A DNA stretch of 64,000 bases from Microbacterium sp. SL75 (lineage in GTDB: Bacteria > Actinomycetota > Actinomycetes > Actinomycetales > Microbacteriaceae): NCBI RefSeq assembly GCF_026625865.1, contig NZ_CP113067.1, forward strand, positions 558,001 to 622,000. Direction: 5' to 3'. The position numbers and the translations under genes were made by a program. This document shows, one piece after another, positions 1-64,000 of this stretch (positions are counted from its first letter, which is position 1; each line of letters opens with the position of its first letter). Under the pieces are notes generated by a model. The model was not told the DNA's origin. It saw only the letters and a list, made by a program, of their open reading frames with translations, and ran no database searches.

Positions 1-1
1 C

Positions 2-1003
2 ACCGACGCGCTCATCGGCACCTTCGCCTCGTCCGACGCCCCCTCCCTCGCGCAGAACCGCTGCTTCCTCTACCACGTGATCGGCGGCGGGACGGGAGAT
101 TGGGACGTCCCCGTGGGTGGCATGGGCGCGGTCACGGCCGAACTCGAACGCGCCGCTCGCGAAGCGGGGGCCGAGATCGTCACGGGGGTCGAGGTGATCT
201 CGATCTCGCCCGACGGCGACGTGCACACCATGACCGACCGCTCCGACGTCTTCCACGGCGACCTCGTGCTCAGCGGGGTCGGCCGCGCCGTCCTCGACCG
301 CCTGCTGACTGCGGGCGGCGCCGCCACGACGGGGGCGGAGGAGCCGGAGGGTGCGCAGGTCAAGGTCAACATGCTGCTCTCGCGGCTGCCCCGTCTCCGA
401 GACGAATCGGTGACCCCCGAGGCCGCCTTCTCGGGCACCTTCCACGTCAACGAGACCATGACCCAGTTGGATGCCGCTCACGTGGCGGCATCCGGAGGGC
501 TCATCCCGGAGCCTCTCCCGGTCGAGATCTACTGCCACTCGCTCACCGACCCGTCCATCCTCGGTGAGGAGCTGCGCGCGTCGGGCGCACAGACGCTCAC
601 GATGTTCGGCCTGCAGGTGCCGCACCGTCTCATCGCCGACACCGACCCGGTCGCCGCGGGAGCACGACTGCTGGCCGCCGCCCAGGCCTCGCTGGAGTCG
701 GTGCTCGCCGAGCCGCTGCGCGACTGCATCCTGCGGGCGCCCGACGGACGGCTCTGCATCGAGGCACGCACGACCAGCGACCTCGAAGCCACGCTCAACA
801 TGGCCGGCGGCGACATCTTCCACGGCGCCCTGTCGTGGCCGTGGCTCGACGCGCCCGCCGACTCCCCCGCCGCGCGCTGGGGAGTGGCGACGCCGCACGC
901 GCGGGTCTTGCTGTGCGGTTCGAGCGCTCAGCGCGGTGGAGCGGTGAGCGGCATCGGGGGTCAGAACGCGGCGATGGCGGCGTTGGAGATCCTCGGTCGG
1001 TGA
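2..1003 (+). CDS. FAD-dependent oxidoreductase, phytoene desaturase/PYROXD2-like, 3' part
   Basis: The reading frame is open from the left edge and gives 333 residues, so the N-terminal FAD-binding Rossmann fold lies outside the window. Visible are a HVIGGGTGDWDVPVGGMG segment near residue 27 and, at the C-terminus, a LLCGSSAQRGGAVSGIGGQN segment that matches the terminal FAD-binding loop of phytoene desaturase and PYROXD2-like amine oxidase-fold proteins (family knowledge). The substrate cannot be told from this part; many bacterial members are not carotenoid enzymes. No carotenoid genes are visible beside it. It ends in TGA, followed by about 470 bp without a convincing intact gene. Confidence 0.8.
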   Translation, partial: TDALIGTFASSDAPSLAQNRCFLYHVIGGGTGDWDVPVGGMGAVTAELERAAREAGAEIVTGVEVISISPDGDVHTMTDRSDVFHGDLVLSGVGRAVLDRLLTAGGAATTGAEEPEGAQVKVNMLLSRLPRLRDESVTPEAAFSGTFHVNETMTQLDAAHVAASGGLIPEPLPVEIYCHSLTDPSILGEELRASGAQTLTMFGLQVPHRLIADTDPVAAGARLLAAAQASLESVLAEPLRDCILRAPDGRLCIEARTTSDLEATLNMAGGDIFHGALSWPWLDAPADSPAARWGVATPHARVLLCGSSAQRGGAVSGIGGQNAAMAALEILGR

Positions 1004-1082
1004 GGACCGGGGCCGGGGCCTCCCACCGTCCTGCGGAGGTTCTGCGCGACACACCGCTCAGGCCCTCACCGTGCCCGGCGTG

Positions 1083-1260
1083 TCACCGCCGAACTCCGCA
1101 CGACGGTCCGCCATGGGCGCGGAGCGTCTCGACGATCTGGACGACGGCATCCATCAATGCCGGCGTCGACGGCCCGGCGTAGCCGAACACGACCGGCCGC
1201 CGGGGCGGGTCGACAGGTACCCCTCCCCCGCGAAGATCTCGTACGCGGCGACCGCGGTCC
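1083..1260 (-). pseudogene. possible remnant of a MocR/PdxR-type regulator C-terminus
   Basis: The 1004-1474 gap holds no convincing intact gene. On the minus strand one frame (about 1260 to 1203) reads TAVAAYEIFAGEGYLSTRP and another frame continues from about 1200 with RPVVFGYAGPSTPALMDAVV up to a TGA at 1083. The second piece resembles the last strand and helix of the aminotransferase-like domain of MocR/PdxR regulators (a pattern like LLLGYA, then an acidic helix). The two pieces join only with a frameshift near 1200, and nothing upstream towards 1470 is recognisable. This is a tentative reading; the stretch may simply be non-coding. Confidence 0.33.
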
Positions 1261-1432
1261 CGCGGCGTCGGGAACGGCGTAGCCGCCACCCGGATCCTCG
1301 ACGTGCCTGTCGTGCGCGCCGTCCTGCGGACTCCGACCCCGACACGCCGACCCACACCACCCCGACCCGGCGGGTCGCCACCGGTCTCCGCCGGACGGTA
1401 CGCCCGCGGCACCATCCCGGGCCCACCGAAGA

Positions 1433-1463
1433 GGCGGGGCCGCCCCGAAGGAACGGCCCCGCC
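1433..1463 (-). terminator. putA terminator hairpin
   Basis: A perfect 10-bp inverted repeat (GGCGGGGCCG at 1433-1442 and CGGCCCCGCC at 1454-1463) with an 11-nt loop lies 11 bp past the putA stop codon. Only a weak T-rich run (CTCTTC) follows on the minus strand. Confidence 0.6.
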
Positions 1464-1474
1464 GTCGGGGGGCA

Positions 1475-4400
1475 TCAGCCGACCAGCGGCGGCACCTCGT
1501 ACCGGCGCGGCGTCCCGAAGCGGTGCGCGGTGATCGACACGGCCTGCTCGCGCAGGAACGGCAACAGTTCGACGTGCCCGGCGCGGGTGACGTCGCCTGC
1601 GTAGAGGGCGACCGAGGGCGAGCCGTTCGTCGCCTCGGCCACCGCCACGGGCGATCCGCCGAGCAGGCGGATGCGGCCACCCGTCCGGGCCAGCCGCGCA
1701 GCGCGGCGACCCCACTCGGCGGCGTCCTCGACCGCGGCGCGGACGCCGACGCCCTCGAGCCAGGCACGCACCGCGGGCGACAGCTCGCGAGCCGTGCTGA
1801 CCGTCACGGCCGACCCGGCGCGGACACCCGCGGCGACCACGCGCACGAGCGCAGCCTCCGACGCGTCCTCGACGCGCACGGTCACCGGAACCGCGGCGTA
1901 GCGGAGCACGTTCTGCTCCGACTCCAGGCCGGTCACGTCACGGGCGAGCGAGAACTCCCCGGCCCACGCGGCGGCATCGCTCGAGAGGGCGGATGCCACC
2001 CACTCGCGGTCCGCGGCGGGCACGGCCGCCAGCGCCGGGGCGGCGAGGGCGTCGGGCGTGCGGGGCGACGAGGTCTCGGCATCCGCCCACGTTCCGAAGC
2101 CGAACAGGTAGTGCGGTCCGCCGGCCTTAGTGCCCGCGCCGACGGCGGACTTCTTCCAGCCGCCGAAGGGCTGGCGCTGCACGATGGCGCCGGTGGTGCC
2201 GCGGTTGACGTAGACGTTGCCGGCCTCGATGCGCGCGAGCCAGGTGTCGATCTCGGACGAATCCAGCGCATGCAGGCCCGAGGTGAGGCCGTACTCGATG
2301 GCGTTGACGATCTCGATCGCGTCGTCGAGGGTCTCGGCGGTCATGATGCCGAGCACGGGACCGAAGTACTCGGTGCGGTGAAACTCGCTGCCGGGCTGCA
2401 CGCCCTCGCGGATGCCGGGCCGCCACAGCATCCCCTCGTCGTCGAGGCGCTTCGGCTCGACCACCCAGCGCTGGCCGGGCTCGAGCGACGTCAACGCGCG
2501 CAGCAGCTTTCCCTGAGCGGGCTCGATGAGGGGTCCGACGCGCGAGGCCTCGTCCCACGGCATGCCGACCTCGAGCGAGGTGACGGCATCGACCAGCTGG
2601 TCGCGGAAGCGCCGCGAGCGCGCCACCGATCCGACGAGCACGACGAGGGATGCCGCGGAGCACTTCTGGCCCGCGTGGCCGAAGGCCGACATCGCGACGT
2701 CTTTCGCGGCGAGGTCGAGGTCGGCACTCGGCGTGACGATCACGGCGTTCTTGCCGCTCGTCTCGGCCAAGAGCGGCAGGTCGGGGCGGAACGAGCGGAA
2801 GAGCTCCGCCGTCTCGTAGGCGCCGGTGAGCACGACCCGCTCGACGGCGGGGTGCGTGAGCAGCTGACGACCGAGATCGTTCTCGGACACCTGCACGAGC
2901 TTGAGCACCTCACGGGGAACCCCCGCCTCCCACAGCGCCTCGACCATGACGGCGCCGGAGCGCTCGGCGAGACCCGCGGGCTTGATGACCACGGCGGAAC
3001 CGGCAGCGAGCGCGGCGAGGGTCGAGCCCGCGGGGATCGCGACGGGGAAGTTCCACGGCGGGGTGACCACGGTGACACCGACCGGGGTGAAGGTCGCGCC
3101 GTCGACGGCCTCGAGAGTGCGCGCCTGCTCGGCGTAGTAGTGGGCGAAGTCGATCGCCTCCGACACCTCGGGGTCGCTCTGCTCGATGACCTTGCCGCAC
3201 TCGGCGCCCATGATCTCGAGCAGGTCGGCGCGACGCTTCTCGAGCGCGTCGCCCGCGCGGTGCAGGATCTCCGCGCGCTTCGCGGCTCCGAGCTCGCGCC
3301 AGCCCGCGGCAGCCGTCGCGGCATCCTGGATCAGTGCGTTCAGCGTGGCTTCGTCGGTGACCGTGTGGTCGGCGATGGTCCGCGCGCCGAGCGGCGAGTC
3401 CTCCATGCGCGCGACGATCGCCCGCGACCAGTCGCGGTTCGCCTCGATCGCCGGGTCGGAGTCGGGGGTGTTGCGGAAGCCGTGCGCGGGGGCGAGAGGG
3501 GCCTCGGCCGAGCGGTCCTGCACCCGGTTCGAGGCGGGAACGCCCTCGGGCATGTCGGCGAGGGATGCCAAGAAGCGGTCACGCTCGCGAGAGAACAGCG
3601 CCTTGTGGGTGTCGAGGTCGAACACCGCCGACATGAAGTTCTCGCTCGATGCGCCCTCTTCGAGGCGGCGGATCAGGTACGCGATCGCGACGTCGAACTC
3701 CTGCGGGTGCACGACGGGGGTGTAGAGCAGGATCGAACCGACCGTGCGGCGGACGACGGACTGCTGCGCGGTCGCCATGCCGAGAAGCATCTCGACGTCG
3801 ATGCTGCCGGTGACTCCGCGACGCTCGGCGAGGAGCCAGGCGAGGGCGACGTCGAACAGGTTGTGGCCGGCGACGCCGATCCGCACGTTGGTCATGTGCT
3901 CGGGGCGCAGCGCGTAGTCGAGGACGGCCTTGTACGAGGCGTCGGTCGCCTGCTTCGAGGGCCAGGTGGCGAGCGGCCAGTCGTGCACGTCGGCATCCAC
4001 CCGCTCCATCGGCAGGTTCGCGCCCTTGACCACGCGCACCTTGATGGGGGCTCCCCCGGATGCCACGCGCGCGGCGGTCCACTCCTGCAGGCGGATCATC
4101 GCGGCGAGCGCGTCGGGCAGATAGGCCTGCAGCACGATGCCGGCCTCGACGCCGTGGAACTCGGGCTCGGCCAGCAGCGTCTCGAAGACGGCGAGGGTGA
4201 GGTCGAGGTCTTTGAACTCCTCCATGTCGAGGTTGAGGAAGGTGCCGGTCTCTTTCGCCACACGGTAGAGCGGGCGCAGGGCCGCCACCGCGTCGGCGAC
4301 GGCGGCGTCGAAGGCCCAGGGCGTGTGCGGGGCGACGGTCGACGAGACCTTGATCGAGACGTAGTCGACGTCGTCGCGCGAGAGGAGCTTTCGGGTGCCG

Positions 4401-4930
4401 GCCAGGCGCCGCGCGGCCTCTTTCTTGCCGAGGATCGCCTCGCCGAGCAGGTTCACATTGAGGCGGATGCCGTCTCCCCGACCGCGGATCGAGGAGATGG
4501 CCTCGCCGAGTTTGCGGTCGGTGGCGTCGACGATCAGGTGGCGCACCATCGAGCGCAGTGCCGTACGGGCGGCGGGCACGACGATCTGCGGCAGGATGGG
4601 CGCGGCGAACGCACCGAGGCGGATCGCGGCTTTGAGGTGCAGCGGCAGGAAGCCCGGGATGAGCGGGGTGAGCGCGGCGAGGTTGCGCGCGGCGACGCGC
4701 ACGTCTTCGGGGCGCACGACGCCGTCGACGAAGCCGACGGTGAAGTCGAGGCCGTGCGGGTCGCGCAGAACCCCGGCCAGCCGCTGGGCTGCGGCGTCGA
4801 CGGGCTCGTTCCGGCTCTCGGCGAGCCAGCGGCGCACGAGGGCGATCGCTTCGTCGGCGAGCTCGTGGGCAGAGACGAGTGCGGCGGGGGTGGTGCCGGA
4901 CGTGGTGTCGGGGACGTCGGTGAGCGACAT
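1475..4930 (-). CDS. putA: bifunctional proline dehydrogenase / L-glutamate gamma-semialdehyde dehydrogenase
   Basis: Oxidises proline to pyrroline-5-carboxylate (FAD-dependent, electrons to quinone) and then to glutamate (NAD-dependent). The protein has 1151 residues. The N-terminal half is the proline dehydrogenase barrel, with RVVKGANLPMERVDADVHDW and later VRIGVAGHNLFDVALAWLL. The aldehyde dehydrogenase half follows, with TVVTPPWNFPVAIPAG, LLAETSGKNAVIVTPSADLD and GHAGQKCSAASLVVL, which contains the catalytic Cys. The ribbon-helix-helix DNA-binding domain of E. coli PutA is absent, so control probably comes from the divergent LysR gene. The start ATG at 4930 is set by an AGGAAGG ribosome site 7 nt upstream; a longer open frame to 5338 overlaps the LysR gene and is rejected. 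Confidence 0.95.
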   Translation of the reverse strand: MSLTDVPDTTSGTTPAALVSAHELADEAIALVRRWLAESRNEPVDAAAQRLAGVLRDPHGLDFTVGFVDGVVRPEDVRVAARNLAALTPLIPGFLPLHLKAAIRLGAFAAPILPQIVVPAARTALRSMVRHLIVDATDRKLGEAISSIRGRGDGIRLNVNLLGEAILGKKEAARRLAGTRKLLSRDDVDYVSIKVSSTVAPHTPWAFDAAVADAVAALRPLYRVAKETGTFLNLDMEEFKDLDLTLAVFETLLAEPEFHGVEAGIVLQAYLPDALAAMIRLQEWTAARVASGGAPIKVRVVKGANLPMERVDADVHDWPLATWPSKQATDASYKAVLDYALRPEHMTNVRIGVAGHNLFDVALAWLLAERRGVTGSIDVEMLLGMATAQQSVVRRTVGSILLYTPVVHPQEFDVAIAYLIRRLEEGASSENFMSAVFDLDTHKALFSRERDRFLASLADMPEGVPASNRVQDRSAEAPLAPAHGFRNTPDSDPAIEANRDWSRAIVARMEDSPLGARTIADHTVTDEATLNALIQDAATAAAGWRELGAAKRAEILHRAGDALEKRRADLLEIMGAECGKVIEQSDPEVSEAIDFAHYYAEQARTLEAVDGATFTPVGVTVVTPPWNFPVAIPAGSTLAALAAGSAVVIKPAGLAERSGAVMVEALWEAGVPREVLKLVQVSENDLGRQLLTHPAVERVVLTGAYETAELFRSFRPDLPLLAETSGKNAVIVTPSADLDLAAKDVAMSAFGHAGQKCSAASLVVLVGSVARSRRFRDQLVDAVTSLEVGMPWDEASRVGPLIEPAQGKLLRALTSLEPGQRWVVEPKRLDDEGMLWRPGIREGVQPGSEFHRTEYFGPVLGIMTAETLDDAIEIVNAIEYGLTSGLHALDSSEIDTWLARIEAGNVYVNRGTTGAIVQRQPFGGWKKSAVGAGTKAGGPHYLFGFGTWADAETSSPRTPDALAAPALAAVPAADREWVASALSSDAAAWAGEFSLARDVTGLESEQNVLRYAAVPVTVRVEDASEAALVRVVAAGVRAGSAVTVSTARELSPAVRAWLEGVGVRAAVEDAAEWGRRAARLARTGGRIRLLGGSPVAVAEATNGSPSVALYAGDVTRAGHVELLPFLREQAVSITAHRFGTPRRYEVPPLVG

Positions 4931-5029
4931 GGCGATCCTTCCTCGGATGTTTTCAGCATGGGGCTGCCATCCGTTCGGGAAAAGCGATGATTTCTGACGC
5001 ATACTGATCGATGAAGCTGAAGGGATGCC
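4931..5029. promoter_or_regulatory. divergent putA/lysR promoter region
   Basis: This 99-bp spacer separates divergent putA and the LysR-type gene and is AT-richer than its flanks. An AAGGG ribosome site for the LysR gene lies near 5019-5024, and AGGAAGG for putA lies just upstream of its ATG. LysR-type activators usually bind such a shared region at T-N11-A sites; the run TTCTGACGCATACTGATCG near 4992 could be one, but this is inference. Confidence 0.45.
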
Positions 5030-5917
5030 ATGTTCGACCTGCGCCGTCTGCGCCTCTTGCACGAGCTGTCGGTCCGCGGCACCCTCGCGGCCGTCGCCGA
5101 CGCCCTCTCGTACAGCCCGTCGACCATCTCGCAGCAGCTCGCCCTGCTCGAGAAAGAGGCCGGGGTGCCGCTGCTCGAACCGGACGGACGGCGCGTCCGT
5201 CTGACCGCCCAAGGGGCCGCTCTCGCGGCGCACGCCGCGCGCATGCTGGCCGCCGATGAAGCGGCCCGCGCCGAACTGGAACGCATGCGGCCGTCGCTGG
5301 CGCCCGTGCGGGTGGCCGTCATGCAGTCCGCCGCGCACGGCCTACTCCCCCGAGCCCTCGACGCCCTGGCCGGGAGCGAGCCGAACCTGCGCATCGAGGT
5401 CGCGGAGCTCGCCCCCGAGGAGGGACTGTTCGAGGTGGCCGCGCGCGGCTTCGACCTCGTCGTGGCCGAGCAGTACCCGGGTCACACGCGCGAGCATCGC
5501 GAGGGGCTCGAGCGCAGCCTACTGGGGCGGGATGCCATCCGTCTGGCCGTCTCGAGCGACGATCCGGCGCAGAGCCTGGAGGACCTGCGCGAGCGCGCCT
5601 GGGTCATGGAGCCGGTGGGCACCGCCGCCCGTCAGTGGGCGACGCAGCAGTGCCGCGCCGCCGGGTTCGAGCCCGACGTGCGCTTCGAGATGGCCGACCT
5701 CACCGCGCACGCCCGGCTCGTGGCATCCGGTCATGCCGTCGGCATGATCCCCGATCTCGTCTTCGCGGGCGAGACGCCTCCCGTGCGACTCGTGGGCCTG
5801 CCCGGGCAGCCGCGACGCGAGGTGTTCACGGCCGTCCGCCGCGGAACGGCCGACCGCCCCGGCGTACGCGCGGTGCGCGAAGCACTGCAGGTGGCGTACG
5901 ACCGGGGCGGCCGATAG
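5030..5917 (+). CDS. LysR-family transcriptional regulator, likely regulator of putA
   Basis: The 295-residue protein has an N-terminal winged helix-turn-helix (RRLRLLHELSVRGTLAAVAD, then SYSPSTISQQLALLEKEAGV), a linker helix, and a periplasmic-binding-like effector domain from about residue 85. It is divergent from putA with a 99-bp shared spacer, the classic arrangement of a LysR activator and its target, so proline or a catabolite is the likely inducer (inference). The start ATG has AAGGG 6 nt upstream. A 10-bp stem hairpin follows the stop codon. Confidence 0.9.
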   Translation: MFDLRRLRLLHELSVRGTLAAVADALSYSPSTISQQLALLEKEAGVPLLEPDGRRVRLTAQGAALAAHAARMLAADEAARAELERMRPSLAPVRVAVMQSAAHGLLPRALDALAGSEPNLRIEVAELAPEEGLFEVAARGFDLVVAEQYPGHTREHREGLERSLLGRDAIRLAVSSDDPAQSLEDLRERAWVMEPVGTAARQWATQQCRAAGFEPDVRFEMADLTAHARLVASGHAVGMIPDLVFAGETPPVRLVGLPGQPRREVFTAVRRGTADRPGVRAVREALQVAYDRGGR

Positions 5918-5924
5918 GGCGCCT

Positions 5925-5952
5925 CTCGCAGACGATCACTCCCGTCTGCGAG
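5925..5952. terminator. bidirectional hairpin between lysR and aztD
   Basis: CTCGCAGACG (5925-5934) pairs perfectly with CGTCTGCGAG (5943-5952) across an 8-nt loop. It sits between two convergent genes and can serve both. There is no strong T tract. Confidence 0.6.
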
Positions 5953-5959
5953 CGGACGC

Positions 5960-7162
5960 TTACTTCGTGAGCGCGATCTCGTTCGGCGTGTGATCGAGGG
6001 TGACGCTCTTCACGACCGCGCCGGTGGTGAGATCGACCGCGTGCACGGCGTTCTTCGCGGGCTCGGTCACGTAGGCGATGTCACCCGAGACCTTGATCGC
6101 GGGGTGGGCGTCCTGCCACTCGACGGGCCCCTCCCACGCGTCGATCACGGGGAAGGCGTCGGTGAACGCCCCCTTCTCGAGGTCGAGCACGTGGATCGCA
6201 CCGTCGGAGGCCAGGACGTATCCCAGATCCTGCGGACCGCGCGCCAGGTCGCGGAAGGTGTACTCGGCCCCTGCGGGCATGTCGATGACGGTCTGCGTCT
6301 TGGCGGCCGTGTCGACGACGGAGACGCGGTGCAGCAGGTACCCCTCGGCGTCGCGGTCGTCCTTATAGTCGCCGAGCACGAGCGGGCTGGTCTCGCTCAC
6401 GAACATGTTGCCCGAGCGTCCGTAGGGCTGGTCGGGGGCCTCGATCTTGGTGATCTGCCCCTCGTCGAGCACGAGGGCGCCGTTGTCGCACCCGAAGACG
6501 ACGACCTCGTCCTTGGCGGTGCCTTCACCGTGCACGCCCGGGCAGGCCGCGTTCTCGGCGATGGTCGCACCCGAGGAATCCTTCACGACGATGCCCGTGC
6601 GACCGTTGGCGTTGCCCACGGTGGTCACGAACGAGCCGTCCTCGAGCACGATCGACACCCCGTGGTGCGCCTCGACGCCCGGAACCGTCTCGACCTCGGG
6701 AAGGGACTCGGTGGATGCCAGCAGCGCATCGGTGTCGAAGATCGTCGAGTCGCTCGTGCCGTCGGCGTAGAGCACCGTCTTTCCTCCGTGCGTCACCACG
6801 TGACCGGGCTTCGACGCCGGGAAGACGAGGTCGGTGAGCTCGGGCTCGGCGGCCGAGGTGCCGGCATCCAGAACCTGGAAACCCTCGCTCATGGTCACCA
6901 TGATGTGCCGGCCGTCGCCGGCGGAGTTCAGGCGGGTGAACTCCTCCGACGGGAAGTCGCCGACGGTCTCGAGGGTCTGACCGTCGAGCACCAGGATGCC
7001 GCCGGGGTACGACAACGCCACACGCGTGGCCGCCTCGGCTGCGACGGTCGAATCCGGGGACGCGGACCCGGGGGCGGTGCCGCCGGCGCAGGCCGACAGG
7101 GTGACGGTGGCGCCGATCGCGAGGGCGACCAGGCCCGCGCGGGGCAGGGAGAAGCTGCGCAT
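5960..7162 (-). CDS. aztD: zinc metallochaperone AztD-type beta-propeller lipoprotein
   Basis: This 400-residue exported lipoprotein starts with a signal peptide ending in the lipobox LSAC (residues 22-25). The rest consists of repeated short beta-strand blades with D-G and G-x-V-x-V-L-D motifs, as in the AztD zinc chaperone known to pass zinc to the AztC binding protein in Paracoccus (family knowledge). Histidine clusters PGHVVTHGGK, VEAHHGV and WQDAHPAIKV are candidate zinc ligands. A CPGVHGEG motif about 17 residues before GCDN gives a conserved cysteine pair. It is the last gene of the aztB-paralog-aztC-aztD set, 31 bp after aztC, with a GAAAGAGA ribosome site. Confidence 0.85.
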   Translation of the reverse strand: MRSFSLPRAGLVALAIGATVTLSACAGGTAPGSASPDSTVAAEAATRVALSYPGGILVLDGQTLETVGDFPSEEFTRLNSAGDGRHIMVTMSEGFQVLDAGTSAAEPELTDLVFPASKPGHVVTHGGKTVLYADGTSDSTIFDTDALLASTESLPEVETVPGVEAHHGVSIVLEDGSFVTTVGNANGRTGIVVKDSSGATIAENAACPGVHGEGTAKDEVVVFGCDNGALVLDEGQITKIEAPDQPYGRSGNMFVSETSPLVLGDYKDDRDAEGYLLHRVSVVDTAAKTQTVIDMPAGAEYTFRDLARGPQDLGYVLASDGAIHVLDLEKGAFTDAFPVIDAWEGPVEWQDAHPAIKVSGDIAYVTEPAKNAVHAVDLTTGAVVKSVTLDHTPNEIALTK

Positions 7163-7193
7163 GGGTGTCTCTTTCTTCGGTGGGCGGGTCTCG

Positions 7194-8093
7194 TCAGGGC
7201 GAGAGCCCGGTGGCGATGCGCTCCGTGTTGACGCGCATCATGGTCAGGTAGTCGGGGGCGTCGCCCGAGGCGTCGGTGAGCGACTCGGTGAACAGCTCAG
7301 TCACCTCGACGTGGCGGTCGGCCTCCTCGGCGAGTGCGCGCACGAGCCGGTCGGGAGACGAGGACTCGGCGAAGATGGTCGGCACCTTCGCTTCATCGAT
7401 CGCCGCGACGAGGTCGGCGAGATCGCTCGTGCTCGGGGCGGCGAGGGTGGTCCCGCCGGGGATGACGGCCCCGATCAGGCGGAAGTCGAAGCGATCGGCG
7501 AGGTAGCCGAACACGTGGTGGTTGGTGACGAGGGCACGACGCTCGGCCGGGATCGCGGAGAAAGCCGCGGTCATGTCCGCGTCCAGCGTCTCGAGCTGCG
7601 CGCGGTAGCCGGCGGAGCGCTCGGTGACGGCGGCCCCGCCGAGGCTCTCGAGCGCGGGAGTGAGCCGGTCCACCACGGCGATCATCTGCGCGGGGTCGGT
7701 CCAGAAGTGCGGGTCGTCGGCCCCGTCTGCGTCGGCGGAGGTGTACGGCAGCACACGGACGGCGTCGCCCGCGACGATGGTGCGCACCCCGTCGGCGGAC
7801 GCGGCGTCGAGGTGCTGTTGCAGCCCCTCCTCGAGACCGAGTCCGTTGGCGACCAGCAGGTCGGCGGAACGCATGCGCGCGGCCTCGGCGGCGGAGATCT
7901 CGAACGAATGCGGGTCGGCGCCCGGGCGCATGAGGGTCAGGACCTCGACGTCGTCGCCCGCCAGCTTCGACACGACGTCGCCGAGGATGTTCGTGGTCAC
8001 CACGACCAGAGGTCGATCGGATGCCGCGGAACCGGCGCATCCGGTGAGGCACAGGAGAGCAGCCGCGGCGAGGGCGGCGAGGGTGCGGCGCAT
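7194..8093 (-). CDS. aztC: zinc ABC transporter substrate-binding lipoprotein AztC
   Basis: A 299-residue cluster A-I (ZnuA/TroA-like) metal-binding protein. The signal peptide ends at the lipobox LTGC, Cys19. Candidate ligands are His62 (ADPHSFE), His129 (DDPHFW), His192/193 (TNHHVFGY) and an acidic residue in IFAESSSPD (Glu243 or Asp248). The long histidine-rich loop of ZnuA is absent, as expected for AztC proteins that work with the AztD chaperone. The start ATG follows the TGA of the upstream gene by 1 nt, implying translational coupling. An extended frame to 8219 overlaps that gene and is rejected. Confidence 0.92.
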   Translation of the reverse strand: MRRTLAALAAAALLCLTGCAGSAASDRPLVVVTTNILGDVVSKLAGDDVEVLTLMRPGADPHSFEISAAEAARMRSADLLVANGLGLEEGLQQHLDAASADGVRTIVAGDAVRVLPYTSADADGADDPHFWTDPAQMIAVVDRLTPALESLGGAAVTERSAGYRAQLETLDADMTAAFSAIPAERRALVTNHHVFGYLADRFDFRLIGAVIPGGTTLAAPSTSDLADLVAAIDEAKVPTIFAESSSPDRLVRALAEEADRHVEVTELFTESLTDASGDAPDYLTMMRVNTERIATGLSP

Positions 8094-8094
8094 G

Positions 8095-9309
8095 TCAGCG
8101 TCCCGTCTCTGCGAAGAAGAGCGGCGTGCGCTCGGGGGCGAACTCGCGCGCCACCCGCGCATCGTCGGCGAAGTCGAGCTCCCACATGCGGTTCTCGGCC
8201 GGCCCGTTGAGGTACGCACGCTGCTGGTCGGCGATCAGGGTCACGGGCAGTCCCGCGGCGAGGCTCTCCGAGACCAGAGGGGCGGATGCCGCGCGCACCG
8301 CGCCGGTGTCACCGTCGAGCACGAGCACCCGACCGCCCGCAGTCAGGGCGAGGACGTTCGCGTTCTTGTCGTCGACCGCCGTGACCTGCACGAGCGGCTC
8401 GGGGGCGGGAAGCAGCGTCCACGCGCGCTCACGGGTGTCGAGGATCCAGATTCCGGCGTCGCCCGCGAGAGCGGCGACGCTCGGTCGACCCTCCCGGTTG
8501 TGGAAGCCCGTGGCGCGGGGCGCGGTGGCCCCGGACGGATACGGAACGACCTCGGCGACCGGCTGCTCGCCGTCGACGCTCACGAGCACGGCGCCGTCCC
8601 GGCAGCCGATCACCGCTCCGACGCGTGTCGTGATGGTGCCCGCGGGTTCGGCGCACGGGGTCGTCACCCCGATCGCGGTTCCGTCTGCCGCGTGCAGCGA
8701 TACCTCGCCCGCGGAGGCGATGGCCGCGAACGACCCGGCGGGGACGACGAGACCTGCGCCCGGCTCCGTGGTGACGCGGAACTTCTCGGCTACTTCGCCC
8801 TTCGACAGCGCCTCGGTGTCGAGCAGGACCGCCTCGCCGGAGTCGGGGAAGAACACCCCCGTGCCGCCCGTGGTCGACGAGTTGGAGGTCGCCACCGTGG
8901 CCACGCCATCGCCCGCGACCTCGCCGATCACCCGTGCGGGTGCCCGGTAGTAGTGGAAGTGGTCGACGTGATCCCACGTCCACACTCCGCTGTCGACGAT
9001 CGAGACGCCGTCGGCAGCGGCAGAGAAGAGGTAGCGACCGTCGGAATGCACCGCCGCGGGCGCGCGGACGGTTCCGAGGTCGGCCGTCGACTCGTCGAGG
9101 AGGTCGAGGTGCGAGACCCGACCGTCGGCGTCGATCGAGGTGAGCCCGAGCGCGGGCTCGGCCAGCTCTGCGGCGCCGTCGATCTGGCCGTGAGCGTCGC
9201 TCTCGGCAGTCGCTGTCGGGGCGGACGGCGCGGACGGCGCGGCACAGCCCGCCAGGGCCAGGAGCAGGAGCGCGCCGAGGGGCGCGAGAGATCGAGTGGG
9301 ATGAAGCAT
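8095..9309 (-). CDS. second AztD-like beta-propeller lipoprotein, probable zinc chaperone paralog
   Basis: The 404-residue protein has a signal peptide and lipobox LAGC (Cys22) and the same blade pattern as the AztD gene downstream. Matching blocks include SDGRYLF versus GDGRHIM, LLDTEALS versus IFDTDALL, and TTPCAEPAG then GCRDGAVLV versus AACPGVHGEG then GCDNGALVL. It carries a histidine-rich segment WDHVDHFHYYR near residue 110 that AztD lacks, while the HH of AztD (VEAHHGV) is replaced by GAG. It lies between aztB and aztC, with a 31-bp gap to aztB. Likely role: a second periplasmic zinc-handling subunit (inference). Confidence 0.75.
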   Translation of the reverse strand: MLHPTRSLAPLGALLLLALAGCAAPSAPSAPTATAESDAHGQIDGAAELAEPALGLTSIDADGRVSHLDLLDESTADLGTVRAPAAVHSDGRYLFSAAADGVSIVDSGVWTWDHVDHFHYYRAPARVIGEVAGDGVATVATSNSSTTGGTGVFFPDSGEAVLLDTEALSKGEVAEKFRVTTEPGAGLVVPAGSFAAIASAGEVSLHAADGTAIGVTTPCAEPAGTITTRVGAVIGCRDGAVLVSVDGEQPVAEVVPYPSGATAPRATGFHNREGRPSVAALAGDAGIWILDTRERAWTLLPAPEPLVQVTAVDDKNANVLALTAGGRVLVLDGDTGAVRAASAPLVSESLAAGLPVTLIADQQRAYLNGPAENRMWELDFADDARVAREFAPERTPLFFAETGR

Positions 9310-9340
9310 GGGGTCTTTTCCGGTGGAGCGGGAAGGGAAG

Positions 9341-10195
9341 TCAGGCGGGTACGGCGATCGTCGTGGGAAAGCGACGACGGGCCTGGTCCGTGGCGAGTCG
9401 CAGCAGCCACGAGACGCCGGCGGCGGCGATCGCGGTGGCGGCGATCGTCGCTCCGGCGGCCGTCGCGGCGTGCCACGAAACGAGGAGCCCGACCGCGACG
9501 GCGGCCGCGCCGATACCGGCCGCGAGCACCATGGTCGAGGGGATGCGTTCGGTCCACTGCCTCGCCGCCACGGCGGGAGCGACGAGCAGCCCCACCACCA
9601 GCAGCGAGCCGACGGCCTGGTACGAAGCCACCACGGCGAGTGTCACCAGACCCACCAGTACCGTCTGCGCCAGACGCGGGCCGAGTCCGAGCACCCGCGC
9701 GACGCGCTCGTCGATCGCGAGGGCGACGAGCGAGCGGTGCGTCAGGGTCGCGGCAGCGATCCCGACGACGACCGCGATGGCCAGGACGACGAGATCGGCG
9801 CTCGTGATGGCGAGGATGTCGCCGAACAGGATGGCCGTGGCATCGGTCGCGAAGCTTCCCGCGTGCGAGATCACGATCACGCCGAGTGCGAGCATGCCGA
9901 CGAACAACAGGCCGATGCTCGTGTCGTACGAGAGCTTCGCACGCCGCTGCACGGCACCGATGCCGAGGCTCATCACCACGGCGCTGGCGGCCGCCCCGAT
10001 GAGCACGGGCACGCCGAGCACGGTGGCCAGGGCCACACCGGGGAGCATGCCGTGCGCGAGCGCCTCGCCGAGGAACGCCATGCCCCGGACGATCACCCAG
10101 GTGCCGGCCACCGCGCAGAGCACCGCGACGAGCACGCCGCCCAGGAGGGCACGCTGCACGAACTCGAGCGAGAAGGGATCGGTGAGCCAGGACAC
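9341..10195 (-). CDS. aztB: zinc ABC transporter permease AztB
   Basis: This 284-residue ABC-3 type (ZnuB/AztB) membrane permease has about eight hydrophobic segments and the family signatures WVIVRGMAFLGEALAHGMLPG near the N-terminus and AVGSLLVVGLLVAPAVAARQ in the second half. The GTG start at 10195 (VSWLTDPFSLEF) has no Shine-Dalgarno; a TACGGT hexamer at 10204-10209 lies 8 nt upstream, so a leaderless mRNA is likely. It is the first gene of the four-gene minus-strand zinc operon and divergent from aztA. The Zur-like box covers its -35 region. Longer starts inside the aztA reading region are rejected. Confidence 0.92.
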   Translation of the reverse strand: MSWLTDPFSLEFVQRALLGGVLVAVLCAVAGTWVIVRGMAFLGEALAHGMLPGVALATVLGVPVLIGAAASAVVMSLGIGAVQRRAKLSYDTSIGLLFVGMLALGVIVISHAGSFATDATAILFGDILAITSADLVVLAIAVVVGIAAATLTHRSLVALAIDERVARVLGLGPRLAQTVLVGLVTLAVVASYQAVGSLLVVGLLVAPAVAARQWTERIPSTMVLAAGIGAAAVAVGLLVSWHAATAAGATIAATAIAAAGVSWLLRLATDQARRRFPTTIAVPA

Positions 10196-10250
10196 GGTGT
10201 TCGACCGTAGCGTTAAGTGAGAACGGTTATCAAACTCGTATGATGGAGAT
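10196..10250. promoter_or_regulatory. divergent aztB/aztA promoters with Zur-like box at 10218-10232
   Basis: The 15-mer TGAGAACGGTTATCA at 10218-10232 is a 7-1-7 inverted repeat with one mismatch and fits the general actinobacterial Zur pattern TGA-N-AA...TT-N-TCA. For aztB, a minus-strand -35 TTGATA (10229-10234) and -10 TACGGT (10204-10209) are 19 nt apart, so the box overlaps the -35. For aztA, the -10 TATGAT (10239-10244) lies just past the box. A bound repressor would block both. The same arms recur at 53740-53754. Confidence 0.75.
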
Positions 10251-10901
10251 ATGACGACTCCCGCCCTGCGTGCCCGCGGTCTGCGCGTCGAGTTCCCCGG
10301 GACGGTTGCCCTCGACGACGTCGACCTCGACCTCCCCCGCGCGGCCCTCACCGTGATCGTCGGGCCCAACGGTGCGGGCAAGTCGACGCTGCTCGAAGTT
10401 CTCGCGGGTGCCCGCATACCGGCATCCGGGGCTATCGAGTTCGGCGATCAGTCACGCGCCTTCGTCCCCCAGCGAGCAGCCGTGGGAGAACACCTCCCCC
10501 TCACCGTTCGCGATGTCGTGACCGTGGGGGCGTGGGGTCGCATCGGCCCCCTCCGCCGCCTGACGCGCGAGGATCGGAAAGTGGTCGACCTCTCGATGCG
10601 GCGACTCGACATCGCGCACCTGGGTCGGCATCCGTTCTCATCCCTGTCCGGAGGACAGCGTCAGCGCGCCCTGTTGGCACAAGGCCTCGCCCGACAGGCC
10701 GAGATCCTGCTGCTCGACGAACCGACCACCGGGCTCGACACGGCGAGCGCGGAGCTCAACCGCGCGGCGATCGAGGAAGAGATCCGCCGCGGCGCGACGG
10801 CAGTGTGCGTCAGCCACGACGAACGGCTGATCGCGGAGGCGGACCAGGTGATCCACCTCGAGGCCGGTCGCCTCAGACCCGCGTACGAACCCGCTCCGTG
10901 A
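10251..10901 (+). CDS. aztA: zinc ABC transporter ATP-binding protein AztA
   Basis: This 216-residue nucleotide-binding subunit has all canonical motifs: Walker A GPNGAGKST, Q-loop FVPQR, signature LSGGQRQR, Walker B ILLLDEP and H-loop VSHDE. It powers zinc import with AztB and AztC and is transcribed divergently from them across a shared 55-bp Zur-like promoter region. The ATG at 10251 lies 6 nt past a TATGAT hexamer, so the mRNA is probably leaderless or nearly so, although GGAG sits in the gap. Its 3' end overlaps the convergent MarR gene by 29 bp. Confidence 0.93.
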   Translation: MTTPALRARGLRVEFPGTVALDDVDLDLPRAALTVIVGPNGAGKSTLLEVLAGARIPASGAIEFGDQSRAFVPQRAAVGEHLPLTVRDVVTVGAWGRIGPLRRLTREDRKVVDLSMRRLDIAHLGRHPFSSLSGGQRQRALLAQGLARQAEILLLDEPTTGLDTASAELNRAAIEEEIRRGATAVCVSHDERLIAEADQVIHLEAGRLRPAYEPAP

Positions 10902-11301
10902 TGCGGCGGAGTAGAGCCGCGGCAGCCTCGGCAGCCTCGCGCGGTTCCGACAGAACGGCCGCCTCGACCTCGCTCGAGAACCGGCGGAGACCGTTCCACG
11001 GCTCGACCTCGAGGTCGATCTCGAGGTAAATGTGGTTGACGCGCCGATCGTCGGCGTCGAGCTCACGGCGCAGCAGACCTCGGCCGATGAGCCGGTCGAC
11101 GAGGGTGGTCACCCCGGCAGGAGTCACCCCCAGCCGAGAGCGGAGGTGGGAGGGGCGGATGCCGGGCTCGTCGCAGATGCAGCAGAGAGCCGCAGCCTCC
11201 AGCTCGCTCACACCGAGGTCGGCGCGTGCCTGCGCGGCCATCTCGTCACGCGCTTCGACGTACTCGTCGAGCGCCATGGTCAACGCGGAGGACTGAGTCA
11301 T
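10873..11301 (-). CDS. MarR-family transcriptional regulator
   Basis: The 142-residue winged-helix protein has a DNA-binding core SELEAAALCCICDEPGI, then SHLRSRLGVTPAGVTTLVDR and the wing GLLRRELDADDRRVNHIYLE. A CC-x-C cluster (ALCCICDE) near residue 40 could sense redox state, but this is inference. It has a strong GGAGGAGG ribosome site upstream of the ATG. It is convergent with aztA (29-bp overlap) and divergent from the 122-residue gene at 11444, which is a plausible target. The ligand is unknown. Confidence 0.88.
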   Translation of the reverse strand: MTQSSALTMALDEYVEARDEMAAQARADLGVSELEAAALCCICDEPGIRPSHLRSRLGVTPAGVTTLVDRLIGRGLLRRELDADDRRVNHIYLEIDLEVEPWNGLRRFSSEVEAAVLSEPREAAEAAAALLRRITERVRTRV

Positions 11302-11443
11302 TCCACCACCTCCTCCTTCATGGCCCGGCCGGCCACAACTCCACCATAGTGAACATCCTGAATATTTTGCAGAATTAATTAAGTTTGTGAAATACGTGCT
11401 ACCTTAATGATCAGCCCGTCGACCCCGAGCGAAGGAGATCGCC
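11302..11443. promoter_or_regulatory. AT-rich divergent promoter region
   Basis: This 142-bp spacer contains, at about 11350-11405, one of the most AT-rich stretches in the window (ATATTTTGCAGAATTAATTA and neighbours). It includes the palindrome TTAATTAA and hexamers resembling -35 (TTGTGA) and -10 (TTAATG) elements towards the plus-strand gene. MarR proteins usually bind short AT-rich palindromes in their own divergent promoter, so this is a candidate operator (inference). Confidence 0.5.
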
Positions 11444-11812
11444 ATGGCCACGTTGTTCTACGGATCCGACAAGGACCCGATCGTTCTGCCCGATCGCCTG
11501 ATGGGTTACATCAAGGTGATCACCTCGACCAAGCTCCGCCGCGGTGAATCGTTCACCCTGACGTGGACCGGCACCCCCGAAGAAGCCGGCCGCTCCACGA
11601 TCTGGCTCCAGCCCTCCATTCCCCTGCGGTTCGTCTTCGATGCCGTCGAGCCCGAGCAGCTCGTGGGCGAATACCTCCGGTCCCTCGCCGACCAGGCGAA
11701 CGCCGCTTCGGGTCTCGTGATTGACACCCACACGTGGGAGGCCGCCGAGCAGGCGACCCACGCACCTGTCCGCGCGGCACGTCCCGCCGGTCGCCCCGTC
11801 CGCGCCGCCTGA
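11444..11812 (+). CDS. small conserved actinobacterial protein (DUF7882-like)
   Basis: The 122-residue soluble protein begins MATLFYGSDKDPIVLPDR and contains ISTKLRRGESF-like core text (TSTKLRRGESFTLTW). This resembles small Microbacteriaceae proteins that are annotated as DUF7882 or, misleadingly, as ATP-dependent DNA ligase; no ligase motif is visible here. The C-terminal 20 residues are an Arg/Ala/Pro-rich tail. A GAAGGAG ribosome site lies about 7 nt upstream of the ATG. It is divergent from the MarR gene. The function is unknown. Confidence 0.75.
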   Translation: MATLFYGSDKDPIVLPDRLMGYIKVITSTKLRRGESFTLTWTGTPEEAGRSTIWLQPSIPLRFVFDAVEPEQLVGEYLRSLADQANAASGLVIDTHTWEAAEQATHAPVRAARPAGRPVRAA

Positions 11813-11902
11813 TACCACCTCGAGGCCCGTCGGTCGACTTCTCTCATCACCCCGCATAATGTGGGGGCGCGCCATATTCGTGCGAATGAATCGGAGAGGC
11901 CC

Positions 11903-12250
11903 ATGCCGGTACGAACTTTGCTCGACAAGTCCCTCCTCGAGGCGTGGCTGACCGAGTTCCGCGCGCTCGGCTATCTCACCGGCAGCGATATCCGCGTCCT
12001 CGATCAGGAGGACGAGACCGACCCGGACTCCGGACTCATCGTTGTCGACCTCACCGAGGCGAAGACCATCACGTACTTGCAGCCCATCACCGGCGGGGAC
12101 GGCAGTTGGAAGGCGACCATGGAGGCGCGCGACGCCACCATCGAGCTCGGCGCCGTCGCCCTGGTCAACCTCGGCAACGAGGTGAACGTGCTCGGCGCGC
12201 TCGTGAGCTTCCTCGAGGCGAAGTCGAAAGCGCTCCTCGCAGCAGGCTGA
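11903..12250 (+). CDS. hypothetical acidic protein, 115 residues
   Basis: I do not recognise a family. From the ATG at 11903 (GGAGAGG upstream) the product is MPVRTLLDKSLLEAWLTEF and onwards, soluble, with an acidic stretch LDQEDETDPDSG near residue 36 and a beta-rich middle (GLIVVDLTEAKTITYLQP). It has no signal peptide or membrane segment. It is in the same direction as the preceding 122-residue gene with a 90-bp gap, and ends before a strong hairpin terminator. A GTG at 11861 would add 14 residues but lacks a ribosome site. Confidence 0.7.
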   Translation: MPVRTLLDKSLLEAWLTEFRALGYLTGSDIRVLDQEDETDPDSGLIVVDLTEAKTITYLQPITGGDGSWKATMEARDATIELGAVALVNLGNEVNVLGALVSFLEAKSKALLAAG

Positions 12251-12270
12251 GCCCGCAACGCTGGGGAACA

Positions 12271-12303
12271 AGAAAAGGGCACCCGATCCGGGTGCCCTTT
12301 TCT
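12271..12303. terminator. bidirectional terminator
   Basis: A perfect 15-bp stem (AGAAAAGGGCACCCG against CGGGTGCCCTTTTCT) with a 3-nt loop and A/T-rich stem ends. It serves the plus-strand 115-residue gene and the minus-strand tRNA-Tyr. Confidence 0.9.
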
Positions 12304-12308
12304 GATGG

Positions 12309-12393
12309 TGGTGGCGAGTGAGGGATTCGAACCCCCGAATGCAATGCAGTCTGATTTACAGTCAGATCCCTTTGGCCGCTTGGGTAACTCGCC
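12309..12393 (-). tRNA. tRNA-Tyr (anticodon GTA)
   Basis: On the minus strand the acceptor arms GGCGAGT and ACTCGCC pair, and the T arm reads GGGGGTTCGAATCCC. The anticodon loop CTGTAAA gives GTA. The long variable arm typical of bacterial tRNA-Tyr is present. CCA is encoded at the 3' end (12309-12311). Total length is 85 nt with CCA. Confidence 0.96.
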
Positions 12394-12481
12394 AGGTGCG
12401 CACCCGTCCGGCTTTCTCAGTCGACCGGAGGCGCGATAGACCACTCTACTATCCCGCGAGGGATGCTCGAAACCATCCCGC

Positions 12482-13363
12482 TCACTCGGGCGTGCGCAGC
12501 AGGGCGCCTTCGTGCCGGCAGGTCGCGGCGGCGACGTCCATGGCGCGCGAGAGCACGGCATCCCACTCCCGAGCATCCGCGGGCAGTCGGTCGCGCACGA
12601 GGGCGGCGGTGGTGGCGAGCACCGCGTCTCCCCCGCCCATCGTGTCGACGATGCGCCCGGGAAGATCCGCGATCGGATGCGACACCGAGGTGCCGGCCGC
12701 ATCGATCGCCGCGCCACCCGCGCCATAGGTGGCGAGCACCGCGCCGACGCCCAGGTCGACCAGCCGTGCGCGCAGGTCGTCGAGGGGCCCGCCGTACAGC
12801 AGTTGCGCGTCGTCCTCGCCGACCTTCACGAGAAGAGCTCCGGATGCCGCCCGCTCGAAGCCGCGGACGAACTCGGCGCGGTCCCGCAACATGCCGCTGC
12901 GCGGGTTGGGGTCGATCGCGAGGGGCATCGAGAGCGACGCCGTCGCCTCCACCAGCAGGGAGGTCTGCTCGGGGTCGTCGAAGGGGAAGCAGCTCACGAC
13001 GACCATCGGGGCGGCCGCGATCGCGGCGCGCTCGGCCTCTCCGTACGCCACACGTCGGTTCTGTGCCGCCTCGTTGAAGACGTACTCGGGCTCGCCACCC
13101 GGCGAGCGCGTGCTCACGGCGCGCGAAGACCCGTGCTTCGCGGGGCTCGCGAGCAGCTCGACGTCGTGCTCGTGCAGGAAGGCGCGGATTTGCTCCCCCG
13201 CCGCATCGTCGCCGACCATGGCGATGAGCGAAGCCGGTACCCCCAGCCGCGACAGTCCCACCGCCACGTTGAGTCCCGCTCCGCCGACGAACTCGCGCAC
13301 ACCGGTCTCGTCGCGGATCTCATCGATCAACGCGTCGCCGATGACGACGACCCGCCCGGTCAC
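12482..13363 (-). CDS. PfkB-family carbohydrate kinase
   Basis: This 293-residue ribokinase-like sugar kinase has an N-terminal VVVIGDALIDEI, the sugar-binding FVGGAGLNVAVGLSRLG (GG motif) and a C-terminal ATP/anion-hole motif DTMGGGDAVLA with the catalytic Asp; the usual GAGD is GGGD here. It most likely phosphorylates fructose or a related sugar, but the substrate is not readable. The GTG start at 13363 overlaps the TGA of the upstream FBP-domain gene (GTGA), so the two are coupled. An extended frame to 13501 lies inside that gene and is rejected. Confidence 0.88.
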   Translation of the reverse strand: MTGRVVVIGDALIDEIRDETGVREFVGGAGLNVAVGLSRLGVPASLIAMVGDDAAGEQIRAFLHEHDVELLASPAKHGSSRAVSTRSPGGEPEYVFNEAAQNRRVAYGEAERAAIAAAPMVVVSCFPFDDPEQTSLLVEATASLSMPLAIDPNPRSGMLRDRAEFVRGFERAASGALLVKVGEDDAQLLYGGPLDDLRARLVDLGVGAVLATYGAGGAAIDAAGTSVSHPIADLPGRIVDTMGGGDAVLATTAALVRDRLPADAREWDAVLSRAMDVAAATCRHEGALLRTPE

Positions 13364-13860
13364 CGCGAGACCTCGGCGGTGTCGAGCACGCGGCTGACGA
13401 AGTCCTCGGTGCGGCGCTTGGTGCCGTCGATCTTGCGGTCGACGCTCGCGCGGATCTCGCTCGGCGCCAGGGGGGCGGCCAGGCGCACGGTCTCGTGGCA
13501 CGACATGTCGGCGCAGATGTAGGTACCGACGGTGTCGCCGTGCTCACCCGCTTCACCGGCCTTGCGCGCCGTGAACAGCGACACCTGGTCGCCGGGCTGC
13601 ATCGTGTGGCAGAGGTTGCACATCGCCGAGCGCGCCCGGGACTGGCCCTCGGCCGCGCGCAGCACGATCGCGGCGGGTTCTCCGTCGGTTTCGGTGAGGA
13701 CGTAGCCCCGCCCGCGCGTGCGCGGATCGCGCCAGGCCAGGAAGTCGAGGTGATCCCAGTCCGTCAGCACGAAGTCGAGCGGAAGCGCCACGACTCGCAA
13801 CTCTTCGGCGGTGGCGTTGACGAACGCCCCCCGCACCTCTTGTTCCGTGAGTGCTCGCAT
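13360..13860 (-). CDS. FBP-domain (treble-clef zinc finger) protein
   Basis: The 166-residue protein carries the FBP/FusB-type C-terminal zinc finger found in elongation factor G-binding proteins (family knowledge). It has CNLCHT near residue 90 and CADMSCHE near residue 125, a four-cysteine set. EF-G binding or ribosome rescue is possible; fusidic acid resistance should not be assumed. The ATG at 13860 is supported by TAGACT at 13869-13874, 8 nt upstream, so the mRNA is probably leaderless; an ATG 33 nt upstream lies before this -10. It overlaps the PfkB gene by 4 nt. Confidence 0.82.
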   Translation of the reverse strand: MRALTEQEVRGAFVNATAEELRVVALPLDFVLTDWDHLDFLAWRDPRTRGRGYVLTETDGEPAAIVLRAAEGQSRARSAMCNLCHTMQPGDQVSLFTARKAGEAGEHGDTVGTYICADMSCHETVRLAAPLAPSEIRASVDRKIDGTKRRTEDFVSRVLDTAEVSR

Positions 13861-13948
13861 GGCATCCGAGTCTACGAGCGCCTCTACCCGCATGGGGCGG
13901 ACGATGTCGAGGGGGTGTCGACGCGGGGGCCGCGAATAGAATCAATCC

Positions 13949-14437
13949 ATGGCTGATTCTTCGTTCGACATCGTCTCCAAGATCGACCGGCAGGAAGCCG
14001 ACAACGCGCTCAATCAGGCGCATAAAGAGGTGGAGCAGCGGTACGACTTCAAGGGCACCGATGCCTCCATCGCCTGGAGCGGCGAGTCGATCGTCATCAA
14101 GGCGAACTCCGAGGAGCGCGCCAACGCCGTGCTCGACGTCTTCCAGACCAAGCTCATCAAGCGCGGCATCTCGCTCAAGAGCCTCGAGACCGGCGAGCCC
14201 GTGCAAAGCGGCAAGGAGTACCGCATCACCTCCACGCTCAAGGAGGGCATCTCGCAAGAGAACGCGAAGAAGGTCAACAAGATCATCCGCGACGAGGGCC
14301 CCAAGGGCGTCAAGTCGCAGATCCAGGGCGATGAGCTGCGCGTGCAGTCGAAGTCGCGCGATGACCTGCAGGAAGTCCAGCGCCTCCTGAAGGCCGCCGA
14401 TCTCGACGTCGACCTGCAGTTCACGAACTACCGGTAA
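13949..14437 (+). CDS. YajQ-family nucleotide-binding protein
   Basis: The 162-residue protein matches YajQ at full length: [20 protein letters not shown] at the start, YDFKGTD at about residue 33, and [20 protein letters not shown] at the end. Members bind RNA or nucleotides, and some bind cyclic di-GMP (family knowledge). TAGAAT at 13937-13942 ends 6 nt before the ATG and no Shine-Dalgarno is present, so the mRNA is leaderless. It is divergent from the FBP-domain gene. Confidence 0.95.
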
Positions 14438-14469
14438 GCCCCGAGTCGGAGCGAGGCCGTGGTCACGCG

Positions 14470-14607
14470 ATGAGCGTTCCCGACGGATACCCGCGTTGTC
14501 CGACCTGCGGCGACGTGTTGCGGTTCGAGGTCCTCGACGACGAGCGCTTTCTCGTGGCGTGGTCGTGCGTGACCTGCGGCCTCATTCGCACGACGGAACC
14601 GGTCTGA
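14470..14607 (+). CDS. small zinc-ribbon protein, 45 residues
   Basis: This short gene begins 32 bp after yajQ and encodes MSVPDGYPRCPTCGDVLRFE and onwards, with two CxxC knuckles (CPTC and CVTC) separated by about 24 residues, the spacing of a zinc ribbon. No further domain is present. The ribosome site is weak (GAGGC), so it may be translated by coupling with yajQ. It could be a metal-binding adaptor or rubredoxin-like protein; its partner is unknown. Confidence 0.65.
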   Translation: MSVPDGYPRCPTCGDVLRFEVLDDERFLVAWSCVTCGLIRTTEPV

Positions 14608-14658
14608 ACGACCCTGTTCCTCGATGGAGTAGCCGAAAGATCGACCACCCCGAGTCGA

Positions 14659-14799
14659 TCAGCCCTCGATGCCGTTGATCATCTGCGTGATCTCGCGCTC
14701 GGTCTCCCGACCGATGTTTCGCTCCTCCATGTGAGAAGGCATGTCGCTGTCGTCGTCGACGGAAGGGTTTTCGAACGGCTGCTTCTGATCCTTTTCCAT
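14659..14799 (-). CDS. small acidic hypothetical protein, 46 residues
   Basis: From the ATG at 14799 the product is MEKDQKQPFENPSVDDDSDM and onwards, ending EITQMINGIEG. It is charged and probably disordered, with no membrane segment. It lies 47 bp downstream of the acyl-CoA synthetase stop side on the same strand. I do not recognise a family; coding is suggested by coherent composition unlike the shadow frames. Confidence 0.55.
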   Translation of the reverse strand: MEKDQKQPFENPSVDDDSDMPSHMEERNIGRETEREITQMINGIEG

Positions 14800-14846
14800 A
14801 CTTCGATGCTCACACGCCGACGCGACCGCGGCGAGGGGGTTGCGCG

Positions 14847-16550
14847 TCAGCGGTCGCCCCGCAGGGCGGCATCCGTCCACTCTTCGTGCGCGACCTCGCC
14901 GCGGGCGACGGCCTCCTCGCGCTGGCGGAGTTCGACGCGGCGGATCTTGCCCGAGATCGTCTTCGGCAGCTCGAAGAACTCGACACGGCGCACACGCTGG
15001 AACGGCGCGAGCCGCTCGCGCGCGAAGCGGAGGATGTCGAGCGCGACCTCTTCGCCCGCCTCGTGGCCCGCGGCCAGCACGATGTAGGCCTTCGGCACGG
15101 CGAGCCGCAGCTCGTCGGGGGCGGGCACGACGGCGGCCTCCATCACTGCGGGGTGCTCGATGAGCACGCTCTCCAGCTCGAACGGGCTGATCTTGTAGTC
15201 GGACGCCTTGAACACGTCGTCGGTGCGCCCGATGTACGTGATGCTGCCGGTCTCGTCGCGTCTCGCGACATCGCCGGTGTGGAACAGACCGTCGGCGAAA
15301 GCCTCGGCGTTGCGCTCGGGATCGCCCACGTAGCCGGTCATGAGGTTGACGGGCCGTTCGGCGAGATCGATGCAGATCTCGCCCTCGTCGCCGCGCTCGC
15401 CCGTGACCGGGTCGACGAGCACCACGGGGCAGCCGGGCAGCGGGCGACCCATCGAACCGGGCACGAGCTGGGCGTTCGGCGTGTTCGCCACCACGGCGGT
15501 CATCTCGGTCTGGCCGTAGCCATCACGGATATCGAGGCCCCATGCGCGCTGCACCGAGGCGATGACCTCGGGGTTGAGCGGCTCGCCCGCTGACACGACC
15601 TCGCGAAGCGCGCCGCGGCGCCCGGTGAGATCGGCCTGGATGAGCATGCGCCACACGGTCGGCGGCGCGCAGAAGGTCGTGACGCGGTCGTTCTCGAGCT
15701 CCGAGAGCAGCCGCTCGGCCGAGAAGCGCGAGTAGTTCAGGGCGAGCACGGTCGCCCCCGCGATCCACGGCGCGAAGAACAGGCTCCACGCGTGCTTGGC
15801 CCACCCGGGCGAGCTGATCGCGAGGTGCACGTCGCCGGGCTGCAGCCCGAGCCAGTACATCGTGCTGAGGTGGCCGACCGGGTACGACGAATGCGTGTGC
15901 TCGACGAGCTTGGGCTTCGAGGTGGTGCCCGAGGTGAAATAGAGCAGCAGGCGGTCGTCTGCGGTGGTCCCCGGATGCCGGGCCGGCTCGGCATCCGTCT
16001 GGAAGGCGTCGTCGTACGTCGCCCAGCCGGCGTATTCGCCGCCCACGACGATACGGCCGAGTCCCTCGGGCAGGTCGTGGAACTTGTCGGCATCGGCTGC
16101 GCCGACGACGACGTGACGGATCTCGGCGCGCGCGATGCGGTCGGTGAGATCGACCCGGCCGAGGGCCGTGGTGGTCGGGGCGATGACCCCGCCGATCTTC
16201 ATGATCGCGAGCATCGCCTCCCAGAGCTCGACGCGATTGTCGAGCATCAGCAGCACCGACTCGCCGCGACGGACGCCGCGGGATGCCAACCATGCCGCGA
16301 CCTGGTCGGAACGGCGCGCCAGCTCGTCGAACGTGCGCTGGTGGTGGGTGCCGTCGTCGTCGACGACGATGAGGGCGGGCGCGTCGTTTCCGCGCGCCAT
16401 CGGGTCGAACCAGTCGATCGCCCAGTTGAACGCACCCTCGAAGGTCGGCCAGCGGAAGGACGCCGCCTGCTCGGGGGCGGTCCGCGCGGCGAGGAGTTCG
16501 TCTCTCGCGGCCCGGTAGCGCTCGGTGGCGGACGCGTCGGTGGGGATCAT
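14847..16550 (-). CDS. acyl-CoA synthetase (AMP-forming, acetyl/medium-chain type)
   Basis: This 567-residue ANL-superfamily enzyme activates a carboxylic acid with ATP and joins it to CoA. Motifs in order are the P-loop YFTSGTTSKPKLVEHTH, GYGQTEMT, FHTGDVARRDE, YIGRTDDVFKASDYKISPFE, and the catalytic lysine in LPKTISGKIRR near the C-terminus. The SSYPVGHLSTMYWLGLQPGD segment is typical of acetyl-CoA and medium-chain acyl-CoA synthetases. The ATG at 16550 has AAGGAGC upstream. The extended frame to 17066 overlaps the hydrolase gene and is rejected. It is 20 bp downstream of the hydrolase gene, so they may form an operon. Confidence 0.92.
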   Translation of the reverse strand: MIPTDASATERYRAARDELLAARTAPEQAASFRWPTFEGAFNWAIDWFDPMARGNDAPALIVVDDDGTHHQRTFDELARRSDQVAAWLASRGVRRGESVLLMLDNRVELWEAMLAIMKIGGVIAPTTTALGRVDLTDRIARAEIRHVVVGAADADKFHDLPEGLGRIVVGGEYAGWATYDDAFQTDAEPARHPGTTADDRLLLYFTSGTTSKPKLVEHTHSSYPVGHLSTMYWLGLQPGDVHLAISSPGWAKHAWSLFFAPWIAGATVLALNYSRFSAERLLSELENDRVTTFCAPPTVWRMLIQADLTGRRGALREVVSAGEPLNPEVIASVQRAWGLDIRDGYGQTEMTAVVANTPNAQLVPGSMGRPLPGCPVVLVDPVTGERGDEGEICIDLAERPVNLMTGYVGDPERNAEAFADGLFHTGDVARRDETGSITYIGRTDDVFKASDYKISPFELESVLIEHPAVMEAAVVPAPDELRLAVPKAYIVLAAGHEAGEEVALDILRFARERLAPFQRVRRVEFFELPKTISGKIRRVELRQREEAVARGEVAHEEWTDAALRGDR

Positions 16551-16570
16551 GGTGCTCCTTCGATCGCGTT

Positions 16571-17533
16571 CTACGCTATCCGTCCCACCCAGGATCCGAG
16601 CGCGTCGAAGGCCGCGGCGCGCGCGGCCGGCGCCGACAGGAAAACGTCGTGCACCGCCCCTTCGATGCGCGAAATGGTGACGGTGCGGGCGATGCGGGTG
16701 GCGGCGCGCGCGATGTCGTCGACCACGAGCACCGAGTCCGTCTCGCGCATCGCGTCGCTCCACCCGAGCGTCACCGTCGATCGGGCCGACAGCAGCACCA
16801 GCGTCGGGCACCCCACATCGACCCCGGATGCCACCCGCGCATGACCCGCGATGATCGCGGCGAGCCAGCCGGGATGGGTCGGGAATCCCTGGGCCGGGCG
16901 CCACCCCTCGGGACCGTCGGGGAGGGTGCCCAGCTCGCGCTGGGCGCGCGTGTAGAAGCCGAGGTCGACGACCGGATGCGTGCCGAGCGGGTCGAAGCGA
17001 GCGCGCGCGTTCACGATCGGCGCGAGCGCCTGGCGTCCGAGCGGGCCGAGCTGCAGCTCGAGCCACGGGCTGTTGAGCACGAGGGCATCGGCGACACCCG
17101 GATGCCGCGCCGCCCAGAGGGTCAGCGTGAGCCCCCCGGTGCTGTGCCCGAGCAGCAGGAGGAGCCGCCCCGCGCTCTTGGTGCCCATGGCATCCAGGGC
17201 TACCTCGATGTCGGCGTCGTACACGTCGAGCGCCGCAACGTAGCCCGGGGTCTGACCGGGTCGCAGACTACGGCCGTACTTGCGCAGGTCCAGGGCGCAG
17301 AAGCGGGCACCGCGGTCGGTGAAGAACCGCGCGAGATCGGCCTGGAAGAAGTAGTCCGACCACCCGTGCACGTACAGCACGTCGGTCTCACGCAATTCGC
17401 CGAACAGACGGGCACCGGGGTGGGGACGCGAGCGCACGAGGGTAGCGACGACCTCGCCCTCGGTATCGCTGCCAAGCGGCAGGGTCTGCTGTTCGAACCC
17501 GTCCCCGAGGACATCCGGATGCCACTCCCCCAT
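16571..17533 (-). CDS. alpha/beta hydrolase (serine aminopeptidase S33 / monoacylglycerol lipase-like)
   Basis: The 320-residue soluble hydrolase has the nucleophile elbow GHSTGG near residue 130, an oxyanion-region YVHGWSDYF near residue 54, and a final histidine in IEGAVHDVFLS near residue 293. It resembles lysophospholipase or monoacylglycerol lipase-type members, and the next gene encodes an acyl-CoA synthetase, so it may release fatty acids for activation (inference). TAGGCT at 17540-17545 ends 6 nt before the ATG; leaderless start. Confidence 0.85.
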   Translation of the reverse strand: MGEWHPDVLGDGFEQQTLPLGSDTEGEVVATLVRSRPHPGARLFGELRETDVLYVHGWSDYFFQADLARFFTDRGARFCALDLRKYGRSLRPGQTPGYVAALDVYDADIEVALDAMGTKSAGRLLLLLGHSTGGLTLTLWAARHPGVADALVLNSPWLELQLGPLGRQALAPIVNARARFDPLGTHPVVDLGFYTRAQRELGTLPDGPEGWRPAQGFPTHPGWLAAIIAGHARVASGVDVGCPTLVLLSARSTVTLGWSDAMRETDSVLVVDDIARAATRIARTVTISRIEGAVHDVFLSAPAARAAAFDALGSWVGRIA

Positions 17534-17651
17534 CGCGCCAGCCTACGACCACCGCATCCGAGCCTGGTTGTGAAAACGGGCACGTCCTCATGCACCTGCA
17601 ATGGCACATCCTGAAATGCGCCACCCATGGCGCGGGGAGGTCGGCGGACTA

Positions 17652-19040
17652 CTACGCAGCAGCTACCGTTTCCCCGTCTCTTTGCACTCGAAGGTCGAAG
17701 CCGTCCACGAGAGCGAGGAGGTTCCTCATCAATTCCTCAGACCCGTCGCGGTTCAGGTTGGTCGAAACCCAGATGACCTCCCCCGGGCGTATCGCAACCG
17801 CCTTGCCCCGCGCCCCTCTCGGCAAGTCATCAAAACGACTGACAGCGTCGAGCTCGACGACGGTCTCGACGCCCTTCTCACGAGCGACGAGAGCTGCAAG
17901 TTCCCGCACGACTCCGGTCGCCGTCAGAGGCCTGTGGGGGAGGTCGTCTGGACGATCAGCCCCCTCGATGAAGTAAACCTTGTACCGACTCTTGCCCCTT
18001 AAGCGGTCGAAACGCCATTCCAGTTGCTGCGAGCGCGATTGATTCAGTCCCAGCGATCCGGTGTCGTGAATGTACCTCTCCCCATACCTGGCGAGCAGTT
18101 CGTCATCGAGACGACGAATGGAAGTGACCGGCGTCGTAATATCCATGAGGTCGAGAATCTGCTCGCTATCCACCGGCTCGAGGGCGGCCTTAAGCGCACC
18201 AACCGTCGTGATTCCACAAGCCGCGACGAGCCTCAGTCCGAACTCGAGACCGTTCTCGCTTGGATCGCGGTCGTCTGGGAAGCGGGCGGAGAGGAACGAT
18301 CGAAGGGAAGCGGCCGCGATAGCGGCGTCGTCGCCTTCGTCAACGTTCGCCGATTCTGCGTCCGTTTGCGCGAGAGGAATCGACGACTCGTCGATGGATG
18401 GCCGCGCGAGCATGCGATCGATTGCGACGAAGACCTCGTCCAGCGCCCGCCGCGCATCGGACGCTGCTCCGAAGAGCTGATCAATCGTCTCCTGGTCCTG
18501 AGTGTCGATAGACCCGTACTGGGCACCCTTGTATCGACGCGCATGCTCGAACTCCGCCCAGGCATGCCCCGCGACCGTTCGGATCTGTATTTCGATACCG
18601 CCGAGTTCGTCGAAGAACTGCGACAACTGACCACCTGAGACCAGCCAGTCGGTCTCGAGGGTGGGACGTTGCCCCGAAACAACGATGTGTTGGCAGTCAT
18701 ATCCGCGCAAACGGATGGGCTTATCGTCACCAGGGTTGCGATCTTCGCCGTCGATCACGACGAAGCGCTCGCGCACGAGATCTGCCGCCCGTTCTCGGTC
18801 AGTGTTGGAGTAAGTAATGATCCGGACCGCGACGATGTCAGTCATCTCCCGCATTGGCGATGCATAGCGCTTCGATGCTTGCTTGCGCTGCGCCGACGCG
18901 ATCGACTTGACTCGCGCCGTCACGTCGTGCGGCCGAATCCCCGCCTCCTGCAACAACCGAGCTACATACGCCTGCATCTCGGCCGCTGCACCGGGGATCC
19001 AGTCCCACGTCGTGTAATCGATCGATACATCTTTCGTCAT
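17652..19040 (-). CDS. RelA/SpoT-domain protein with unrecognised C-terminal half
   Basis: The 462-residue protein has an N-terminal nucleotidyltransferase of the (p)ppGpp synthetase type: RVKSIASAQRK (43-53), MTDIVAVRI (66-74), GYDCQHIVV (113-121), EIQIRTVAGHAWAEFEHA (150-167). These keep the G-loop Tyr114 and the Glu of ExQxRT needed for pyrophosphate transfer. No HD hydrolase, TGS or ACT domain is visible. Residues from about 240 to 462 match nothing I know. The gene is visibly lower in GC than its neighbours (34 of 60 bases at 18121-18180, against 43 of 60 at 16141-16200), suggesting transfer. GCGAAGG precedes the ATG. It could be a small alarmone synthetase or a toxSAS-like effector. Confidence 0.85.
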   Translation of the reverse strand: MTKDVSIDYTTWDWIPGAAAEMQAYVARLLQEAGIRPHDVTARVKSIASAQRKQASKRYASPMREMTDIVAVRIITYSNTDRERAADLVRERFVVIDGEDRNPGDDKPIRLRGYDCQHIVVSGQRPTLETDWLVSGGQLSQFFDELGGIEIQIRTVAGHAWAEFEHARRYKGAQYGSIDTQDQETIDQLFGAASDARRALDEVFVAIDRMLARPSIDESSIPLAQTDAESANVDEGDDAAIAAASLRSFLSARFPDDRDPSENGLEFGLRLVAACGITTVGALKAALEPVDSEQILDLMDITTPVTSIRRLDDELLARYGERYIHDTGSLGLNQSRSQQLEWRFDRLRGKSRYKVYFIEGADRPDDLPHRPLTATGVVRELAALVAREKGVETVVELDAVSRFDDLPRGARGKAVAIRPGEVIWVSTNLNRDGSEELMRNLLALVDGFDLRVQRDGETVAAA

Positions 19041-19301
19041 GCCTTCGCCCCCCAAGAGCACCTTCTGCCCACACGCTACAGGCACTGCCCGTCGCGACGG
19101 AGTCGCCCACCTTAGGACTGAAACCCAAATATGGTCGTACGCCGAGACCACACCGGCTGTGTTCCGGTCACGAGCGGGCAAGAGCCTGCAGCCCGAGCGG
19201 ATAGGAGGTTCAACCTACGACCGCCGCATCCATCGGGAGTATGACCTCAACGCCATCTCACGACGGACGCGCCCGGGCGCGCCGCTGCCTACCGTGAGAA
19301 C

Positions 19302-19925
19302 GTGCACCCCCGATCGTGGTTTCTTCCCGCTCTCGCCGTCGCCGCGGCATCCCTCGTTCTCGGCGGTCTGACGAGCTTCGGCCAGAGCGTCCTGCCCGAA
19401 TCGCTGGTCTCGTTCGCGAACTCCGCCGGTGGATGGACGATTCTCACGTTCGGCCTGGTGTGGCTGGCACGAGTCCGGCTCCCCGTGGCCGCGGCTCTCG
19501 GACTCGTATCGTTCGTGCTGCTCATCGAGGGTTATCGCATCGTCTCCGGCTGGCGGGGTTTCTTCTACGCCGAGCCGTTCCACGACACGTTCACCCTCAT
19601 CGGCATCGTCGCCGGTCCCGTGGTCGGACTCTCCGCAGCTCTCGTACGCTCGGGACCCGTGCCGTGGAAACCTGTCGCGGCGGCTCCTGTGGCGGCCGTG
19701 CTGATCGGAGAGGGCGTCTACGGCCTGACCGTCGTGGCCGGCTCGACGAGCCCGGCGTACTGGGTCGTGCAGATCGTGCTGGGCACCGCGTTGCTCGCGG
19801 GCACGATCGTCGGCGCCCGCCCCCGCATCATGCCGAGCGCGATCGGCGCCGTCTCTTCCCTCGCGGGCGCCGCGGTGTTCATCGCCTTCTACCTGTGGCT
19901 GGGCCAGCTCGGTTCGGCGCGGTGA
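19302..19925 (+). CDS. DUF6518-like integral membrane protein
   Basis: The 207-residue protein has six or so hydrophobic helices, starting WFLPALAVAAASLVLGGLTS and including FTLIGIVAGPVVGLSAAL. It resembles the actinobacterial DUF6518 family, of unknown function. The GTG start at 19302 lies 6 nt after TACCGT (19290-19295), with no ribosome site, so the mRNA is leaderless. A strong bidirectional hairpin follows. The 19041-19301 spacer upstream shows no gene. Confidence 0.78.
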   Translation: MHPRSWFLPALAVAAASLVLGGLTSFGQSVLPESLVSFANSAGGWTILTFGLVWLARVRLPVAAALGLVSFVLLIEGYRIVSGWRGFFYAEPFHDTFTLIGIVAGPVVGLSAALVRSGPVPWKPVAAAPVAAVLIGEGVYGLTVVAGSTSPAYWVVQIVLGTALLAGTIVGARPRIMPSAIGAVSSLAGAAVFIAFYLWLGQLGSAR

Positions 19926-19979
19926 GAACTCAGCGGACACGCTCTCGAAGAGCCGGGGCGCATCGGCAGCCGCCCCACG

Positions 19980-20013
19980 AAGAACCGCCCCGGTAAGCAC
20001 CGGGGCGGTTCTT
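19980..20013. terminator. bidirectional terminator
   Basis: AAGAACCGCCCCGGT (19980-19994) and ACCGGGGCGGTTCTT (19999-20013) form a perfect 15-bp stem with a 4-nt loop. The A-rich/T-rich stem ends let it serve both convergent genes (DUF6518 and fprA). Confidence 0.9.
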
Positions 20014-20023
20014 CATGGGCGTG

Positions 20024-21397
20024 TTACTCGCCGCGCGAGATCGCGATCATCTCGTCGCGCGGGACGACCTTGATGCGCGCGCGCTCGTGCGGGGCACCGA
20101 GGGCGACCTCGTGCTCGTCGAGGCGGTGCCAGCCGTCGAGGTCGGTCCAGCGCACGCCGCGCTCCTCGAGCAGGGCGGGGATCGCCTCTTCTTCGGGGTG
20201 CGCGGGCTGCCACCACTCACCGGCGTCGTTGATGACGTGGCGCACCGTCTCCATGGCATCCGACTTGGTGTGCCCGATGAGGCCGACGGGGCCGCGCTTG
20301 ATCCAGCCCGTGGCGTAGACGCCGGGCAGACGCGAGTTCGAGTCGGCGGCGAGCACCTGGCCCTCGTGGTTGGGGATGACACCGTGCTTCTCGTCGAAGG
20401 GAACGCCCTTCAGCGGTGAGCCGAAGTAGCCGACGGCGCGGTACAGGGCCTGGATCGGCACCTCGCGGATCTCGCCGGTTCCGACGACACCGCCCTCGGC
20501 GTCGGGCCGGGTGCGCTCGTACCGGAACGCGGCGACCCGACCCGCGGCATCCTTGACGACCTCGACGGGCTTCGCCCAGAAGTGCAGGTGCAGGCGACGC
20601 GATGCTTCTCCGCCGGAGTTGTTCACGCCCGGGCGGGTGCGCCACTGCTGCAGCACACGGTCGATGACCTTGACCTGCTTGTTGGTCTGGATCGCGGCCA
20701 GGGACGCCTCGTCGTAGTCGAAGTCCTCGTCGTAGACGACCATGTCGACATCGCGCAGCTCGCCCAGTTCGCGCAGTTCGAGAGGGGTGAACTTCACCTG
20801 CGCGGGACCGCGGCGGCCGAAGACGTGCACGTCGGTGACGGGCGAGGCCTTGAGCCCCTGGTAGACGTTGTCGGGTACCTCGGTGGGCAGCAGGTCGTCG
20901 GCGTGCTTGGCCAGCATGCGGGTCACGTCGAGAGCGACGTTCCCGTTGCCGATGACGGCGACCGACTCCGCCTCGAGAGGCCACTCGCGCGGCACGTCGG
21001 GGTGGCCGTCGAACCAGCTGACGAAGTCGGCGGCGCCGTACGAGCCGTCGGCGTCGATGCCGGGGATGTCGAGGTCGGCGTCGCGGATCGCGCCGGTCGA
21101 GAAGATGACGGCGTTGTAGTGCTGCTTGAGGTCGTCGAGGGTGATGTCCTCGCCGAAGCGCACGTTGCCGAAGATGCGGATGTCACCGCGGTCGAGAACC
21201 TCGCGCAGCGCGGTGACGACGCCCTTGATGCGCGGGTGGTCGGGGGCGACGCCGTAGCGCACGAGACCGTAGGGCGCGGGCAGTTGCTCGAACAGGTCGA
21301 TCGACACGTCGAACTGACGCTCGGACTTCAGCAGAATGTCGGCGGCGTAGATGCCGGCGGGACCGGCTCCGACGATGGCGAGGCGCAGCTTCGTCAT
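20024..21397 (-). CDS. fprA: ferredoxin-NADP+ reductase, FprA/adrenodoxin reductase type
   Basis: This 457-residue FAD enzyme transfers electrons between NADPH and ferredoxin. The FAD fold begins LAIVGAGPAGIYAADILLKS. The conserved LPAPYGLVRYGVAPDHPRIK follows at about residue 42. The NADPH site is VAVIGNGNVALDVTRMLAKH, and YATGWIKRGPVGLIGHTKSD marks the family near the C-terminus. The ATG at 21397 has GAGAGGAA upstream; the longer frame to 21544 is rejected. It lies 44 bp after the polyprenyl synthase gene on the same strand. Confidence 0.95.
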   Translation of the reverse strand: MTKLRLAIVGAGPAGIYAADILLKSERQFDVSIDLFEQLPAPYGLVRYGVAPDHPRIKGVVTALREVLDRGDIRIFGNVRFGEDITLDDLKQHYNAVIFSTGAIRDADLDIPGIDADGSYGAADFVSWFDGHPDVPREWPLEAESVAVIGNGNVALDVTRMLAKHADDLLPTEVPDNVYQGLKASPVTDVHVFGRRGPAQVKFTPLELRELGELRDVDMVVYDEDFDYDEASLAAIQTNKQVKVIDRVLQQWRTRPGVNNSGGEASRRLHLHFWAKPVEVVKDAAGRVAAFRYERTRPDAEGGVVGTGEIREVPIQALYRAVGYFGSPLKGVPFDEKHGVIPNHEGQVLAADSNSRLPGVYATGWIKRGPVGLIGHTKSDAMETVRHVINDAGEWWQPAHPEEEAIPALLEERGVRWTDLDGWHRLDEHEVALGAPHERARIKVVPRDEMIAISRGE

Positions 21398-21441
21398 GGG
21401 TTCCTCTCGATCGCGATCGGGGGGGGTGGGGCGGAAAGGGG

Positions 21442-22503
21442 TCAGGCCGAGCGATCGGCCACGGCGCGGGCGAAGCGCGTCAGCGCTTCGCGCACGGCAC
21501 CGTCGGGAAGCGGCGCGAGGGCGTCGATCGCCTCTTGCGACCACTGGTGCGCGAGGCGCAGGGTCTCGTGCGTCGTGTCGTGCTCGCGGAGCTCGGCAAG
21601 CGCGCCGTCGAGCACCGACGGGTCGGCTCCGGCGGCGATGCGTTGCTGGCCCTCGTCGATACGCGCACGAAGATCGGCGGATGCCGCGTCGGAACGGTGC
21701 CCGAGCAGCAGGTACGGCATGGTCGGCACGCCCGCGCGCAGGTCGGTGCCGGGGACCTTGCCCGTCTCGGAGGGATCGGGCGACAGGTCGATCACGTCGT
21801 CGAGCAGCTGGAAGGCCACACCTGCCTTCTCACCGAAGACGACCATGGGCTCTTCGAACTCTTTCGGCGCGCCGGAGTAGATGACGCCCGACTGCGCGGC
21901 GGCAGCGATCAGCGACCCCGTCTTGTCGGCGAGCACCTGGAGGTAGAAATCGACGGGCTCGTCGCCCTCTTGCGGCCCCACGGTCTCGTGCATCTGCCCG
22001 AGGACGAGGCGCTCGAAGGTGTCGGCCTGCAGCTGGATCGCTCGCTCGCCGCGGCGGGCCATGAGCTGGCTGGCGCGGGCGAAGAGAAGGTCGCCGGTGA
22101 GGATGGCGATGTTGTTTCCCCACACCGTCTGCGCACTGGGCACACCGCGACGCTTGTCGGCGCCGTCCATGACGTCGTCGTGGTAGAGCGAACCGAGGTG
22201 GGTCAGCTCGAGGGCCGTGGCCACCTCGACGACCTCCTTGGTCGTGCCCTGACCGAGCTGCGCGGTGAGGATCGCGAGCATGGGGCGCACACGCTTGCCC
22301 CCGGCCTCGTAGAGGTAACGGGCGGTGACGTCGGCGAGCTTGTCGGCGCTGCGCACCTCGCCCTCGAGCTCGGTCTCGACACGCGCGAGTCCCGCCTCGA
22401 CGGTGGAGAGGAGGGTACGCGAACGCAGGCCGGCGAAGATGCGGTCACTCAGGCCCAGCTTGCCCGACAGGCGGGTGCCGGCCGCGGGCGGTCTCGGGGT
22501 CAC
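21442..22503 (-). CDS. grcC: all-trans polyprenyl diphosphate synthase, probably for the menaquinone side chain
   Basis: The 353-residue trans-prenyltransferase condenses isopentenyl units. The first aspartate-rich motif is LYHDDVMDGADKRRG and the second is FQLLDDVIDL, with GGKRVRPML upstream. The neighbouring menG and the men cluster suggest it makes the octa- or nonaprenyl chain that MenA attaches (inference). The GTG start at 22503 lies 6 nt after TAGGCT (22510-22515) with no ribosome site, so it is leaderless and has its own promoter despite its position behind menG. Confidence 0.92.
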   Translation of the reverse strand: MTPRPPAAGTRLSGKLGLSDRIFAGLRSRTLLSTVEAGLARVETELEGEVRSADKLADVTARYLYEAGGKRVRPMLAILTAQLGQGTTKEVVEVATALELTHLGSLYHDDVMDGADKRRGVPSAQTVWGNNIAILTGDLLFARASQLMARRGERAIQLQADTFERLVLGQMHETVGPQEGDEPVDFYLQVLADKTGSLIAAAAQSGVIYSGAPKEFEEPMVVFGEKAGVAFQLLDDVIDLSPDPSETGKVPGTDLRAGVPTMPYLLLGHRSDAASADLRARIDEGQQRIAAGADPSVLDGALAELREHDTTHETLRLAHQWSQEAIDALAPLPDGAVREALTRFARAVADRSA

Positions 22504-22564
22504 GGTTTCAGCCTATCCTGGCGCGCCGCAGGCCCGCCGACGGTATCTCGACGGTTGACAGGGG

Positions 22565-23284
22565 TTACGAAGCCGGACGGATGCCGCGATGCAGCGCGAC
22601 GATGCCGAAGGTGAGGTTGCGGTAGGCCACGTCGTCCCACCCGGCGTCTCTCATCCATCCGGCCAACGTCGGCTGATCGGGCCAGTCGCGGATCGACTCG
22701 TTGAGGTAGTCGTAGGCCTCGGCGTTCGAGCTCACCGCCTTCGCGACGATCGGCAGGACCCGGTCGTTGTAGAAGCGGTACAAGCCGTTGAAGGCGCGGG
22801 ACGGCGGGTGCGAGAACTCGCACACCACGATGCGACCGCCGGGGCGCGTGACGCGCCGCAACTCGCGCAGCGCTCGACGCGGGTCGATGACGTTGCGCAG
22901 GCCGAACGACATCGTCACGGCGTCGAACTCGCCGTCGGCGAAGGGCAGGTCGGTGGCGTCGGCCTGCACGAACTCGAGGTTCGGCACGTCTCCGTGACGG
23001 CGACGGCCCTCCTCGATCATGCCGCGCGAGAAGTCAGCGGCGACGACGTGCGCCCCGCTCGGCACGAATGCCATCGACGAGGTGCCGGTGCCGGCCGCGA
23101 GGTCGAGGATGCGCTCCCCGCGCTGCGGGGCGACCGCGCGCAAGGTTGCGACGCGCCAGAAGCGGTCGTTGCCGAGGCTCAGCACGGAGTTGGTGCGGTC
23201 GTATGCGGCCGCGACCTGGTCGAACATGCCACTGACACGCTGCGGGTCTTTGCCGAGGTCGGCGCGGTTGGGGTCGCTGCTCAC
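22565..23284 (-). CDS. menG: demethylmenaquinone methyltransferase (MenG/UbiE)
   Basis: The 239-residue SAM-dependent methyltransferase makes the last step of menaquinone synthesis. Motifs include [20 protein letters not shown], the SAM-binding [16 protein letters not shown], and [20 protein letters not shown]. Length and motifs match the family end to end. The GTG start lies 6 nt after TAGAAT (23291-23296) and lacks a ribosome site: leaderless. It is followed 61 bp later by the polyprenyl synthase gene. Confidence 0.95.
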
Positions 23285-23293
23285 CCGTCGATT

Positions 23294-23857
23294 CTAGGCG
23301 CGCGGGCTCGAGGGGTCTTCGGGGGTTGCCATGGCGGCGAGACGTTCGAGCCAGGGGCCGGTCACGTCGTCCGAGAATGGGGCCTCGCGCGCGAGCACAC
23401 GGCGTTCGAGGTCGAGGGCGGTCGCCTCCAGGTGCGCGACGATCTGCGCGGGATAGCCGTACTGCACGCGATGCTCGTCCCACTCGTCGCGGTCGTCGAT
23501 CCAGGTGCCCCGGTCGTCGGTGCGGCGGACGACGTCGAGATCCATGTCGATGCCGCGGGGCACGCCGTCGTCGTGCCACCGTACGTCCCACCCGAGGTCG
23601 ATGTAGACGGCCACCGGGTGCGGGTCGGCGTTGTGCGTGAAGGCCCAGTCGCCCGTTGCGGGAACCAGCGTCACATTGGGTTGACGGCACACGAACTCGG
23701 CTCCGGGGCGGGCACTGCGCCACCCCACCTGCTGGCCGAACCACTCGCCCCACTGGTCGGAACCGAGGTACACGCTGTCCTGGACCCAGTGCGGCGAGCC
23801 GTCCCACTTGCGCCACTCGAACATCAGGCGGGTGCCGGGGGCGGGTCGAGGATCCAT
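23294..23857 (-). CDS. DUF402-domain protein
   Basis: The 187-residue protein carries the DUF402 core: FEWRKWDGSPHWVQDSVYLG at the start, then DPHPVAVYIDLGWDVRWHDD and GIDMDLDVVRR, the acidic metal-binding strand of the nucleoside diphosphatase-like FomD/Ntdp fold. It probably hydrolyses a nucleotide or phosphate ester (family knowledge; substrate unknown). TAGACT (23864-23869) ends 6 nt before the ATG, a leaderless start. It sits 9 bp upstream of menG. Confidence 0.85.
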   Translation of the reverse strand: MDPRPAPGTRLMFEWRKWDGSPHWVQDSVYLGSDQWGEWFGQQVGWRSARPGAEFVCRQPNVTLVPATGDWAFTHNADPHPVAVYIDLGWDVRWHDDGVPRGIDMDLDVVRRTDDRGTWIDDRDEWDEHRVQYGYPAQIVAHLEATALDLERRVLAREAPFSDDVTGPWLERLAAMATPEDPSSPRA

Positions 23858-23958
23858 GCTCGGAGTCTAAAACGCGCTCGGGCGCCGGCGTCTCGCTCGA
23901 CGCCGAAGCATCGCGGTGCCGCGTCCGTCCCGCCGGACGCGGGTCTACGCTGAAACAC

Positions 23959-25236
23959 GTGCTGGAACCCGCGGAAGACGTCGTGCCGCGCCTGCGCGTG
24001 ATCACGCGCGAGCTGCCCCCCATGGACGATGTCCTGGCCTACACCACCCCCTACGACCCCTTGTTCTGGAGTCGTCGCGGCGAGTCCCTCGCCGCCTTCG
24101 GCGACCTGCTGACCCTGCGCTACACCGGGGAGCAGCCCGGCGATGCCACCGTCTCGGAGCGCTGGCGCGCGATCGCGGCCGCGGCGGAGGTCGACGACCC
24201 CGTGCAGCTTCCCGGAACAGGTCTCGTGGCCTTCGGGTCGTTCGTGTTCGATCCGCAGTCCGAGCGCGAGAACGTCCTGCGCGTCCCCGGCATGATCGTC
24301 GGCCGTCACAGCGGGCGTGCCTGGGTGACCCGCCTCGCTTTCGACGACACCCCCGACGAGCCCGAACCCGAGCTCCCACCCCGCTCCCCCTTCGGTCCGC
24401 ACTGGTCCGCGACTCTCGGCCCGGGCCTGCAGACGGCGGAGGGATATCAGGATGCCGTCCGCCAGGGAATCGAGGCGATCGGTCGCCGCGAGGTGGGCAA
24501 GGTCGTCCTGGCGCGCGACATCACCGGAACCGTTCCCGCCGGCTCCGACCTGCGACGCCTCGTCCGCTCCCTCCTCGAGGGGTACCCGGACTGCTGGGTC
24601 TTCGCCGTCGACGGCCTGATCGGCGCGAGCCCCGAGACCCTCGTCACCGTCTCGGGCGGAACCGTGACCGCTCGCGTCCTCGCCGGCACCGTGGCGCGCG
24701 GCGGCGACGCCGACGCCGATGTCGCGGCATCCATCGCTCTCGCCCGGAGCACGAAGGACCAGGACGAACACCGGTTCGCCGTGCAGAGCGTCTTGAAAGC
24801 CCTCACTCCCCATACCTCGGCCCTCGCCGCCGCCGACGAGCCCTTCACTCTCAAACTCCCGAACGTCTGGCACCTCGCCACCGATGTCGAGGGCGAGCTG
24901 AGCGAGGATGCTTCGTCCCTCGACCTGCTCTCGGTCCTGCACCCGACGGCCGCGGTCGCGGGTACGCCCACCGCCGCGGCCATGGACGTCATCCGTCGCC
25001 TCGAGCCCTTCGACCGCGGCCGCTACGCCGGCGCGGTCGGCTGGACCGCTGCCTCGGGCGACGGCGAGTGGGCGATCGCTCTGCGATGCGCGCAGATCGA
25101 TCGCGCCGCCCCCTCGTCGCCCACCGCGCCGATCACCGCCTACGCCGGAGCGGGCATCGTCGCCGACAGCGTGCCGGAGTCGGAGCTGCTCGAGACGCGC
25201 GTGAAGTTCCGCCCGATCGTGGAGGCGCTGGCCTGA
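23959..25236 (+). CDS. menF: isochorismate synthase MenF
   Basis: The 425-residue chorismate-utilising enzyme opens menaquinone synthesis. Core motifs are EVGKVVLARDITGTV, WVFAVDGLIGASPETLVTVS, VLAGTVARGGD, STKDQDEHRFAV, LLSVLHPTAAVAGTPTAAAM and YAGAVGWTAASGDGEWAIAL. These give the general acid/base Lys and the two metal-binding Glu regions of the family. The start GTG at 23959 lies 7 nt after TACGCT (23946-23951): leaderless. Starts further upstream lie before this promoter and are rejected. It is divergent from the DUF402 gene and convergent with ppk2. Confidence 0.93.
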   Translation: MLEPAEDVVPRLRVITRELPPMDDVLAYTTPYDPLFWSRRGESLAAFGDLLTLRYTGEQPGDATVSERWRAIAAAAEVDDPVQLPGTGLVAFGSFVFDPQSERENVLRVPGMIVGRHSGRAWVTRLAFDDTPDEPEPELPPRSPFGPHWSATLGPGLQTAEGYQDAVRQGIEAIGRREVGKVVLARDITGTVPAGSDLRRLVRSLLEGYPDCWVFAVDGLIGASPETLVTVSGGTVTARVLAGTVARGGDADADVAASIALARSTKDQDEHRFAVQSVLKALTPHTSALAAADEPFTLKLPNVWHLATDVEGELSEDASSLDLLSVLHPTAAVAGTPTAAAMDVIRRLEPFDRGRYAGAVGWTAASGDGEWAIALRCAQIDRAAPSSPTAPITAYAGAGIVADSVPESELLETRVKFRPIVEALA

Positions 25237-25237
25237 C

Positions 25238-26095
25238 TCAGGAGTTCGCGAGCCGCTGCTTCTCGACCTCGACGTCATAGTCTGCCGCGGGCCACTGCGG
25301 GTCGATGTCTTCGAGGGCGTCGATCAGCAACTGCTGAACAGCGAGGCGGGCGTACCACTTGCGGTCCGCAGGAACGACGTGCCAGGGAGCGATCGGCGTC
25401 GACGTGCGTTCGATCGCGACCTGGTACGCGTCCATGTAGGCGTCCCAGAGCTTTCGCTCATCGACGTCGGACGGGTTGTACTTCCAGTGCTTGTCGGGGC
25501 GCGCGAGCCGTTCGCCGAGGCGCTCGCGCTGCTCGTCCTTCGAGATGTGGAGCATGACCTTGACCACGCGGATGCCCATCTCGGCCGCCTGCGCTTCGAA
25601 CGACACGATGGCGCCGTAGCGGCGCTCGATCTCCTCGGGCGGGGCGAGTTCGCGCACCCGTCCGATCAGCACGTCCTCGTAGTGGGATCGGTCGAAGACG
25701 CCGAGGCGACCGGCATCCGGCAACCGCTTCTCGATGCGCCAGAGGAAGTCGTGCTCGAGCTCTTCGGCGGTGGGCTTCTTGAACGAGGCGAGCTCCACGC
25801 CCTGCGGGTCGACCGCTCCGACGACGTGCCGCACGATCCCGCCCTTGCCCGCGGTGTCCATCGCCTGCAGCACGAGCAGCACCGATCCCGTGGCGGTGCC
25901 TGCGACGCTCTGCGCGAAGAGACGCTCCTGCAGTCCCTCGAGCGGTGCACGGCCCGCCTCGAGGTCGGCTCGGCCGTCGTTCTTGTCGCCGTCGTAGCCG
26001 GGCGTCGAGCGGGGGTCGATGTCGACGAGGCGGAACCCGGGCTCCACCCGCAGGGCGTCGGCGGCGGGCGTGGACCAGCGATTCTTCGAGCTCAT
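25238..26095 (-). CDS. ppk2: polyphosphate kinase 2 (PPK2) family protein
   Basis: The 285-residue P-loop kinase moves phosphate between polyphosphate and nucleotides. The Walker A-like VLLVLQAMDTAGKGGIVRHV, FDRSHYEDVLIGRVREL (lid and Walker B region) and the C-terminal WHVVPADRKWYARLAV are hallmark PPK2 motifs. The preference for ADP or AMP is not decided here. The ATG at 26095 is chosen because family proteins start near this residue; an ATG at 26116 would add seven residues. It ends 1 bp after the menF stop, convergent. Confidence 0.9.
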   Translation of the reverse strand: MSSKNRWSTPAADALRVEPGFRLVDIDPRSTPGYDGDKNDGRADLEAGRAPLEGLQERLFAQSVAGTATGSVLLVLQAMDTAGKGGIVRHVVGAVDPQGVELASFKKPTAEELEHDFLWRIEKRLPDAGRLGVFDRSHYEDVLIGRVRELAPPEEIERRYGAIVSFEAQAAEMGIRVVKVMLHISKDEQRERLGERLARPDKHWKYNPSDVDERKLWDAYMDAYQVAIERTSTPIAPWHVVPADRKWYARLAVQQLLIDALEDIDPQWPAADYDVEVEKQRLANS

Positions 26096-26149
26096 AGGCT
26101 CATGCTGCCGCGGCATCCGGGATCATCGCCACCCGTTGACGGCCCGGAT

Positions 26150-27925
26150 TCAGCGCGGGAGGGGGACCTCGATCAGCTGCCGGCCGCCGGTAGGGGCGGT
26201 CAGCACCTGGTCGAGCGCGACGCGCGTGGTGCAGCGGTGGTACTCCCACCCGAAGGCGAGGGCGAGCTGCTCGAGACGGGCCGTATGCGGGGTGTACTGC
26301 ACGCGGGCCATCGCGTCGTCGCCGGCGACCTCGGCCACCTCGAGACCGTCGAAGATCGTGCCCCCGCCGTCGTTTCCGACGACGACCTGCAGTCGCGGCT
26401 CCGTCTCGCCGGGAGGCAGCATCAGCGCGCCGATGTCGTGGAGGAAGGCGAGATCGCCGAGCAGCAGGCGCGTCACACCGGGGCGCTCCTCGACCTGGCT
26501 GGCCAGAGCGACACCTGTGGCCGTCGCGATCGTCCCGTCGATACCCGCGAGCCCCCGGTTGGAGTGCACGGCGACCTTCTTGCCGCCGAGCAGCTCGTCA
26601 GCGACACGCACGATGCGCGACGAACCGAAGACGAGACGGTCGTGCGGCCAGGTCGCCCGCCAGAGGGCGTCGACCAGGGCGGGGCGATCGAGGGGCGCGC
26701 GCATGACCTCGACCTCGGCGTTGATCGCCCCGAGCCGCTCGTGCGGTACGGCGGAGGCGAGTCCGTCGGCGTCGGGGGCGGGCGGCGAGAGGTCGACGGT
26801 GCGGGCGCGAGAGGCGCGCATCCACTCCCCCAACCACGCGCGGTCGTTCTCGCCCGATCCGACGCGCACGGCGTCGACGGCCTGCGTCGTGCCGTTGAGG
26901 TTGACCGGTTCACCGGGTCCGCGCACCGCGAGCACCTCGACGTCGCCGCGCATGAGCAAACGGGTCACTTCGCGGCTGAGCGTGGGGCGCCCGAACACGA
27001 CGACGCGTTCGACACGCCCGCCCAGCGCGGGGTCGTCCACGAGCGCTCGGTAGCCGTGCACGATCTGTCGCCCGAAACGCGAACCGCTGACGATCTCGGC
27101 GATGAGGGGGAAGCCCCCGTCGTGGGCCACCTGCTCCGCGGCGGCGCCCGCATCGGCGCCCGCGATCACGACCGTCCGCGGCCCGGGCTCGATCACGTAC
27201 GCCGCCTCGACCTCGGGCGCCACATCGGCCTCGCCGATGCCTCCGCCGCCCTGGTACAGGGCTCCGGATCCGTCGGCGTCTTCCTCGGCGGGGTGAGCAC
27301 CGGATGCCGCCCGCTCGGCCAACCACGACGGAACCGCGCCCGCGAGCGGCTCGCGGAACGGCACGTTCAGGTGCACGGGGCCGGCTGCTCGAGCGCCCTC
27401 CCCCAGAGCCGCGGCGAGCGCGGAAGCCGCCACGGCGTCGAGCTCGGCCGTCTGCTCCGAGGTCGCGTCGCCGTCTATAACCGCGGGGACCGCGAGGTCG
27501 GCTTCGAGGCGGACGGCGGAGCGGAACAGCCCCGGCTGTCGAGTGGTCTGATTCGCACCCACACCGCGGAGCTCGGGCGGTCGATCGGCGGTGAGCAGAA
27601 GCAGGGGCACCCCGGCGTGATGCGCCTCGAGAGCGGCCGGGACGAGGTTGGCCACGGCGGTGCCGGAGGTGCAGACCACGACCGCCGGCATCCCGGTCTC
27701 TCGTCCGATGCCGAGGGCGGTGAAGCCCGCGACGCGCTCGTCGATGCGCACGTGCAGGTGCACGAGTCCCTGGCGCTCGAGCTCGGCGGCGACCAACGCC
27801 AGGGCCTGGGAGCGCGATCCGGGGCTCACGACGAGGTGTCGGACGCCGCGCGAGACCAGCCCGGCGAGAAGGGCGGCGGCCGCGTCGGTGGCCGGCGCGG
27901 CCGCGCGCCGGGTGTCGAGGGGCAT
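26150..27925 (-). CDS. menD: SEPHCHC synthase MenD
   Basis: The 591-residue thiamine diphosphate enzyme joins 2-oxoglutarate to isochorismate. The N-terminal part has VVSPGSRSQALALVA and RIDERVAGFTALGIGRETG with the catalytic Glu. The C-terminal ThDP/metal site is LLLGDLAFLHDIGALML followed by VVVGNDGGGTIFD. Full length for the family. The ATG at 27925 follows the PLDc_N gene stop by 3 bp, so they form an operon. Confidence 0.94.
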   Translation of the reverse strand: MPLDTRRAAAPATDAAAALLAGLVSRGVRHLVVSPGSRSQALALVAAELERQGLVHLHVRIDERVAGFTALGIGRETGMPAVVVCTSGTAVANLVPAALEAHHAGVPLLLLTADRPPELRGVGANQTTRQPGLFRSAVRLEADLAVPAVIDGDATSEQTAELDAVAASALAAALGEGARAAGPVHLNVPFREPLAGAVPSWLAERAASGAHPAEEDADGSGALYQGGGGIGEADVAPEVEAAYVIEPGPRTVVIAGADAGAAAEQVAHDGGFPLIAEIVSGSRFGRQIVHGYRALVDDPALGGRVERVVVFGRPTLSREVTRLLMRGDVEVLAVRGPGEPVNLNGTTQAVDAVRVGSGENDRAWLGEWMRASRARTVDLSPPAPDADGLASAVPHERLGAINAEVEVMRAPLDRPALVDALWRATWPHDRLVFGSSRIVRVADELLGGKKVAVHSNRGLAGIDGTIATATGVALASQVEERPGVTRLLLGDLAFLHDIGALMLPPGETEPRLQVVVGNDGGGTIFDGLEVAEVAGDDAMARVQYTPHTARLEQLALAFGWEYHRCTTRVALDQVLTAPTGGRQLIEVPLPR

Positions 27926-27928
27926 GGT

Positions 27929-28345
27929 TCAGCCGACGGCGCCGCGCTGATCGCGGGTGTCGTCGTCGCCCTTGCCGGGGGTGTCACCGGGGTCGGTCGC
28001 CTTCTTCGGAGGCTGCGGGTCGTCGGCCTCGGAATCGAGCTGTGACAGCTCTTCTTCGAGACGTCGGATCCGCTCGTCCTGCTCGGCGCGTGCCGACGCG
28101 GTCATGCGCCCCAGGAACTCGGGGTCGTCGTCGGGGGCGCGTCGCACGACCGTCTGGGTCGCGCGGCCTCGGCCGATCGCGAACCACAGGATGCCGCCGA
28201 GCACCGGAAGGAGGATGACGATCGCCAACCACGCGGGCTTGCTGACGCCGCGGTGACGAGCAGGGCTCTGCACGGCGCAATCCACGATCGTGTAGACCCA
28301 GAAGACGGTCGCCACGAGCGCCAGGATGAGAAGCAACCGTGCCAT
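27929..28345 (-). CDS. PLDc_N-domain membrane protein
   Basis: The 138-residue protein has two N-terminal membrane helices (LLLILALVATVFWVYTIVDC and AWLAIVILLPVLGGILWFAI) as in the short phospholipase D N-terminal domain. A cytoplasmic charged tail with a short coiled-coil (ERIRRLEEELSQL) follows. No phospholipase catalytic motif is present. TAGAAT (28352-28357) ends 6 nt before the ATG: leaderless. It leads the menD operon, 3 bp upstream; a functional link to MenD is not evident. Confidence 0.82.
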   Translation of the reverse strand: MARLLLILALVATVFWVYTIVDCAVQSPARHRGVSKPAWLAIVILLPVLGGILWFAIGRGRATQTVVRRAPDDDPEFLGRMTASARAEQDERIRRLEEELSQLDSEADDPQPPKKATDPGDTPGKGDDDTRDQRGAVG

Positions 28346-28454
28346 GACCCGATTCTACGTGTGCCGGCTGGGCAGCGGCCCGGAGCCGGCACGCGATCTT
28401 CCGCCGTCGAACGACCCGGGATGGGCGCCGAGGCGTCCGCCGTAGAATGAGGAC

Positions 28455-28790
28455 ATGCGCGCTCGTTCGGCCCTCGTCTACACGGTGCTGCGATTGCTCG
28501 CCTTCCTCGTGCCCCTCGGCATCCTGCTGCTGTTCCCGGTGTTCCAGGAGCTGCCGTGGCTCGCCGCGATCTTCGCCGCTCTGATCGGGTTGAGCCTGTC
28601 GACGCTGTTCCTGCGTCGTCCGCTCGACCAGGTCACCGGCGGTCTCGCCGAGCGACGCGCCCAGCGCACCGCGACCGGTCGCCGGACCGGCGCTCAGACC
28701 GACGCCGACGCCGAAGATGCGGTGGTCGATGCCACGCGCACCGACGTCGCCGAGGATCCGAGCGCGGCGGGCGAGGCTCCGCGCGGCTGA
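28455..28790 (+). CDS. DUF4229 membrane protein
   Basis: The 111-residue protein has two hydrophobic segments (LRLLAFLVPLGILLLFPVF and LAAIFAALIGLSLSTLFL), the linker RRPLDQVTGGLAERRAQR typical of DUF4229, and a long acidic tail. TAGAAT (28443-28448) ends 6 nt before the ATG, a leaderless start. It is divergent from the PLDc_N gene. Its function is unknown. Confidence 0.82.
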   Translation: MRARSALVYTVLRLLAFLVPLGILLLFPVFQELPWLAAIFAALIGLSLSTLFLRRPLDQVTGGLAERRAQRTATGRRTGAQTDADAEDAVVDATRTDVAEDPSAAGEAPRG

Positions 28791-28860
28791 TCGCCCCTCG
28801 AGGGTTTCGGTAGCCCGGTTCTCGCGCCGATGCCCGACGGCCGCTCCGCGCGAGGCGTCG

Positions 28861-29832
28861 TCAGAGCGCGAACGCTGCGAACAGGATCGCGCCGTAGGCC
28901 ACCGACGTGAAGCTCGTCACCTGGAGCGCCGTGATGAGCTCGCGCGGGACACGGTAGGTCCACACGATGAGGATCGCCGCGAGACCGCCGAGCAGGGGGA
29001 TCCCCTCCAGCCATGCCAGCGGGTACACCTGCGCCAGGAACGCAGCGATGCCGAAGGGCACCAGCACGAAGACCGTGAACAGCACCTGGGTCGCCCGCCG
29101 CCCGATGAGCACCGAGAGCGTGCGCTTTGCGGCGAGGCGGTCCTGGTCGATGTCGCGCAGATTGTTGGCCAGCAGCACGGCGCACGCGAGCAGACCCGCC
29201 GAGACCGCGCCGAACCACGCCTCCTGCGGCAGCGACAGCACCTGCAACCACGTCGTACCGAGGGTGGCGACGAGGCCGAAGAAGACGAAGACGAAGATCT
29301 CGCCCATCGCGTTGTAGCCGTACGGGCGTTTGCCACCGGTGTAGAGCCACGCGGCGACGATGCAGACGGCGCCCACCGGGAGAAGCCACCACTGCCCCGT
29401 CCGAATCACCAGGGCGAGCCCGATCACCGCGGCGAGCGCGAAGAACGACAGTGCGACGATCAGCACGGTCCGCGGCTTCGCCTTCTTCCCGCCGGTCAGG
29501 CGGCCCGGCCCGACGCGCACGTCGTCGGTGCCGCGGATGCCGTCCGAGTAGTCGTTCGCGTAGTTCACGCCGATCTGCAGGGCGAAGGCGACGGCCAGGC
29601 AGGCGAGCGCGATGACCCAGTGCAGGTCGTCATCGACGAGCGTGGCCGCTCCGGTACCGATGAGCACCGGCGTGATGGCGAGGGGCAGCGTGCGCAGGCG
29701 CGCCGCGGCGATCCAGTCGCGCGCGGTCGCCGGGGCGACGGCCTGCGGAGCACCCGTCTTCGCCTTCTGCGGGTTGCCGCCGGGACGACGCGTCTTGGCG
29801 GTGTTCGGACGCTTGCGAGACTGTGCTGCCAC
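28861..29832 (-). CDS. menA: 1,4-dihydroxy-2-naphthoate polyprenyltransferase MenA
   Basis: The 323-residue UbiA-superfamily membrane enzyme attaches the prenyl chain to DHNA. The first Asp-rich motif is NYANDYSDGIRGTDD near residue 91, and the second is LANNLRDIDQDRLAAKRTL. About eight membrane helices are present. A basic N-terminal extension (SRKRPNTAKTRRPGGNPQK) precedes the domain. The GTG start lies 8 nt after TAGACT (29841-29846), whose TAG is also the menE stop codon, so menA probably has its own leaderless transcript inside the menB-menE-menA run. Confidence 0.93.
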   Translation of the reverse strand: MAAQSRKRPNTAKTRRPGGNPQKAKTGAPQAVAPATARDWIAAARLRTLPLAITPVLIGTGAATLVDDDLHWVIALACLAVAFALQIGVNYANDYSDGIRGTDDVRVGPGRLTGGKKAKPRTVLIVALSFFALAAVIGLALVIRTGQWWLLPVGAVCIVAAWLYTGGKRPYGYNAMGEIFVFVFFGLVATLGTTWLQVLSLPQEAWFGAVSAGLLACAVLLANNLRDIDQDRLAAKRTLSVLIGRRATQVLFTVFVLVPFGIAAFLAQVYPLAWLEGIPLLGGLAAILIVWTYRVPRELITALQVTSFTSVAYGAILFAAFAL

Positions 29833-29843
29833 GAGGGGTCAGT

Positions 29844-31001
29844 CTAATCCCGCGGGTTCGGCGCGCCTTCGCCGACGAAGCGCCGCAGCGTCGCGCGGTC
29901 GGGCTTGCCGGAGCGCAGCGTCGGGAGCTCGTCGACCGCGACGACGCGGGCCGGCCGCGCGGGCGCTCCGACGGCCACGCCGACGACCTCGCGGATCGTG
30001 GCGAGCAGGTCGTGTTCGCGAGCCGCCGCGATCCCGGGCACCACCACGGCGGACCCCTGACCCCATGTCGCATCCGGGATCGGCACGACGACGGCGGATT
30101 CCAGCCCCGCGATGCCGCGCACGGCGGCTTCGACCCGGTCCAGCGAGACGTTGACGCCCCCCGAGACGATGACGTTGTCGAGACGACCGGTGACCTGCAG
30201 GACGCCGTGCACGATCTCGCCCCCGTCGCCCGTGCGGTACCAGCGGGTGCCGTCGACGCGGGGGAACACGGATGCCGTGCGCTCGGGATCCCCGAGGTAC
30301 CCCTCGGCGAGAGTCGGTCCCGAAAGGCGTACCTCTCCGTCGACGATCGCCACATCGACGCCGTCGAGGGGCACCCCGTCGTAGACGCACCCACCGCTGG
30401 TCTCGCTCGAGCCGTAGGTGCGCACGATGCGCGCCCCCACGGCCTCGGCACGCTCGCGTACCGAGGGGGCGAGTGCCTGCCCCCCGATGAGGATCGCCTC
30501 GAACGAACGCAGCGCCTGGGCGACGGTGGCGTCGTGCTCGGCGGCATCCAGGAGTCTTTGCAATTGCGCCGGAACCAGCGAGGTATAGCTGGGGACGCGG
30601 GCTCCGTCGAGGTGCGAGGCCATGCCGAGGGCTGCGGCAGCGAAGGGCTCCGGGCGGAAAGGACCGGCGACGACCGCGGGCTCGCGATCGGCGAGGAGCG
30701 CCCGCACGATCACCTGGACGCCCGCGACGTAGCTCGCCGGGACCGCGAGCAGCCACGCGCCCTCCCCGATGCGGGCGGCCGTGGCGTACGCGCTGGAGAT
30801 GAGGGCGTTGCGGCCGATCACGACCGACTTCGGCACGCCCGTCGAGCCCGAGGTCGTCACGACCGCGGCGGTACCCGGCGGGACCTCGCCGGGCAGGACC
30901 GCGCCGCCGAGGGCGACGGCCGGCCCGGCACCGAGGACGGCCGCGCGCAACGCCCGCAGCACGTCGCGCGGGTCGTCGGATGCCGGCGGGTCGAGCCTCA
31001 C
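29844..31001 (-). CDS. menE: o-succinylbenzoate-CoA ligase MenE
   Basis: The 385-residue ANL ligase activates o-succinylbenzoate. Motifs are VVTTSGSTGVPKSVVI (P-loop), RTYGSSETSGGCVYDG, WYRTGDGGEI, TGRLDNVIVSGGVNVSLDRV and the catalytic lysine in TLRSGKPDRATL. It is short for the superfamily, as many actinobacterial MenE are. The GTG at 31001 (VRLDPPASDDPRD) begins 17 bp after the menB stop; the longer frame to 31175 overlaps menB and is rejected. It ends with TAG at 29846-29844. Confidence 0.92.
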   Translation of the reverse strand: MRLDPPASDDPRDVLRALRAAVLGAGPAVALGGAVLPGEVPPGTAAVVTTSGSTGVPKSVVIGRNALISSAYATAARIGEGAWLLAVPASYVAGVQVIVRALLADREPAVVAGPFRPEPFAAAALGMASHLDGARVPSYTSLVPAQLQRLLDAAEHDATVAQALRSFEAILIGGQALAPSVRERAEAVGARIVRTYGSSETSGGCVYDGVPLDGVDVAIVDGEVRLSGPTLAEGYLGDPERTASVFPRVDGTRWYRTGDGGEIVHGVLQVTGRLDNVIVSGGVNVSLDRVEAAVRGIAGLESAVVVPIPDATWGQGSAVVVPGIAAAREHDLLATIREVVGVAVGAPARPARVVAVDELPTLRSGKPDRATLRRFVGEGAPNPRD

Positions 31002-31017
31002 GCGCGGGTCCCGGCGA

Positions 31018-31920
31018 TCAGTAGTGCCACGGCACGTCGGACCAGTCGGGGTCTCGCTTCTCGAGGAAGGAGTCGCGGCCCTCGGCGGCTTCGTCGGTGC
31101 CGTAGGCGAGACGCGTGGCCTCGCCCGCGAAGAGCTGCTGGCCGACCAGGCCGTCGTCGACGGCGTTGAACGCATACTTGAGCATGCGGATCGCGGTGGG
31201 CGACTTCGTCAGGATGGTCCGCGCCATCGACAGGGCTTCGCGCTCGAGATCCGCGTGGGGCACGACGCGGTTGACCGCGCCCATCTCGTAGGCGCGCTCG
31301 GCCGAGTACTCCTCGGCGAGGAAGAAGATCTCCCGAGCGAACTTCTGCCCGATCTGGCGCGCAAAGTACGCGGAGCCGTAGCCCGCGTCGAACGAGCCGA
31401 CATCGGCATCCGTCTGCTTGAAACGGCCGTGCTCGGCGCTCGCGATCGAGAGGTCGCAGACCACGTTGAGCGAGTGCCCGCCTCCGGCGGCCCAGCCCGG
31501 AACCACGGCGATGACGACCTTCGGCATGAAACGGATGAGGCGCTGCACCTCGAGGATGTGCAGGCGTCCGGCGCGACCGGGATCGTGCACGGTGGTCTCG
31601 TCGGTCGAATACTTGTAGCCGTCGCGGCCGCGGATGCGCTGGTCGCCGCCGGAGCAGAACGCCCACCCGCCGTCCTTCGGGCTCGGACCGTTGCCGGTGA
31701 GCAGGACGACGCCGATGCGGTGGTCCTGGCGAGCGATGTCGAGGGCGCGGTACAGCTCGTCGACGGTGTGCGGCCGGAAGGCGTTGCGCACCTCGGGTCG
31801 GTCGAATGCGATGCGCGCGACGCGCCCATCGTGCGTCACGTGGGCGGTGATGTCGGTGTAGTCCGCGGCGCCGGGCGCCAGGGTCCATTCCGCGGGATCG
31901 AAGAGCTCGGAGACGGTCAC
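31018..31920 (-). CDS. menB: 1,4-dihydroxy-2-naphthoyl-CoA synthase MenB
   Basis: The 300-residue crotonase-fold enzyme closes the naphthoate ring. It has GWAFCSGGDQRIRGRDGYKY, VVPGWAAGGGHSLNVVCDL (oxyanion hole) and FKQTDADVGSFDAGYGSAYF, where the Asp and Tyr of MenB sit, and ends in a C-terminal DPDWSDVPWHY-type tail. TAGGCT (31927-31932) ends 6 nt before the GTG start: leaderless. It is first in the menB-menE-menA run. Confidence 0.95.
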   Translation of the reverse strand: MTVSELFDPAEWTLAPGAADYTDITAHVTHDGRVARIAFDRPEVRNAFRPHTVDELYRALDIARQDHRIGVVLLTGNGPSPKDGGWAFCSGGDQRIRGRDGYKYSTDETTVHDPGRAGRLHILEVQRLIRFMPKVVIAVVPGWAAGGGHSLNVVCDLSIASAEHGRFKQTDADVGSFDAGYGSAYFARQIGQKFAREIFFLAEEYSAERAYEMGAVNRVVPHADLEREALSMARTILTKSPTAIRMLKYAFNAVDDGLVGQQLFAGEATRLAYGTDEAAEGRDSFLEKRDPDWSDVPWHY

Positions 31921-32023
31921 CCGATCAGCCTACGCGCGGGGGCCGGGGCGTGCGGAGACGCCGAGAAGCTGGATTCTCGCCGGCATCACCCGTAGCCTGA
32001 ACGACCCGACGATCGGAGTCATC

Positions 32024-32203
32024 ATGGCGAAGAAGGTGTCGATACTGGGCCGCATCCGCGAGTACTTCCTCGGAGCGCCCGCACACGAGCAGTCCGAGGA
32101 CGCGAGGCGGTCGCTGAACCACCAGAGCGAGACCGCGTACTACCAGGGCGAGGCCGCGAAGAACTGGACGGGGACGTCCGGGGGCGCGCAATTCAAGCCG
32201 TGA
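32024..32203 (+). CDS. 59-residue hypothetical protein, paralog A
   Basis: Begins MAKKVSILGRIREYFLGAPA and continues HEQSEDARRSLNHQSE. It is highly charged, helical and has no membrane segment; I know no family. It aligns with the 59-residue product at 33135 over the first 37 residues (KKVSxLxRxRxY..., HEQxExARxSL). Both genes share the 20-nt leader CGACGATCGGAGTCAYCATG, with the Shine-Dalgarno-like CGGAG. The -10 is TAGCCT at 31993-31998. A hairpin terminator follows. Confidence 0.72.
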   Translation: MAKKVSILGRIREYFLGAPAHEQSEDARRSLNHQSETAYYQGEAAKNWTGTSGGAQFKP

Positions 32204-32207
32204 CCGC

Positions 32208-32238
32208 GACGGCGCCCCGACATCGCCGGGGCGCCGTC
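32208..32238. terminator. bidirectional hairpin
   Basis: GACGGCGCCCC (32208-32218) pairs perfectly with GGGGCGCCGTC (32228-32238) over a 9-nt loop, between the convergent 59-residue gene and the LLM oxidoreductase gene. Confidence 0.75.
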
Positions 32239-32242
32239 GTCG

Positions 32243-33040
32243 TCACGCGTTCTTGCTGTCGCGCCAGCGCAGCCAGCGCTCGACGAGCGAGTAGTCCCAG
32301 TCCGGACCGCCGAAGCCGAGGGTGAACAGGCGCGTGCCGGCGTCGTAGAGGGCGTCGGCGACGTCTTCGTCGCGGTCCTTCAGCTCGTTCGAGACGACGA
32401 GGCCCGACAGGTCGCGCTGCTCGGCCTCGGCCCACTTCTCGATCACCCCGAACTTGTGCGGCAGCTCGTCGGGGGTGACGAAGCTGTGCCAGATGTCGGC
32501 ATGACGGGCGACGATGCGCAGGGTCTTCTGCTCGCCCTTGCCGCCGATCATGACGGGGATCTTGCGGGTGGGCGCCGGGTTGAGCTTGCTCCACCGCGCG
32601 ACGACCCGGTCGAGGTCGGTCGCCAGGGCGTTGAGCCGCGAACCGGCGGTTCCGAAGTCGTAGCCGTACTCGTCGTAATCGCGCTGGAACCAGCCCGAGC
32701 CGGTGCCGAAGATGAAGCGACCCGTGTCGCCGCCCTTCTTGCTGATGTGGTCGACGGTGCGGGCCATGTCGGCCTGCAGGTCGGGATTGCGGTAGCTGTT
32801 GCAGTTGACGAGCGCGCCGAACTCGACGCGCTCGGTCTGCTCGGCCCAGGCGGAGAGCATGGTCCACGACTCGAAGTGCTCGCCCTCGGGGTCACCGTAG
32901 AGGGGGTAGAAGTGGTCCCAATTGAACAGGACGTCGACGCCCATCTCTTCCAGACGAAGGACGGCGTCGCGGATGTCGGAATACTGCACGTGCTGCGGCT
33001 GGATCTGCACGCCGAGCCGGACGGGGGTATCGAAGAGCAT
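32243..33040 (-). CDS. LLM-class F420-dependent oxidoreductase
   Basis: The 265-residue TIM-barrel flavin/F420 enzyme has LFNWDHFYPLYGD near residue 38, ALVNCNSYRNPDLQADMART, FGTGSGWFQRDYDEYGYDFG and PVMIGGKGEQKTLRIVARHA, all typical luciferase-like monooxygenase elements. The substrate is unknown. TAGGCT (33047-33052) ends 6 nt before the ATG: leaderless. It lies on the opposite strand between the two paralogous 59-residue genes. Confidence 0.9.
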   Translation of the reverse strand: MLFDTPVRLGVQIQPQHVQYSDIRDAVLRLEEMGVDVLFNWDHFYPLYGDPEGEHFESWTMLSAWAEQTERVEFGALVNCNSYRNPDLQADMARTVDHISKKGGDTGRFIFGTGSGWFQRDYDEYGYDFGTAGSRLNALATDLDRVVARWSKLNPAPTRKIPVMIGGKGEQKTLRIVARHADIWHSFVTPDELPHKFGVIEKWAEAEQRDLSGLVVSNELKDRDEDVADALYDAGTRLFTLGFGGPDWDYSLVERWLRWRDSKNA

Positions 33041-33134
33041 GGCGTCAGCCTATGCCCGTGTCCGTGCGCCGGGACGGGTGGACCGCGGGGTCGATCGCAC
33101 GTAGCGTGGAGGGCTACCGACGATCGGAGTCACC

Positions 33135-33314
33135 ATGACGAAGAACGTGTCAAAGCTCGCGCGGCTGCGCGACTACCTCTTCGGTCCGCGCCGCACGCAC
33201 GAGCAGGCTGAGAACGCTCGGCAATCGCTCGATTCGCAGAAGGACCTGTCGTCCTACACGGTCGAGCGCCAGACGTCCTGGTTCGGCGGGTTCGGCGGCT
33301 TCGGACCGCGCTGA
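33135..33314 (+). CDS. 59-residue hypothetical protein, paralog B
   Basis: Begins MTKNVSKLARLRDYLFGPRR and continues THEQAENARQSLDSQKD, similar to the 59-residue product at 32024; the C-terminal tails differ (this one ends WFGGFGGFGPR, glycine/phenylalanine-rich). The leader at 33118-33137 differs from that of paralog A at one base. The -10 is TAGCGT at 33102-33107. It lies 16 bp upstream of menC on the same strand, so menC is probably co-transcribed. The function is unknown. Confidence 0.72.
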   Translation: MTKNVSKLARLRDYLFGPRRTHEQAENARQSLDSQKDLSSYTVERQTSWFGGFGGFGPR

Positions 33315-33330
33315 GCGGCAGGATGAGGGC

Positions 33331-34332
33331 ATGAGCACCGTCGCCCTCCCCCCGCTCTCCGACATCCTCGCGTCGGCGCGCGTCGTCTCTCTTCCGCTCG
33401 CCGCCCGCTTCCGGGGGATCGACACGCGAGAGGCGCTCGTGTTCGAGGGGCCCGAGGGCTGGGCGGAGTTCTCGCCGTTCGTCGAGTACGCCGACGTCGA
33501 GGCCGCGACCTGGCTCGCCGGAGCCATCGACTTCGGGTGGCGTCCATCACCGCCCGCCGTGCGCGACCTCGTGGCCGTCAACGCCACCATGCCCGCTGTC
33601 GCGGCATCCGAGGTGCCGAGGATCCTCGCCCGCTACGACGGATGCCGCACGGTCAAGGTGAAGGTCGCCGAGGCGGGCCAGACGCTCGCCGACGACGTCG
33701 CGCGCGTACGAGCGGTCCGCGAGGCGATGGGCCCCGAGGGGCGCGTGCGCGTCGACGCCAACGGCGCGTGGAACGTCGACGAGGCCGAGCGCGCCATCCA
33801 CGCACTGGCGGAATTCGATCTCGAGTACGTCGAGCAGCCGTGCGCCGAGGTCGACGAGCTGGCCGCGCTTCGCGAGCGGGTCGGCTACCTCGACATCCCG
33901 ATCGCCGCCGACGAGAGCGTGCGCAAGGCCGCCGATCCTCTTCGGGTGGCCCGCGCGGGCGCCGCCGATCTGCTCGTCATCAAGGCCCAGCCTCTCGGCG
34001 GCGTGCACGCAGCTAGAGAAATCGTCGCGCACGCGGGGCTCCCGGCCGTCGTCTCCAGCGCGCTCGACACGTCGATCGGTCTGTCGATGGGCGTGGCTCT
34101 GGCGGCCTCGTTGCCCGAACTCGACTACGACTGCGGCCTCGGCACCGCCGCGCTGTTCACGGCCGACGTCGTGGCATCCCCTCTTGTTGCGCGTGACGGG
34201 GCGCTGTCGCTCGAGCGTCCCCGCCCGCGAAGCGCCGATCTCGACCGGGTGGAGGCGAGCGAGGAACGTCGCGACTGGTGGATGGATCGCCTGCGGCGCT
34301 GCTACGCGCTCGTCGAGGTCACTCGAGGATGA
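33331..34332 (+). CDS. menC: o-succinylbenzoate synthase MenC
   Basis: The 333-residue enolase-superfamily dehydratase makes o-succinylbenzoate. The catalytic KxK is in RTVKVKVAEAG, the metal ligands are in VRVDANGAWN, EQPC and AADESVRKA, and the second base Lys is in LLVIKAQPLGG. Full length for the family. It follows the 59-residue paralog B by 16 bp with a GGATGAGGG ribosome site. Its 3' end overlaps the convergent TetR gene by 14 bp. Confidence 0.94.
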   Translation: MSTVALPPLSDILASARVVSLPLAARFRGIDTREALVFEGPEGWAEFSPFVEYADVEAATWLAGAIDFGWRPSPPAVRDLVAVNATMPAVAASEVPRILARYDGCRTVKVKVAEAGQTLADDVARVRAVREAMGPEGRVRVDANGAWNVDEAERAIHALAEFDLEYVEQPCAEVDELAALRERVGYLDIPIAADESVRKAADPLRVARAGAADLLVIKAQPLGGVHAAREIVAHAGLPAVVSSALDTSIGLSMGVALAASLPELDYDCGLGTAALFTADVVASPLVARDGALSLERPRPRSADLDRVEASEERRDWWMDRLRRCYALVEVTRG

Positions 34333-34945
34333 GTCGCACGATCTGCGCGAGCCTCTCCCCGAGCTGAGCGCGCGAGGCGGAGGGAGACGTCCCCGTCATG
34401 ACGGCGGTCTCGGCCGTCGAGATCCATGCCGACAGCAGAAGCTCGGTCGCGGCGTCGGCCGGCAGCCGAAGGGTCAGTCCTCGCGCCTCGGCGATGTCGC
34501 GGACGAGTTGCGTGACGCTCTCGCACAGCGCGCCGTTCGACGAGAGATAGGCGGCGGCGAACTCCGGGTTGCGCAGCGCCTGCACGCGCGTCTCGGCGCC
34601 CAGCAGAACGTCGAGCCGGTCTTCTCCCGCGACCTCGAGCACCTCCTGCACGAGATGCAGGACCTCGCCCGCGGCATCCAGGCCCCGGTCCTCGATCGAG
34701 GTGACGCGCTCGCGCACGGCGGCGATCGTCGACTCGGCGGAGCGCGCGCACAGGGCGAGGAAGAGCTCTTCTTTCGAGGCGAAGTTCGAGTAGAAGGCGC
34801 CGCGCGTGAAGCCGGCCCGGTCGCAGATCGCCTCCACCGAGGCTGCGTCGATGCCGACCTCGGCGAACATCTCGGCGGCGGCGTCCACGAGACGCGTGCG
34901 GGTGTTCTCGCGTCGTCGCGAGGGGGCGGGGGCGGTGTCGGTCAT
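34319..34945 (-). CDS. TetR-family repressor of the MMPL/YhgE operon
   Basis: The 208-residue protein has an N-terminal helix-turn-helix (TRTRLVDAAAEMFAEVGIDA, then VEAICDRAGFTRGAFYSNF) and a long helical ligand-binding C-terminal domain. It is divergent from the MMPL exporter gene, with two near-identical 16-bp palindromes in the 116-bp spacer, so it very likely represses that operon and is released by a transported compound (inference). AGGAGA precedes the ATG at 34945. An in-frame ATG at 34987 lacks a ribosome site. Confidence 0.9.
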   Translation of the reverse strand: MTDTAPAPSRRRENTRTRLVDAAAEMFAEVGIDAASVEAICDRAGFTRGAFYSNFASKEELFLALCARSAESTIAAVRERVTSIEDRGLDAAGEVLHLVQEVLEVAGEDRLDVLLGAETRVQALRNPEFAAAYLSSNGALCESVTQLVRDIAEARGLTLRLPADAATELLLSAWISTAETAVMTGTSPSASRAQLGERLAQIVRLILE

Positions 34946-35000
34946 CCGCGTCTCCTGTTCTAGGTGGACGTCCAGCCGGGGTCCCACCCACGAGGTCTAC

Positions 35001-35033
35001 GATACATTGATGTATCCGATACGGTGATGTATC
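35001..35033. promoter_or_regulatory. tandem TetR operators
   Basis: GATACATTGATGTATC (35001-35016) is a perfect 16-bp palindrome. GATACGGTGATGTATC (35018-35033) is the same with two changes. The centres are 17 bp apart, nearly two helical turns, suiting two dimers on one face. They lie between the TetR gene and the MMPL start and would cover the exporter promoter. Confidence 0.85.
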
Positions 35034-35061
35034 GACTCGTTCACCGATCGTGGGAGCCGCC

Positions 35062-37944
35062 GTGTCGACATTCCTGTACACCCTGGGCCGCTGGTCGTTC
35101 CGCCACCCCTGGCGCGTGCTGACGGGCTGGCTGCTGGTCCTCGTGATCGCGGGCGGCGGCGTCGCCGTGTTCGCCAAGGGCACCGACAACACCTTCTCGA
35201 TCCCGGGAACCGAGTCGCAGGCCGGTCTCGAGATGCTCGGGCGCACCTTCCCCCAGGTCAGCGGGGCGAGCGCCCAGATCATCGTCGTCTCGGCCGACGG
35301 CACGAGCGTGCGCGACCAGAACTATCAGGATGCCGTTCAGAAGGCGTCGACCGATATCGGTCGACTCGACTTCGTCGAAGCCGTCACCGGCCCCTACGAC
35401 GCGCGCATCTCGGGCGGGATCTCCGACGACGGCCGAGCCGCGATCATCCGAATCCAGTTCGCCGGCGAATCGACCGAGGTGCCCGCCGCCACCAAGGACG
35501 CCCTGCGGGACGCGACCACCGCCCTGGGGCAGGAGCTTCTCTCGGGGTCGCAGGCGATCCTGGGTGGCCAGCTCTTCGCCACCGAGATCCCCGGCGCCTC
35601 GCTGACCGAGGCACTCGGCGTACTGATCGCCGCGCTCGTGCTCATGGTGACGTTCCGCTCGTTCCTGGTGGCCGGGATGCCGTTGGCCACCGCGATCCTC
35701 GGCGTCGCGCTGTCGATCGGGCTCATCTTCATCGCGACCGGGTTCGCGACCGTGTCGTCGACCACCCCGCTGCTGGCGGTCATGCTGGGCCTGGCGGTCG
35801 GCATCGACTACGCCCTGTTCATCGTGTCGCGACATCAGGACCAGACCCGCGCGGGGATGGACCCCGAGGAGTCGACCGCCCGCGCCGTCGGCACCGCGGG
35901 GTCGGCCGTCGTGTTCGCCGGCATCACGGTGCTCATCGCGCTCATCGGGCTGAGCTTCGCCGGCATCCCGTTCCTGACGACCATGGGCATCGCGGCCTCC
36001 GTCGCCGTGGCGATCGCGGTGTGCGTGGGCCTGACGCTCACCCCCGCGTTCCTCGGGTTCGCCGGACACCGCGTCGTGGGTTGGGGGTACAGCCGGTCGA
36101 AGGCCGCGCGCCTCCGACGCGGCATGTCGCCCCCGCAGGAAGCCGACGCCGACGCGGAGCGCGAGAGGGAGACCACCGCGGCAGCTTCGCGCGCCGGACG
36201 GACAGGCCCCGCCCAGCGCTGGGTGGGGCTGGTGACGCGGCATCCGGTCGTCACCACCGTCGCGGTGATCGGCCTGCTCGGTGTGACCGCGATCCCCGCG
36301 GCCTCGCTCGCCCTCACCCTGCCCAACGCCGGTCAACTACCCCAGGGCGACGAGGCGCGCGTGGCGTACGAGCTGACCGACGAGTACTTCGGCCCCGGCG
36401 CCAACGGCCCGCTCATCATGACCGGCACGATCGTCACCTCGAACGACCCGCTGAATCTCATGACGAGCATCGGTGACGAGATCGCGAAGATCCCGGGGGT
36501 CGCCAAGGTGGCCCTGGCCACCCCCAACGCGACGGCCGACACCGGCATCGTGCAGATCGTGCCCGAGACGGCCCCCGACGACCCGCGCACCGCCGACCTC
36601 GTGCGCGAGCTCCGCGCCGCCGAACCGCGCCTGTACGACCAGTTCGGCGTGCACCTGCTCGTCACCGGCTACACCGCCGTCACGATCGACATCTCCGACC
36701 AGCTGGGCGCCGCCCTGCTGCCTTTCGGTCTGTTCGTGGTGGGGCTGTCGCTCGTGCTGCTGATGATCGTGTTCCGCTCGGTCTGGGTGCCGCTCACGGC
36801 CGCCGGCGGCTATCTGCTGTCCGTCGCCGCGTCGTTCGGCGTCGTGGCCGCGGTGTTCGAGTGGGGCTGGTTCGCCGACGCTCTGCACGTGGCCAAGGTC
36901 GGACCGATCATCAGCTTCATGCCCATCGTCGTCATGGGCGTGCTGTTCGGGCTCGCGATGGACTACCAGGTGTTCCTCGTCTCGCGCATGCGCGAGGACT
37001 ACGTGCACGCCGACCGCGAAGGCCGCACGCCGCGCGAGATCGCCCTCGGAGCCGTCCGCAGCGGGTTCTCGGCATCCGCCCGCGTGGTCGTCGCCGCCGC
37101 CGTCATCATGTTCGCCGTCTTCGTCGCCTTCGTACCCGAGGGGGACTCGAGCCTCAAGCCGATCGCCCTGGGCCTGGCCGTGGGCGTCGCGGTGGACGCA
37201 TTCCTGGTGCGCATGACACTGGTGCCGGCGATCCTCGCGCTGCTGGGCGCGAAAGCGTGGTGGATGCCCCGTTGGCTCGACCGGTTGCTGCCGAAGCTCG
37301 ACGTCGAAGGCGAAGCGGTCGAACGCGAGGTGCGCCTGGCCGACTGGCCGAGCGAGCCCTCGATCGCGATCGCCGCCGACGACCTGCGCACGGTCGGATC
37401 CACGGATGCCGAGGAGCCGGTCTTCTCGGACCTGTCGCTGCGACTGCCCTACGGCGAAACCCTGCTCGTGACCGGTGAGACCCGCACGACGCGAGCCCTG
37501 CTGCTCGCCCTGTCGGGACGGATGTCGCAGATCGATGGACGCCTGCGCGTCGACGGACTCCTCGTACCCGAGCGCGCCGGGGCCGTGCGCTCGCGCGTCG
37601 GCGTCGCCCTGCTGGACGACCCCACCGAAGCCGCGGCCGACATCGCCCGAGCCGCCTCGCGCGGCACGCGGGTCGTGCTGGTGTCGGACATCGACCGCCT
37701 CGACGACGATGCCCGGGAAGACGTGGCCCAGGTGCTTCGCCGAGCCGCAACCGATGCGCGCGAGCGCAGCGACGACGCCTCGTCGCCCTTCACGCTCATC
37801 GTGTCGGCCCGCGACGAACGCCTGGCTCTCGCCCTGCTCGCCCAAGCGCAGCGCCCCGACGTCACGACCCTCGCCCTGCCGACCCCGCGTCGCCACCGCC
37901 CCGAACCCGAAACCTTCGCCGATCTCTCCGAGGTGTTCGCATGA
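35062..37944 (+). CDS. MMPL-family exporter with C-terminal degenerate ABC-ATPase-like region
   Basis: The 960-residue RND/MMPL transporter has helices at the N-terminus and two clusters of membrane segments; the central motif GLAVGIDYALFIVSR and the second-half GLAMDYQVFLVSRMREDY carry the Asp-Tyr proton-relay signature. After the last helix (about residue 735), residues 784-905 look like an ABC nucleotide-binding domain: FSDLSLRLPYGETLLVTGET, then GRLRVDGLLVPERAG, then VVLVSDIDRLDDDA, but without a Walker A lysine or LSGGQ. The GTG at 35062 has GGGAG 6 nt upstream; GTG at 35050 is less likely. The stop overlaps the next start by 4 nt. Confidence 0.88.
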   Translation: MSTFLYTLGRWSFRHPWRVLTGWLLVLVIAGGGVAVFAKGTDNTFSIPGTESQAGLEMLGRTFPQVSGASAQIIVVSADGTSVRDQNYQDAVQKASTDIGRLDFVEAVTGPYDARISGGISDDGRAAIIRIQFAGESTEVPAATKDALRDATTALGQELLSGSQAILGGQLFATEIPGASLTEALGVLIAALVLMVTFRSFLVAGMPLATAILGVALSIGLIFIATGFATVSSTTPLLAVMLGLAVGIDYALFIVSRHQDQTRAGMDPEESTARAVGTAGSAVVFAGITVLIALIGLSFAGIPFLTTMGIAASVAVAIAVCVGLTLTPAFLGFAGHRVVGWGYSRSKAARLRRGMSPPQEADADAERERETTAAASRAGRTGPAQRWVGLVTRHPVVTTVAVIGLLGVTAIPAASLALTLPNAGQLPQGDEARVAYELTDEYFGPGANGPLIMTGTIVTSNDPLNLMTSIGDEIAKIPGVAKVALATPNATADTGIVQIVPETAPDDPRTADLVRELRAAEPRLYDQFGVHLLVTGYTAVTIDISDQLGAALLPFGLFVVGLSLVLLMIVFRSVWVPLTAAGGYLLSVAASFGVVAAVFEWGWFADALHVAKVGPIISFMPIVVMGVLFGLAMDYQVFLVSRMREDYVHADREGRTPREIALGAVRSGFSASARVVVAAAVIMFAVFVAFVPEGDSSLKPIALGLAVGVAVDAFLVRMTLVPAILALLGAKAWWMPRWLDRLLPKLDVEGEAVEREVRLADWPSEPSIAIAADDLRTVGSTDAEEPVFSDLSLRLPYGETLLVTGETRTTRALLLALSGRMSQIDGRLRVDGLLVPERAGAVRSRVGVALLDDPTEAAADIARAASRGTRVVLVSDIDRLDDDAREDVAQVLRRAATDARERSDDASSPFTLIVSARDERLALALLAQAQRPDVTTLALPTPRRHRPEPETFADLSEVFA

Positions 37945-39986
37945 CTCTCCCCGTCGAGCGCTCCCGTTCGCGCCGCCCCGTCACCTGGCTCACGCTCATC
38001 GGTGTGCTGCTGCTGCCCGCCGTCATCGGCGGCATCCTCGTCGGCGCGCTGTACAAGCCCACCGACCGCCTCGAGAACATCACGGCCGCGATCGTCAACG
38101 ACGACAAGGCCGTGGAACTCAACGGTCAGCTCGTCCCTCTCGGGCGACAGCTGACCGGTGGCCTCGTCAAGGGAGCCGATGACCAGCCGAGCAACATCGA
38201 CTGGGTCATCTCGAACGACGAAGACGCCGCGGCCGGCCTCAAGGACGGCACGTACACCGCCGTCGTCACGATCCCCGAGAACTTCACGGCCGCCTCGCTC
38301 TCCACCCGACCGGGCGAGACGCCCGAGAAGGCCACGATCGGTGTGCAGACGGCACCCAACGCGCGCGTCGTCGACGGCGCGATCACCGGAGCGCTGGCAT
38401 CCACCGCCTCCGACGTCTACGGCAGCACGCTGTCGTCGCAGTACCTGAAGAACGTCTTCCTCGGGTTCACCACCCTGAGCGACCAGCTCGGCACGGCCGC
38501 GAGCGGCGCCCACCAGCTCGCCGACGGGGCCTCTCGAGCGGCCGACGGCGCCGGGAGCCTCCGCGACGGGCTGGGGCAGCTCTCCACCGGCGCAACCGGT
38601 CTGTCCGACGGCGCCGCGAAGCTCGCCGCGGGAGCCGGTCCTCTCGCCAGCGGCGCAGACCAGCTCTCGAGCGGCGCGGAAGCACTGGCCGGGGGAACGC
38701 GCTCGGCGGCGGCAGGGGTCACGAAGCTCGCCGACGGCAACGCCGAACTGGCGAAGCAGATCGGCGCCCTCGCCGCGCAGATCCCGCCGAGCTTCGCCCA
38801 GAACGCGCAACAGCTGGCGAACGCGGCGCCGCAGATCAGCTCCGCTCTCACCGACGCCGCGGCCGCCCTCCAGAAAGCGGCCGACGACTGCACCGGCACC
38901 CCCGAGCAGTGCGCGGCTCTGCGCACGGCATCCGACAACGCCAACGCGGCCCTGCCGAAGGCGAAACAGGCGGTGACGCAGATCGGCGACCTCTCGGCGG
39001 GGGCCTCCAAACTCCCCGCCGGTTTCAGCGCCCTCGCCGAGGCGAACCAGAAGCTCGCCGATGGCGGCTACGACGCCGCGAAGGGCATCACCACCATCGC
39101 CGGCGGCATGGACGGCATCGCCGGCGGAGCCACGAAGCTCGCCGACGGCGCCCGCCAGTTCGGCACGGGAGCCTCGGCCCTGGCCTCGGGCGCCGGGCAG
39201 GTGGCATCCGGAGCCTCCGACGCACAGACCGGAGCCGCCCAGCTCGCGGACGGCGTCAACCAGGTCGCGACGGGCACGACGTCGCTCGCTGACGGTCTGG
39301 ACGCCGCGGTGTCGAAGCTGCCCACCTACACCGACGCGCAGGCCACGAACCTCGCCGACGTCGTCGCCGACCCCGTCTCGGCAACGGGAAGCAGCAACTC
39401 GCTGTTCGGTGTCGCGGCGGTGCCGCTGCTGGCGATGGCCGTGCTGTGGTTCGGCGCTCTCGCTTCGTTCGTGGTGTTCCAGGCGGTCTCGGCCCGCGCC
39501 CTCACCAGCCGTCGCCCCTCGGCGCTCGTCGCGCTGCGCGGGTTCACCCCCTCCGCGATCGTCGGAGCCGTGCAGGGACTGCTGGTCGCGGGCGTGGTGC
39601 AGGTCGCCTCGGACTACGACTGGGGCGACTGGGCCCGGTTCGCGGTGATCTGCATCGTCGCCGGCGTGGCCTTCGCGGCCGTCAACCAGGCGCTGGTCGC
39701 GCTGTTCGGTGGCGCGGGCCGCTGGGTCGCGGCGATCGTCGGAGCGCTGGCTCTGGCGACCAGCATCGTCTCGACGGTGCCGCCGGTGCTCGCGGCCTTC
39801 GCCACGCTGTTGCCGACCTCCCCCGCCTACAACGCGATGCTCGGCGCCCTCTCGGCCGTCGGTGGCGTGGGAGCGGGGGCCGCGGGTCTGGTGGTCTGGG
39901 CGGTGCTGGCGCTGGTGGTGACGACGCTGGTGGTGGTGCGTCGCCGCACGGTGTCGGCGCGGGCCGCGGTCGCGACCGCGGGCTGA
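37941..39986 (+). CDS. YhgE/Pip-domain membrane protein (ABC-2-like)
   Basis: The 681-residue protein has one N-terminal helix (LTLIGVLLLPAVIGGILVGA), a large external region with many repeated heptad-like A-x-x-L-A-D-G-A units (for example GAHQLADGAS, GAAKLAAGAG), and five C-terminal helices from about residue 490. This is the YhgE/phage infection protein layout, also called ESX-1-like. It starts inside the MMPL stop (ATGA) and is surely co-translated. It may extend the exporter across the cell wall (inference). The TetR gene upstream probably controls both. Confidence 0.88.
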   Translation: MTLPVERSRSRRPVTWLTLIGVLLLPAVIGGILVGALYKPTDRLENITAAIVNDDKAVELNGQLVPLGRQLTGGLVKGADDQPSNIDWVISNDEDAAAGLKDGTYTAVVTIPENFTAASLSTRPGETPEKATIGVQTAPNARVVDGAITGALASTASDVYGSTLSSQYLKNVFLGFTTLSDQLGTAASGAHQLADGASRAADGAGSLRDGLGQLSTGATGLSDGAAKLAAGAGPLASGADQLSSGAEALAGGTRSAAAGVTKLADGNAELAKQIGALAAQIPPSFAQNAQQLANAAPQISSALTDAAAALQKAADDCTGTPEQCAALRTASDNANAALPKAKQAVTQIGDLSAGASKLPAGFSALAEANQKLADGGYDAAKGITTIAGGMDGIAGGATKLADGARQFGTGASALASGAGQVASGASDAQTGAAQLADGVNQVATGTTSLADGLDAAVSKLPTYTDAQATNLADVVADPVSATGSSNSLFGVAAVPLLAMAVLWFGALASFVVFQAVSARALTSRRPSALVALRGFTPSAIVGAVQGLLVAGVVQVASDYDWGDWARFAVICIVAGVAFAAVNQALVALFGGAGRWVAAIVGALALATSIVSTVPPVLAAFATLLPTSPAYNAMLGALSAVGGVGAGAAGLVVWAVLALVVTTLVVVRRRTVSARAAVATAG

Positions 39987-40000
39987 CCGGCCCGGGTCGC

Positions 40001-40060
40001 GCTCCCGCTCCCGCTCCCGCTCCCGCTCCCGCTCCCGCTCCCGCTCCCGCTCCCGCTCCC
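40001..40060. repeat. hexanucleotide tandem repeat (GCTCCC)x10
   Basis: Ten exact copies of GCTCCC fill 40001-40060, starting 15 bp after the YhgE stop codon and ending 11 bp before a 61-bp palindrome. Perfect copies suggest recent expansion by slippage. Confidence 0.97.
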
Positions 40061-40071
40061 GCCTGTTGAGT

Positions 40072-40132
40072 GTTGAGTGTCCAAAACACCCGGACGAATC
40101 TCAAAACCGTCCGGGTGTTTTGGACACTCAAC
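40072..40132. repeat. 61-bp palindromic element, copy 1
   Basis: A perfect 25-bp inverted repeat, GTTGAGTGTCCAAAACACCC... (40072-40096) against its complement at 40108-40132, with an 11-nt loop. The first 7 nt of the arm are also duplicated just outside (TGTTGAG). It can act as a strong terminator for the MMPL/YhgE operon. A near-identical copy lies at 41202-41262. Confidence 0.95.
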
Positions 40133-40256
40133 AGGCGGGCATGAGCGTCGACGGCCGCGCGTGGCGACTCCTCCCCGGCACCCGCGTTTTTGGAACCGTC
40201 CACAATCGGGCCGGTGAGGCACGCGGGCCCACGCCGCCACGCGCTGAAGTGGGTGC

Positions 40257-41159
40257 GTGCGACGCCGACCACTCCCCGCAGAACTCGGGACGTCCTTCAC
40301 CGTGCGCGAGGCTAAACGGCTCGGGGTTCCGCGCGATCGGCTGACAGCGATGGACCTCAGCGCACCGTTCCATGGGACGCGCACCTCGATGGATCTCGCC
40401 ACCACCGTCGACCGATGCCGCGCTTACGAGCCCAGGCTCACCGGGGCGCAGTTCTTCAGCCATCAAACCGCGGCGCTGCTGTGGGGCGTGCCGCTGCCCG
40501 GCCCCGCGCCGGAACACCTGCACGTATCGGCGATCGCGCCCGGGCCGGAGCCCCGCACGCGAGGCATCATCGGGCACCGACTCGAGATGTCGCCCGACCT
40601 CCTGACGCTGCGCCACGGCCTTCCCGTCGGGAATCCCGCCGAAACGTGGGCGCAACTCGCCCCTTCCCTCGGGGAGGACCACCTCGTCGCCGCGGGCGAT
40701 GCGCTCCTGACGGCCGGTCTCGCTGATCACGCAGACCTGGTCGAGGCCGCCGAGCGCCCGCGCCGCCGGGGTGTGAAGGCGCTGGCAGCGGCAGTACCGT
40801 TCCTTCGTGCGGGAGCCGAGTCACCTCGCGAATCAGCCGTCCGTCTTGTGATCGTGCGCGCGGGCCTGCCGGAGCCCGAGCTGAACTGGGTGCTCCGCGA
40901 CGCAGCGGGGCGCTTCGTCGCCCGCCTCGACATGGCCTACCCCGCCTACCGTGTCGCGGTGGAGTATGACGGGCGCCAGCATGCCGACCTGACGCAGTTC
41001 CGACGGGATGCCGACCGGTGGCCGGCCATCGCCGGACAGGGCTGGATCCTCATCCGCGTGCTCGACCACCACCTTCGCGAACCCTACGCCCGTGTCGTCG
41101 ACCCGACGCGACGAGCTCTGATATCGCGAGGCTGGCCGGGCTCCGTCGCGCCCTCATGA
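40257..41159 (+). CDS. DUF559/Vsr-like endonuclease-fold protein with AbiEi-like N-terminus
   Basis: The 300-residue protein has an N-terminal helix-turn-helix-like region (FTVREAKRLGVPRDRLTA) and a middle similar to AbiEi-type antitoxin proteins common in Microbacteriaceae (GAQFFSHQTAALLWGVPLP). A C-terminal PD-(D/E)xK-like core follows: FVARLDMAYPAYRVAVEYDG with Asp and Glu, then RRDADRWPAIAGQGWILIRV. Enzymatic activity is not shown by sequence alone. No partner toxin (AbiEii) is adjacent. The GTG start at 40257 follows no clear ribosome site. The gene is bracketed by two 61-bp palindromes. Confidence 0.75.
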   Translation: MRRRPLPAELGTSFTVREAKRLGVPRDRLTAMDLSAPFHGTRTSMDLATTVDRCRAYEPRLTGAQFFSHQTAALLWGVPLPGPAPEHLHVSAIAPGPEPRTRGIIGHRLEMSPDLLTLRHGLPVGNPAETWAQLAPSLGEDHLVAAGDALLTAGLADHADLVEAAERPRRRGVKALAAAVPFLRAGAESPRESAVRLVIVRAGLPEPELNWVLRDAAGRFVARLDMAYPAYRVAVEYDGRQHADLTQFRRDADRWPAIAGQGWILIRVLDHHLREPYARVVDPTRRALISRGWPGSVAPS

Positions 41160-41201
41160 CCACCCGCCGCCCACATGGTGCGTGCAGCCGCGCAAACGCA
41201 C

Positions 41202-41262
41202 GTTGAGTGTCCAAAACACGCGGACGGATTCGAAAATCGTCCGGGTGTTTTGGACACTCAAC
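41202..41262. repeat. 61-bp palindromic element, copy 2
   Basis: The same palindrome as at 40072, with one arm mismatch (CACG for CACC) and a different 11-nt loop (GATTCGAAAAT). It lies downstream of the DUF559-like gene and could end its transcript and, from the other side, the ccsB transcript. Confidence 0.95.
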
Positions 41263-41336
41263 AGGGGGACGGGCACGGCGCGCGCCTGAGCGCTGCGCGG
41301 TGCCCAGCGGGCGCCCGCGCGGCGCGCGCGCCCGCG

Positions 41337-42347
41337 TCAGGTCGTCAGGCCGCTGTAGGCGTGCAGACCCTTGAAGAAGACGTTGACGATCGTGAAGTTG
41401 AACAGCACCGCGGTGAAACCGATGATCGACAGCCAGGCCGAGCGGGTGCCGCGCCACCCGCGGGTGGCGCGGGCGTGGATGTATCCGGCGTACAGCACCC
41501 AGATGACGAAGGTCCAGACTTCCTTCGTGTCGAAGCCCCAGAACCGGCCCCACGCGTCATTGGCCCAGATGGAGCCGGCGATCAGGGTGAAGGTCCAGAA
41601 AATGAACCCGACGATCGCGAAACGGTAGGCGAGCGACTCGAGCGCGTCGGCGTTCGGAACCGTGCGCAGGAAGCTGCGCTTCGTCTCGGCATCCGCGGGG
41701 GCTTCCGCGAGCTTGCGCTCACGCCGCGTCTGGATGAGCTGGACGACCGACAAGCCGAACGCCAGAGCGAACAACGCCGTCGCCAAGCTCGCGACGAACA
41801 CGTGCACGACGAGCCAGACCGACTTGAGCGGGTCGGCCAGGGGCACGACCTCGACGTGGAAGGCGAGGGTCGCTCCGCCCAGCAGCAGCACCGCGAGGCC
41901 GGTCATGAGCGAGCCCAGGAAGCGCAGGTCGTACCGGGTCAGCACAGCCAGGTACACCGCGATGATCAGCAGCAGACCGGTCAGGGCGAACTCGTACATG
42001 TTTGACCACGGCACGCGTCCGGCGGCGACACCGCGCAACACCGTCGCGACGAGGTGGAAGACGAAGCCGAGCGCCGTGAGCACGGTTCCGAGGCGAGCCC
42101 AGAGGTACCGGGGCTGGCCGGAGGAGGTCCCGGATGCCGTTGAACCGGCGGATCCGCCGATCACTCCCCCGCCGCCCGCGGTGACGAGCTCGCGCGCGAC
42201 GACCTCGTCTTTCGCCTTCAGCGCGAGGTCGGAGCGACGCGCGAGGTCGATGGCGTAGGCGAAGAACGCCAGCACGTAGATGGCGACCGCCGTCCACACC
42301 AGGAGGAGGGAGATCTCGTCGAGGAGAAGCGGGTCGGTTCCGGGCAT
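41337..42347 (-). CDS. ccsB: System II cytochrome c biogenesis protein CcsB
   Basis: The 336-residue membrane protein (CcsA/ResC type) handles haem export and attachment with ResB. It has eight or so helices, the tryptophan-rich external motif WANDAWGRFWGFDTKEVW and conserved histidines in VFHLVATVL, LAFHVEVV and GYIHARAT. TAGACT (42354-42359), overlapping the resB stop, ends 6 nt before its ATG, so it may also be transcribed alone. It is the last gene of the cluster. Confidence 0.94.
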   Translation of the reverse strand: MPGTDPLLLDEISLLLVWTAVAIYVLAFFAYAIDLARRSDLALKAKDEVVARELVTAGGGGVIGGSAGSTASGTSSGQPRYLWARLGTVLTALGFVFHLVATVLRGVAAGRVPWSNMYEFALTGLLLIIAVYLAVLTRYDLRFLGSLMTGLAVLLLGGATLAFHVEVVPLADPLKSVWLVVHVFVASLATALFALAFGLSVVQLIQTRRERKLAEAPADAETKRSFLRTVPNADALESLAYRFAIVGFIFWTFTLIAGSIWANDAWGRFWGFDTKEVWTFVIWVLYAGYIHARATRGWRGTRSAWLSIIGFTAVLFNFTIVNVFFKGLHAYSGLTT

Positions 42348-42351
42348 GGTG

Positions 42352-44025
42352 TCAGTCTACTTTTCCGGTGTCGGGGTGGCTCTGGGTGGGAAGGGTCGCG
42401 CCGTGCTTGTCGGCGAGCTGGTCGACGGCGGCCGCGAGGGTCGGGTCTTCACCGCGGGCGAGGCCGGCGTACTCGATCTCGACGACGCCATCGCGCGGGG
42501 TCGCCTTGACCCACATGCGTCGGCGCGGCACGAAGAGTGCGGCGAGCAGACCGAACAGGGCCAGCAGCGCGAAGCCCAGCACCCAGGGGCCGGCGAGATC
42601 GCGGTGGATCGACAGCGAGGCGAAGCGTTTCACCGACTGCTCGTAGCCCACGGCTCCCGCCGGAGCCTCGTTCTCGAAGGTGATCGTGCCGAGGCCGTTG
42701 GGAAGGTCCTCGGTCTGGCCCGGCATGAGCTGGATCGCCGGGTTACCGCTGTCGCCGCCGGCGATCTGGGTCATGCCGGAGGGGTCGAGCGTGTACACCG
42801 ACCGGGGCGTGCCGTCGTCGATGCCGAGGTCACCCTCGTACACGCGCAATGTGAGCGTCGGGTACTCGAGCGCACCGTATGTCGAGGTCAGGGCCCCCGA
42901 ATCCAGCACGTCCATCGTCGGGTAGAAGAAGCCGAGCAGACCGAGCTGCTGCGGAAGCCCATCGGCCACTTTGATCACGCCGAGCGAGGTCATGTTGGCA
43001 TCCTGAGGCAGGAAGGCGACCGAGTCGTGGAACACCTCTTCGCCCTGGGCGTTGCGGATGGTGACGGTCGGGGCATAGCCGTTGCCGAGGAGGTACACGC
43101 GATCGCCCTGCACGTCGAGGGGGTGGTTGACCCGCACTTCGCCGTCTTGTGCGTCGCCGCCGGGAGCCTGGGTCGTCACGTGCGCGACGAAGTTGCCGGC
43201 CTGCCCCGAACCGGGCTGCCCGGGCGGGACGTAGGTGACGTCGAACTTGTCGAGGGTCATCGAGTACGGCGTGAGGGTGTCGCCGCCGACGAAGCGACCG
43301 GGATTGAAGGAGGAGTAGTCGAGCAGGCTGTTGCTGAACGCCTGTCCTTCCACGAGCACGCGCTGACCGGTGTAGGTGAAGCCGCCGCCGACCCCCACGG
43401 CGATGAGGACGCCCACGAGCGCGCCGTGGAACAGCAGATTTCCGGTCTCGCGCAGGTAGCCGCGCTCCGCCGACACCGAGAAACTGCCCCGCGAGTCGTA
43501 GCGGGCCACGCGATAGCCGCTCTTGCGCAGCTGTGCGGCCGCACTGTCCACGGCGGCCGCGGCCGCGGCATCCGCGTCGCCCTCCACCTCGATCGTGCGA
43601 GTGCGGTGGTCGTCCAGCCGCGACAGTCGCGCGGGGGTGCGGGGAGGCTGTGAGCGCAGGGCCTTCCAGTGATGCTTCGTCCGCGGCAGCACGCACCCGA
43701 TAAGCGAGATGAACAGCAGCAGGTAGATGGCCGAGAACCACGGCGAGCTGTAGACGTCGAACAGGCTGAGCTTGTCGAGCACCGGTGCGAGGTCGGGATT
43801 GTCGGTGAAGTACTGCGTGACGCCGTTCGGGTCGGCGGTGCGCTGCGGCACGAGAGAGCCCGGAACGGCCGCGATCGCGAGCAGCAGCAGCAGCACGAGG
43901 GCGGTGCGCATCGACGTCAGCTGGCGCCACCCCCAGCGCAGCCACCCGACGACCCCGAGGCGCGGCTGGGTGACCTCGTCGGCCGTCGAGTCGGCGTGGT
44001 CGGAGGGGCGCAGCGGGTCGGTCAC
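42352..44025 (-). CDS. resB: cytochrome c biogenesis protein ResB
   Basis: The 557-residue ResB/Ccs1 partner of CcsB has helices near residues 33-50, 75-100 and 150-175, a large extracytoplasmic domain (QAFSNSLLDYSSFNPGRFVG onwards) and a last helix ILGFALLALFGLLAALF-like near residue 490. The chosen start is GTG at 44025 with GAGGTG upstream; an ATG at 44067 overlapping ccdA would add 14 Ser/Arg-rich residues and cannot be excluded. It lies 22 bp after ccdA and 4 bp before ccsB. Confidence 0.93.
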   Translation of the reverse strand: MTDPLRPSDHADSTADEVTQPRLGVVGWLRWGWRQLTSMRTALVLLLLLAIAAVPGSLVPQRTADPNGVTQYFTDNPDLAPVLDKLSLFDVYSSPWFSAIYLLLFISLIGCVLPRTKHHWKALRSQPPRTPARLSRLDDHRTRTIEVEGDADAAAAAAVDSAAAQLRKSGYRVARYDSRGSFSVSAERGYLRETGNLLFHGALVGVLIAVGVGGGFTYTGQRVLVEGQAFSNSLLDYSSFNPGRFVGGDTLTPYSMTLDKFDVTYVPPGQPGSGQAGNFVAHVTTQAPGGDAQDGEVRVNHPLDVQGDRVYLLGNGYAPTVTIRNAQGEEVFHDSVAFLPQDANMTSLGVIKVADGLPQQLGLLGFFYPTMDVLDSGALTSTYGALEYPTLTLRVYEGDLGIDDGTPRSVYTLDPSGMTQIAGGDSGNPAIQLMPGQTEDLPNGLGTITFENEAPAGAVGYEQSVKRFASLSIHRDLAGPWVLGFALLALFGLLAALFVPRRRMWVKATPRDGVVEIEYAGLARGEDPTLAAAVDQLADKHGATLPTQSHPDTGKVD

Positions 44026-44047
44026 GGTGTCACCTCGGTCGGAACGA

Positions 44048-44797
44048 TCAGAGCGGGAGCTGGACATTGCCGATCACCCCCTGCAGGGTCGACATCCACT
44101 GGCCCCAGAACCCGGTCACCATGAGCAGTCCGAGCACGATCAGAAGCGCTCCGCCGATGAGGTTCACGACACGGATGTGCGTGCGAACGAACGCCACCGA
44201 CTTCGTCGCCCACCCGAATCCGAGGGCGAGGAGCACGAAAGGGATGCCGAGACCCAGCGAGTACGCCAGCCCCAGGAGCGCGGCGCGGCCGGGGTCTCCC
44301 AGGTTGTACGACACCGACAGGATCGCCGTGAGCGTCGGGCCGATGCAGGGCGTCCAGCCGATGCCGAGGGCGATGCCCAGCAGCGGGGCACCGATGAGGC
44401 CGAGGTTGCCACGGGACTGCATCCGCACCGAGCGCTGCGCGAGGCCGAAGAGACCGATGAAGACCAGTCCCATGATGATGATGACGACACCCATGACGCG
44501 GGTGATGAGGTCGGCGTACTCGATGAAGAAGCGGCCGAGCGCTCCGCCGAGGACGTTGATCGCCATGAACACCAGGGTGAACCCGGCGATGAACAGGAGG
44601 GTCCCGCCGAGCAGGCGGCCTTTGCCGGAGGCGGATGCCGAACCCCCGCGCGGTGCGACGGCACCGCCGATATAGCCGAGGTATCCCGGCACGAGCGGCA
44701 GGACGCAGGGCGAGAGGAACGAGATGAGGCCGGCGGCGAGAGCGATGGGAACGGCGATCCACAGCGCCCCGTCGAAGACGAGGGCGCCCGGGTTCAC
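44048..44797 (-). CDS. ccdA: cytochrome c biogenesis protein CcdA
   Basis: The 249-residue thiol:disulfide membrane transporter passes electrons from thioredoxin to the outside TlpA-like protein. The first helix has the redox cysteine in LISFLSPCVLPLVPGYLGYI and the second lies in GIGWTPCIGPTL. Six helices. The GTG start overlaps the TGA of the tlpA gene (GTGA), implying coupling. Confidence 0.95.
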   Translation of the reverse strand: MNPGALVFDGALWIAVPIALAAGLISFLSPCVLPLVPGYLGYIGGAVAPRGGSASASGKGRLLGGTLLFIAGFTLVFMAINVLGGALGRFFIEYADLITRVMGVVIIIMGLVFIGLFGLAQRSVRMQSRGNLGLIGAPLLGIALGIGWTPCIGPTLTAILSVSYNLGDPGRAALLGLAYSLGLGIPFVLLALGFGWATKSVAFVRTHIRVVNLIGGALLIVLGLLMVTGFWGQWMSTLQGVIGNVQLPL

Positions 44798-45399
44798 GCG
44801 TTCTCCGCGACCAGCGTGCGCACGATCGACTCGAGGATCGAGGCCTCGGGCAGCTCGCCGACGATGCGGGCGGCGACACGACCCTGCTTGTCGAGCACGA
44901 GGGTCGTGGGGGTGGCGTTCAGCGGCGTCGCACCGGTGAACGCGAGCTTGAGCTGGGCGTCGCCGACGGCCATGGCGCTGGAGTACGACACCCCGTGGTC
45001 GCGCGCGAACGACAGGGCGGTGGCCGGCTGGTCGTAGGTGTTGATGCCGAGGAAGGCCACGTCCTGCCCCTGGAAGCTCTGGTAGGCCTGCTCAAGGCGC
45101 GGGGCCTCGATGATGCACGGACCGCACGTGGCGTACCAGAAGTTGACGACGAGCACCTTGCCGGCGAAGTCGGCGCTCGAGACGGCGGAGCCGTTGTCGA
45201 GGGTGCCGGCGAACTCCACGGGCTCCGTGCGGTTCTCCGGAGCGATCTCATCGGTCTGGAAGCCGTTGGCCGCGATGTAGCCCTTGTTGTCGCCCTCGCG
45301 GTACTGCGCGGCGAGCGGGTCTTCCGAGCACGCGGACAGACCCACGACGAGGGCGGCCGCAGCGGCGATCGACGCCGCGGCGGTGAGGATTCTGCGCAT
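44794..45399 (-). CDS. TlpA/ResA-type thioredoxin lipoprotein
   Basis: The 201-residue exported thioredoxin has a lipobox LSAC (Cys24) and the active site FWYATCGPCIIEAPRLE. It likely reduces apocytochrome c CxxCH motifs using electrons from CcdA (family knowledge). A conserved cis-proline is seen in NATPTTLVLD. Its ATG overlaps the stop of the phosphatase gene by one base, and its stop overlaps ccdA, so four genes from 46043 to 42352 are tightly coupled. Confidence 0.93.
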   Translation of the reverse strand: MRRILTAAASIAAAAALVVGLSACSEDPLAAQYREGDNKGYIAANGFQTDEIAPENRTEPVEFAGTLDNGSAVSSADFAGKVLVVNFWYATCGPCIIEAPRLEQAYQSFQGQDVAFLGINTYDQPATALSFARDHGVSYSSAMAVGDAQLKLAFTGATPLNATPTTLVLDKQGRVAARIVGELPEASILESIVRTLVAENA

Positions 45400-46043
45400 C
45401 AGACGGCTCCTACATCGACGGCTCCGGCGGTGCTCGCCGGCTCGGCGTACGCCACCTCGACCCAGCGCGGCGAGCCGTCAGCGCCGTCTCGCCGCTCGAA
45501 GCTCGTCACGCTCGACAGCGCGCAGCGGCGCTTGCGGGGGTCGTGGCGGGTGGGTTGGTGGGACAGGGCGAGGTGCGTCACCCAGATGGGGAGTTGGTGC
45601 GACACGACGACGACGTCGCCCGAGGGAACGCGATTCCAGGCGTCCGTCATCGCGGCGGTCATGCGAGCCACGATGCGCTCGTACGGCTCGCCCCAGCTGG
45701 GAACGGCCGGGCGGCTCAGGTGCCGCCAGTTGAGCGGATTCGCCAAGGCCTGTTTCATGCGCCGACCCTCGAAGACATTGGTCGGCTCGATGGCCCGGTC
45801 GTCGATGTAGGGCTCGATGCCGAACAGCTCTTCGAAGGGCTCGGCCGACTCCCGCGTGCGCTGGAGCGGCGAGACCACGAGGGCGTCGACCGCGCGTTCG
45901 AGGCCCTTCACGTACTCGGCCGCCTGGCGCGCCATCCGGCGCCCGTCGACGCTCAGGCCGAATCCGGGAAGCCGACCGTAGAGCACGCGACGGGGGTTGT
46001 GGACCTCTCCGTGGCGCACGAGATGAAGGCGGTCGGCGGGCAC
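45399..46043 (-). CDS. histidine phosphatase family protein
   Basis: The 214-residue phosphoglycerate mutase-like phosphatase has the catalytic RHGE in LHLVRHGEVHNP (His10), VSPLQRTRESAEP with the second Arg, an acidic region near residue 110 and VVVSHQLPIWV with the second His. The substrate is unknown. TAGACT (46050-46055) ends 6 nt before the GTG: leaderless, and the promoter of the whole cytochrome c maturation operon. Confidence 0.92.
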   Translation of the reverse strand: MPADRLHLVRHGEVHNPRRVLYGRLPGFGLSVDGRRMARQAAEYVKGLERAVDALVVSPLQRTRESAEPFEELFGIEPYIDDRAIEPTNVFEGRRMKQALANPLNWRHLSRPAVPSWGEPYERIVARMTAAMTDAWNRVPSGDVVVVSHQLPIWVTHLALSHQPTRHDPRKRRCALSSVTSFERRDGADGSPRWVEVAYAEPASTAGAVDVGAV

Positions 46044-46128
46044 ATCGCCAGTCTACGGGCGGGTTCTGTGGTCTGACTGAGTCCGGATGCCGGTTGCTTC
46101 GACGTGGAGATACCCCGTGGTCAGCCCA

Positions 46129-46854
46129 TCAGGCGTCGCGTCGCGCGGATGCGGCCTCGTCGCGGTCGCCCGCGCGCTGCGAGGCGAGCAGTGAGCGCAC
46201 GCGCGAGAAGACGAACCACGCGACGCCGATCGCGACAGCGGCGATGACCACGTACTGAAGGATCGAGGCGTACTCCTCGACGATGTGCCAGTTCTCGCCC
46301 AGCAGGAAACCCGAGAGCACGAAGATCGTGTTCCAGATGAGGCTGCCCGCACCGGTGAGCAGGCCGAAGCGCCACAGCGGCATCTTCGCCACCCCGGCGG
46401 GGATCGAGATGAGGCTGCGGAAGATCGGAATCATCCGCCCGAAGAACACCGCCTTGCCCCCGTGCCGCTCGAACCACGCGATCGTGCGGTCGACGTCTTC
46501 GGGGTGCAGGAGCGGCATCTTCGCGGCGAACGCGCGCAGTCGCGCCGCGCCGAGCCAGCGACCCAGGCCGTAGAGCATGAACGCACCGACGACAGAGCCG
46601 ACCGTTGTCCACAGCAGCGCCTCGAACAGAGAGAAGGAGCCGCGGCTGGCGGTGAGCCCCGCCATCGGCAGCACGACCTCGCTGGGCAGCGGGGGGAAGA
46701 GGTTCTCGAGGGCGATGGCGACACCGGCGCCGACGGGGCCGATGATCTCCATGAGCGAGACGGTCCAGTCCGCGAGCGACGTCAGCCAGGACTGTTCGCC
46801 CCCGGAGCCGGAAGTCGACCGCATCGGGGCGAGAGAGAGGGTGGTGTCGGTCAT
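46129..46854 (-). CDS. DedA-family membrane protein
   Basis: The 241-residue protein of the DedA/SNARE-associated family has the GVAIALENLFPPLPSEVVLP motif near residue 42, the conserved FGRMIPIFRSLISIPAGVAK segment near residue 138, and three or more further helices. Members act in lipid carrier recycling or membrane homeostasis (family knowledge). No clear ribosome site is visible at the ATG. Confidence 0.92.
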   Translation of the reverse strand: MTDTTLSLAPMRSTSGSGGEQSWLTSLADWTVSLMEIIGPVGAGVAIALENLFPPLPSEVVLPMAGLTASRGSFSLFEALLWTTVGSVVGAFMLYGLGRWLGAARLRAFAAKMPLLHPEDVDRTIAWFERHGGKAVFFGRMIPIFRSLISIPAGVAKMPLWRFGLLTGAGSLIWNTIFVLSGFLLGENWHIVEEYASILQYVVIAAVAIGVAWFVFSRVRSLLASQRAGDRDEAASARRDA

Positions 46855-46954
46855 CGGGTGCCTTCGCGCTCGGTGATCGGCCGCCCGGTGCGGACGCCCG
46901 CTCCCAGGGTAGGTCGCGTGTGCCCGCGCTACCTGGGGGTTGCCCCCGAGCGGA

Positions 46955-47344
46955 TCAGGATGCCGAGACCCCGGCGCCCACGAGGGCTGCGGCGACGAAC
47001 CAGACCGCGACGACGGCGACGACGGTGACCAGCGGCACCCAGAACGCGAGGCGACGACGAACGAGTCGCACGATCGCGACGATCACCCCGATCACGAGGA
47101 CGACCCAGGGCGAGATGACCGCCGTCCAGAAGCCGATGTTCATCAGCCCGGTGTTGCAGGTCGTCGAGCCGCAGGCGTCGGACGCGAACGCCAGGAGCAC
47201 CCCGGCGTACGAGGCGGCGAGCGCCAGAAGCGGCAGCAGCACGAGCAGCACGATCGTGAGGGCGACGTCCCACCCGCGTGAGGTGCGCGCCGCCGGTTCC
47301 GGCCGAAGCGTACGGAACGACTCGGGCGGCATCGAGAAGGTCAC
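46955..47344 (-). CDS. DUF6264-like membrane protein
   Basis: The 129-residue protein has an N-terminal cytoplasmic segment and three helices (VALTIVLLVLLPLLALAASY, GFWTAVISPWVVLVIGVIVA, FWVPLVTVVAVVAVWFVAAA). A Cys pair CGSTTC sits in the external loop. It resembles DUF6264 of Microbacteriaceae; the role is unknown. TACGAT (47351-47356) ends 6 nt before the GTG: leaderless. It is divergent from aspS. Confidence 0.78.
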   Translation of the reverse strand: MTFSMPPESFRTLRPEPAARTSRGWDVALTIVLLVLLPLLALAASYAGVLLAFASDACGSTTCNTGLMNIGFWTAVISPWVVLVIGVIVAIVRLVRRRLAFWVPLVTVVAVVAVWFVAAALVGAGVSAS

Positions 47345-47403
47345 GCCCCCATCGTAGGTTTGCGCCGGGTCGGGTGAGGACCACGCACGTAGACTGGTCG
47401 ATC

Positions 47404-48741
47404 GTGAGCGAACGCGTCCTGGTCAACCAGCTGAAATCCCTCCCCGCCGGCCCCGTCGAGGTGTCGGGATGGGTCGAAACCGTGCGCGACCAGAAGAAGG
47501 TGCAGTTCGTCGTCCTGCGCGACGAGACCGGCGCCGTGCAGTTGGTCAACCCGGCGACGCGTCCCTCCGAAGAGACGGAGCAGGATGCCGCCGCCCTCGC
47601 CTTGACCGAGACGATCGGGGCCCTCGCGACCGGCACGTTCCTGACCGTGCGTGGCGAGCTCAAGCACGACGAGCGCGTCAAGCTCGGCGGCGTCGAGATC
47701 AAGGTCGGCGAGCTCGAGATCGCGGCCGCCGCAAACCCCGAGACCCCGATCGCCGCCGACAGCAGCCCCGACAAGCGGATGGACTGGCGCTTCATCGACC
47801 TGCGTCAGCGCCGCAACAACCTCATCTTCCGCGTGCAGACGACCCTCGAGCACGCCATGCGCACGTACTGGGTGGAGCGCGACTACATCGAGGTGCACTC
47901 CCCCAAGCTCATGGCATCCCCCTCGGAGTCCAACGCCGAGCTGTTCGAGGTGCCCTACTTCGAGGACAAGACGGCCTACCTCGCGCAGAGCCCGCAGTTC
48001 TTCAAGCAGATGGCCCAGGTCGCCGGCTTCGGCAAGATCTTCGAGATCGCGCCCGCCTTCCGCGCCGACCCCTCGTTCACCAGCCGTCACGCGACCGAGT
48101 TCACCTCCATCGACGCCGAGATCAGCTGGATCGACTCCCACGAGGACGTCGCCCGGATGCAGGAGGAGCTCCTGCACACGGCGTTCCAGGCCGTGGCCGA
48201 CAAGCACGGCGACGAGATCCGCGAGCTGTTCGGCGTCGAGGTCGAGGTGCCCGCCGTGCCGTTCCCGCGCATCCCGCTGGCAGAGGCCCGCGAGATCGTC
48301 GCCGCCCGCGGCTACGACATCCCCCGCACCGACGGCGACCTCGACCCCGAGGGCGAGCGGCAGATCGCCGCGCACGTGCGCGAGACCTTCGGCCACCCGT
48401 TCGTGTTCATCACCGACTACCACCCCGAGATCCGCGCCTTCTACCACATGCGCGACGAAGAGACCGGTCTCACCAAGTCGTACGACCTGCTGTTCAACGG
48501 CGTCGAGATCACGACCGGCGCGCAGCGCGAGCACCGCGTCGACGTGCTGATCGAGCAGGCGAAAGAGAAGGGTCTCGACCCCGAGCACCTCGACTTCTAC
48601 CTCGACTTCTTCCGCTTCGGCGCCCCGCCGCACGGTGGCTTCGGCATGGGCCTCGCGCGCATCCTGATGCTGATGCTCGGCGAGTCGTCGATCCGCGAGG
48701 TCACCTTCCTCTTCCGCGGACCCACCCGCCTCGCTCCGTAA
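47404..48741 (+). CDS. aspS: aspartyl-tRNA synthetase, archaeal-type (AspRS, probably nondiscriminating)
   Basis: The 445-residue class II synthetase has an OB-fold anticodon domain (VEVSGWVETVRDQKKVQFVV), motif 2 FRADPSFTSRHATEFTSID and motif 3 FGMGLARILMLMLG. It is about 440 residues and lacks the GAD insert of the usual bacterial AspRS (about 590), so it is the archaeal/eukaryotic type, which often charges both tRNA-Asp and tRNA-Asn and needs GatCAB (family knowledge; specificity inferred). GTG at 47404 lies 8 nt after TAGACT (47390-47395): leaderless. The longer frame to 47278 is rejected. Confidence 0.94.
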   Translation: MSERVLVNQLKSLPAGPVEVSGWVETVRDQKKVQFVVLRDETGAVQLVNPATRPSEETEQDAAALALTETIGALATGTFLTVRGELKHDERVKLGGVEIKVGELEIAAAANPETPIAADSSPDKRMDWRFIDLRQRRNNLIFRVQTTLEHAMRTYWVERDYIEVHSPKLMASPSESNAELFEVPYFEDKTAYLAQSPQFFKQMAQVAGFGKIFEIAPAFRADPSFTSRHATEFTSIDAEISWIDSHEDVARMQEELLHTAFQAVADKHGDEIRELFGVEVEVPAVPFPRIPLAEAREIVAARGYDIPRTDGDLDPEGERQIAAHVRETFGHPFVFITDYHPEIRAFYHMRDEETGLTKSYDLLFNGVEITTGAQREHRVDVLIEQAKEKGLDPEHLDFYLDFFRFGAPPHGGFGMGLARILMLMLGESSIREVTFLFRGPTRLAP

Positions 48742-48756
48742 AGGTTCGAGTGGACG

Positions 48757-48782
48757 ACGCCCGGGGTTCACCCCCCGGGCGT
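48757..48782 (+). terminator. aspS terminator hairpin
   Basis: ACGCCCGGGG (48757-48766) pairs with CCCCGGGCGT (48773-48782), a 10-bp stem with a 6-nt loop, 15 bp after the aspS stop. Confidence 0.7.
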
Positions 48783-48815
48783 TCGTGCGTCACGCGCTCT
48801 CTTTAGCGTGAGCAA

Positions 48816-49880
48816 ATGGTCGCCGTCACCCCCGTGGATCCGACACCCGTCGGGGAGTCGCCGGGCCCGGGGTGGTCCATCTCGCTCCGGGGCGTGCACC
48901 GCGAACGCGCCGGAGTGCCGGTCCTCCGCGGCATCGATCTCGATGTCGCCCCCGGCACGATCGTCGCCGTCGTCGGGCCGTCGGGCTGCGGCGCCTCGAC
49001 CCTGCTGCGCGTCGTGAGCGGCACGCAACGACCGGATGCCGGCACGGTGACGGTCGAGGGACGCTCGGGGGCTGCAGCGCCGCGCATCCCGGAGGTTCGC
49101 GACCGCACGCCCGTCGCGCGGTTCGGACGCGTCCGTGCGGCGATCGTCGCAGCGGCTCGGCACGCCGGCGATGACGACCCCGAGAAGGAGACCGATCGAC
49201 TCCTCGACCTCCTGGGCCTCGGCTCCGCCGACAAGAGCGTGCACCGCCTCTCGCTCGGTGATCGGCAACGCTGGGCGCTGGCGCGCACGCTGGCCGGGCG
49301 ACCCCGGGCCCTCCTCCTCGACGACGCGCTCGCGGCGCTGCACACGACCGCGCGCGCCGAGATGCGGGACCGGCTGCTCCGCGAACTCCGCGACCGAGGT
49401 GTCACGACCCTCTGGGCGACGCGAGACACCGCCGAGGCCGCGGCCGTCGCCGACCATCTCGTCGTCATGGACCGAGGCCGCATCGCGGCCGCGGGCGGTC
49501 CCGACGAGGTCTATGCGCGCATCGCGGATGCCGCGGTAGCCGAGGTCCTCGGACCGGTGAGCGCGGTCCCGGGGATCGTCGAAGGTCTGACCGTCGAGGT
49601 GTGGGGCCAGGAGCTCCCGCTCGCGGAGTCCGCGCACGACGGTCACTGCGAGGTCGTCGTGCGCCCCGAGAACGTCCTGCTGGTCGGAGCGGATTCGCCC
49701 GGGGTAGATGGAGTGGTCGAGGACTCGACCTTCCTCGGCAGCGTCCGCCGTTCGACGATTCTCACCAGCGATGGAAGCCGCGTCGTCGTCGAGCACGCTC
49801 CGGGACGACGACTCGAGGACCGGGACGCGGTACGCCTCGCGCTCGCGATCGTGCCGGCGACCGTTCGCCCGATCGGCTGA
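48816..49880 (+). CDS. orphan ABC-type ATP-binding protein with degenerate catalytic motifs
   Basis: The 354-residue protein has the layout of PotA/FbpC-type transport ATPases: an NBD to about residue 235 and a TOBE-like C-terminal domain. The key residues are changed. Walker A reads GPSGCGAST with Ala60 for Lys. The signature is LSLGD (145-149) for LSGGQ. Walker B is ALLLDDAL with Asp170 for the catalytic Glu, and the H-loop is WATRD with Arg203 for His. It therefore probably binds nucleotide poorly and does not hydrolyse it (inference). No permease or binding protein is adjacent. TAGCGT (48804-48809) ends 6 nt before the ATG: leaderless. Confidence 0.85.
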   Translation: MVAVTPVDPTPVGESPGPGWSISLRGVHRERAGVPVLRGIDLDVAPGTIVAVVGPSGCGASTLLRVVSGTQRPDAGTVTVEGRSGAAAPRIPEVRDRTPVARFGRVRAAIVAAARHAGDDDPEKETDRLLDLLGLGSADKSVHRLSLGDRQRWALARTLAGRPRALLLDDALAALHTTARAEMRDRLLRELRDRGVTTLWATRDTAEAAAVADHLVVMDRGRIAAAGGPDEVYARIADAAVAEVLGPVSAVPGIVEGLTVEVWGQELPLAESAHDGHCEVVVRPENVLLVGADSPGVDGVVEDSTFLGSVRRSTILTSDGSRVVVEHAPGRRLEDRDAVRLALAIVPATVRPIG

Positions 49881-49887
49881 CCGAGAA

Positions 49888-49916
49888 GGGGGCTCCGGTG
49901 CACTGCCGGAGCCCCC
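49888..49916. terminator. bidirectional terminator
   Basis: GGGGGCTCCGG (49888-49898) and CCGGAGCCCCC (49906-49916) form a perfect 11-bp stem with a 7-nt loop between two convergent genes. Confidence 0.85.
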
Positions 49917-49921
49917 TCCCC

Positions 49922-51916
49922 TCAGCGGCGTCCCTGGCGACGGCGTCGGGTGAAGACGATCAGGACCGCGCCACCGACGGCCGCGAACGCCCCCGCGACG
50001 ATCAGCCCGGGAACGGCAGAGACATCCGCACCGGTCTTCGCCAACGCTCCCGACGTCGATGCCGCGACACCGCCGGGGACGCGCACGTCGTCCTTACCGA
50101 TCGGGCCGGGCGTCAATTGCTCGGGGGACGAGCCGTCCGAGGGCCGAGGCTGCGGTGCCGGCTGGCTCCCGGATCCCGGATCCGACGAGCTCTGCGGAGC
50201 GTCGGCCGCGACGACGCCGACGCGCACGAGCGCGCCGAGGCCGCGACGGTCATCCACTTGGAGCGCCACAGCGGTCTGCGCCTGCCCGTCGACCGCCTGC
50301 GCGTTCAGCGTGACGACCGCCGTCCGCCCCGCCACGGCGAAGCGGGTCCCCGCCGGCACCGCCCCCGCAGGAATCGTCTGCCCGGCGACCGTACCGCCAC
50401 CGGTGGTCAGCGTCGTACCGGTCGACGTGACCTGCAGGCGCACGTCCCGCAGCGACACCTCCATCGCCGTCCCGGGGTACAGGACGAGGTCGTCCACCCC
50501 CACCGAAGCCGCCCCGGCGGAGCTGGCTGTCTCGATCCCCCGCACGCTGATCTGGCCGGCGAAACCGTCGGTGACCGTCTGCGCATCGGCGTCGGCCGAT
50601 GCGGCGTGCGCGGCCTTCGTCTCCCCGGGTGCGGACACGAAAGCAGGTGCGATGGCCGAAGGGCCCACGGCGTCGACGGCGAAGGCGTAACGCGGAGGGA
50701 GCGGTGGCGCGCTGGTCGTCGACGGCTCGGGAGTGGGCGTCGGCGCGGCCGCCGCGGGAGACCACCGCACGACGCCGAGGCTGACCGCGGGGTAGGCGCC
50801 CGTGAGGTCCTCGTAGCGCAGCGCGGTGATCAGTACGCTGCCGTCACTCTGCGTGACGCGCTCGTTCAGGTGCACCCGCACGCGCGGCGAGCCCGTGGCA
50901 TCCAGGCCCGTGTAGAGGTCGGTTCCCGTGTTGATCCAGATCCCGTTGACGAAGACGGCGGATCCGGTGTCGGCGAAGCTCACGCGCGACGAGCCGTCGC
51001 CGTCCACCGAAAGACGCAGGCCGTAGACGCGTAGGGCCGACCACATGTATTCGCCGACGGAAGATGTGTCCGGCACCTGGCGGAACGATCCCACCGACAC
51101 CGCGCTCGACCCGTCGGCCGCGTGAGCGACGGAGACGTCTGCAGCGGAGGATGCCGGGGCCGTCCCGCTCACCGCCTGCGCGGCGACCGAGCCTTCGGCC
51201 TCCAGGCGGGGAGCTCCCGGGATCAGCGCGGCCCCGTTCGGCGCCGTGACGGTGACGCCCGAGACGAGGGCGGGCGACGCAGACGCCGCGGGAGCACACG
51301 CCACCACGCCGAGACGCACGCGCCAGATCTCCGACCACCCCGCTTCGGCCTCGATCCGCAGGGCCGTCACCTGGGCTCGACCGCGGTCGATGGTGCGTTC
51401 GGCGACGACCAGCCGCGTCGACCCCCACGTGGCGGACGTCGGCAACGCGACCGTGTATCCCGCCGACAGCTTGGACGGATTCAAGACGTCCTTGCCGTCG
51501 ACCGTCAGCGTGTCGAAGGTCACCGACGTGCTCCCGTCGGTCCCGCAGCTGGCACGCAGGCCGGTGAAGGCGACAGGGACGCGGTCGCGCAGCTGGAACA
51601 GGCCGCTGTCGATTCTCGTCTGCGCTCCGTCGGAGGCCGCTCGGGCGGTCAACCCCGTCGCGCGGGTGGTGTTGAGCTTCAGCGCGTCGCCGGTCTCCGA
51701 GAGGGAGTTGTCGGCGGTCGCCCCGCTGGTCCATTCGCTGAGGGGCGCGGGCTGCTGGAGCGCACCGCCGTCGGCATCGAGGATCTGGATGCCGGAGGCC
51801 GAGGTCGAGGGGATCGACACCGCTCCGTTCGCGGGGACGGCGCCCGCGACGGCGGCTGCCGTGATGAGCGCACCGACGATGGCGGCGAGAAACCGGGTAC
51901 GGGGTCGCGGGGTCAC
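49922..51916 (-). CDS. sortase-anchored (LAKTG) surface protein with three repeated modules
   Basis: The 664-residue protein has a signal peptide (FLAAIVGALITAAAVAGAVP), three similar modules of about 170-200 residues each ending in a strand like VRLGVVACAP, VSLGVVRWSP or VRVGVVAADA, a Pro/Ser-rich linker, and at residue 625 the sorting motif LAKTG followed by a hydrophobic helix and a RRRRQGRR tail. LAxTG is the class E sortase motif of actinobacteria. The modules resemble choice-of-anchor surface domains; their ligand is unknown. Its GTG overlaps the stop of the S53 peptidase gene (GTGA), so both are one operon under a Zur-like box. Confidence 0.82.
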   Translation of the reverse strand: MTPRPRTRFLAAIVGALITAAAVAGAVPANGAVSIPSTSASGIQILDADGGALQQPAPLSEWTSGATADNSLSETGDALKLNTTRATGLTARAASDGAQTRIDSGLFQLRDRVPVAFTGLRASCGTDGSTSVTFDTLTVDGKDVLNPSKLSAGYTVALPTSATWGSTRLVVAERTIDRGRAQVTALRIEAEAGWSEIWRVRLGVVACAPAASASPALVSGVTVTAPNGAALIPGAPRLEAEGSVAAQAVSGTAPASSAADVSVAHAADGSSAVSVGSFRQVPDTSSVGEYMWSALRVYGLRLSVDGDGSSRVSFADTGSAVFVNGIWINTGTDLYTGLDATGSPRVRVHLNERVTQSDGSVLITALRYEDLTGAYPAVSLGVVRWSPAAAAPTPTPEPSTTSAPPLPPRYAFAVDAVGPSAIAPAFVSAPGETKAAHAASADADAQTVTDGFAGQISVRGIETASSAGAASVGVDDLVLYPGTAMEVSLRDVRLQVTSTGTTLTTGGGTVAGQTIPAGAVPAGTRFAVAGRTAVVTLNAQAVDGQAQTAVALQVDDRRGLGALVRVGVVAADAPQSSSDPGSGSQPAPQPRPSDGSSPEQLTPGPIGKDDVRVPGGVAASTSGALAKTGADVSAVPGLIVAGAFAAVGGAVLIVFTRRRRQGRR

Positions 51917-53685
51917 TGGTCTGCTCCGAATCGATCGAGGAAGTCGGCGCCGTTCGGAATGCCGACACCGGTGACCGGGTCCCACCCGGCCGCGGTCTGC
52001 AGGGACTGGGGCCGGGTGTCCCACAGGTAGAGGGTCTCGAGCCACAGCTGACCGGTGCTCTCGTCGCGGCGGTACCACGTGCCGGCTGACGCGGGAACGA
52101 CGTCGCGAATCGCGCTCGACCCGGCCAGGGCGTACAGGAAGGGCGCGGCAAGACCGACCTCCACCCCGGTGCGCGCCTTGGCGATCGCGACCATGCTCGC
52201 GACCATCGGCGTTGCCAGGCTCGTGCCGCCGTGGGCCTCGTACGACAGTGCCCCGTCACGCGGCACCGCGACGGTGAAGCCCGTGTTGGGATCGGCGAGC
52301 GAGGCGACGTCGGGGACGAGTCGCCCCGATCCCGCGTGCGCGATGCGCTCGCTCTGCCAACTGGGGCGCGGGTAGAAGGCCGACTCCCCGCCTCCGGCGC
52401 CGTAGAGGAAGCCCGGCGGGATGATGCCACCGTTCTGGGCGAAGCGGGTCTGCACCTCCCACCCGGATTCGACGGCGATGCGATTGTCGGCGTCGAGGCC
52501 GATGCTGGCCCCGCCCACCGCGGTGACGTACGGACTGGAGGCCGGCGTCGCCACGTCGGTCTCGTCGTGGTGGTCGCCGGCGAGGGAGTAGTCGCCGTCG
52601 TTGCCGCTCGAGGCGAAGACCGACACACCGCGGGACGCGGCTTCGACCAGCACGCGGTTCAGCAGGGTGCGGTCGGCATCGGTGTCGAGCTCTTCGGGCC
52701 CGCCGAACGAGAGCGAGATCACACTCGGGGTGACGGGGGCTTCGACGGCGTCGAGGACGCGCAGATAGAGCGTCGCGGCGAGGCAGTCGTCGGCCCCCCA
52801 GTAGACGATGTCGGCGTCAGGGGCCATCGCGCGCACCGCCTGCACGTCAAGATGCTGCTCGACGGTCCACGCCGAGGGACCTCCGCAGCGGGTGACGTCC
52901 GGGTTCGCGGAAGCGTGGTGGGTGTACTGCCCCTCCCGGAGAGCGGGCAGACCCTCCCGCGCGAAGTACGCGTCCGTGTTCGCGGCGACCGTGTCATCGT
53001 CGAAGACTCCGACGATCGCCACGGTCGCTCCCGCGCCGCGCGCATCCGCCGGGAGCTGGTGGATCGCGCGCAGTTGCGTGGGCCCGTACCCGCACAGCGC
53101 GTTCGAGCGATGCTCGACCTGGACCGACGACGGCCACGACGACGAGAGCGTCTGCCCCCAGTACGCGGCGCAATCGTCGCTGCGCACGGGCGCGGCGTCG
53201 GTGCTGGGGCTCATCGCGTCGGTATCGACGAGACCGGCGACGGACTCGATGGCACCGGCCTCGCGAGGAACGGACAGATCGCGGGTGGGAGCGAACGCCG
53301 CGCGACCGTCCACGGTCGTCTCACCGAAGGAGGTGTCGAAGGCCGAGGCGAACGCCGACGCCGGCCCGGTCACCGAGAGCGCGCGGATGCTCTCACGGTC
53401 TCGGACGATCTCGATTCCGGCCGTTTCGAGCCACGAGCGCGCCGCACTCGCCTCCGCGGCCGTCGCCGAGTCGGTGAGCAGCACGGTGGCCGTCAGGCGC
53501 GCGTCGAGCGACGCCTCGGGGGCGGCGGAGGCCCATCCCGGAGCGGTCGACACGAGGATTCGTCGACCGTCGGGGGAATCGGTGGATGCCGCCGGCGGGG
53601 CGCTGCAGGCGGTGGATGCGACCGCTGCTGAGAGCAGCAGAACGGCCAGGGAAGTCGTCGGTCGACGACGGAGGCGTGGGGGCAT
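51913..53685 (-). CDS. secreted S53 (sedolisin/kumamolisin-type) peptidase
   Basis: The 590-residue enzyme has a signal peptide ending near Cys27 (STAC, only a weak lipobox), a pro-kumamolisin activation domain (about 60-165) and the S53 catalytic domain. The catalytic Glu276/Asp280 are in WTVEQHLDVQ, the oxyanion Asp363 is in ASSGNDGD, and the nucleophile Ser489 is in HGGTSLATP. The C-terminal GWDPVTGVGIPN (Asp569) is the calcium site of the family. S53 enzymes are usually acid endopeptidases. It is first in a two-gene operon with the LAKTG protein; a Zur-like box overlaps its promoter. The zinc link is inference. Confidence 0.9.
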   Translation of the reverse strand: MPPRLRRRPTTSLAVLLLSAAVASTACSAPPAASTDSPDGRRILVSTAPGWASAAPEASLDARLTATVLLTDSATAAEASAARSWLETAGIEIVRDRESIRALSVTGPASAFASAFDTSFGETTVDGRAAFAPTRDLSVPREAGAIESVAGLVDTDAMSPSTDAAPVRSDDCAAYWGQTLSSSWPSSVQVEHRSNALCGYGPTQLRAIHQLPADARGAGATVAIVGVFDDDTVAANTDAYFAREGLPALREGQYTHHASANPDVTRCGGPSAWTVEQHLDVQAVRAMAPDADIVYWGADDCLAATLYLRVLDAVEAPVTPSVISLSFGGPEELDTDADRTLLNRVLVEAASRGVSVFASSGNDGDYSLAGDHHDETDVATPASSPYVTAVGGASIGLDADNRIAVESGWEVQTRFAQNGGIIPPGFLYGAGGGESAFYPRPSWQSERIAHAGSGRLVPDVASLADPNTGFTVAVPRDGALSYEAHGGTSLATPMVASMVAIAKARTGVEVGLAAPFLYALAGSSAIRDVVPASAGTWYRRDESTGQLWLETLYLWDTRPQSLQTAAGWDPVTGVGIPNGADFLDRFGADQ

Positions 53686-53739
53686 GGACAGCTTTCTCGA
53701 TCAGTGGCTCGGGTGAACCGATCGAGAGCTTATCGATAT

Positions 53740-53754
53740 TGAGAACCGTTATCA
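53740..53754. promoter_or_regulatory. Zur-like box upstream of the S53 peptidase operon
   Basis: TGAGAACCGTTATCA has the same 7-nt arms as the box at 10218-10232 and differs only at the central base. On the minus strand it covers the gap between a -35-like TTGTGA and a -10-like GATAAG about 45 nt before the ATG at 53685, so binding would block transcription. The regulator gene itself is not in the window. Confidence 0.72.
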
Positions 53755-53771
53755 CAAACGGGCAAAAGAAA

Positions 53772-53785
53772 GCCCCCGTCGGGGC
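53772..53785 (-). terminator. terminator of the glutaredoxin/Dabb operon
   Basis: On the minus strand GCCCC-GACG-GGGGC forms a 5-bp stem followed by CTTTCTTTT, a short intrinsic terminator 10 bp after the Dabb stop. Confidence 0.6.
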
Positions 53786-53794
53786 CGAGCCCGC

Positions 53795-54097
53795 TCAGAA
53801 CGGGTAGTCGACCGAAGACCGCTCCGCCACGACGGAGCGCACGAAGGCCGCGACCTCCTGGTGGGCGGGATGCACCTGGTAGCGCTCGAGCGCGTCGACG
53901 TCGGCGAACTCGCTGACCAGAGCGACGTCCCAGTTCGACTGCGGGTTGACGACGTTGCGCCCCACCTCGATGTGCTGGATCTCGTCGATGACCCCGTCGA
54001 GGGCCGACAAGCGCTCGGCGATCTGCTCCGCGTGCAGCGCACGCGTGTCGGCGTCGTCCGCCGAGAGCTTCCAGAGGACGATGTGACGGATGCTCAC
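53795..54097 (-). CDS. Dabb-family (stress-responsive alpha/beta barrel) protein
   Basis: The 100-residue ferredoxin-like dimeric barrel protein begins VSIRHIVLWKLSADD and has WDVALVSEFADVDALERYQ and the terminal HPAHQEVAAFV, the Dabb signature. The role is unknown; some members are cyclases or stress proteins. The GTG overlaps the TGA of the glutaredoxin gene (GTGA), so the pair is co-translated. Confidence 0.9.
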   Translation of the reverse strand: MSIRHIVLWKLSADDADTRALHAEQIAERLSALDGVIDEIQHIEVGRNVVNPQSNWDVALVSEFADVDALERYQVHPAHQEVAAFVRSVVAERSSVDYPF

Positions 54098-54381
54098 GCG
54101 GAGGCTCCTTGGGTGTCTGCCGCGAGGAGGGCGGCGCGGAGACGGTCGGCCGAGACGCGCCAGTGCGCGTGAAGCTCCCCGTCGATGAGGACGACGGGGA
54201 TTTTCTCCCACCACTTGTCGTAGAGGGCGGCATCGTCGGCGATCGAGGCCTGCTCGATCGTGACGCGGTCGGCGACTCGCTCGGGGAGCTCACCCACGAC
54301 CGTCTCGACGATCTGCTCCGCCACATCGCAGAGGTGGCAGTCGGGCTTTCCGATCAGCGTGAGAGTCGTCACCCTGACCAT
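54094..54381 (-). CDS. glutaredoxin-family protein
   Basis: The 95-residue thioredoxin-fold protein has the active site LIGKPDCHLCDVAEQ (CxxC) near residue 15 and the cis-Pro IPVVLIDGELHAHWRVS. It is similar to the DUF836-like glutaredoxins of actinobacteria. Its partner could be mycothiol (inference). The ATG is preceded by no clear ribosome site. Confidence 0.9.
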   Translation of the reverse strand: MVRVTTLTLIGKPDCHLCDVAEQIVETVVGELPERVADRVTIEQASIADDAALYDKWWEKIPVVLIDGELHAHWRVSADRLRAALLAADTQGASA

Positions 54382-54438
54382 CCTAGAAGGCGGGGGAAGG
54401 GCGAGAGCCGGTGCGCGACGCGCGTGTCCGCTCGCTGG

Positions 54439-54732
54439 TCAGGACTCGACGTCGTAGCCCGAGGCGATCCACTCGCCCGTGCCACCCTCGACGTTGGTCG
54501 CATCGTGTCCGCGCGCCGTGAGGGCTTCGACGACCCGCGCCGAGCGACCGCCGGCCTGGCAGATCACGTCGAACGGCTCTCCGGGGAGTTCCTCGAGGTG
54601 CTCGCCGATGGTCGACATCGGAAGATTCACGGCGCCGGGAACGTGACCCGCGGCGAACTCGTGCTCCTCGCGCACGTCGATCAGGGGGCGTTCACGCCCC
54701 GCGTGCAGGTCGTGGACCGAGATGGACTGCAT
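54439..54732 (-). CDS. rhodanese-like domain protein
   Basis: The 97-residue single rhodanese domain has PLIDVREEHEFAAGHVPGAV and the active-site loop VICQAGGRSARVVEAL, where the Cys is followed by a six-residue loop ending in Arg and Ser. It could move sulfur or act as a reductase partner. The ATG at 54732 has a good GGAGG site; the upstream in-frame ATG at 54768 is not used. It lies 57 bp upstream of the glutaredoxin gene. Confidence 0.9.
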   Translation of the reverse strand: MQSISVHDLHAGRERPLIDVREEHEFAAGHVPGAVNLPMSTIGEHLEELPGEPFDVICQAGGRSARVVEALTARGHDATNVEGGTGEWIASGYDVES

Positions 54733-54814
54733 GCTTACCTCCGGAGAGACGAACGGCACCGGATACACGAAGCGCCCGTCGCGAATCGGACAGGCGCTCG
54801 GTGTGGTGGCCGCT

Positions 54815-54913
54815 TTACTTCTTGTTGCGGCGCTGGTGACGAGTCTTGCGAAGCAGCTTGCGGTGCTTCTTCTTCGCCATGCGCTTACGGCGCTTCTTGA
54901 TGACAGAACCCAC
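54815..54913 (-). CDS. 30S ribosomal protein bS22 (AURKAIP1/COX24 domain), 32 residues
   Basis: The short basic product begins with the GTG at 54913 as GSVIKKRRKRMAKKKHRKL, continuing RKTRHQRRNKK. This is the small actinobacterial ribosomal protein first seen in mycobacterial 30S structures (family knowledge). A GAGG ribosome site lies about 8 nt upstream. A longer in-frame reading to 55030 is not needed. Confidence 0.93.
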   Translation of the reverse strand: MGSVIKKRRKRMAKKKHRKLLRKTRHQRRNKK

Positions 54914-54995
54914 GGAAAACCTCACTAAGTCGGGGTCTGGGTGCCGATTTCGGCCCCCGGGAACAGCAGGCGTTGAAAAAAAGCCTCGGATCAGT

Positions 54996-55187
54996 CTAGC
55001 CGACGTCGGACACCGGTCGTTGCACGGCATCGGCGACGGCCGATTCGGGCACCCGGTAGCTGCGTCCGAACCGCACCGCCGGAAGCTCGCCCGCGTGGAC
55101 GAGACGGTAGACCGTCATCTTCGAGACGCGCATGAGTTCCGCGACCTCGGCGACCGTCAAGAACCGCACGTCCGGCAACTCGGCCAT
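54996..55187 (-). CDS. BldC-like MerR-type helix-turn-helix regulator, 63 residues
   Basis: The 63-residue protein has the BldC/excisionase-type winged helix: FLTVAEVAELMRVSKMTVYR, LVHAGELPAVRFGRSYRVPE. BldC binds DNA cooperatively as head-to-tail oligomers and delays development in Streptomyces (family knowledge); the target here is unknown. The gene stands alone beside bS22. Its 5' leader contains an 8-bp inverted repeat that includes part of the ribosome site. Confidence 0.9.
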   Translation of the reverse strand: MAELPDVRFLTVAEVAELMRVSKMTVYRLVHAGELPAVRFGRSYRVPESAVADAVQRPVSDVG

Positions 55188-55188
55188 C

Positions 55189-55212
55189 GTTCACCCCTCG
55201 TTCCGGGTGAAC
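55189..55212 (-). promoter_or_regulatory. leader inverted repeat and promoter of the bldC-like gene
   Basis: GTTCACCC (55189-55196) and GGGTGAAC (55205-55212) form a perfect 8-bp inverted repeat with an 8-nt spacer, ending 1 nt before the ATG. A promoter is visible upstream on the minus strand: -35 TTTACA (55259-55264) and -10 TAGAGT (55235-55240), 18 nt apart, so the repeat is in the 5' leader. It overlaps the GAGGGG ribosome site and could be an RNA hairpin or an autoregulatory operator. Confidence 0.55.
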
Positions 55213-55326
55213 TCACCCTCCTGATGCTGAGCACACTCTAGGGTCTGGCTGGGACGGCTGTAAACCTATGGGCCCACTGTGACGAATGTGATGAGCGGAT
55301 GCCGGGATTCCGCGGCATCCGCGGGC

Positions 55327-55722
55327 TCATCGCCCCGGCAGCTTGCGGAACGCGGTCGAGAAGGAGTGCTTCACCGACGCGGCGGCGCGGCCCACGACCT
55401 CGGCGGCGTGCATCGCCGAATCGGGAAGGGCCGGTTCGTGGTCGTCATCGATGGAGAAGAACGGGACGAGCCAGTCGTCGACCTCGTCGAGAGGGGCGAC
55501 CGCGAGGCTGTAGTAGCGGTGTTGTCCCTCTTCGCGCACGGAGACGAGCTCCGCCTCGCGCAGCACCTTCAGGTGCTTGGAGACGGTCGGCTGGCTCACA
55601 CCGAGAGCGGCGACGATCTGCGAGACGCTCGTCCCCCGTTCACCACCGGTTACCCGGTCGAGGAGCAGCTGAAGGATGTCGCGACGCGTTCCGTCAGCGA
55701 TCACGTCGAAGATGTCCGCCAT
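55327..55722 (-). CDS. ArsR/SmtB-family transcriptional regulator
   Basis: The 131-residue winged-helix protein begins IFDVIADGTRRDILQLLLDR, followed by IVAALGVSQPTVSKHLKVLR and the wing VSVREEGQHRYYSLAV. No obvious CVC metal site is present, so a non-metal signal is possible. TAATCT (55729-55734) ends 6 nt before the ATG: leaderless. It is divergent from the Trk/Ktr potassium genes, which could be a target (inference). Confidence 0.9.
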   Translation of the reverse strand: MADIFDVIADGTRRDILQLLLDRVTGGERGTSVSQIVAALGVSQPTVSKHLKVLREAELVSVREEGQHRYYSLAVAPLDEVDDWLVPFFSIDDDHEPALPDSAMHAAEVVGRAAASVKHSFSTAFRKLPGR

Positions 55723-55790
55723 GGCATCAGATTAGCGGCGCCCCGGCCCGAGTACCATGATTCGGGTTCGGGCACCGAAGGGAGCGGCGC

Positions 55791-57233
55791 ATGGCGGCGA
55801 CGCCGAACGAGGCTCGACTGGCCGTGCGACTGCGTCGCATCGCCTTCGAGGCATGGGACCGATTACGCAATCTCACGACCGCGTCCCCCGCGCGTTTCGC
55901 GGTGCTGGTGTTCGTGACGCTCATCGCCCTGTTCACGGCGCTCTTCTCTCTGCCCGCCGCCTCGGCGACCGGTGTGCGCCTCCCTTTCGCCGACGCGCTC
56001 TTCACCGCCGTCTCGACGATCTGCGTCACCGGATTGTCGACGCTGAACATGTACTCCGACTTCTCCCCCCTCGGACGCGTCATCACCTACATCGGCGTCA
56101 ACGTCGGCGCCCTCGGTGTGCTGACCCTCGCCTCGATCCTCGGGCTGGTGATCTCCAAGCGCCTGGGTCTTCGCGCGAAGCTGATCGCCGCCGGCGACAG
56201 CAACCCCCTGCGTGTGCACGGCGGTCCGGTGAACGAGGGGCAGACCGTGCGTCTCGGCGAGGTCGGCCAGCTGCTGCGCACCGTGGCGCTGTCCACGCTC
56301 GTGATCGAGGCGGGACTCACCGTCCTCATCTACCCCTCGCTCGTCGTCGGCGGGATCAGCCCGCTCGTGGCGCTCTGGGAGGCGCCGTACTACGCGGCGA
56401 TGGCGTTCACGAACACGGGCTTCGTGCCCAACGCCGACGGCCTCACACCCTTCGCTCAGGACTACTTCCTGCTCACGGTGCTCATGGCTGGGGTCTTCCT
56501 CGGCTCGATCGGCTTCCCGGTGATCTTCACGCTGTGGCGGCACTACTGGCGCTTCCGCCTGTGGTCCCTGCACGCGAAGCTCACCATCATCACCACCGTC
56601 GTGTTGTTCTTCGCCGGAGCCGGGGTCATTCTGCTGCTGGAATACGACAACCCCCTCACATTCGGAAGCATGGATGCGTGGGACACCACGTTCCAGGCGT
56701 TCTTCCTCTCGGCCATGACACGCTCCGGCGGGTTCAGCGTCATCAACATCGGCGACCTCAACGGGGCCACCCTGATCGTGGGATCGATGCTCATGTTCGT
56801 CGGCGGCGGATCCGCTTCCACCGCGGGCGGCATCAAGGTCACGACCCTGGCCGTGCTGGCTCTGGCGGTGTTCTCCGAGGCCAAGGGCCGCCCCTCGGTG
56901 CAGGCCTTCGGTCGCCGCATCCCGAGCGACGTGCAGCGGGTCGCCCTCTCGGTCGTCGCGTGGGGCGCGACCATCGTCGCGATCTCGACGGTCACCATCA
57001 GCCGCATCACCGACGCCCCCATCGAGCACGTGCTGTTCGACGTCGTCTCGGCGTTCGCGACCGTCGGCCTGTCGACGGGCCTCACCGCCGAGCTCCCCGA
57101 AGCCGCGAAGTACGTGATGGCGGCCACGATGTTCATGGGGCGCATTGGTACAGTGACACTCGCTGCGGCAGTGGCTGCGTCGTCCCGGTCGCAGCTGTAC
57201 GCGCTCCCCGTGGAAAGGCCCATCGTTGGTTGA
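55791..57233 (+). CDS. ktrB: TrkH/KtrB-family potassium transport subunit
   Basis: The 480-residue membrane channel has selectivity-filter segments such as FTAVSTICVTGLSTLN, AMAFTNTGFVPNADG, AMTRSGGFSVINIG and FATVGLSTGLT, one per repeat, each with a conserved Gly. It pairs with the RCK protein downstream. The ATG at 55791 has GAAGGGAG upstream. It is a K+ importer of the Ktr or Trk type; coupling ion (Na+ or H+) is not readable. Confidence 0.94.
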   Translation: MAATPNEARLAVRLRRIAFEAWDRLRNLTTASPARFAVLVFVTLIALFTALFSLPAASATGVRLPFADALFTAVSTICVTGLSTLNMYSDFSPLGRVITYIGVNVGALGVLTLASILGLVISKRLGLRAKLIAAGDSNPLRVHGGPVNEGQTVRLGEVGQLLRTVALSTLVIEAGLTVLIYPSLVVGGISPLVALWEAPYYAAMAFTNTGFVPNADGLTPFAQDYFLLTVLMAGVFLGSIGFPVIFTLWRHYWRFRLWSLHAKLTIITTVVLFFAGAGVILLLEYDNPLTFGSMDAWDTTFQAFFLSAMTRSGGFSVINIGDLNGATLIVGSMLMFVGGGSASTAGGIKVTTLAVLALAVFSEAKGRPSVQAFGRRIPSDVQRVALSVVAWGATIVAISTVTISRITDAPIEHVLFDVVSAFATVGLSTGLTAELPEAAKYVMAATMFMGRIGTVTLAAAVAASSRSQLYALPVERPIVG

Positions 57234-57897
57234 ACGCATCCGCAGTGACGCGCCCGTCCTGGTGATCGGACTCGGCCGCTTCGGCGCCGCCTGCGCCGGC
57301 GAGCTCGACCGACTCGACCGCGAGGTCCTGGCCGTCGACGGCAACCTCGAGCTCGTGCAGAAGTGGTCGGAGCGCGTCACGCACGCCGTCCAGGCCGACG
57401 CGCGCAACATCGACGCCCTGCGGCAGATCGGCGCCCAGGACTTCCAGGTCGCTGTGGTCGCCGTCGGCTCGCTGATCGAGGCGTCGGTGCTCATCACCGC
57501 CAACCTCGTCGACCTCAAGGTGCCGCAGATCTGGGCCAAGGCCGTCTCGCAGTCGCACGGCAAGATCCTCGCCCGCGTCGGCGCCAACCACGTCATCTAC
57601 CCCGAGGCCGAGGCCGGCGAGCGCGTGGCCCACCTGGTCAGTGGACGGATGCTCGACTTCATCCGTTTCGACGACGATTTCGTGCTCGCCAAGATGTACC
57701 CGCCCAAGCTCGTGCGCGGCGTGGGCCTCAACGAGTCCGGCGTGCGGTCGAAGTACAACGTCACCGTGGTGGGGGTGAAGAGCCCCGGCCGGCCGTTCCG
57801 CTACGCCGAGGCCAACACGGTCGTCACCAACCACGACCTCATCATCGTGTCGGGGACCAACTCCGACATCGAGCGGTTCGCCTCGCTCGATCGCTGA
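57226..57897 (+). CDS. ktrA: TrkA/KtrA RCK regulatory subunit
   Basis: The 223-residue RCK_N plus RCK_C protein binds NAD(H)/ATP via VLVIGLGRFGAACAGELDR and gates the membrane subunit. The length fits KtrA (about 220), not the double-repeat TrkA. It begins with TTG at 57226, overlapping the ktrB stop by 8 nt, with GGAAAGG upstream; a rare start, but the frame is unambiguous. Confidence 0.93.
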   Translation: MVERIRSDAPVLVIGLGRFGAACAGELDRLDREVLAVDGNLELVQKWSERVTHAVQADARNIDALRQIGAQDFQVAVVAVGSLIEASVLITANLVDLKVPQIWAKAVSQSHGKILARVGANHVIYPEAEAGERVAHLVSGRMLDFIRFDDDFVLAKMYPPKLVRGVGLNESGVRSKYNVTVVGVKSPGRPFRYAEANTVVTNHDLIIVSGTNSDIERFASLDR

Positions 57898-57912
57898 GCC
57901 GCGGCGCCCGCC

Positions 57913-58200
57913 TCAGGCGTCGATGTCGAGAGCGACCTCGACCTCGTCGTCGACGGCGAGCCCCTCGGCATCCTGAAGTGCTTTCTTGACCGGCACGACG
58001 TAACCGCCGTCCTTCGGCCAGAGCGCGGTGGTCGCGGTCGTGCGGCCGATCGTCACGGATGCCGGGATCATCCCCCACCCGTAGGTCACGACGGGGGCGA
58101 TCTCGGCGATCATCGCGGCCTCAGCTGCGGGCACCGAGACGAAGTGGAACGGCGCGGGGCCGCGCCAGTACCAGATCGTCCCGGTGAACCGCAGGTGCAC
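57913..58200 (-). CDS. DUF1905-domain protein
   Basis: The 95-residue beta-barrel protein begins HLRFTGTIWYWRGPAPFHFV and contains GWGMIPASVTIGRTTATTAL and VVPVKKALQDAEGL, the DUF1905 pattern. The function is unknown. The GTG start is 2 bp after the proC stop on the same strand, so they are co-transcribed. Confidence 0.88.
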   Translation of the reverse strand: MHLRFTGTIWYWRGPAPFHFVSVPAAEAAMIAEIAPVVTYGWGMIPASVTIGRTTATTALWPKDGGYVVPVKKALQDAEGLAVDDEVEVALDIDA

Positions 58201-58202
58201 GG

Positions 58203-59048
58203 TCAGCTCCCGGCGGCCAGTTCTTTCGCGCGGGCGAGGGCGGCTTCGGCGGCGGTGGTGAAGGCGTCGTCGAGTCGGGCGTCCTGCAGGACGGCCACGG
58301 CGCGCTCGGTGGTGCCCTTCGGGCTGGTGACGCGGCGACGCAGCTCGGCGGGATCGACATCGGCGGATGCCATGAGAGCTGCGGCCCCGATGAAGGTCTG
58401 CTCCGCGAGCAGGCGCGCCTGGTCGTCGTCGAAGCCCATCCGCACGGCGGCCCGGGTGAAGTCCTCGACGAGGAGGAAGACGTAGGCGGGACCGGAGCCC
58501 GAGATGGTCGAGAGGGCATCGATCTGCGACTCGGGGACCTCCAGGACCGAGCCCACGGTCTCGAAGAGCGCCCGGACGACGGCGATGTCGGCGGCGGAGG
58601 CCGCGGGTCCGGCGGCGAGGCCGGTGACTCCCTTTCCGACCAGCGAGGGGGTGTTCGGCATCGAGCGCAGGGTGGCGACGCCCTCGCCGAGACGAGCGGC
58701 GAACGTGTCGAGCGTGACGCCCGCGGCGAGGCTCACCACGATCGCGCCGGGGCGCAGATGCGGGGCGATCTCGTCGAGCAGGTCGGGCACCATCGCGGGC
58801 TTGACTCCCACCAGCACGATGTCGGCGGCGGCGACGGCGTCGGTGTTTCCCGCCGGATTCGCCTCGAGAGCGACGCTGGTCACCCCGTCGAGGTCGACGA
58901 GTTCGGCGGCCTTCGCGATCGAACGGTTGGTCGCCGTCACCCCTCCCCCGGTGAGTCCGGCCGCGACGAGGCCGCGGAGGATCGCGCCTCCCATGGAACC
59001 GGCTCCGAGGATCGCGATCGGGGGCAGCGAGGTCGTGGCATCCGTCAT
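58203..59048 (-). CDS. proC: pyrroline-5-carboxylate reductase ProC
   Basis: The 281-residue NADPH-dependent enzyme makes proline from pyrroline-5-carboxylate. The Rossmann motif is IAILGAGSMGGAILRGLVAA; further motifs are VLVGVKPAMVPDLLDEI and the C-terminal DALSTISGSGPAYVFLLVED with VTSPKGTTERAVAVLQDARL. TAGACT (59056-59061) ends 7 nt before the ATG: leaderless. The longer frame to 59087 is rejected. Confidence 0.95.
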   Translation of the reverse strand: MTDATTSLPPIAILGAGSMGGAILRGLVAAGLTGGGVTATNRSIAKAAELVDLDGVTSVALEANPAGNTDAVAAADIVLVGVKPAMVPDLLDEIAPHLRPGAIVVSLAAGVTLDTFAARLGEGVATLRSMPNTPSLVGKGVTGLAAGPAASAADIAVVRALFETVGSVLEVPESQIDALSTISGSGPAYVFLLVEDFTRAAVRMGFDDDQARLLAEQTFIGAAALMASADVDPAELRRRVTSPKGTTERAVAVLQDARLDDAFTTAAEAALARAKELAAGS

Positions 59049-59170
59049 GCGAGCCAGTCTACGAACCGGACTCTCGCGGCGGGGCAAGTCTGAGTGCGAC
59101 CGAGAGGGGCGCGCGTTAGAGTCGGGAAACGGTGTGCCGGAGCACCGGCGAGCGATACGGAGGACTAGCG

Positions 59171-60283
59171 ATGACTCTCTTCGACGGCATCACCGCGCGC
59201 CTGGTCGAGACCGACCGGCTGGGGGTGAATGTGCTCGAGCGCATCGGCGACGACCCCGCCACCGCCCCCGAGCACACGGTCGTCTTCGTGCACGGCAACG
59301 TCGCCTCCTCGCTGCTCTGGCAGGAGATCATGCAGGACCTGCCGAGCGAGCTGCGCGTCGTCGCCGTCGACCTGCGCGGCTTCGGTCGCACCGAGCACAG
59401 CCCCATCGACGCCACCCGCGGCGTCCGCGACTTCAGCGACGATCTCCACGCGACGCTCGAAGCCCTCGGCATCGCCTCCGCTCATCTCGTCGGCTGGTCG
59501 ATGGGCGGGGCCGTCGTGCTGCAGTACGCGCTCGATCACCCCGTTCTCTCTCTCACGCTGCAGTCGCCCATCTCCCCCTACGGCTTCGGGGGCACGCGGC
59601 GTGACGGATCTCGGCTGAACGACGAAGACGCCGGCGCCGGTGCGGGGGCGGCGAACCCCGACTTCGTCCAGCGACTCATCGACCACGACACCACCGACGA
59701 GGCCCCGACCTCGCCGCGCGCGGTGTTCCGCTCCGGCTACGTCGCCGCGGGCTACCGGAGCGAGCACGAGGACGTATGGGTCGAGGCGATGCTGTCGACC
59801 TCCACGGCCACCGGCAACTACCCGGGCGACTCGGTCGTCACCTCGACCTGGCCGGGCTTCGCCCCCGGCACGACCGGCGTGCTCAACGCGCTGGCGCCGA
59901 AGTACCTCGATGTCTCGGGCATCGTCGACCTCGAAGACAAGCCCGCGATCCTGTGGATCTACGGCACCGCCGACGCGATCGTCTCGGACGCCTCGTTCTC
60001 GGACGTCAATCACCTGGGCGCGCTCGGAGTGGTCCCCGACTGGCCCGGCGCCGATGTCGCCCCCGCACAGCCGATGGTCTCCCAGACGCGCGACGTGCTC
60101 TCCGCTTACGCGGACAAGGGCGGCGAGGTCACCGAGGTCCCCGTCGAGGGGGCCGGACACTCCGTGCACCTCGAGCGCCCGGCGCAGTTCCGCCGAGCGC
60201 TGCTGACGCACATCGGCTACGTCGGTCGGCCCGCCGATCCGGCGCCGCCGACCGAGGCGATCATCCTGCGCTCGGCCGACTGA
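59171..60283 (+). CDS. alpha/beta hydrolase
   Basis: The 370-residue hydrolase has VVFVHGNVASSLLWQEIMQD, the nucleophile elbow LVGWSMGGAVVLQYAL (Ser near residue 116), an acid near residue 270 (YGTADAIVSD) and the terminal His in VEGAGHSVHLERP. The lid insert near 150-200 is long. The substrate is unknown; an esterase or epoxide hydrolase-like role is possible. GGAGG lies 8 nt before the ATG. It is 36 bp upstream of an LLM oxidoreductase, so the two may be an operon. Confidence 0.88.
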   Translation: MTLFDGITARLVETDRLGVNVLERIGDDPATAPEHTVVFVHGNVASSLLWQEIMQDLPSELRVVAVDLRGFGRTEHSPIDATRGVRDFSDDLHATLEALGIASAHLVGWSMGGAVVLQYALDHPVLSLTLQSPISPYGFGGTRRDGSRLNDEDAGAGAGAANPDFVQRLIDHDTTDEAPTSPRAVFRSGYVAAGYRSEHEDVWVEAMLSTSTATGNYPGDSVVTSTWPGFAPGTTGVLNALAPKYLDVSGIVDLEDKPAILWIYGTADAIVSDASFSDVNHLGALGVVPDWPGADVAPAQPMVSQTRDVLSAYADKGGEVTEVPVEGAGHSVHLERPAQFRRALLTHIGYVGRPADPAPPTEAIILRSAD

Positions 60284-60319
60284 CCCGTCCCCGACTCGCC
60301 CGTTCCCCCGGAGGTCCCC

Positions 60320-61249
60320 GTGGAGTACTGCCTGTTCACCGAGCCCCAGCAGGGCTTCACCTACGACGATCAACTCGCTTTCGCGCGCTCGGCAGAACAG
60401 CACGGCCTCGACGGCTTCTTCCGCTCGGACCACTACCTGCGCATGGGCCCGGGCGATCCCCGACCGGGCCCCACCGACGCGTGGACGACCCTCGCCGGCC
60501 TCGCGCGCGAGACCTCGCGCATCCGCCTGGGCACGCTCGTGTCGTCGGTGACGTACCGCGTCCCCGCGATCCTCGCGATCCAGGTCGCACAGGTCGACGC
60601 CATGTCGGGCGGACGCGTCGAGCTGGGCCTCGGCACGGGCTGGTTCGAGCGCGAGCACGCGGCCTACGGCATCCCCTTCCCGGCGAAGCGCTTCGACCTG
60701 CTCGAAGAGCAGCTCCAGGTCGTCACGGGTCTGTGGTCGACTCCGGATGCCGACACCTTCTCGTTCCGCGGAGAGCACTACGCGCTCGACGAAGCGCCGG
60801 CGCTGCCGAAGCCGGTGCAGTCGCCGGTGCCGGTGATCGTGGGCGGCGGCGGCCCGAAGCGCACCCCCGCTCTCGCCGCGAAGTACGCCACGGAGTTCAA
60901 CATCGGCTTCGTCGCGGAAGACGTCGTGGCCGAGAAGTTCGCCGTCGTCCGCGCCGCGTGCGAGACGATCGGCCGCGACCCGCAGACGCTGAAGCTCTCG
61001 GTCGCGCTGCCGACCATCGTCGGCTCGGACGAGGCCGCGATCGAGCGGCGCGCTCAGGCGATCGGCCGCACGCGCGCGGAGTTCGACGACGGTACGAACA
61101 TCGTCGGCACACCCGAGCAGGTCGCCGAGAAGGTGGAAAGGCTGCGGGCCCTCGGCGCGGAGCGGGTCTACTTCCAGCTCATGGACTTGCGCGACGTCGA
61201 TCACGCCGATCAGATCGGCGCCGAGGTCCTGCCGCTCCTCCCGCGCTGA
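60320..61249 (+). CDS. LLM-class F420-dependent oxidoreductase
   Basis: The 309-residue TIM-barrel enzyme has [14 protein letters not shown] near residue 34, [40 protein letters not shown] and [20 protein letters not shown], typical of F420-dependent luciferase-like oxidoreductases. The substrate is unknown. GGAGG lies before the GTG start. Its stop lies 4 bp from the convergent tadA stop. Confidence 0.92.
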
Positions 61250-61253
61250 GCGC

Positions 61254-61715
61254 TCAGCGGCGGTTCTCGAAGAACGCCCGGAGCTGTGCGGCGGCCCGCT
61301 CCTCGTCGACCCCGCCGACCACCTCGACGCGGTGGGGAAGACGCCGATCGCGCAGGACGTCGTACATGGATCCCGCGGCTCCCGCCTTGGCATCCCACGA
61401 CCCGAAGACGACGCGCTCGACGCGCGCCTGCAGGATCGCCCCCGCGCACATCACGCACGGCTCGAGGGTGACCACGAGCGTGCACTCCGCCAGGTGCCAC
61501 GAACTTCGGTTACGGGCGGCCTCGCGCAGCGCCACGACCTCGGCGTGCGCGGTGGGGTCGCCCGTGGCCTCGCGGAGGTTGCGACCCTCGCCGATGATCC
61601 GGCCGGTGGAGTCGACGACGACGGCTCCCACCGGGACGTCGCCGTCGACTTCGGCGGCGTCGGCGAGCTCGAAGGCCCGCCGCATCGCGGCGAGGTCTGC
61701 GGCGGTGGGCGTCAC
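61254..61715 (-). CDS. tadA: tRNA-specific adenosine deaminase TadA
   Basis: The 153-residue zinc deaminase edits A34 to inosine in tRNA-Arg(ACG). The zinc and proton-relay residues are in [15 protein letters not shown] (His, Glu) and [14 protein letters not shown] (two Cys). GTG at 61715 is the start that fits the family length; the open frame to 62804 runs antisense through upp and is rejected. Confidence 0.93.
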
Positions 61716-61772
61716 GGGAGCTCCGAGAATCGACGGCGGTGGGGTGCGGGGGAAACGGTTAGCCTTGAGCCT

Positions 61773-62405
61773 ATGCGTGTCCACGTCGCCGACCACCCGC
61801 TCATCACCCACAAGCTCACGGTGCTGCGTGACGTGCAGACGTCGTCGCCGGTGTTCCGCCAGCTCACCGAGGAGCTCGTGACGCTCCTCGCGTATGAGGC
61901 GACCCGCAACGTGCGCGTCGACCCGATCGAGATCCAGACCCCGGTCACCAAGACGATGGGTGTGAGAATCAGTGAGCCCCGGCCGATCGTGGTGCCCATC
62001 CTGCGCGCCGGCCTCGGCATGCTCGAGGGCATGGTGAAGCTCCTGCCCACCGCCGAGGTCGGATTCCTCGGCATGGTCCGCGACGAAGAGACCTTCGAGC
62101 CGACGACCTACGCCGAGCGCCTGCCCGACGACCTCAGCGACCGCCAGTGCTTCGTGCTCGACCCGATGCTCGCCACCGGCGGCTCGCTCGGCGCGGCCAT
62201 CAAGTTCCTGTTCGCGCGTGGCGCGCAGGACGTCACCGCGATCTGCCTGCTGGGCGCGCCCGAGGGCGTTGCGGCGATCGAGAAGCAGGTCGAGGGCCAC
62301 GACGTCACTCTCGTGCTCGGCGCCGTCGACGAGCGCCTCAACGAGAAGGGCTACATCGTGCCCGGTCTCGGTGACGCCGGCGACCGTCTCTACGGCACGG
62401 CCTGA
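61773..62405 (+). CDS. upp: uracil phosphoribosyltransferase
   Basis: The 210-residue salvage enzyme converts uracil and PRPP to UMP. It begins [20 protein letters not shown], has [12 protein letters not shown] and the PRPP loop [18 protein letters not shown], and ends [25 protein letters not shown] (61760-61765) ends 7 nt before the ATG: leaderless. It is divergent from tadA and overlaps the convergent helicase gene by 16 bp. Confidence 0.96.
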
Positions 62406-64000
62406 GCGCCCACCAATCGAGCGAACCCGCTGAGCCGCGCGACCCCTTCGGGGGTCCGCGGGAGATCGTCGAGCAGAGCGGGCGAGTACACCACGTAGGC
62501 GGCCTGCATCGCGCGTGAGATCGCGACGTTGATGCGATTGCGCAGCAGCAGGAACTCCAGGCCGCGCGGAGCCTCCCGGCCCGACGACGCGGCGAGGGTC
62601 AGGATCGCGACGACCGCTTCTTTGCCCTGGAAACGGTCGACCGTCCCGACCGGGACATCGGCGAAGCCCGCGGCGGCCAGGGCCTCTTCGACGGCGACCT
62701 GTTGTGCGTTGTAGGGGGTGATGACGATGATGTCGTCGGCCCGCAGCGACCGGGGAGCATGCACGATGGCGGAGTCCCCCGCTCCCCCCTCGGCGCCCGT
62801 CCACTCGCGCCCCACGAGTTCGGACACCAGGCGCGCGACCTCAGCGGCCTCTTCGTTCGAGAACGTCGAGTTGCCGCGGTGCCGCACGGGACGAGGGTGG
62901 ACGCCGGGGTCGACGCCGTCGAGACGGCGCAGAGCGGTGGAGGGGTGCGAGGCGAGACGCCCCTCGTACGACAGCCGTGAGACCGGCTCGGCGACGGCGG
63001 GGTGCATACGGCGCGTGCGCGCGAGGAAGTAGCCGAACTCGTCCGGCACCACCTCGGCACCGTCGATGATCCACCCCAGGGCCGAGGTGTCGACGGGTTC
63101 GGGGTGCGTACCCTGGCTGACCTGCGGCAGCTGCTGCGGGTCGCCCAGCAGCAGGAGACGCTGCGCCGCGAGCGACACCGCGATGGTGGAGGCGAGCGAG
63201 AACTGCCCCGCCTCGTCGATCACGAGCAGATCGAGGCTCCCGCGCGGGATACGAGCCTCGTGGCTGAAATCCCAGGCGGTCCCCCCGACGACGAAGCCGG
63301 TGGAGGCGTTCTCGGCGGTGAACGACGCCACGCCGTTCTTGGGCAGCACCGTGAAAGCGTGCGGGGCACTCGGATCTTTCGGCGCCTTCCCGACCCGGGA
63401 TGCCGGCACCCCGGCCGCGATGACCTGATCGAGCATGTGCTCGATGGTCGCGTGGGATTGCGCCACGACCCCGATGCGGTAGCCGCGCTCGGCGACGAGG
63501 CGCGCGATGACGTGCGAGCCCACGTAGGTCTTGCCCGTGCCGGGAGGGCCTTGGACGGCGAGATAGCTGTGGTCGAGGTCGGCGACGCTACGCGCGATGG
63601 CGGTGACCTCGTCGTCGCCGGTCGCGCTGTCGACGCTCGTGACCGGGGAGAGTGCCCCCGACAGCGTGCGCGGCGGGACGCGACGCAGGATGTCGGCGGC
63701 CGCGCCGTCGGGGATCCCGGGGGCGGCGGCGAGGACTCCGTCGGCCCATGCGTCGATCGCTTTCTGCTGATTCCCGGCGCGCGGGGGTGCGGGCGGGGTG
63801 AGGGCGAGCGGCAGGTCGCGCCAGGTCGCGCCGTCGACGGCGGTCTCTTCGACGATCGCTCCGTCGTCGAGCACTTCGCGCACCGTCACTCGGCGCGCAC
63901 CGTGGATCCATCGGGGGCGCGTCTCGAGCGGGAAGGGCGCGGGAAGGTCGTAGACCGCGAAGGGCTCGCCGTCCACGCTCACGCGCGTGCCGGGTGCGAC
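62390..64000 (-). CDS. AAA helicase part of a TM0106-type RecB-like nuclease fusion (5' end missing)
   Basis: The frame is open to the right edge (at least 536 residues). It is a superfamily 1 DNA2/UPF1-like helicase: Walker [19 protein letters not shown], Walker [43 protein letters not shown], and [19 protein letters not shown] then [20 protein letters not shown] near the end. In actinobacteria this module is the C-terminal half of a long protein whose N-terminal half is a RecB-like nuclease (family knowledge); that half would lie past 64000. Possible roles are DNA repair or phage defence. Confidence 0.88.

Follow-up and report, generated by a model that had tools for sequence, protein, structure and literature searches.

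A two-gene operon of Microbacterium sp. SL75, which codes for an exported serine peptidase of the S53 type and a wall-anchored partner protein, is very probably under the control of the zinc regulator Zur. The features on which this assignment rests can all be read from the DNA: a Zur-type box, its apparent position inside the promoter of the pair, the predicted organization of the two genes as an operon, the conservation of the box before orthologous genes, and the presence of a Zur-like gene elsewhere in the genome. As a zinc-type box stands ahead of the two genes, their products are probably made under zinc shortage. For what the two proteins then do there are more tentative proposals, among which the release of zinc bound to extracellular proteins is the one favored here.

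Zur-type boxes in the window and the genome

The operon lies in a stretch of 64,000 nucleotides (the window), part of a single-contig genome of 3,436,786 bp. Its box, TGAGAACCGTTATCA (minus strand TGATAACGGTTCTCA), occupies positions 53740..53754, ahead of the genes for the S53 peptidase and its partner, which carries the anchor motif LAKTG (the S53/LAKTG operon). A second box, TGAGAACGGTTATCA, occupies positions 10218..10232, between the divergent genes aztA and aztB of the azt zinc importer. The two have identical arms of 7 nt, TGAGAAC and GTTATCA, and differ in the central base alone, in agreement with the coordinates and sequences that a preliminary description of this DNA had given for two such 15-mers. 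The azt locus is assigned by NCBIfam models that all score above their cut-offs: aztA, for the ATPase of the zinc ABC transporter (10251..10901, plus strand; NF040873); aztB, for the permease (9341..10195, minus strand; NF040871; its GTG start, at 10195, taken from the sequence); aztC, for the zinc substrate-binding protein (ORF limits 7194..8219, minus strand, the start likely lying further in; NF040870); and aztD, for a zinc metallochaperone (5960..7162, minus strand; NF038015). The same locus carries a second AztD-like gene (window positions 8095-9309), whose product at 30.2 bits falls far below the AztD cut-off of 400.

With up to two mismatches allowed, the pattern TGANAACNNTTNTCA yields five strand-hits in the 64-kb window, against a shuffle mean of 2.07, and the azt and S53-operon boxes are its only exact matches there. 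Because 8 of 100 shuffles reach five or more strand-hits at this tolerance, the window by itself is weak evidence; the same holds for the earlier argument that a chance resemblance across 43 kb would be unlikely, and the claim is instead carried by genome-wide and cross-species counts. Across the genome, exact TGANAACNNTTNTCA is found at four places, namely the azt locus, the znu-zur operon, the gene for a paralogue of ribosomal protein bL36, and the S53/LAKTG operon, and the first three of these are classical zinc genes. A genome scan had been proposed on the reasoning that many copies of the box outside promoters would speak against a link to zinc, and no such multitude was seen. At one mismatch or fewer the scan gives 19 strand-hits, where the reversed-pattern control gives 0 on the forward and 1 on the reverse strand; the one-mismatch places number seven beyond the four exact ones. 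A looser pattern, TGANAANNNTTNTCA, has five exact places in the same genome, and its reversed control has none. The znu box stands 19 nt ahead of a znuA-like gene in an operon that also contains a Fur-family gene, and the bL36 paralogue behind the exact box is free of Cys.

Genes marked by the box in related genomes

Six genomes, the present one included, which the tool groups as one genus, contain 30 exact places of TGANAANNNTTNTCA, and the reversed control has none in any of the six. The genes at these places, mostly named by reading their translations, are znu-type at 7, azt at 4, bL36/CobW-like at 6, the S53 operon at 5, Mg-chelatase-like at 3, and without assignment at 5. The S53 box of one genome (G026) falls outside the five because its last base is mismatched. 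The Cys-free bL36 paralogue is found behind the same box in the six genomes. Eight genomes reached through named loci hold 19 box places, for part of which genes were assigned; the control gives 0 in seven of these genomes and 1 per strand in the eighth.

Several of the places are of interest in their own right. Three of the six genomes have a Zur-type box where a gene for a Mg-chelatase-like AAA+ protein, so named from its translation, begins (G000:C1:2366658-2366672, locus L016, in the present genome), and this gene is a possible additional Zur target. In locus L013 one box, at 5884, is common to the bL36 paralogue and a divergent gene for a CobW-like GTPase; the CobW-like frame is broken in the present genome near a short repeated stretch, and relatives have long open frames. 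Three further observations again rest on genes named from translation. Clavibacter has a Zur-type box between divergent NRPS-like and acyl-adenylate-type genes (L071, L072), which suggests a zinc-controlled metallophore; another Clavibacter locus (L082) has one ahead of an AztD-like gene; and a Curtobacterium locus (L085) has a box ahead of a gene for a FecB-like binding protein.

The likely regulator

For the product of the Fur-family gene in the znu operon, the nearest solved proteins are 3mwm and 7vo0, which we take to be structures of the Zur protein of S. coelicolor, and 2o03 of M. tuberculosis (Zur/FurB). The same protein scores 52.8 bits against the NCBIfam Zur model, below the cut-off of 167, and iron-Fur models of NCBIfam score slightly above the Zur model, also below cut-off. 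A second Fur-family gene in the genome adjoins a catalase-peroxidase (katG) gene named from its translation. The set of box-marked genes and the znu-linked Fur-family gene, taken together, make a Zur operator the best reading of the box. That it serves a different Fur-family regulator, one for iron or peroxide, is very improbable. The existence of the second Fur-family gene, the slight lead of the iron-Fur models, and the possible iron genes behind some boxes elsewhere (FecB-like in Curtobacterium, NRPS-like in Clavibacter) would fit such a regulator, but znu, azt, bL36, and CobW-like genes dominate the box set, solved Zur proteins are the best matches of the znu-linked gene product, and the katG neighbor likewise disfavors the second Fur-family protein in this role.

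Promoter architecture and conservation of the box

The distance from the box to the ATG of the S53 gene is 54 nt, and the box is followed after 7 nt by a -10-like element, TAAGCT (53727..53732, minus strand). Of 25 orthologous promoters, 24 show a TANNNT element past the box at an offset of 2, 7, or 8 nt, and with a Clavibacter locus (L053) added it is present within 13 nt of the box in 25 of 26; the chance of finding TANNNT within 13 positions is ~0.005, estimated from downstream or upstream sequence alike. With a likely -10 element shortly after it, the box would fall within the promoter itself, a position that fits repression. On the far side of the box from the S53 gene is a terminator-like hairpin (53771..53786, minus strand) of the preceding Dabb-domain gene. 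The preliminary description had both boxes overlapping promoters, a view that the -10-like elements bear out for the S53 operons. A scan for the sigma-70 consensus gave a single 9-of-12 match at aztA (10217-10244) and called none at the S53 promoter.

The box is present within 300 bp of the S53 start, as estimated from BLAST matches, in 24 of 27 orthologous operons, where 0.03 would be expected from Markov shuffles, and before 0 of 17 distant S53 genes, where 0.04 would be expected. With the box-bearing Clavibacter locus L053 the count becomes 25 of 28. These are not counts of independent events, since orthologous operons share ancestry. The 27 leave aside a genome of the same species (G244, box present), two loci that have no upstream sequence (L041 and L046), and nine named copies already counted; the 17 leave aside L032, a contig with part of the gene only, which shows no box.

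Three samples contribute to these numbers. The genus sample of 247 genomes contains 13 with an S53 match at E<=1e-30, divided between 7 orthologues (58-100% identity), the present and same-species genomes among them, and 6 distant proteins (32-37%). The box stands upstream of all 7 orthologues; that of G026 deviates at one base and lies ~200 bp away from the start. The gene upstream of the operon is a different one in G026, and in another genome, G234, it is still the Dabb gene, with more spacer sequence in between. Among named genomes, a scan with the partner protein returned 16 loci, with the S53 gene directly upstream in 15 and the remaining locus beginning inside the partner gene. The box precedes the S53 gene in 12 of the 14 named loci that cover the region, as one match per ~14-kb locus; the other two, a Naasia locus and that of Bifidobacterium psychraerophilum, have half-sites only in place of the full box. 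Among the 398 genomes of the family sample are 17 further orthologues, 15 of them with the box; it was not found in the Naasia locus already mentioned and in a locus with a long G/C run at the box site. The three operons of the 27 that lack a full box are accordingly those of Naasia, B. psychraerophilum, and the G/C-run locus.

The box before this S53 subfamily is kept in several genera of the Microbacteriaceae, and a single genome from outside that family keeps it as well. A functionless chance match, which the shuffles of the window alone would have accommodated, is a practically negligible explanation against the genome-wide count, 24 of 27 orthologues with a box, none of the distant S53 genes with one, and a fixed promoter spacing. 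The zinc-starvation link made in the preliminary description gains support from both sides, in that the box marks znu-zur, azt, and the bL36 paralogue and is conserved before the S53 subfamily.

The S53-type peptidase

The first gene of the operon (51913..53685, minus strand) codes for a sedolisin/kumamolisin-like S53 serine peptidase with a pro-domain, catalytic residues E276, D280, and S489, and Asn362. The pro-kumamolisin activation domain (PF09286) is recognized at 28 bits, over a cut-off of 23.5, and at E<=0.001 it is recognized in 46 of the 50 proteins aligned. The alignment was drawn from the best 120 of 1777 proteins found and comprises the window's protein with 35 of the 94 clade proteins listed and 14 of the 26 others listed. 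Glu, Asp, and Ser of the catalytic set (the Ser within GTS) are invariant across its 50 rows. At the position of Asn362, which we take to be that of the S53 oxyanion residue, Asn is found in 36 of 36 clade rows and Asp in 14 of 14 other S53 rows. As the oxyanion-hole Asp is replaced, the protein is labeled here an S53-type variant and not a typical member.

Kumamolisin-As (PDB 1sio, 1zvj) resembles the window's peptidase in its pro-domain, in the catalytic Glu, Asp, and Ser, and in sequence at E ~1e-31. The sedolisins differ at the oxyanion position, where the Asp of 1sio is replaced by Asn in the window's protease, as it also is in 1zvj and 1zvk, presumably engineered variants. The Asn may fit the protease to less acid surroundings than those of other S53 enzymes. 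Near the N-terminus, several orthologues and the window's protein have, by eye, a lipobox-like (S/L)TAC, so the precursor may be membrane-tethered; other clade members are without it.

The wall-anchored partner

The second gene (49922..51916, minus strand) codes for a protein with a signal peptide, three related domains of ~165 aa, a Pro-rich stretch, the motif LAKTG, a transmembrane helix, and a basic tail RRRR, the last three read by eye. The internal repeats are clearest between domains 1 and 2 (E 3.3e-24, probability 99.6), followed by domains 1 and 3 (E 3.7e-7, probability 92.9); domains 2 and 3 are weakly related (E 2.9e-4, probability only 40.7). The partner of one relative has additional copies of the middle domain. 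The Pfam sortase anchor scores below cut-off in the window's protein, three of six orthologues show it at E<=1, and the NCBIfam LAVTG model gives 18.6 bits against a cut-off of 27. The genome has two sortase genes (PF04203) over cut-off. From the LPxTG-like motif, the helix, the basic tail, and the genomic sortases, all of which are present, the partner is predicted to be a sortase-anchored surface protein.

No known fold could be assigned to it: the search of PDB sequences gave no match at E<=1, and Pfam offered nothing beyond the weak anchor and chance-level matches. Among 46 aligned partner proteins (the window's and 45 of its 72 matches), no His column exceeds 54%, and a conserved His motif such as the HxD/HxH of ZnuE/F/G is therefore not seen. 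Without conserved His the partner has little resemblance to a zinc-binding protein, and a zinc-binding surface protein was rejected on this ground.

Coupling and distribution of the pair

The stop codon of the S53 gene overlaps the partner's start in a GTGA (51913..51916, minus strand), an arrangement indicative of translational coupling, and an overlap of GTGA or ATGA was found in 6 of 6 orthologues examined. Among the 398 family genomes, the S53 subfamily (at least 55% identity, the present genome included) occurs in 18, all 18 of which have the partner; the partner occurs in 19, 18 of which have the S53 gene, and it is found in 6 of the 85 genera sampled. The operon is uncommon, with 7 carriers among the 247 genomes of the genus sample (the present one and those of its species included). 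Its range takes in several genera of the Microbacteriaceae, Bifidobacterium, and one genome of a further family. That last genome came from the class sample of 394, in which S53 matches at E<=1e-90 were confined to it and the present genome; its S53 protein (49%) has the box upstream, and its partner (34% identity, E 7e-76) is without an LPxTG signal.

The single partner-bearing family genome without an S53 match at E<=1e-20 has a partner-like protein of 35% identity with an LAVTG motif, encoded in an ORF of 1151 aa (L130, 4838-8293). Near this gene are genes, named from translation, for an ABC importer of the zinc/manganese type whose binding protein is His-rich and for copper-type proteins, and a search of the 15-kb stretch around it found no box.

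One copy of the operon adjoins a relaxase-like gene, and two Bifidobacterium species have copies, observations that together suggest horizontal transfer of the operon. An anti-phage system was considered and rejected, as a PADLOC search gave no match at E<=0.001.

What the pair may do

The following sequence of events can be proposed. With enough zinc, Zur would occupy the promoter and the two-gene operon would be silent; as zinc falls, Zur would leave, the exported S53-type serine protease would be made, and the wall-anchored partner would be made with it through translational coupling. The protease, which would have no need of catalytic zinc, would cut extracellular proteins near the cell, the partner holding or guiding it, and the zinc that these proteins had bound could then reach the Azt and Znu importers, which would be produced alongside. 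Of the possible roles, it is this release of zinc from proteins that we favor, with some reserve, because the pair would be controlled together with the importers and because both products appear to be exported and cell-linked. It is possible, if more doubtful, that the arrangement amounts to a dedicated zinc-foraging proteolysis, in which an S53-type protease under Zur control, with Asn as its oxyanion residue, acts beside a three-domain wall partner that holds either protease or substrate, and Azt and Znu catch the zinc.

Two other roles need to be weighed against zinc release. The protease might act locally, to mature, shed, or regulate the partner or the wall, in which case the partner, as an adhesin or docking protein, would be the working part. 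The co-occurrence of the two genes and their stop-start overlap accord with such a role, as does the presence in Corynebacterium diphtheriae of Zur-controlled sortase-anchored proteins whose function is described as unknown in two reports (PMC6711530; PMC12445094). The one genome in 19 that keeps a partner-like protein without S53 argues the other way, as the partner can evidently do without the protease there, and local processing seems somewhat unlikely overall. Unlikely too, and slightly more so, is a zinc-sparing role, by which a serine protease without any zinc requirement would replace zinc metalloproteases much as zinc-free ribosomal paralogues replace their counterparts. The bL36 paralogue behind the same box in six genomes and the conserved catalytic Ser, Glu, and Asp of the S53 protein are in keeping with sparing, and there is a precedent in ShyB of Vibrio cholerae, a Zur-controlled and EDTA-resistant endopeptidase (PMC6381278); yet sparing leaves unexplained both the pairing with a surface protein in 18 of 18 genomes and the rarity of the operon, carried by 7 of 247.

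Relation to known zinc responses

The known responses to zinc starvation are made up largely of importers, metallophores, and zinc-free paralogues, together with some corynebacterial wall proteins. The regulon outlined here resembles the actinobacterial Zur regulons described in the main text of one study (C. glutamicum and others; PMC2823685), where a Zur box likewise precedes znu genes, the gene for a COG0523 GTPase, and those for paralogues of ribosomal proteins. Leifsonia xyli, another member of the host's family, is among the species for which a regulon was predicted there. The present regulon differs in that the word 'peptidase' appears nowhere in that main text, where the only protease is the membrane protease subunit cg3138, raised in arrays of a C. 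glutamicum zur mutant. Neither 'peptidase' nor 'cell wall' occurs in the available text of a review of Zur (PMC6103462).

The closest likeness on the side of the partner is to CmrA, CmrA2, and ZnuG of C. diphtheriae, which the reports present as sortase-anchored proteins under Zur or zinc control and of unclear function (PMC6711530, PMC12445094). By the same descriptions ZnuE/F/G have an HxD/HxH motif and lie beside an ABC importer, whereas the present partner, compared with CmrA and ZnuG by description, lacks conserved His residues and comes paired with a protease. On the side of the protease the likeness is to ShyB, as a Zur-controlled peptidase that works when zinc is scarce; ShyB is described as a cell-wall endopeptidase of a Gram-negative species (PMC6381278), in contrast to the S53-type protein peptidase and wall-anchored partner found here. 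Among the matches listed in a search of open-licence literature, no paper was recognizable as dealing with the S53-partner operon or a Zur-controlled S53 peptidase.

If the assignment is true, a conserved Zur-controlled protease and its partner would add extracellular proteolysis to the zinc-starvation responses of Actinobacteria, and two little-known protein families would gain a clear condition under which to be studied. The natural S53 clade with a subtilisin-type oxyanion residue could moreover serve to investigate why acid adaptation is found among S53 enzymes.
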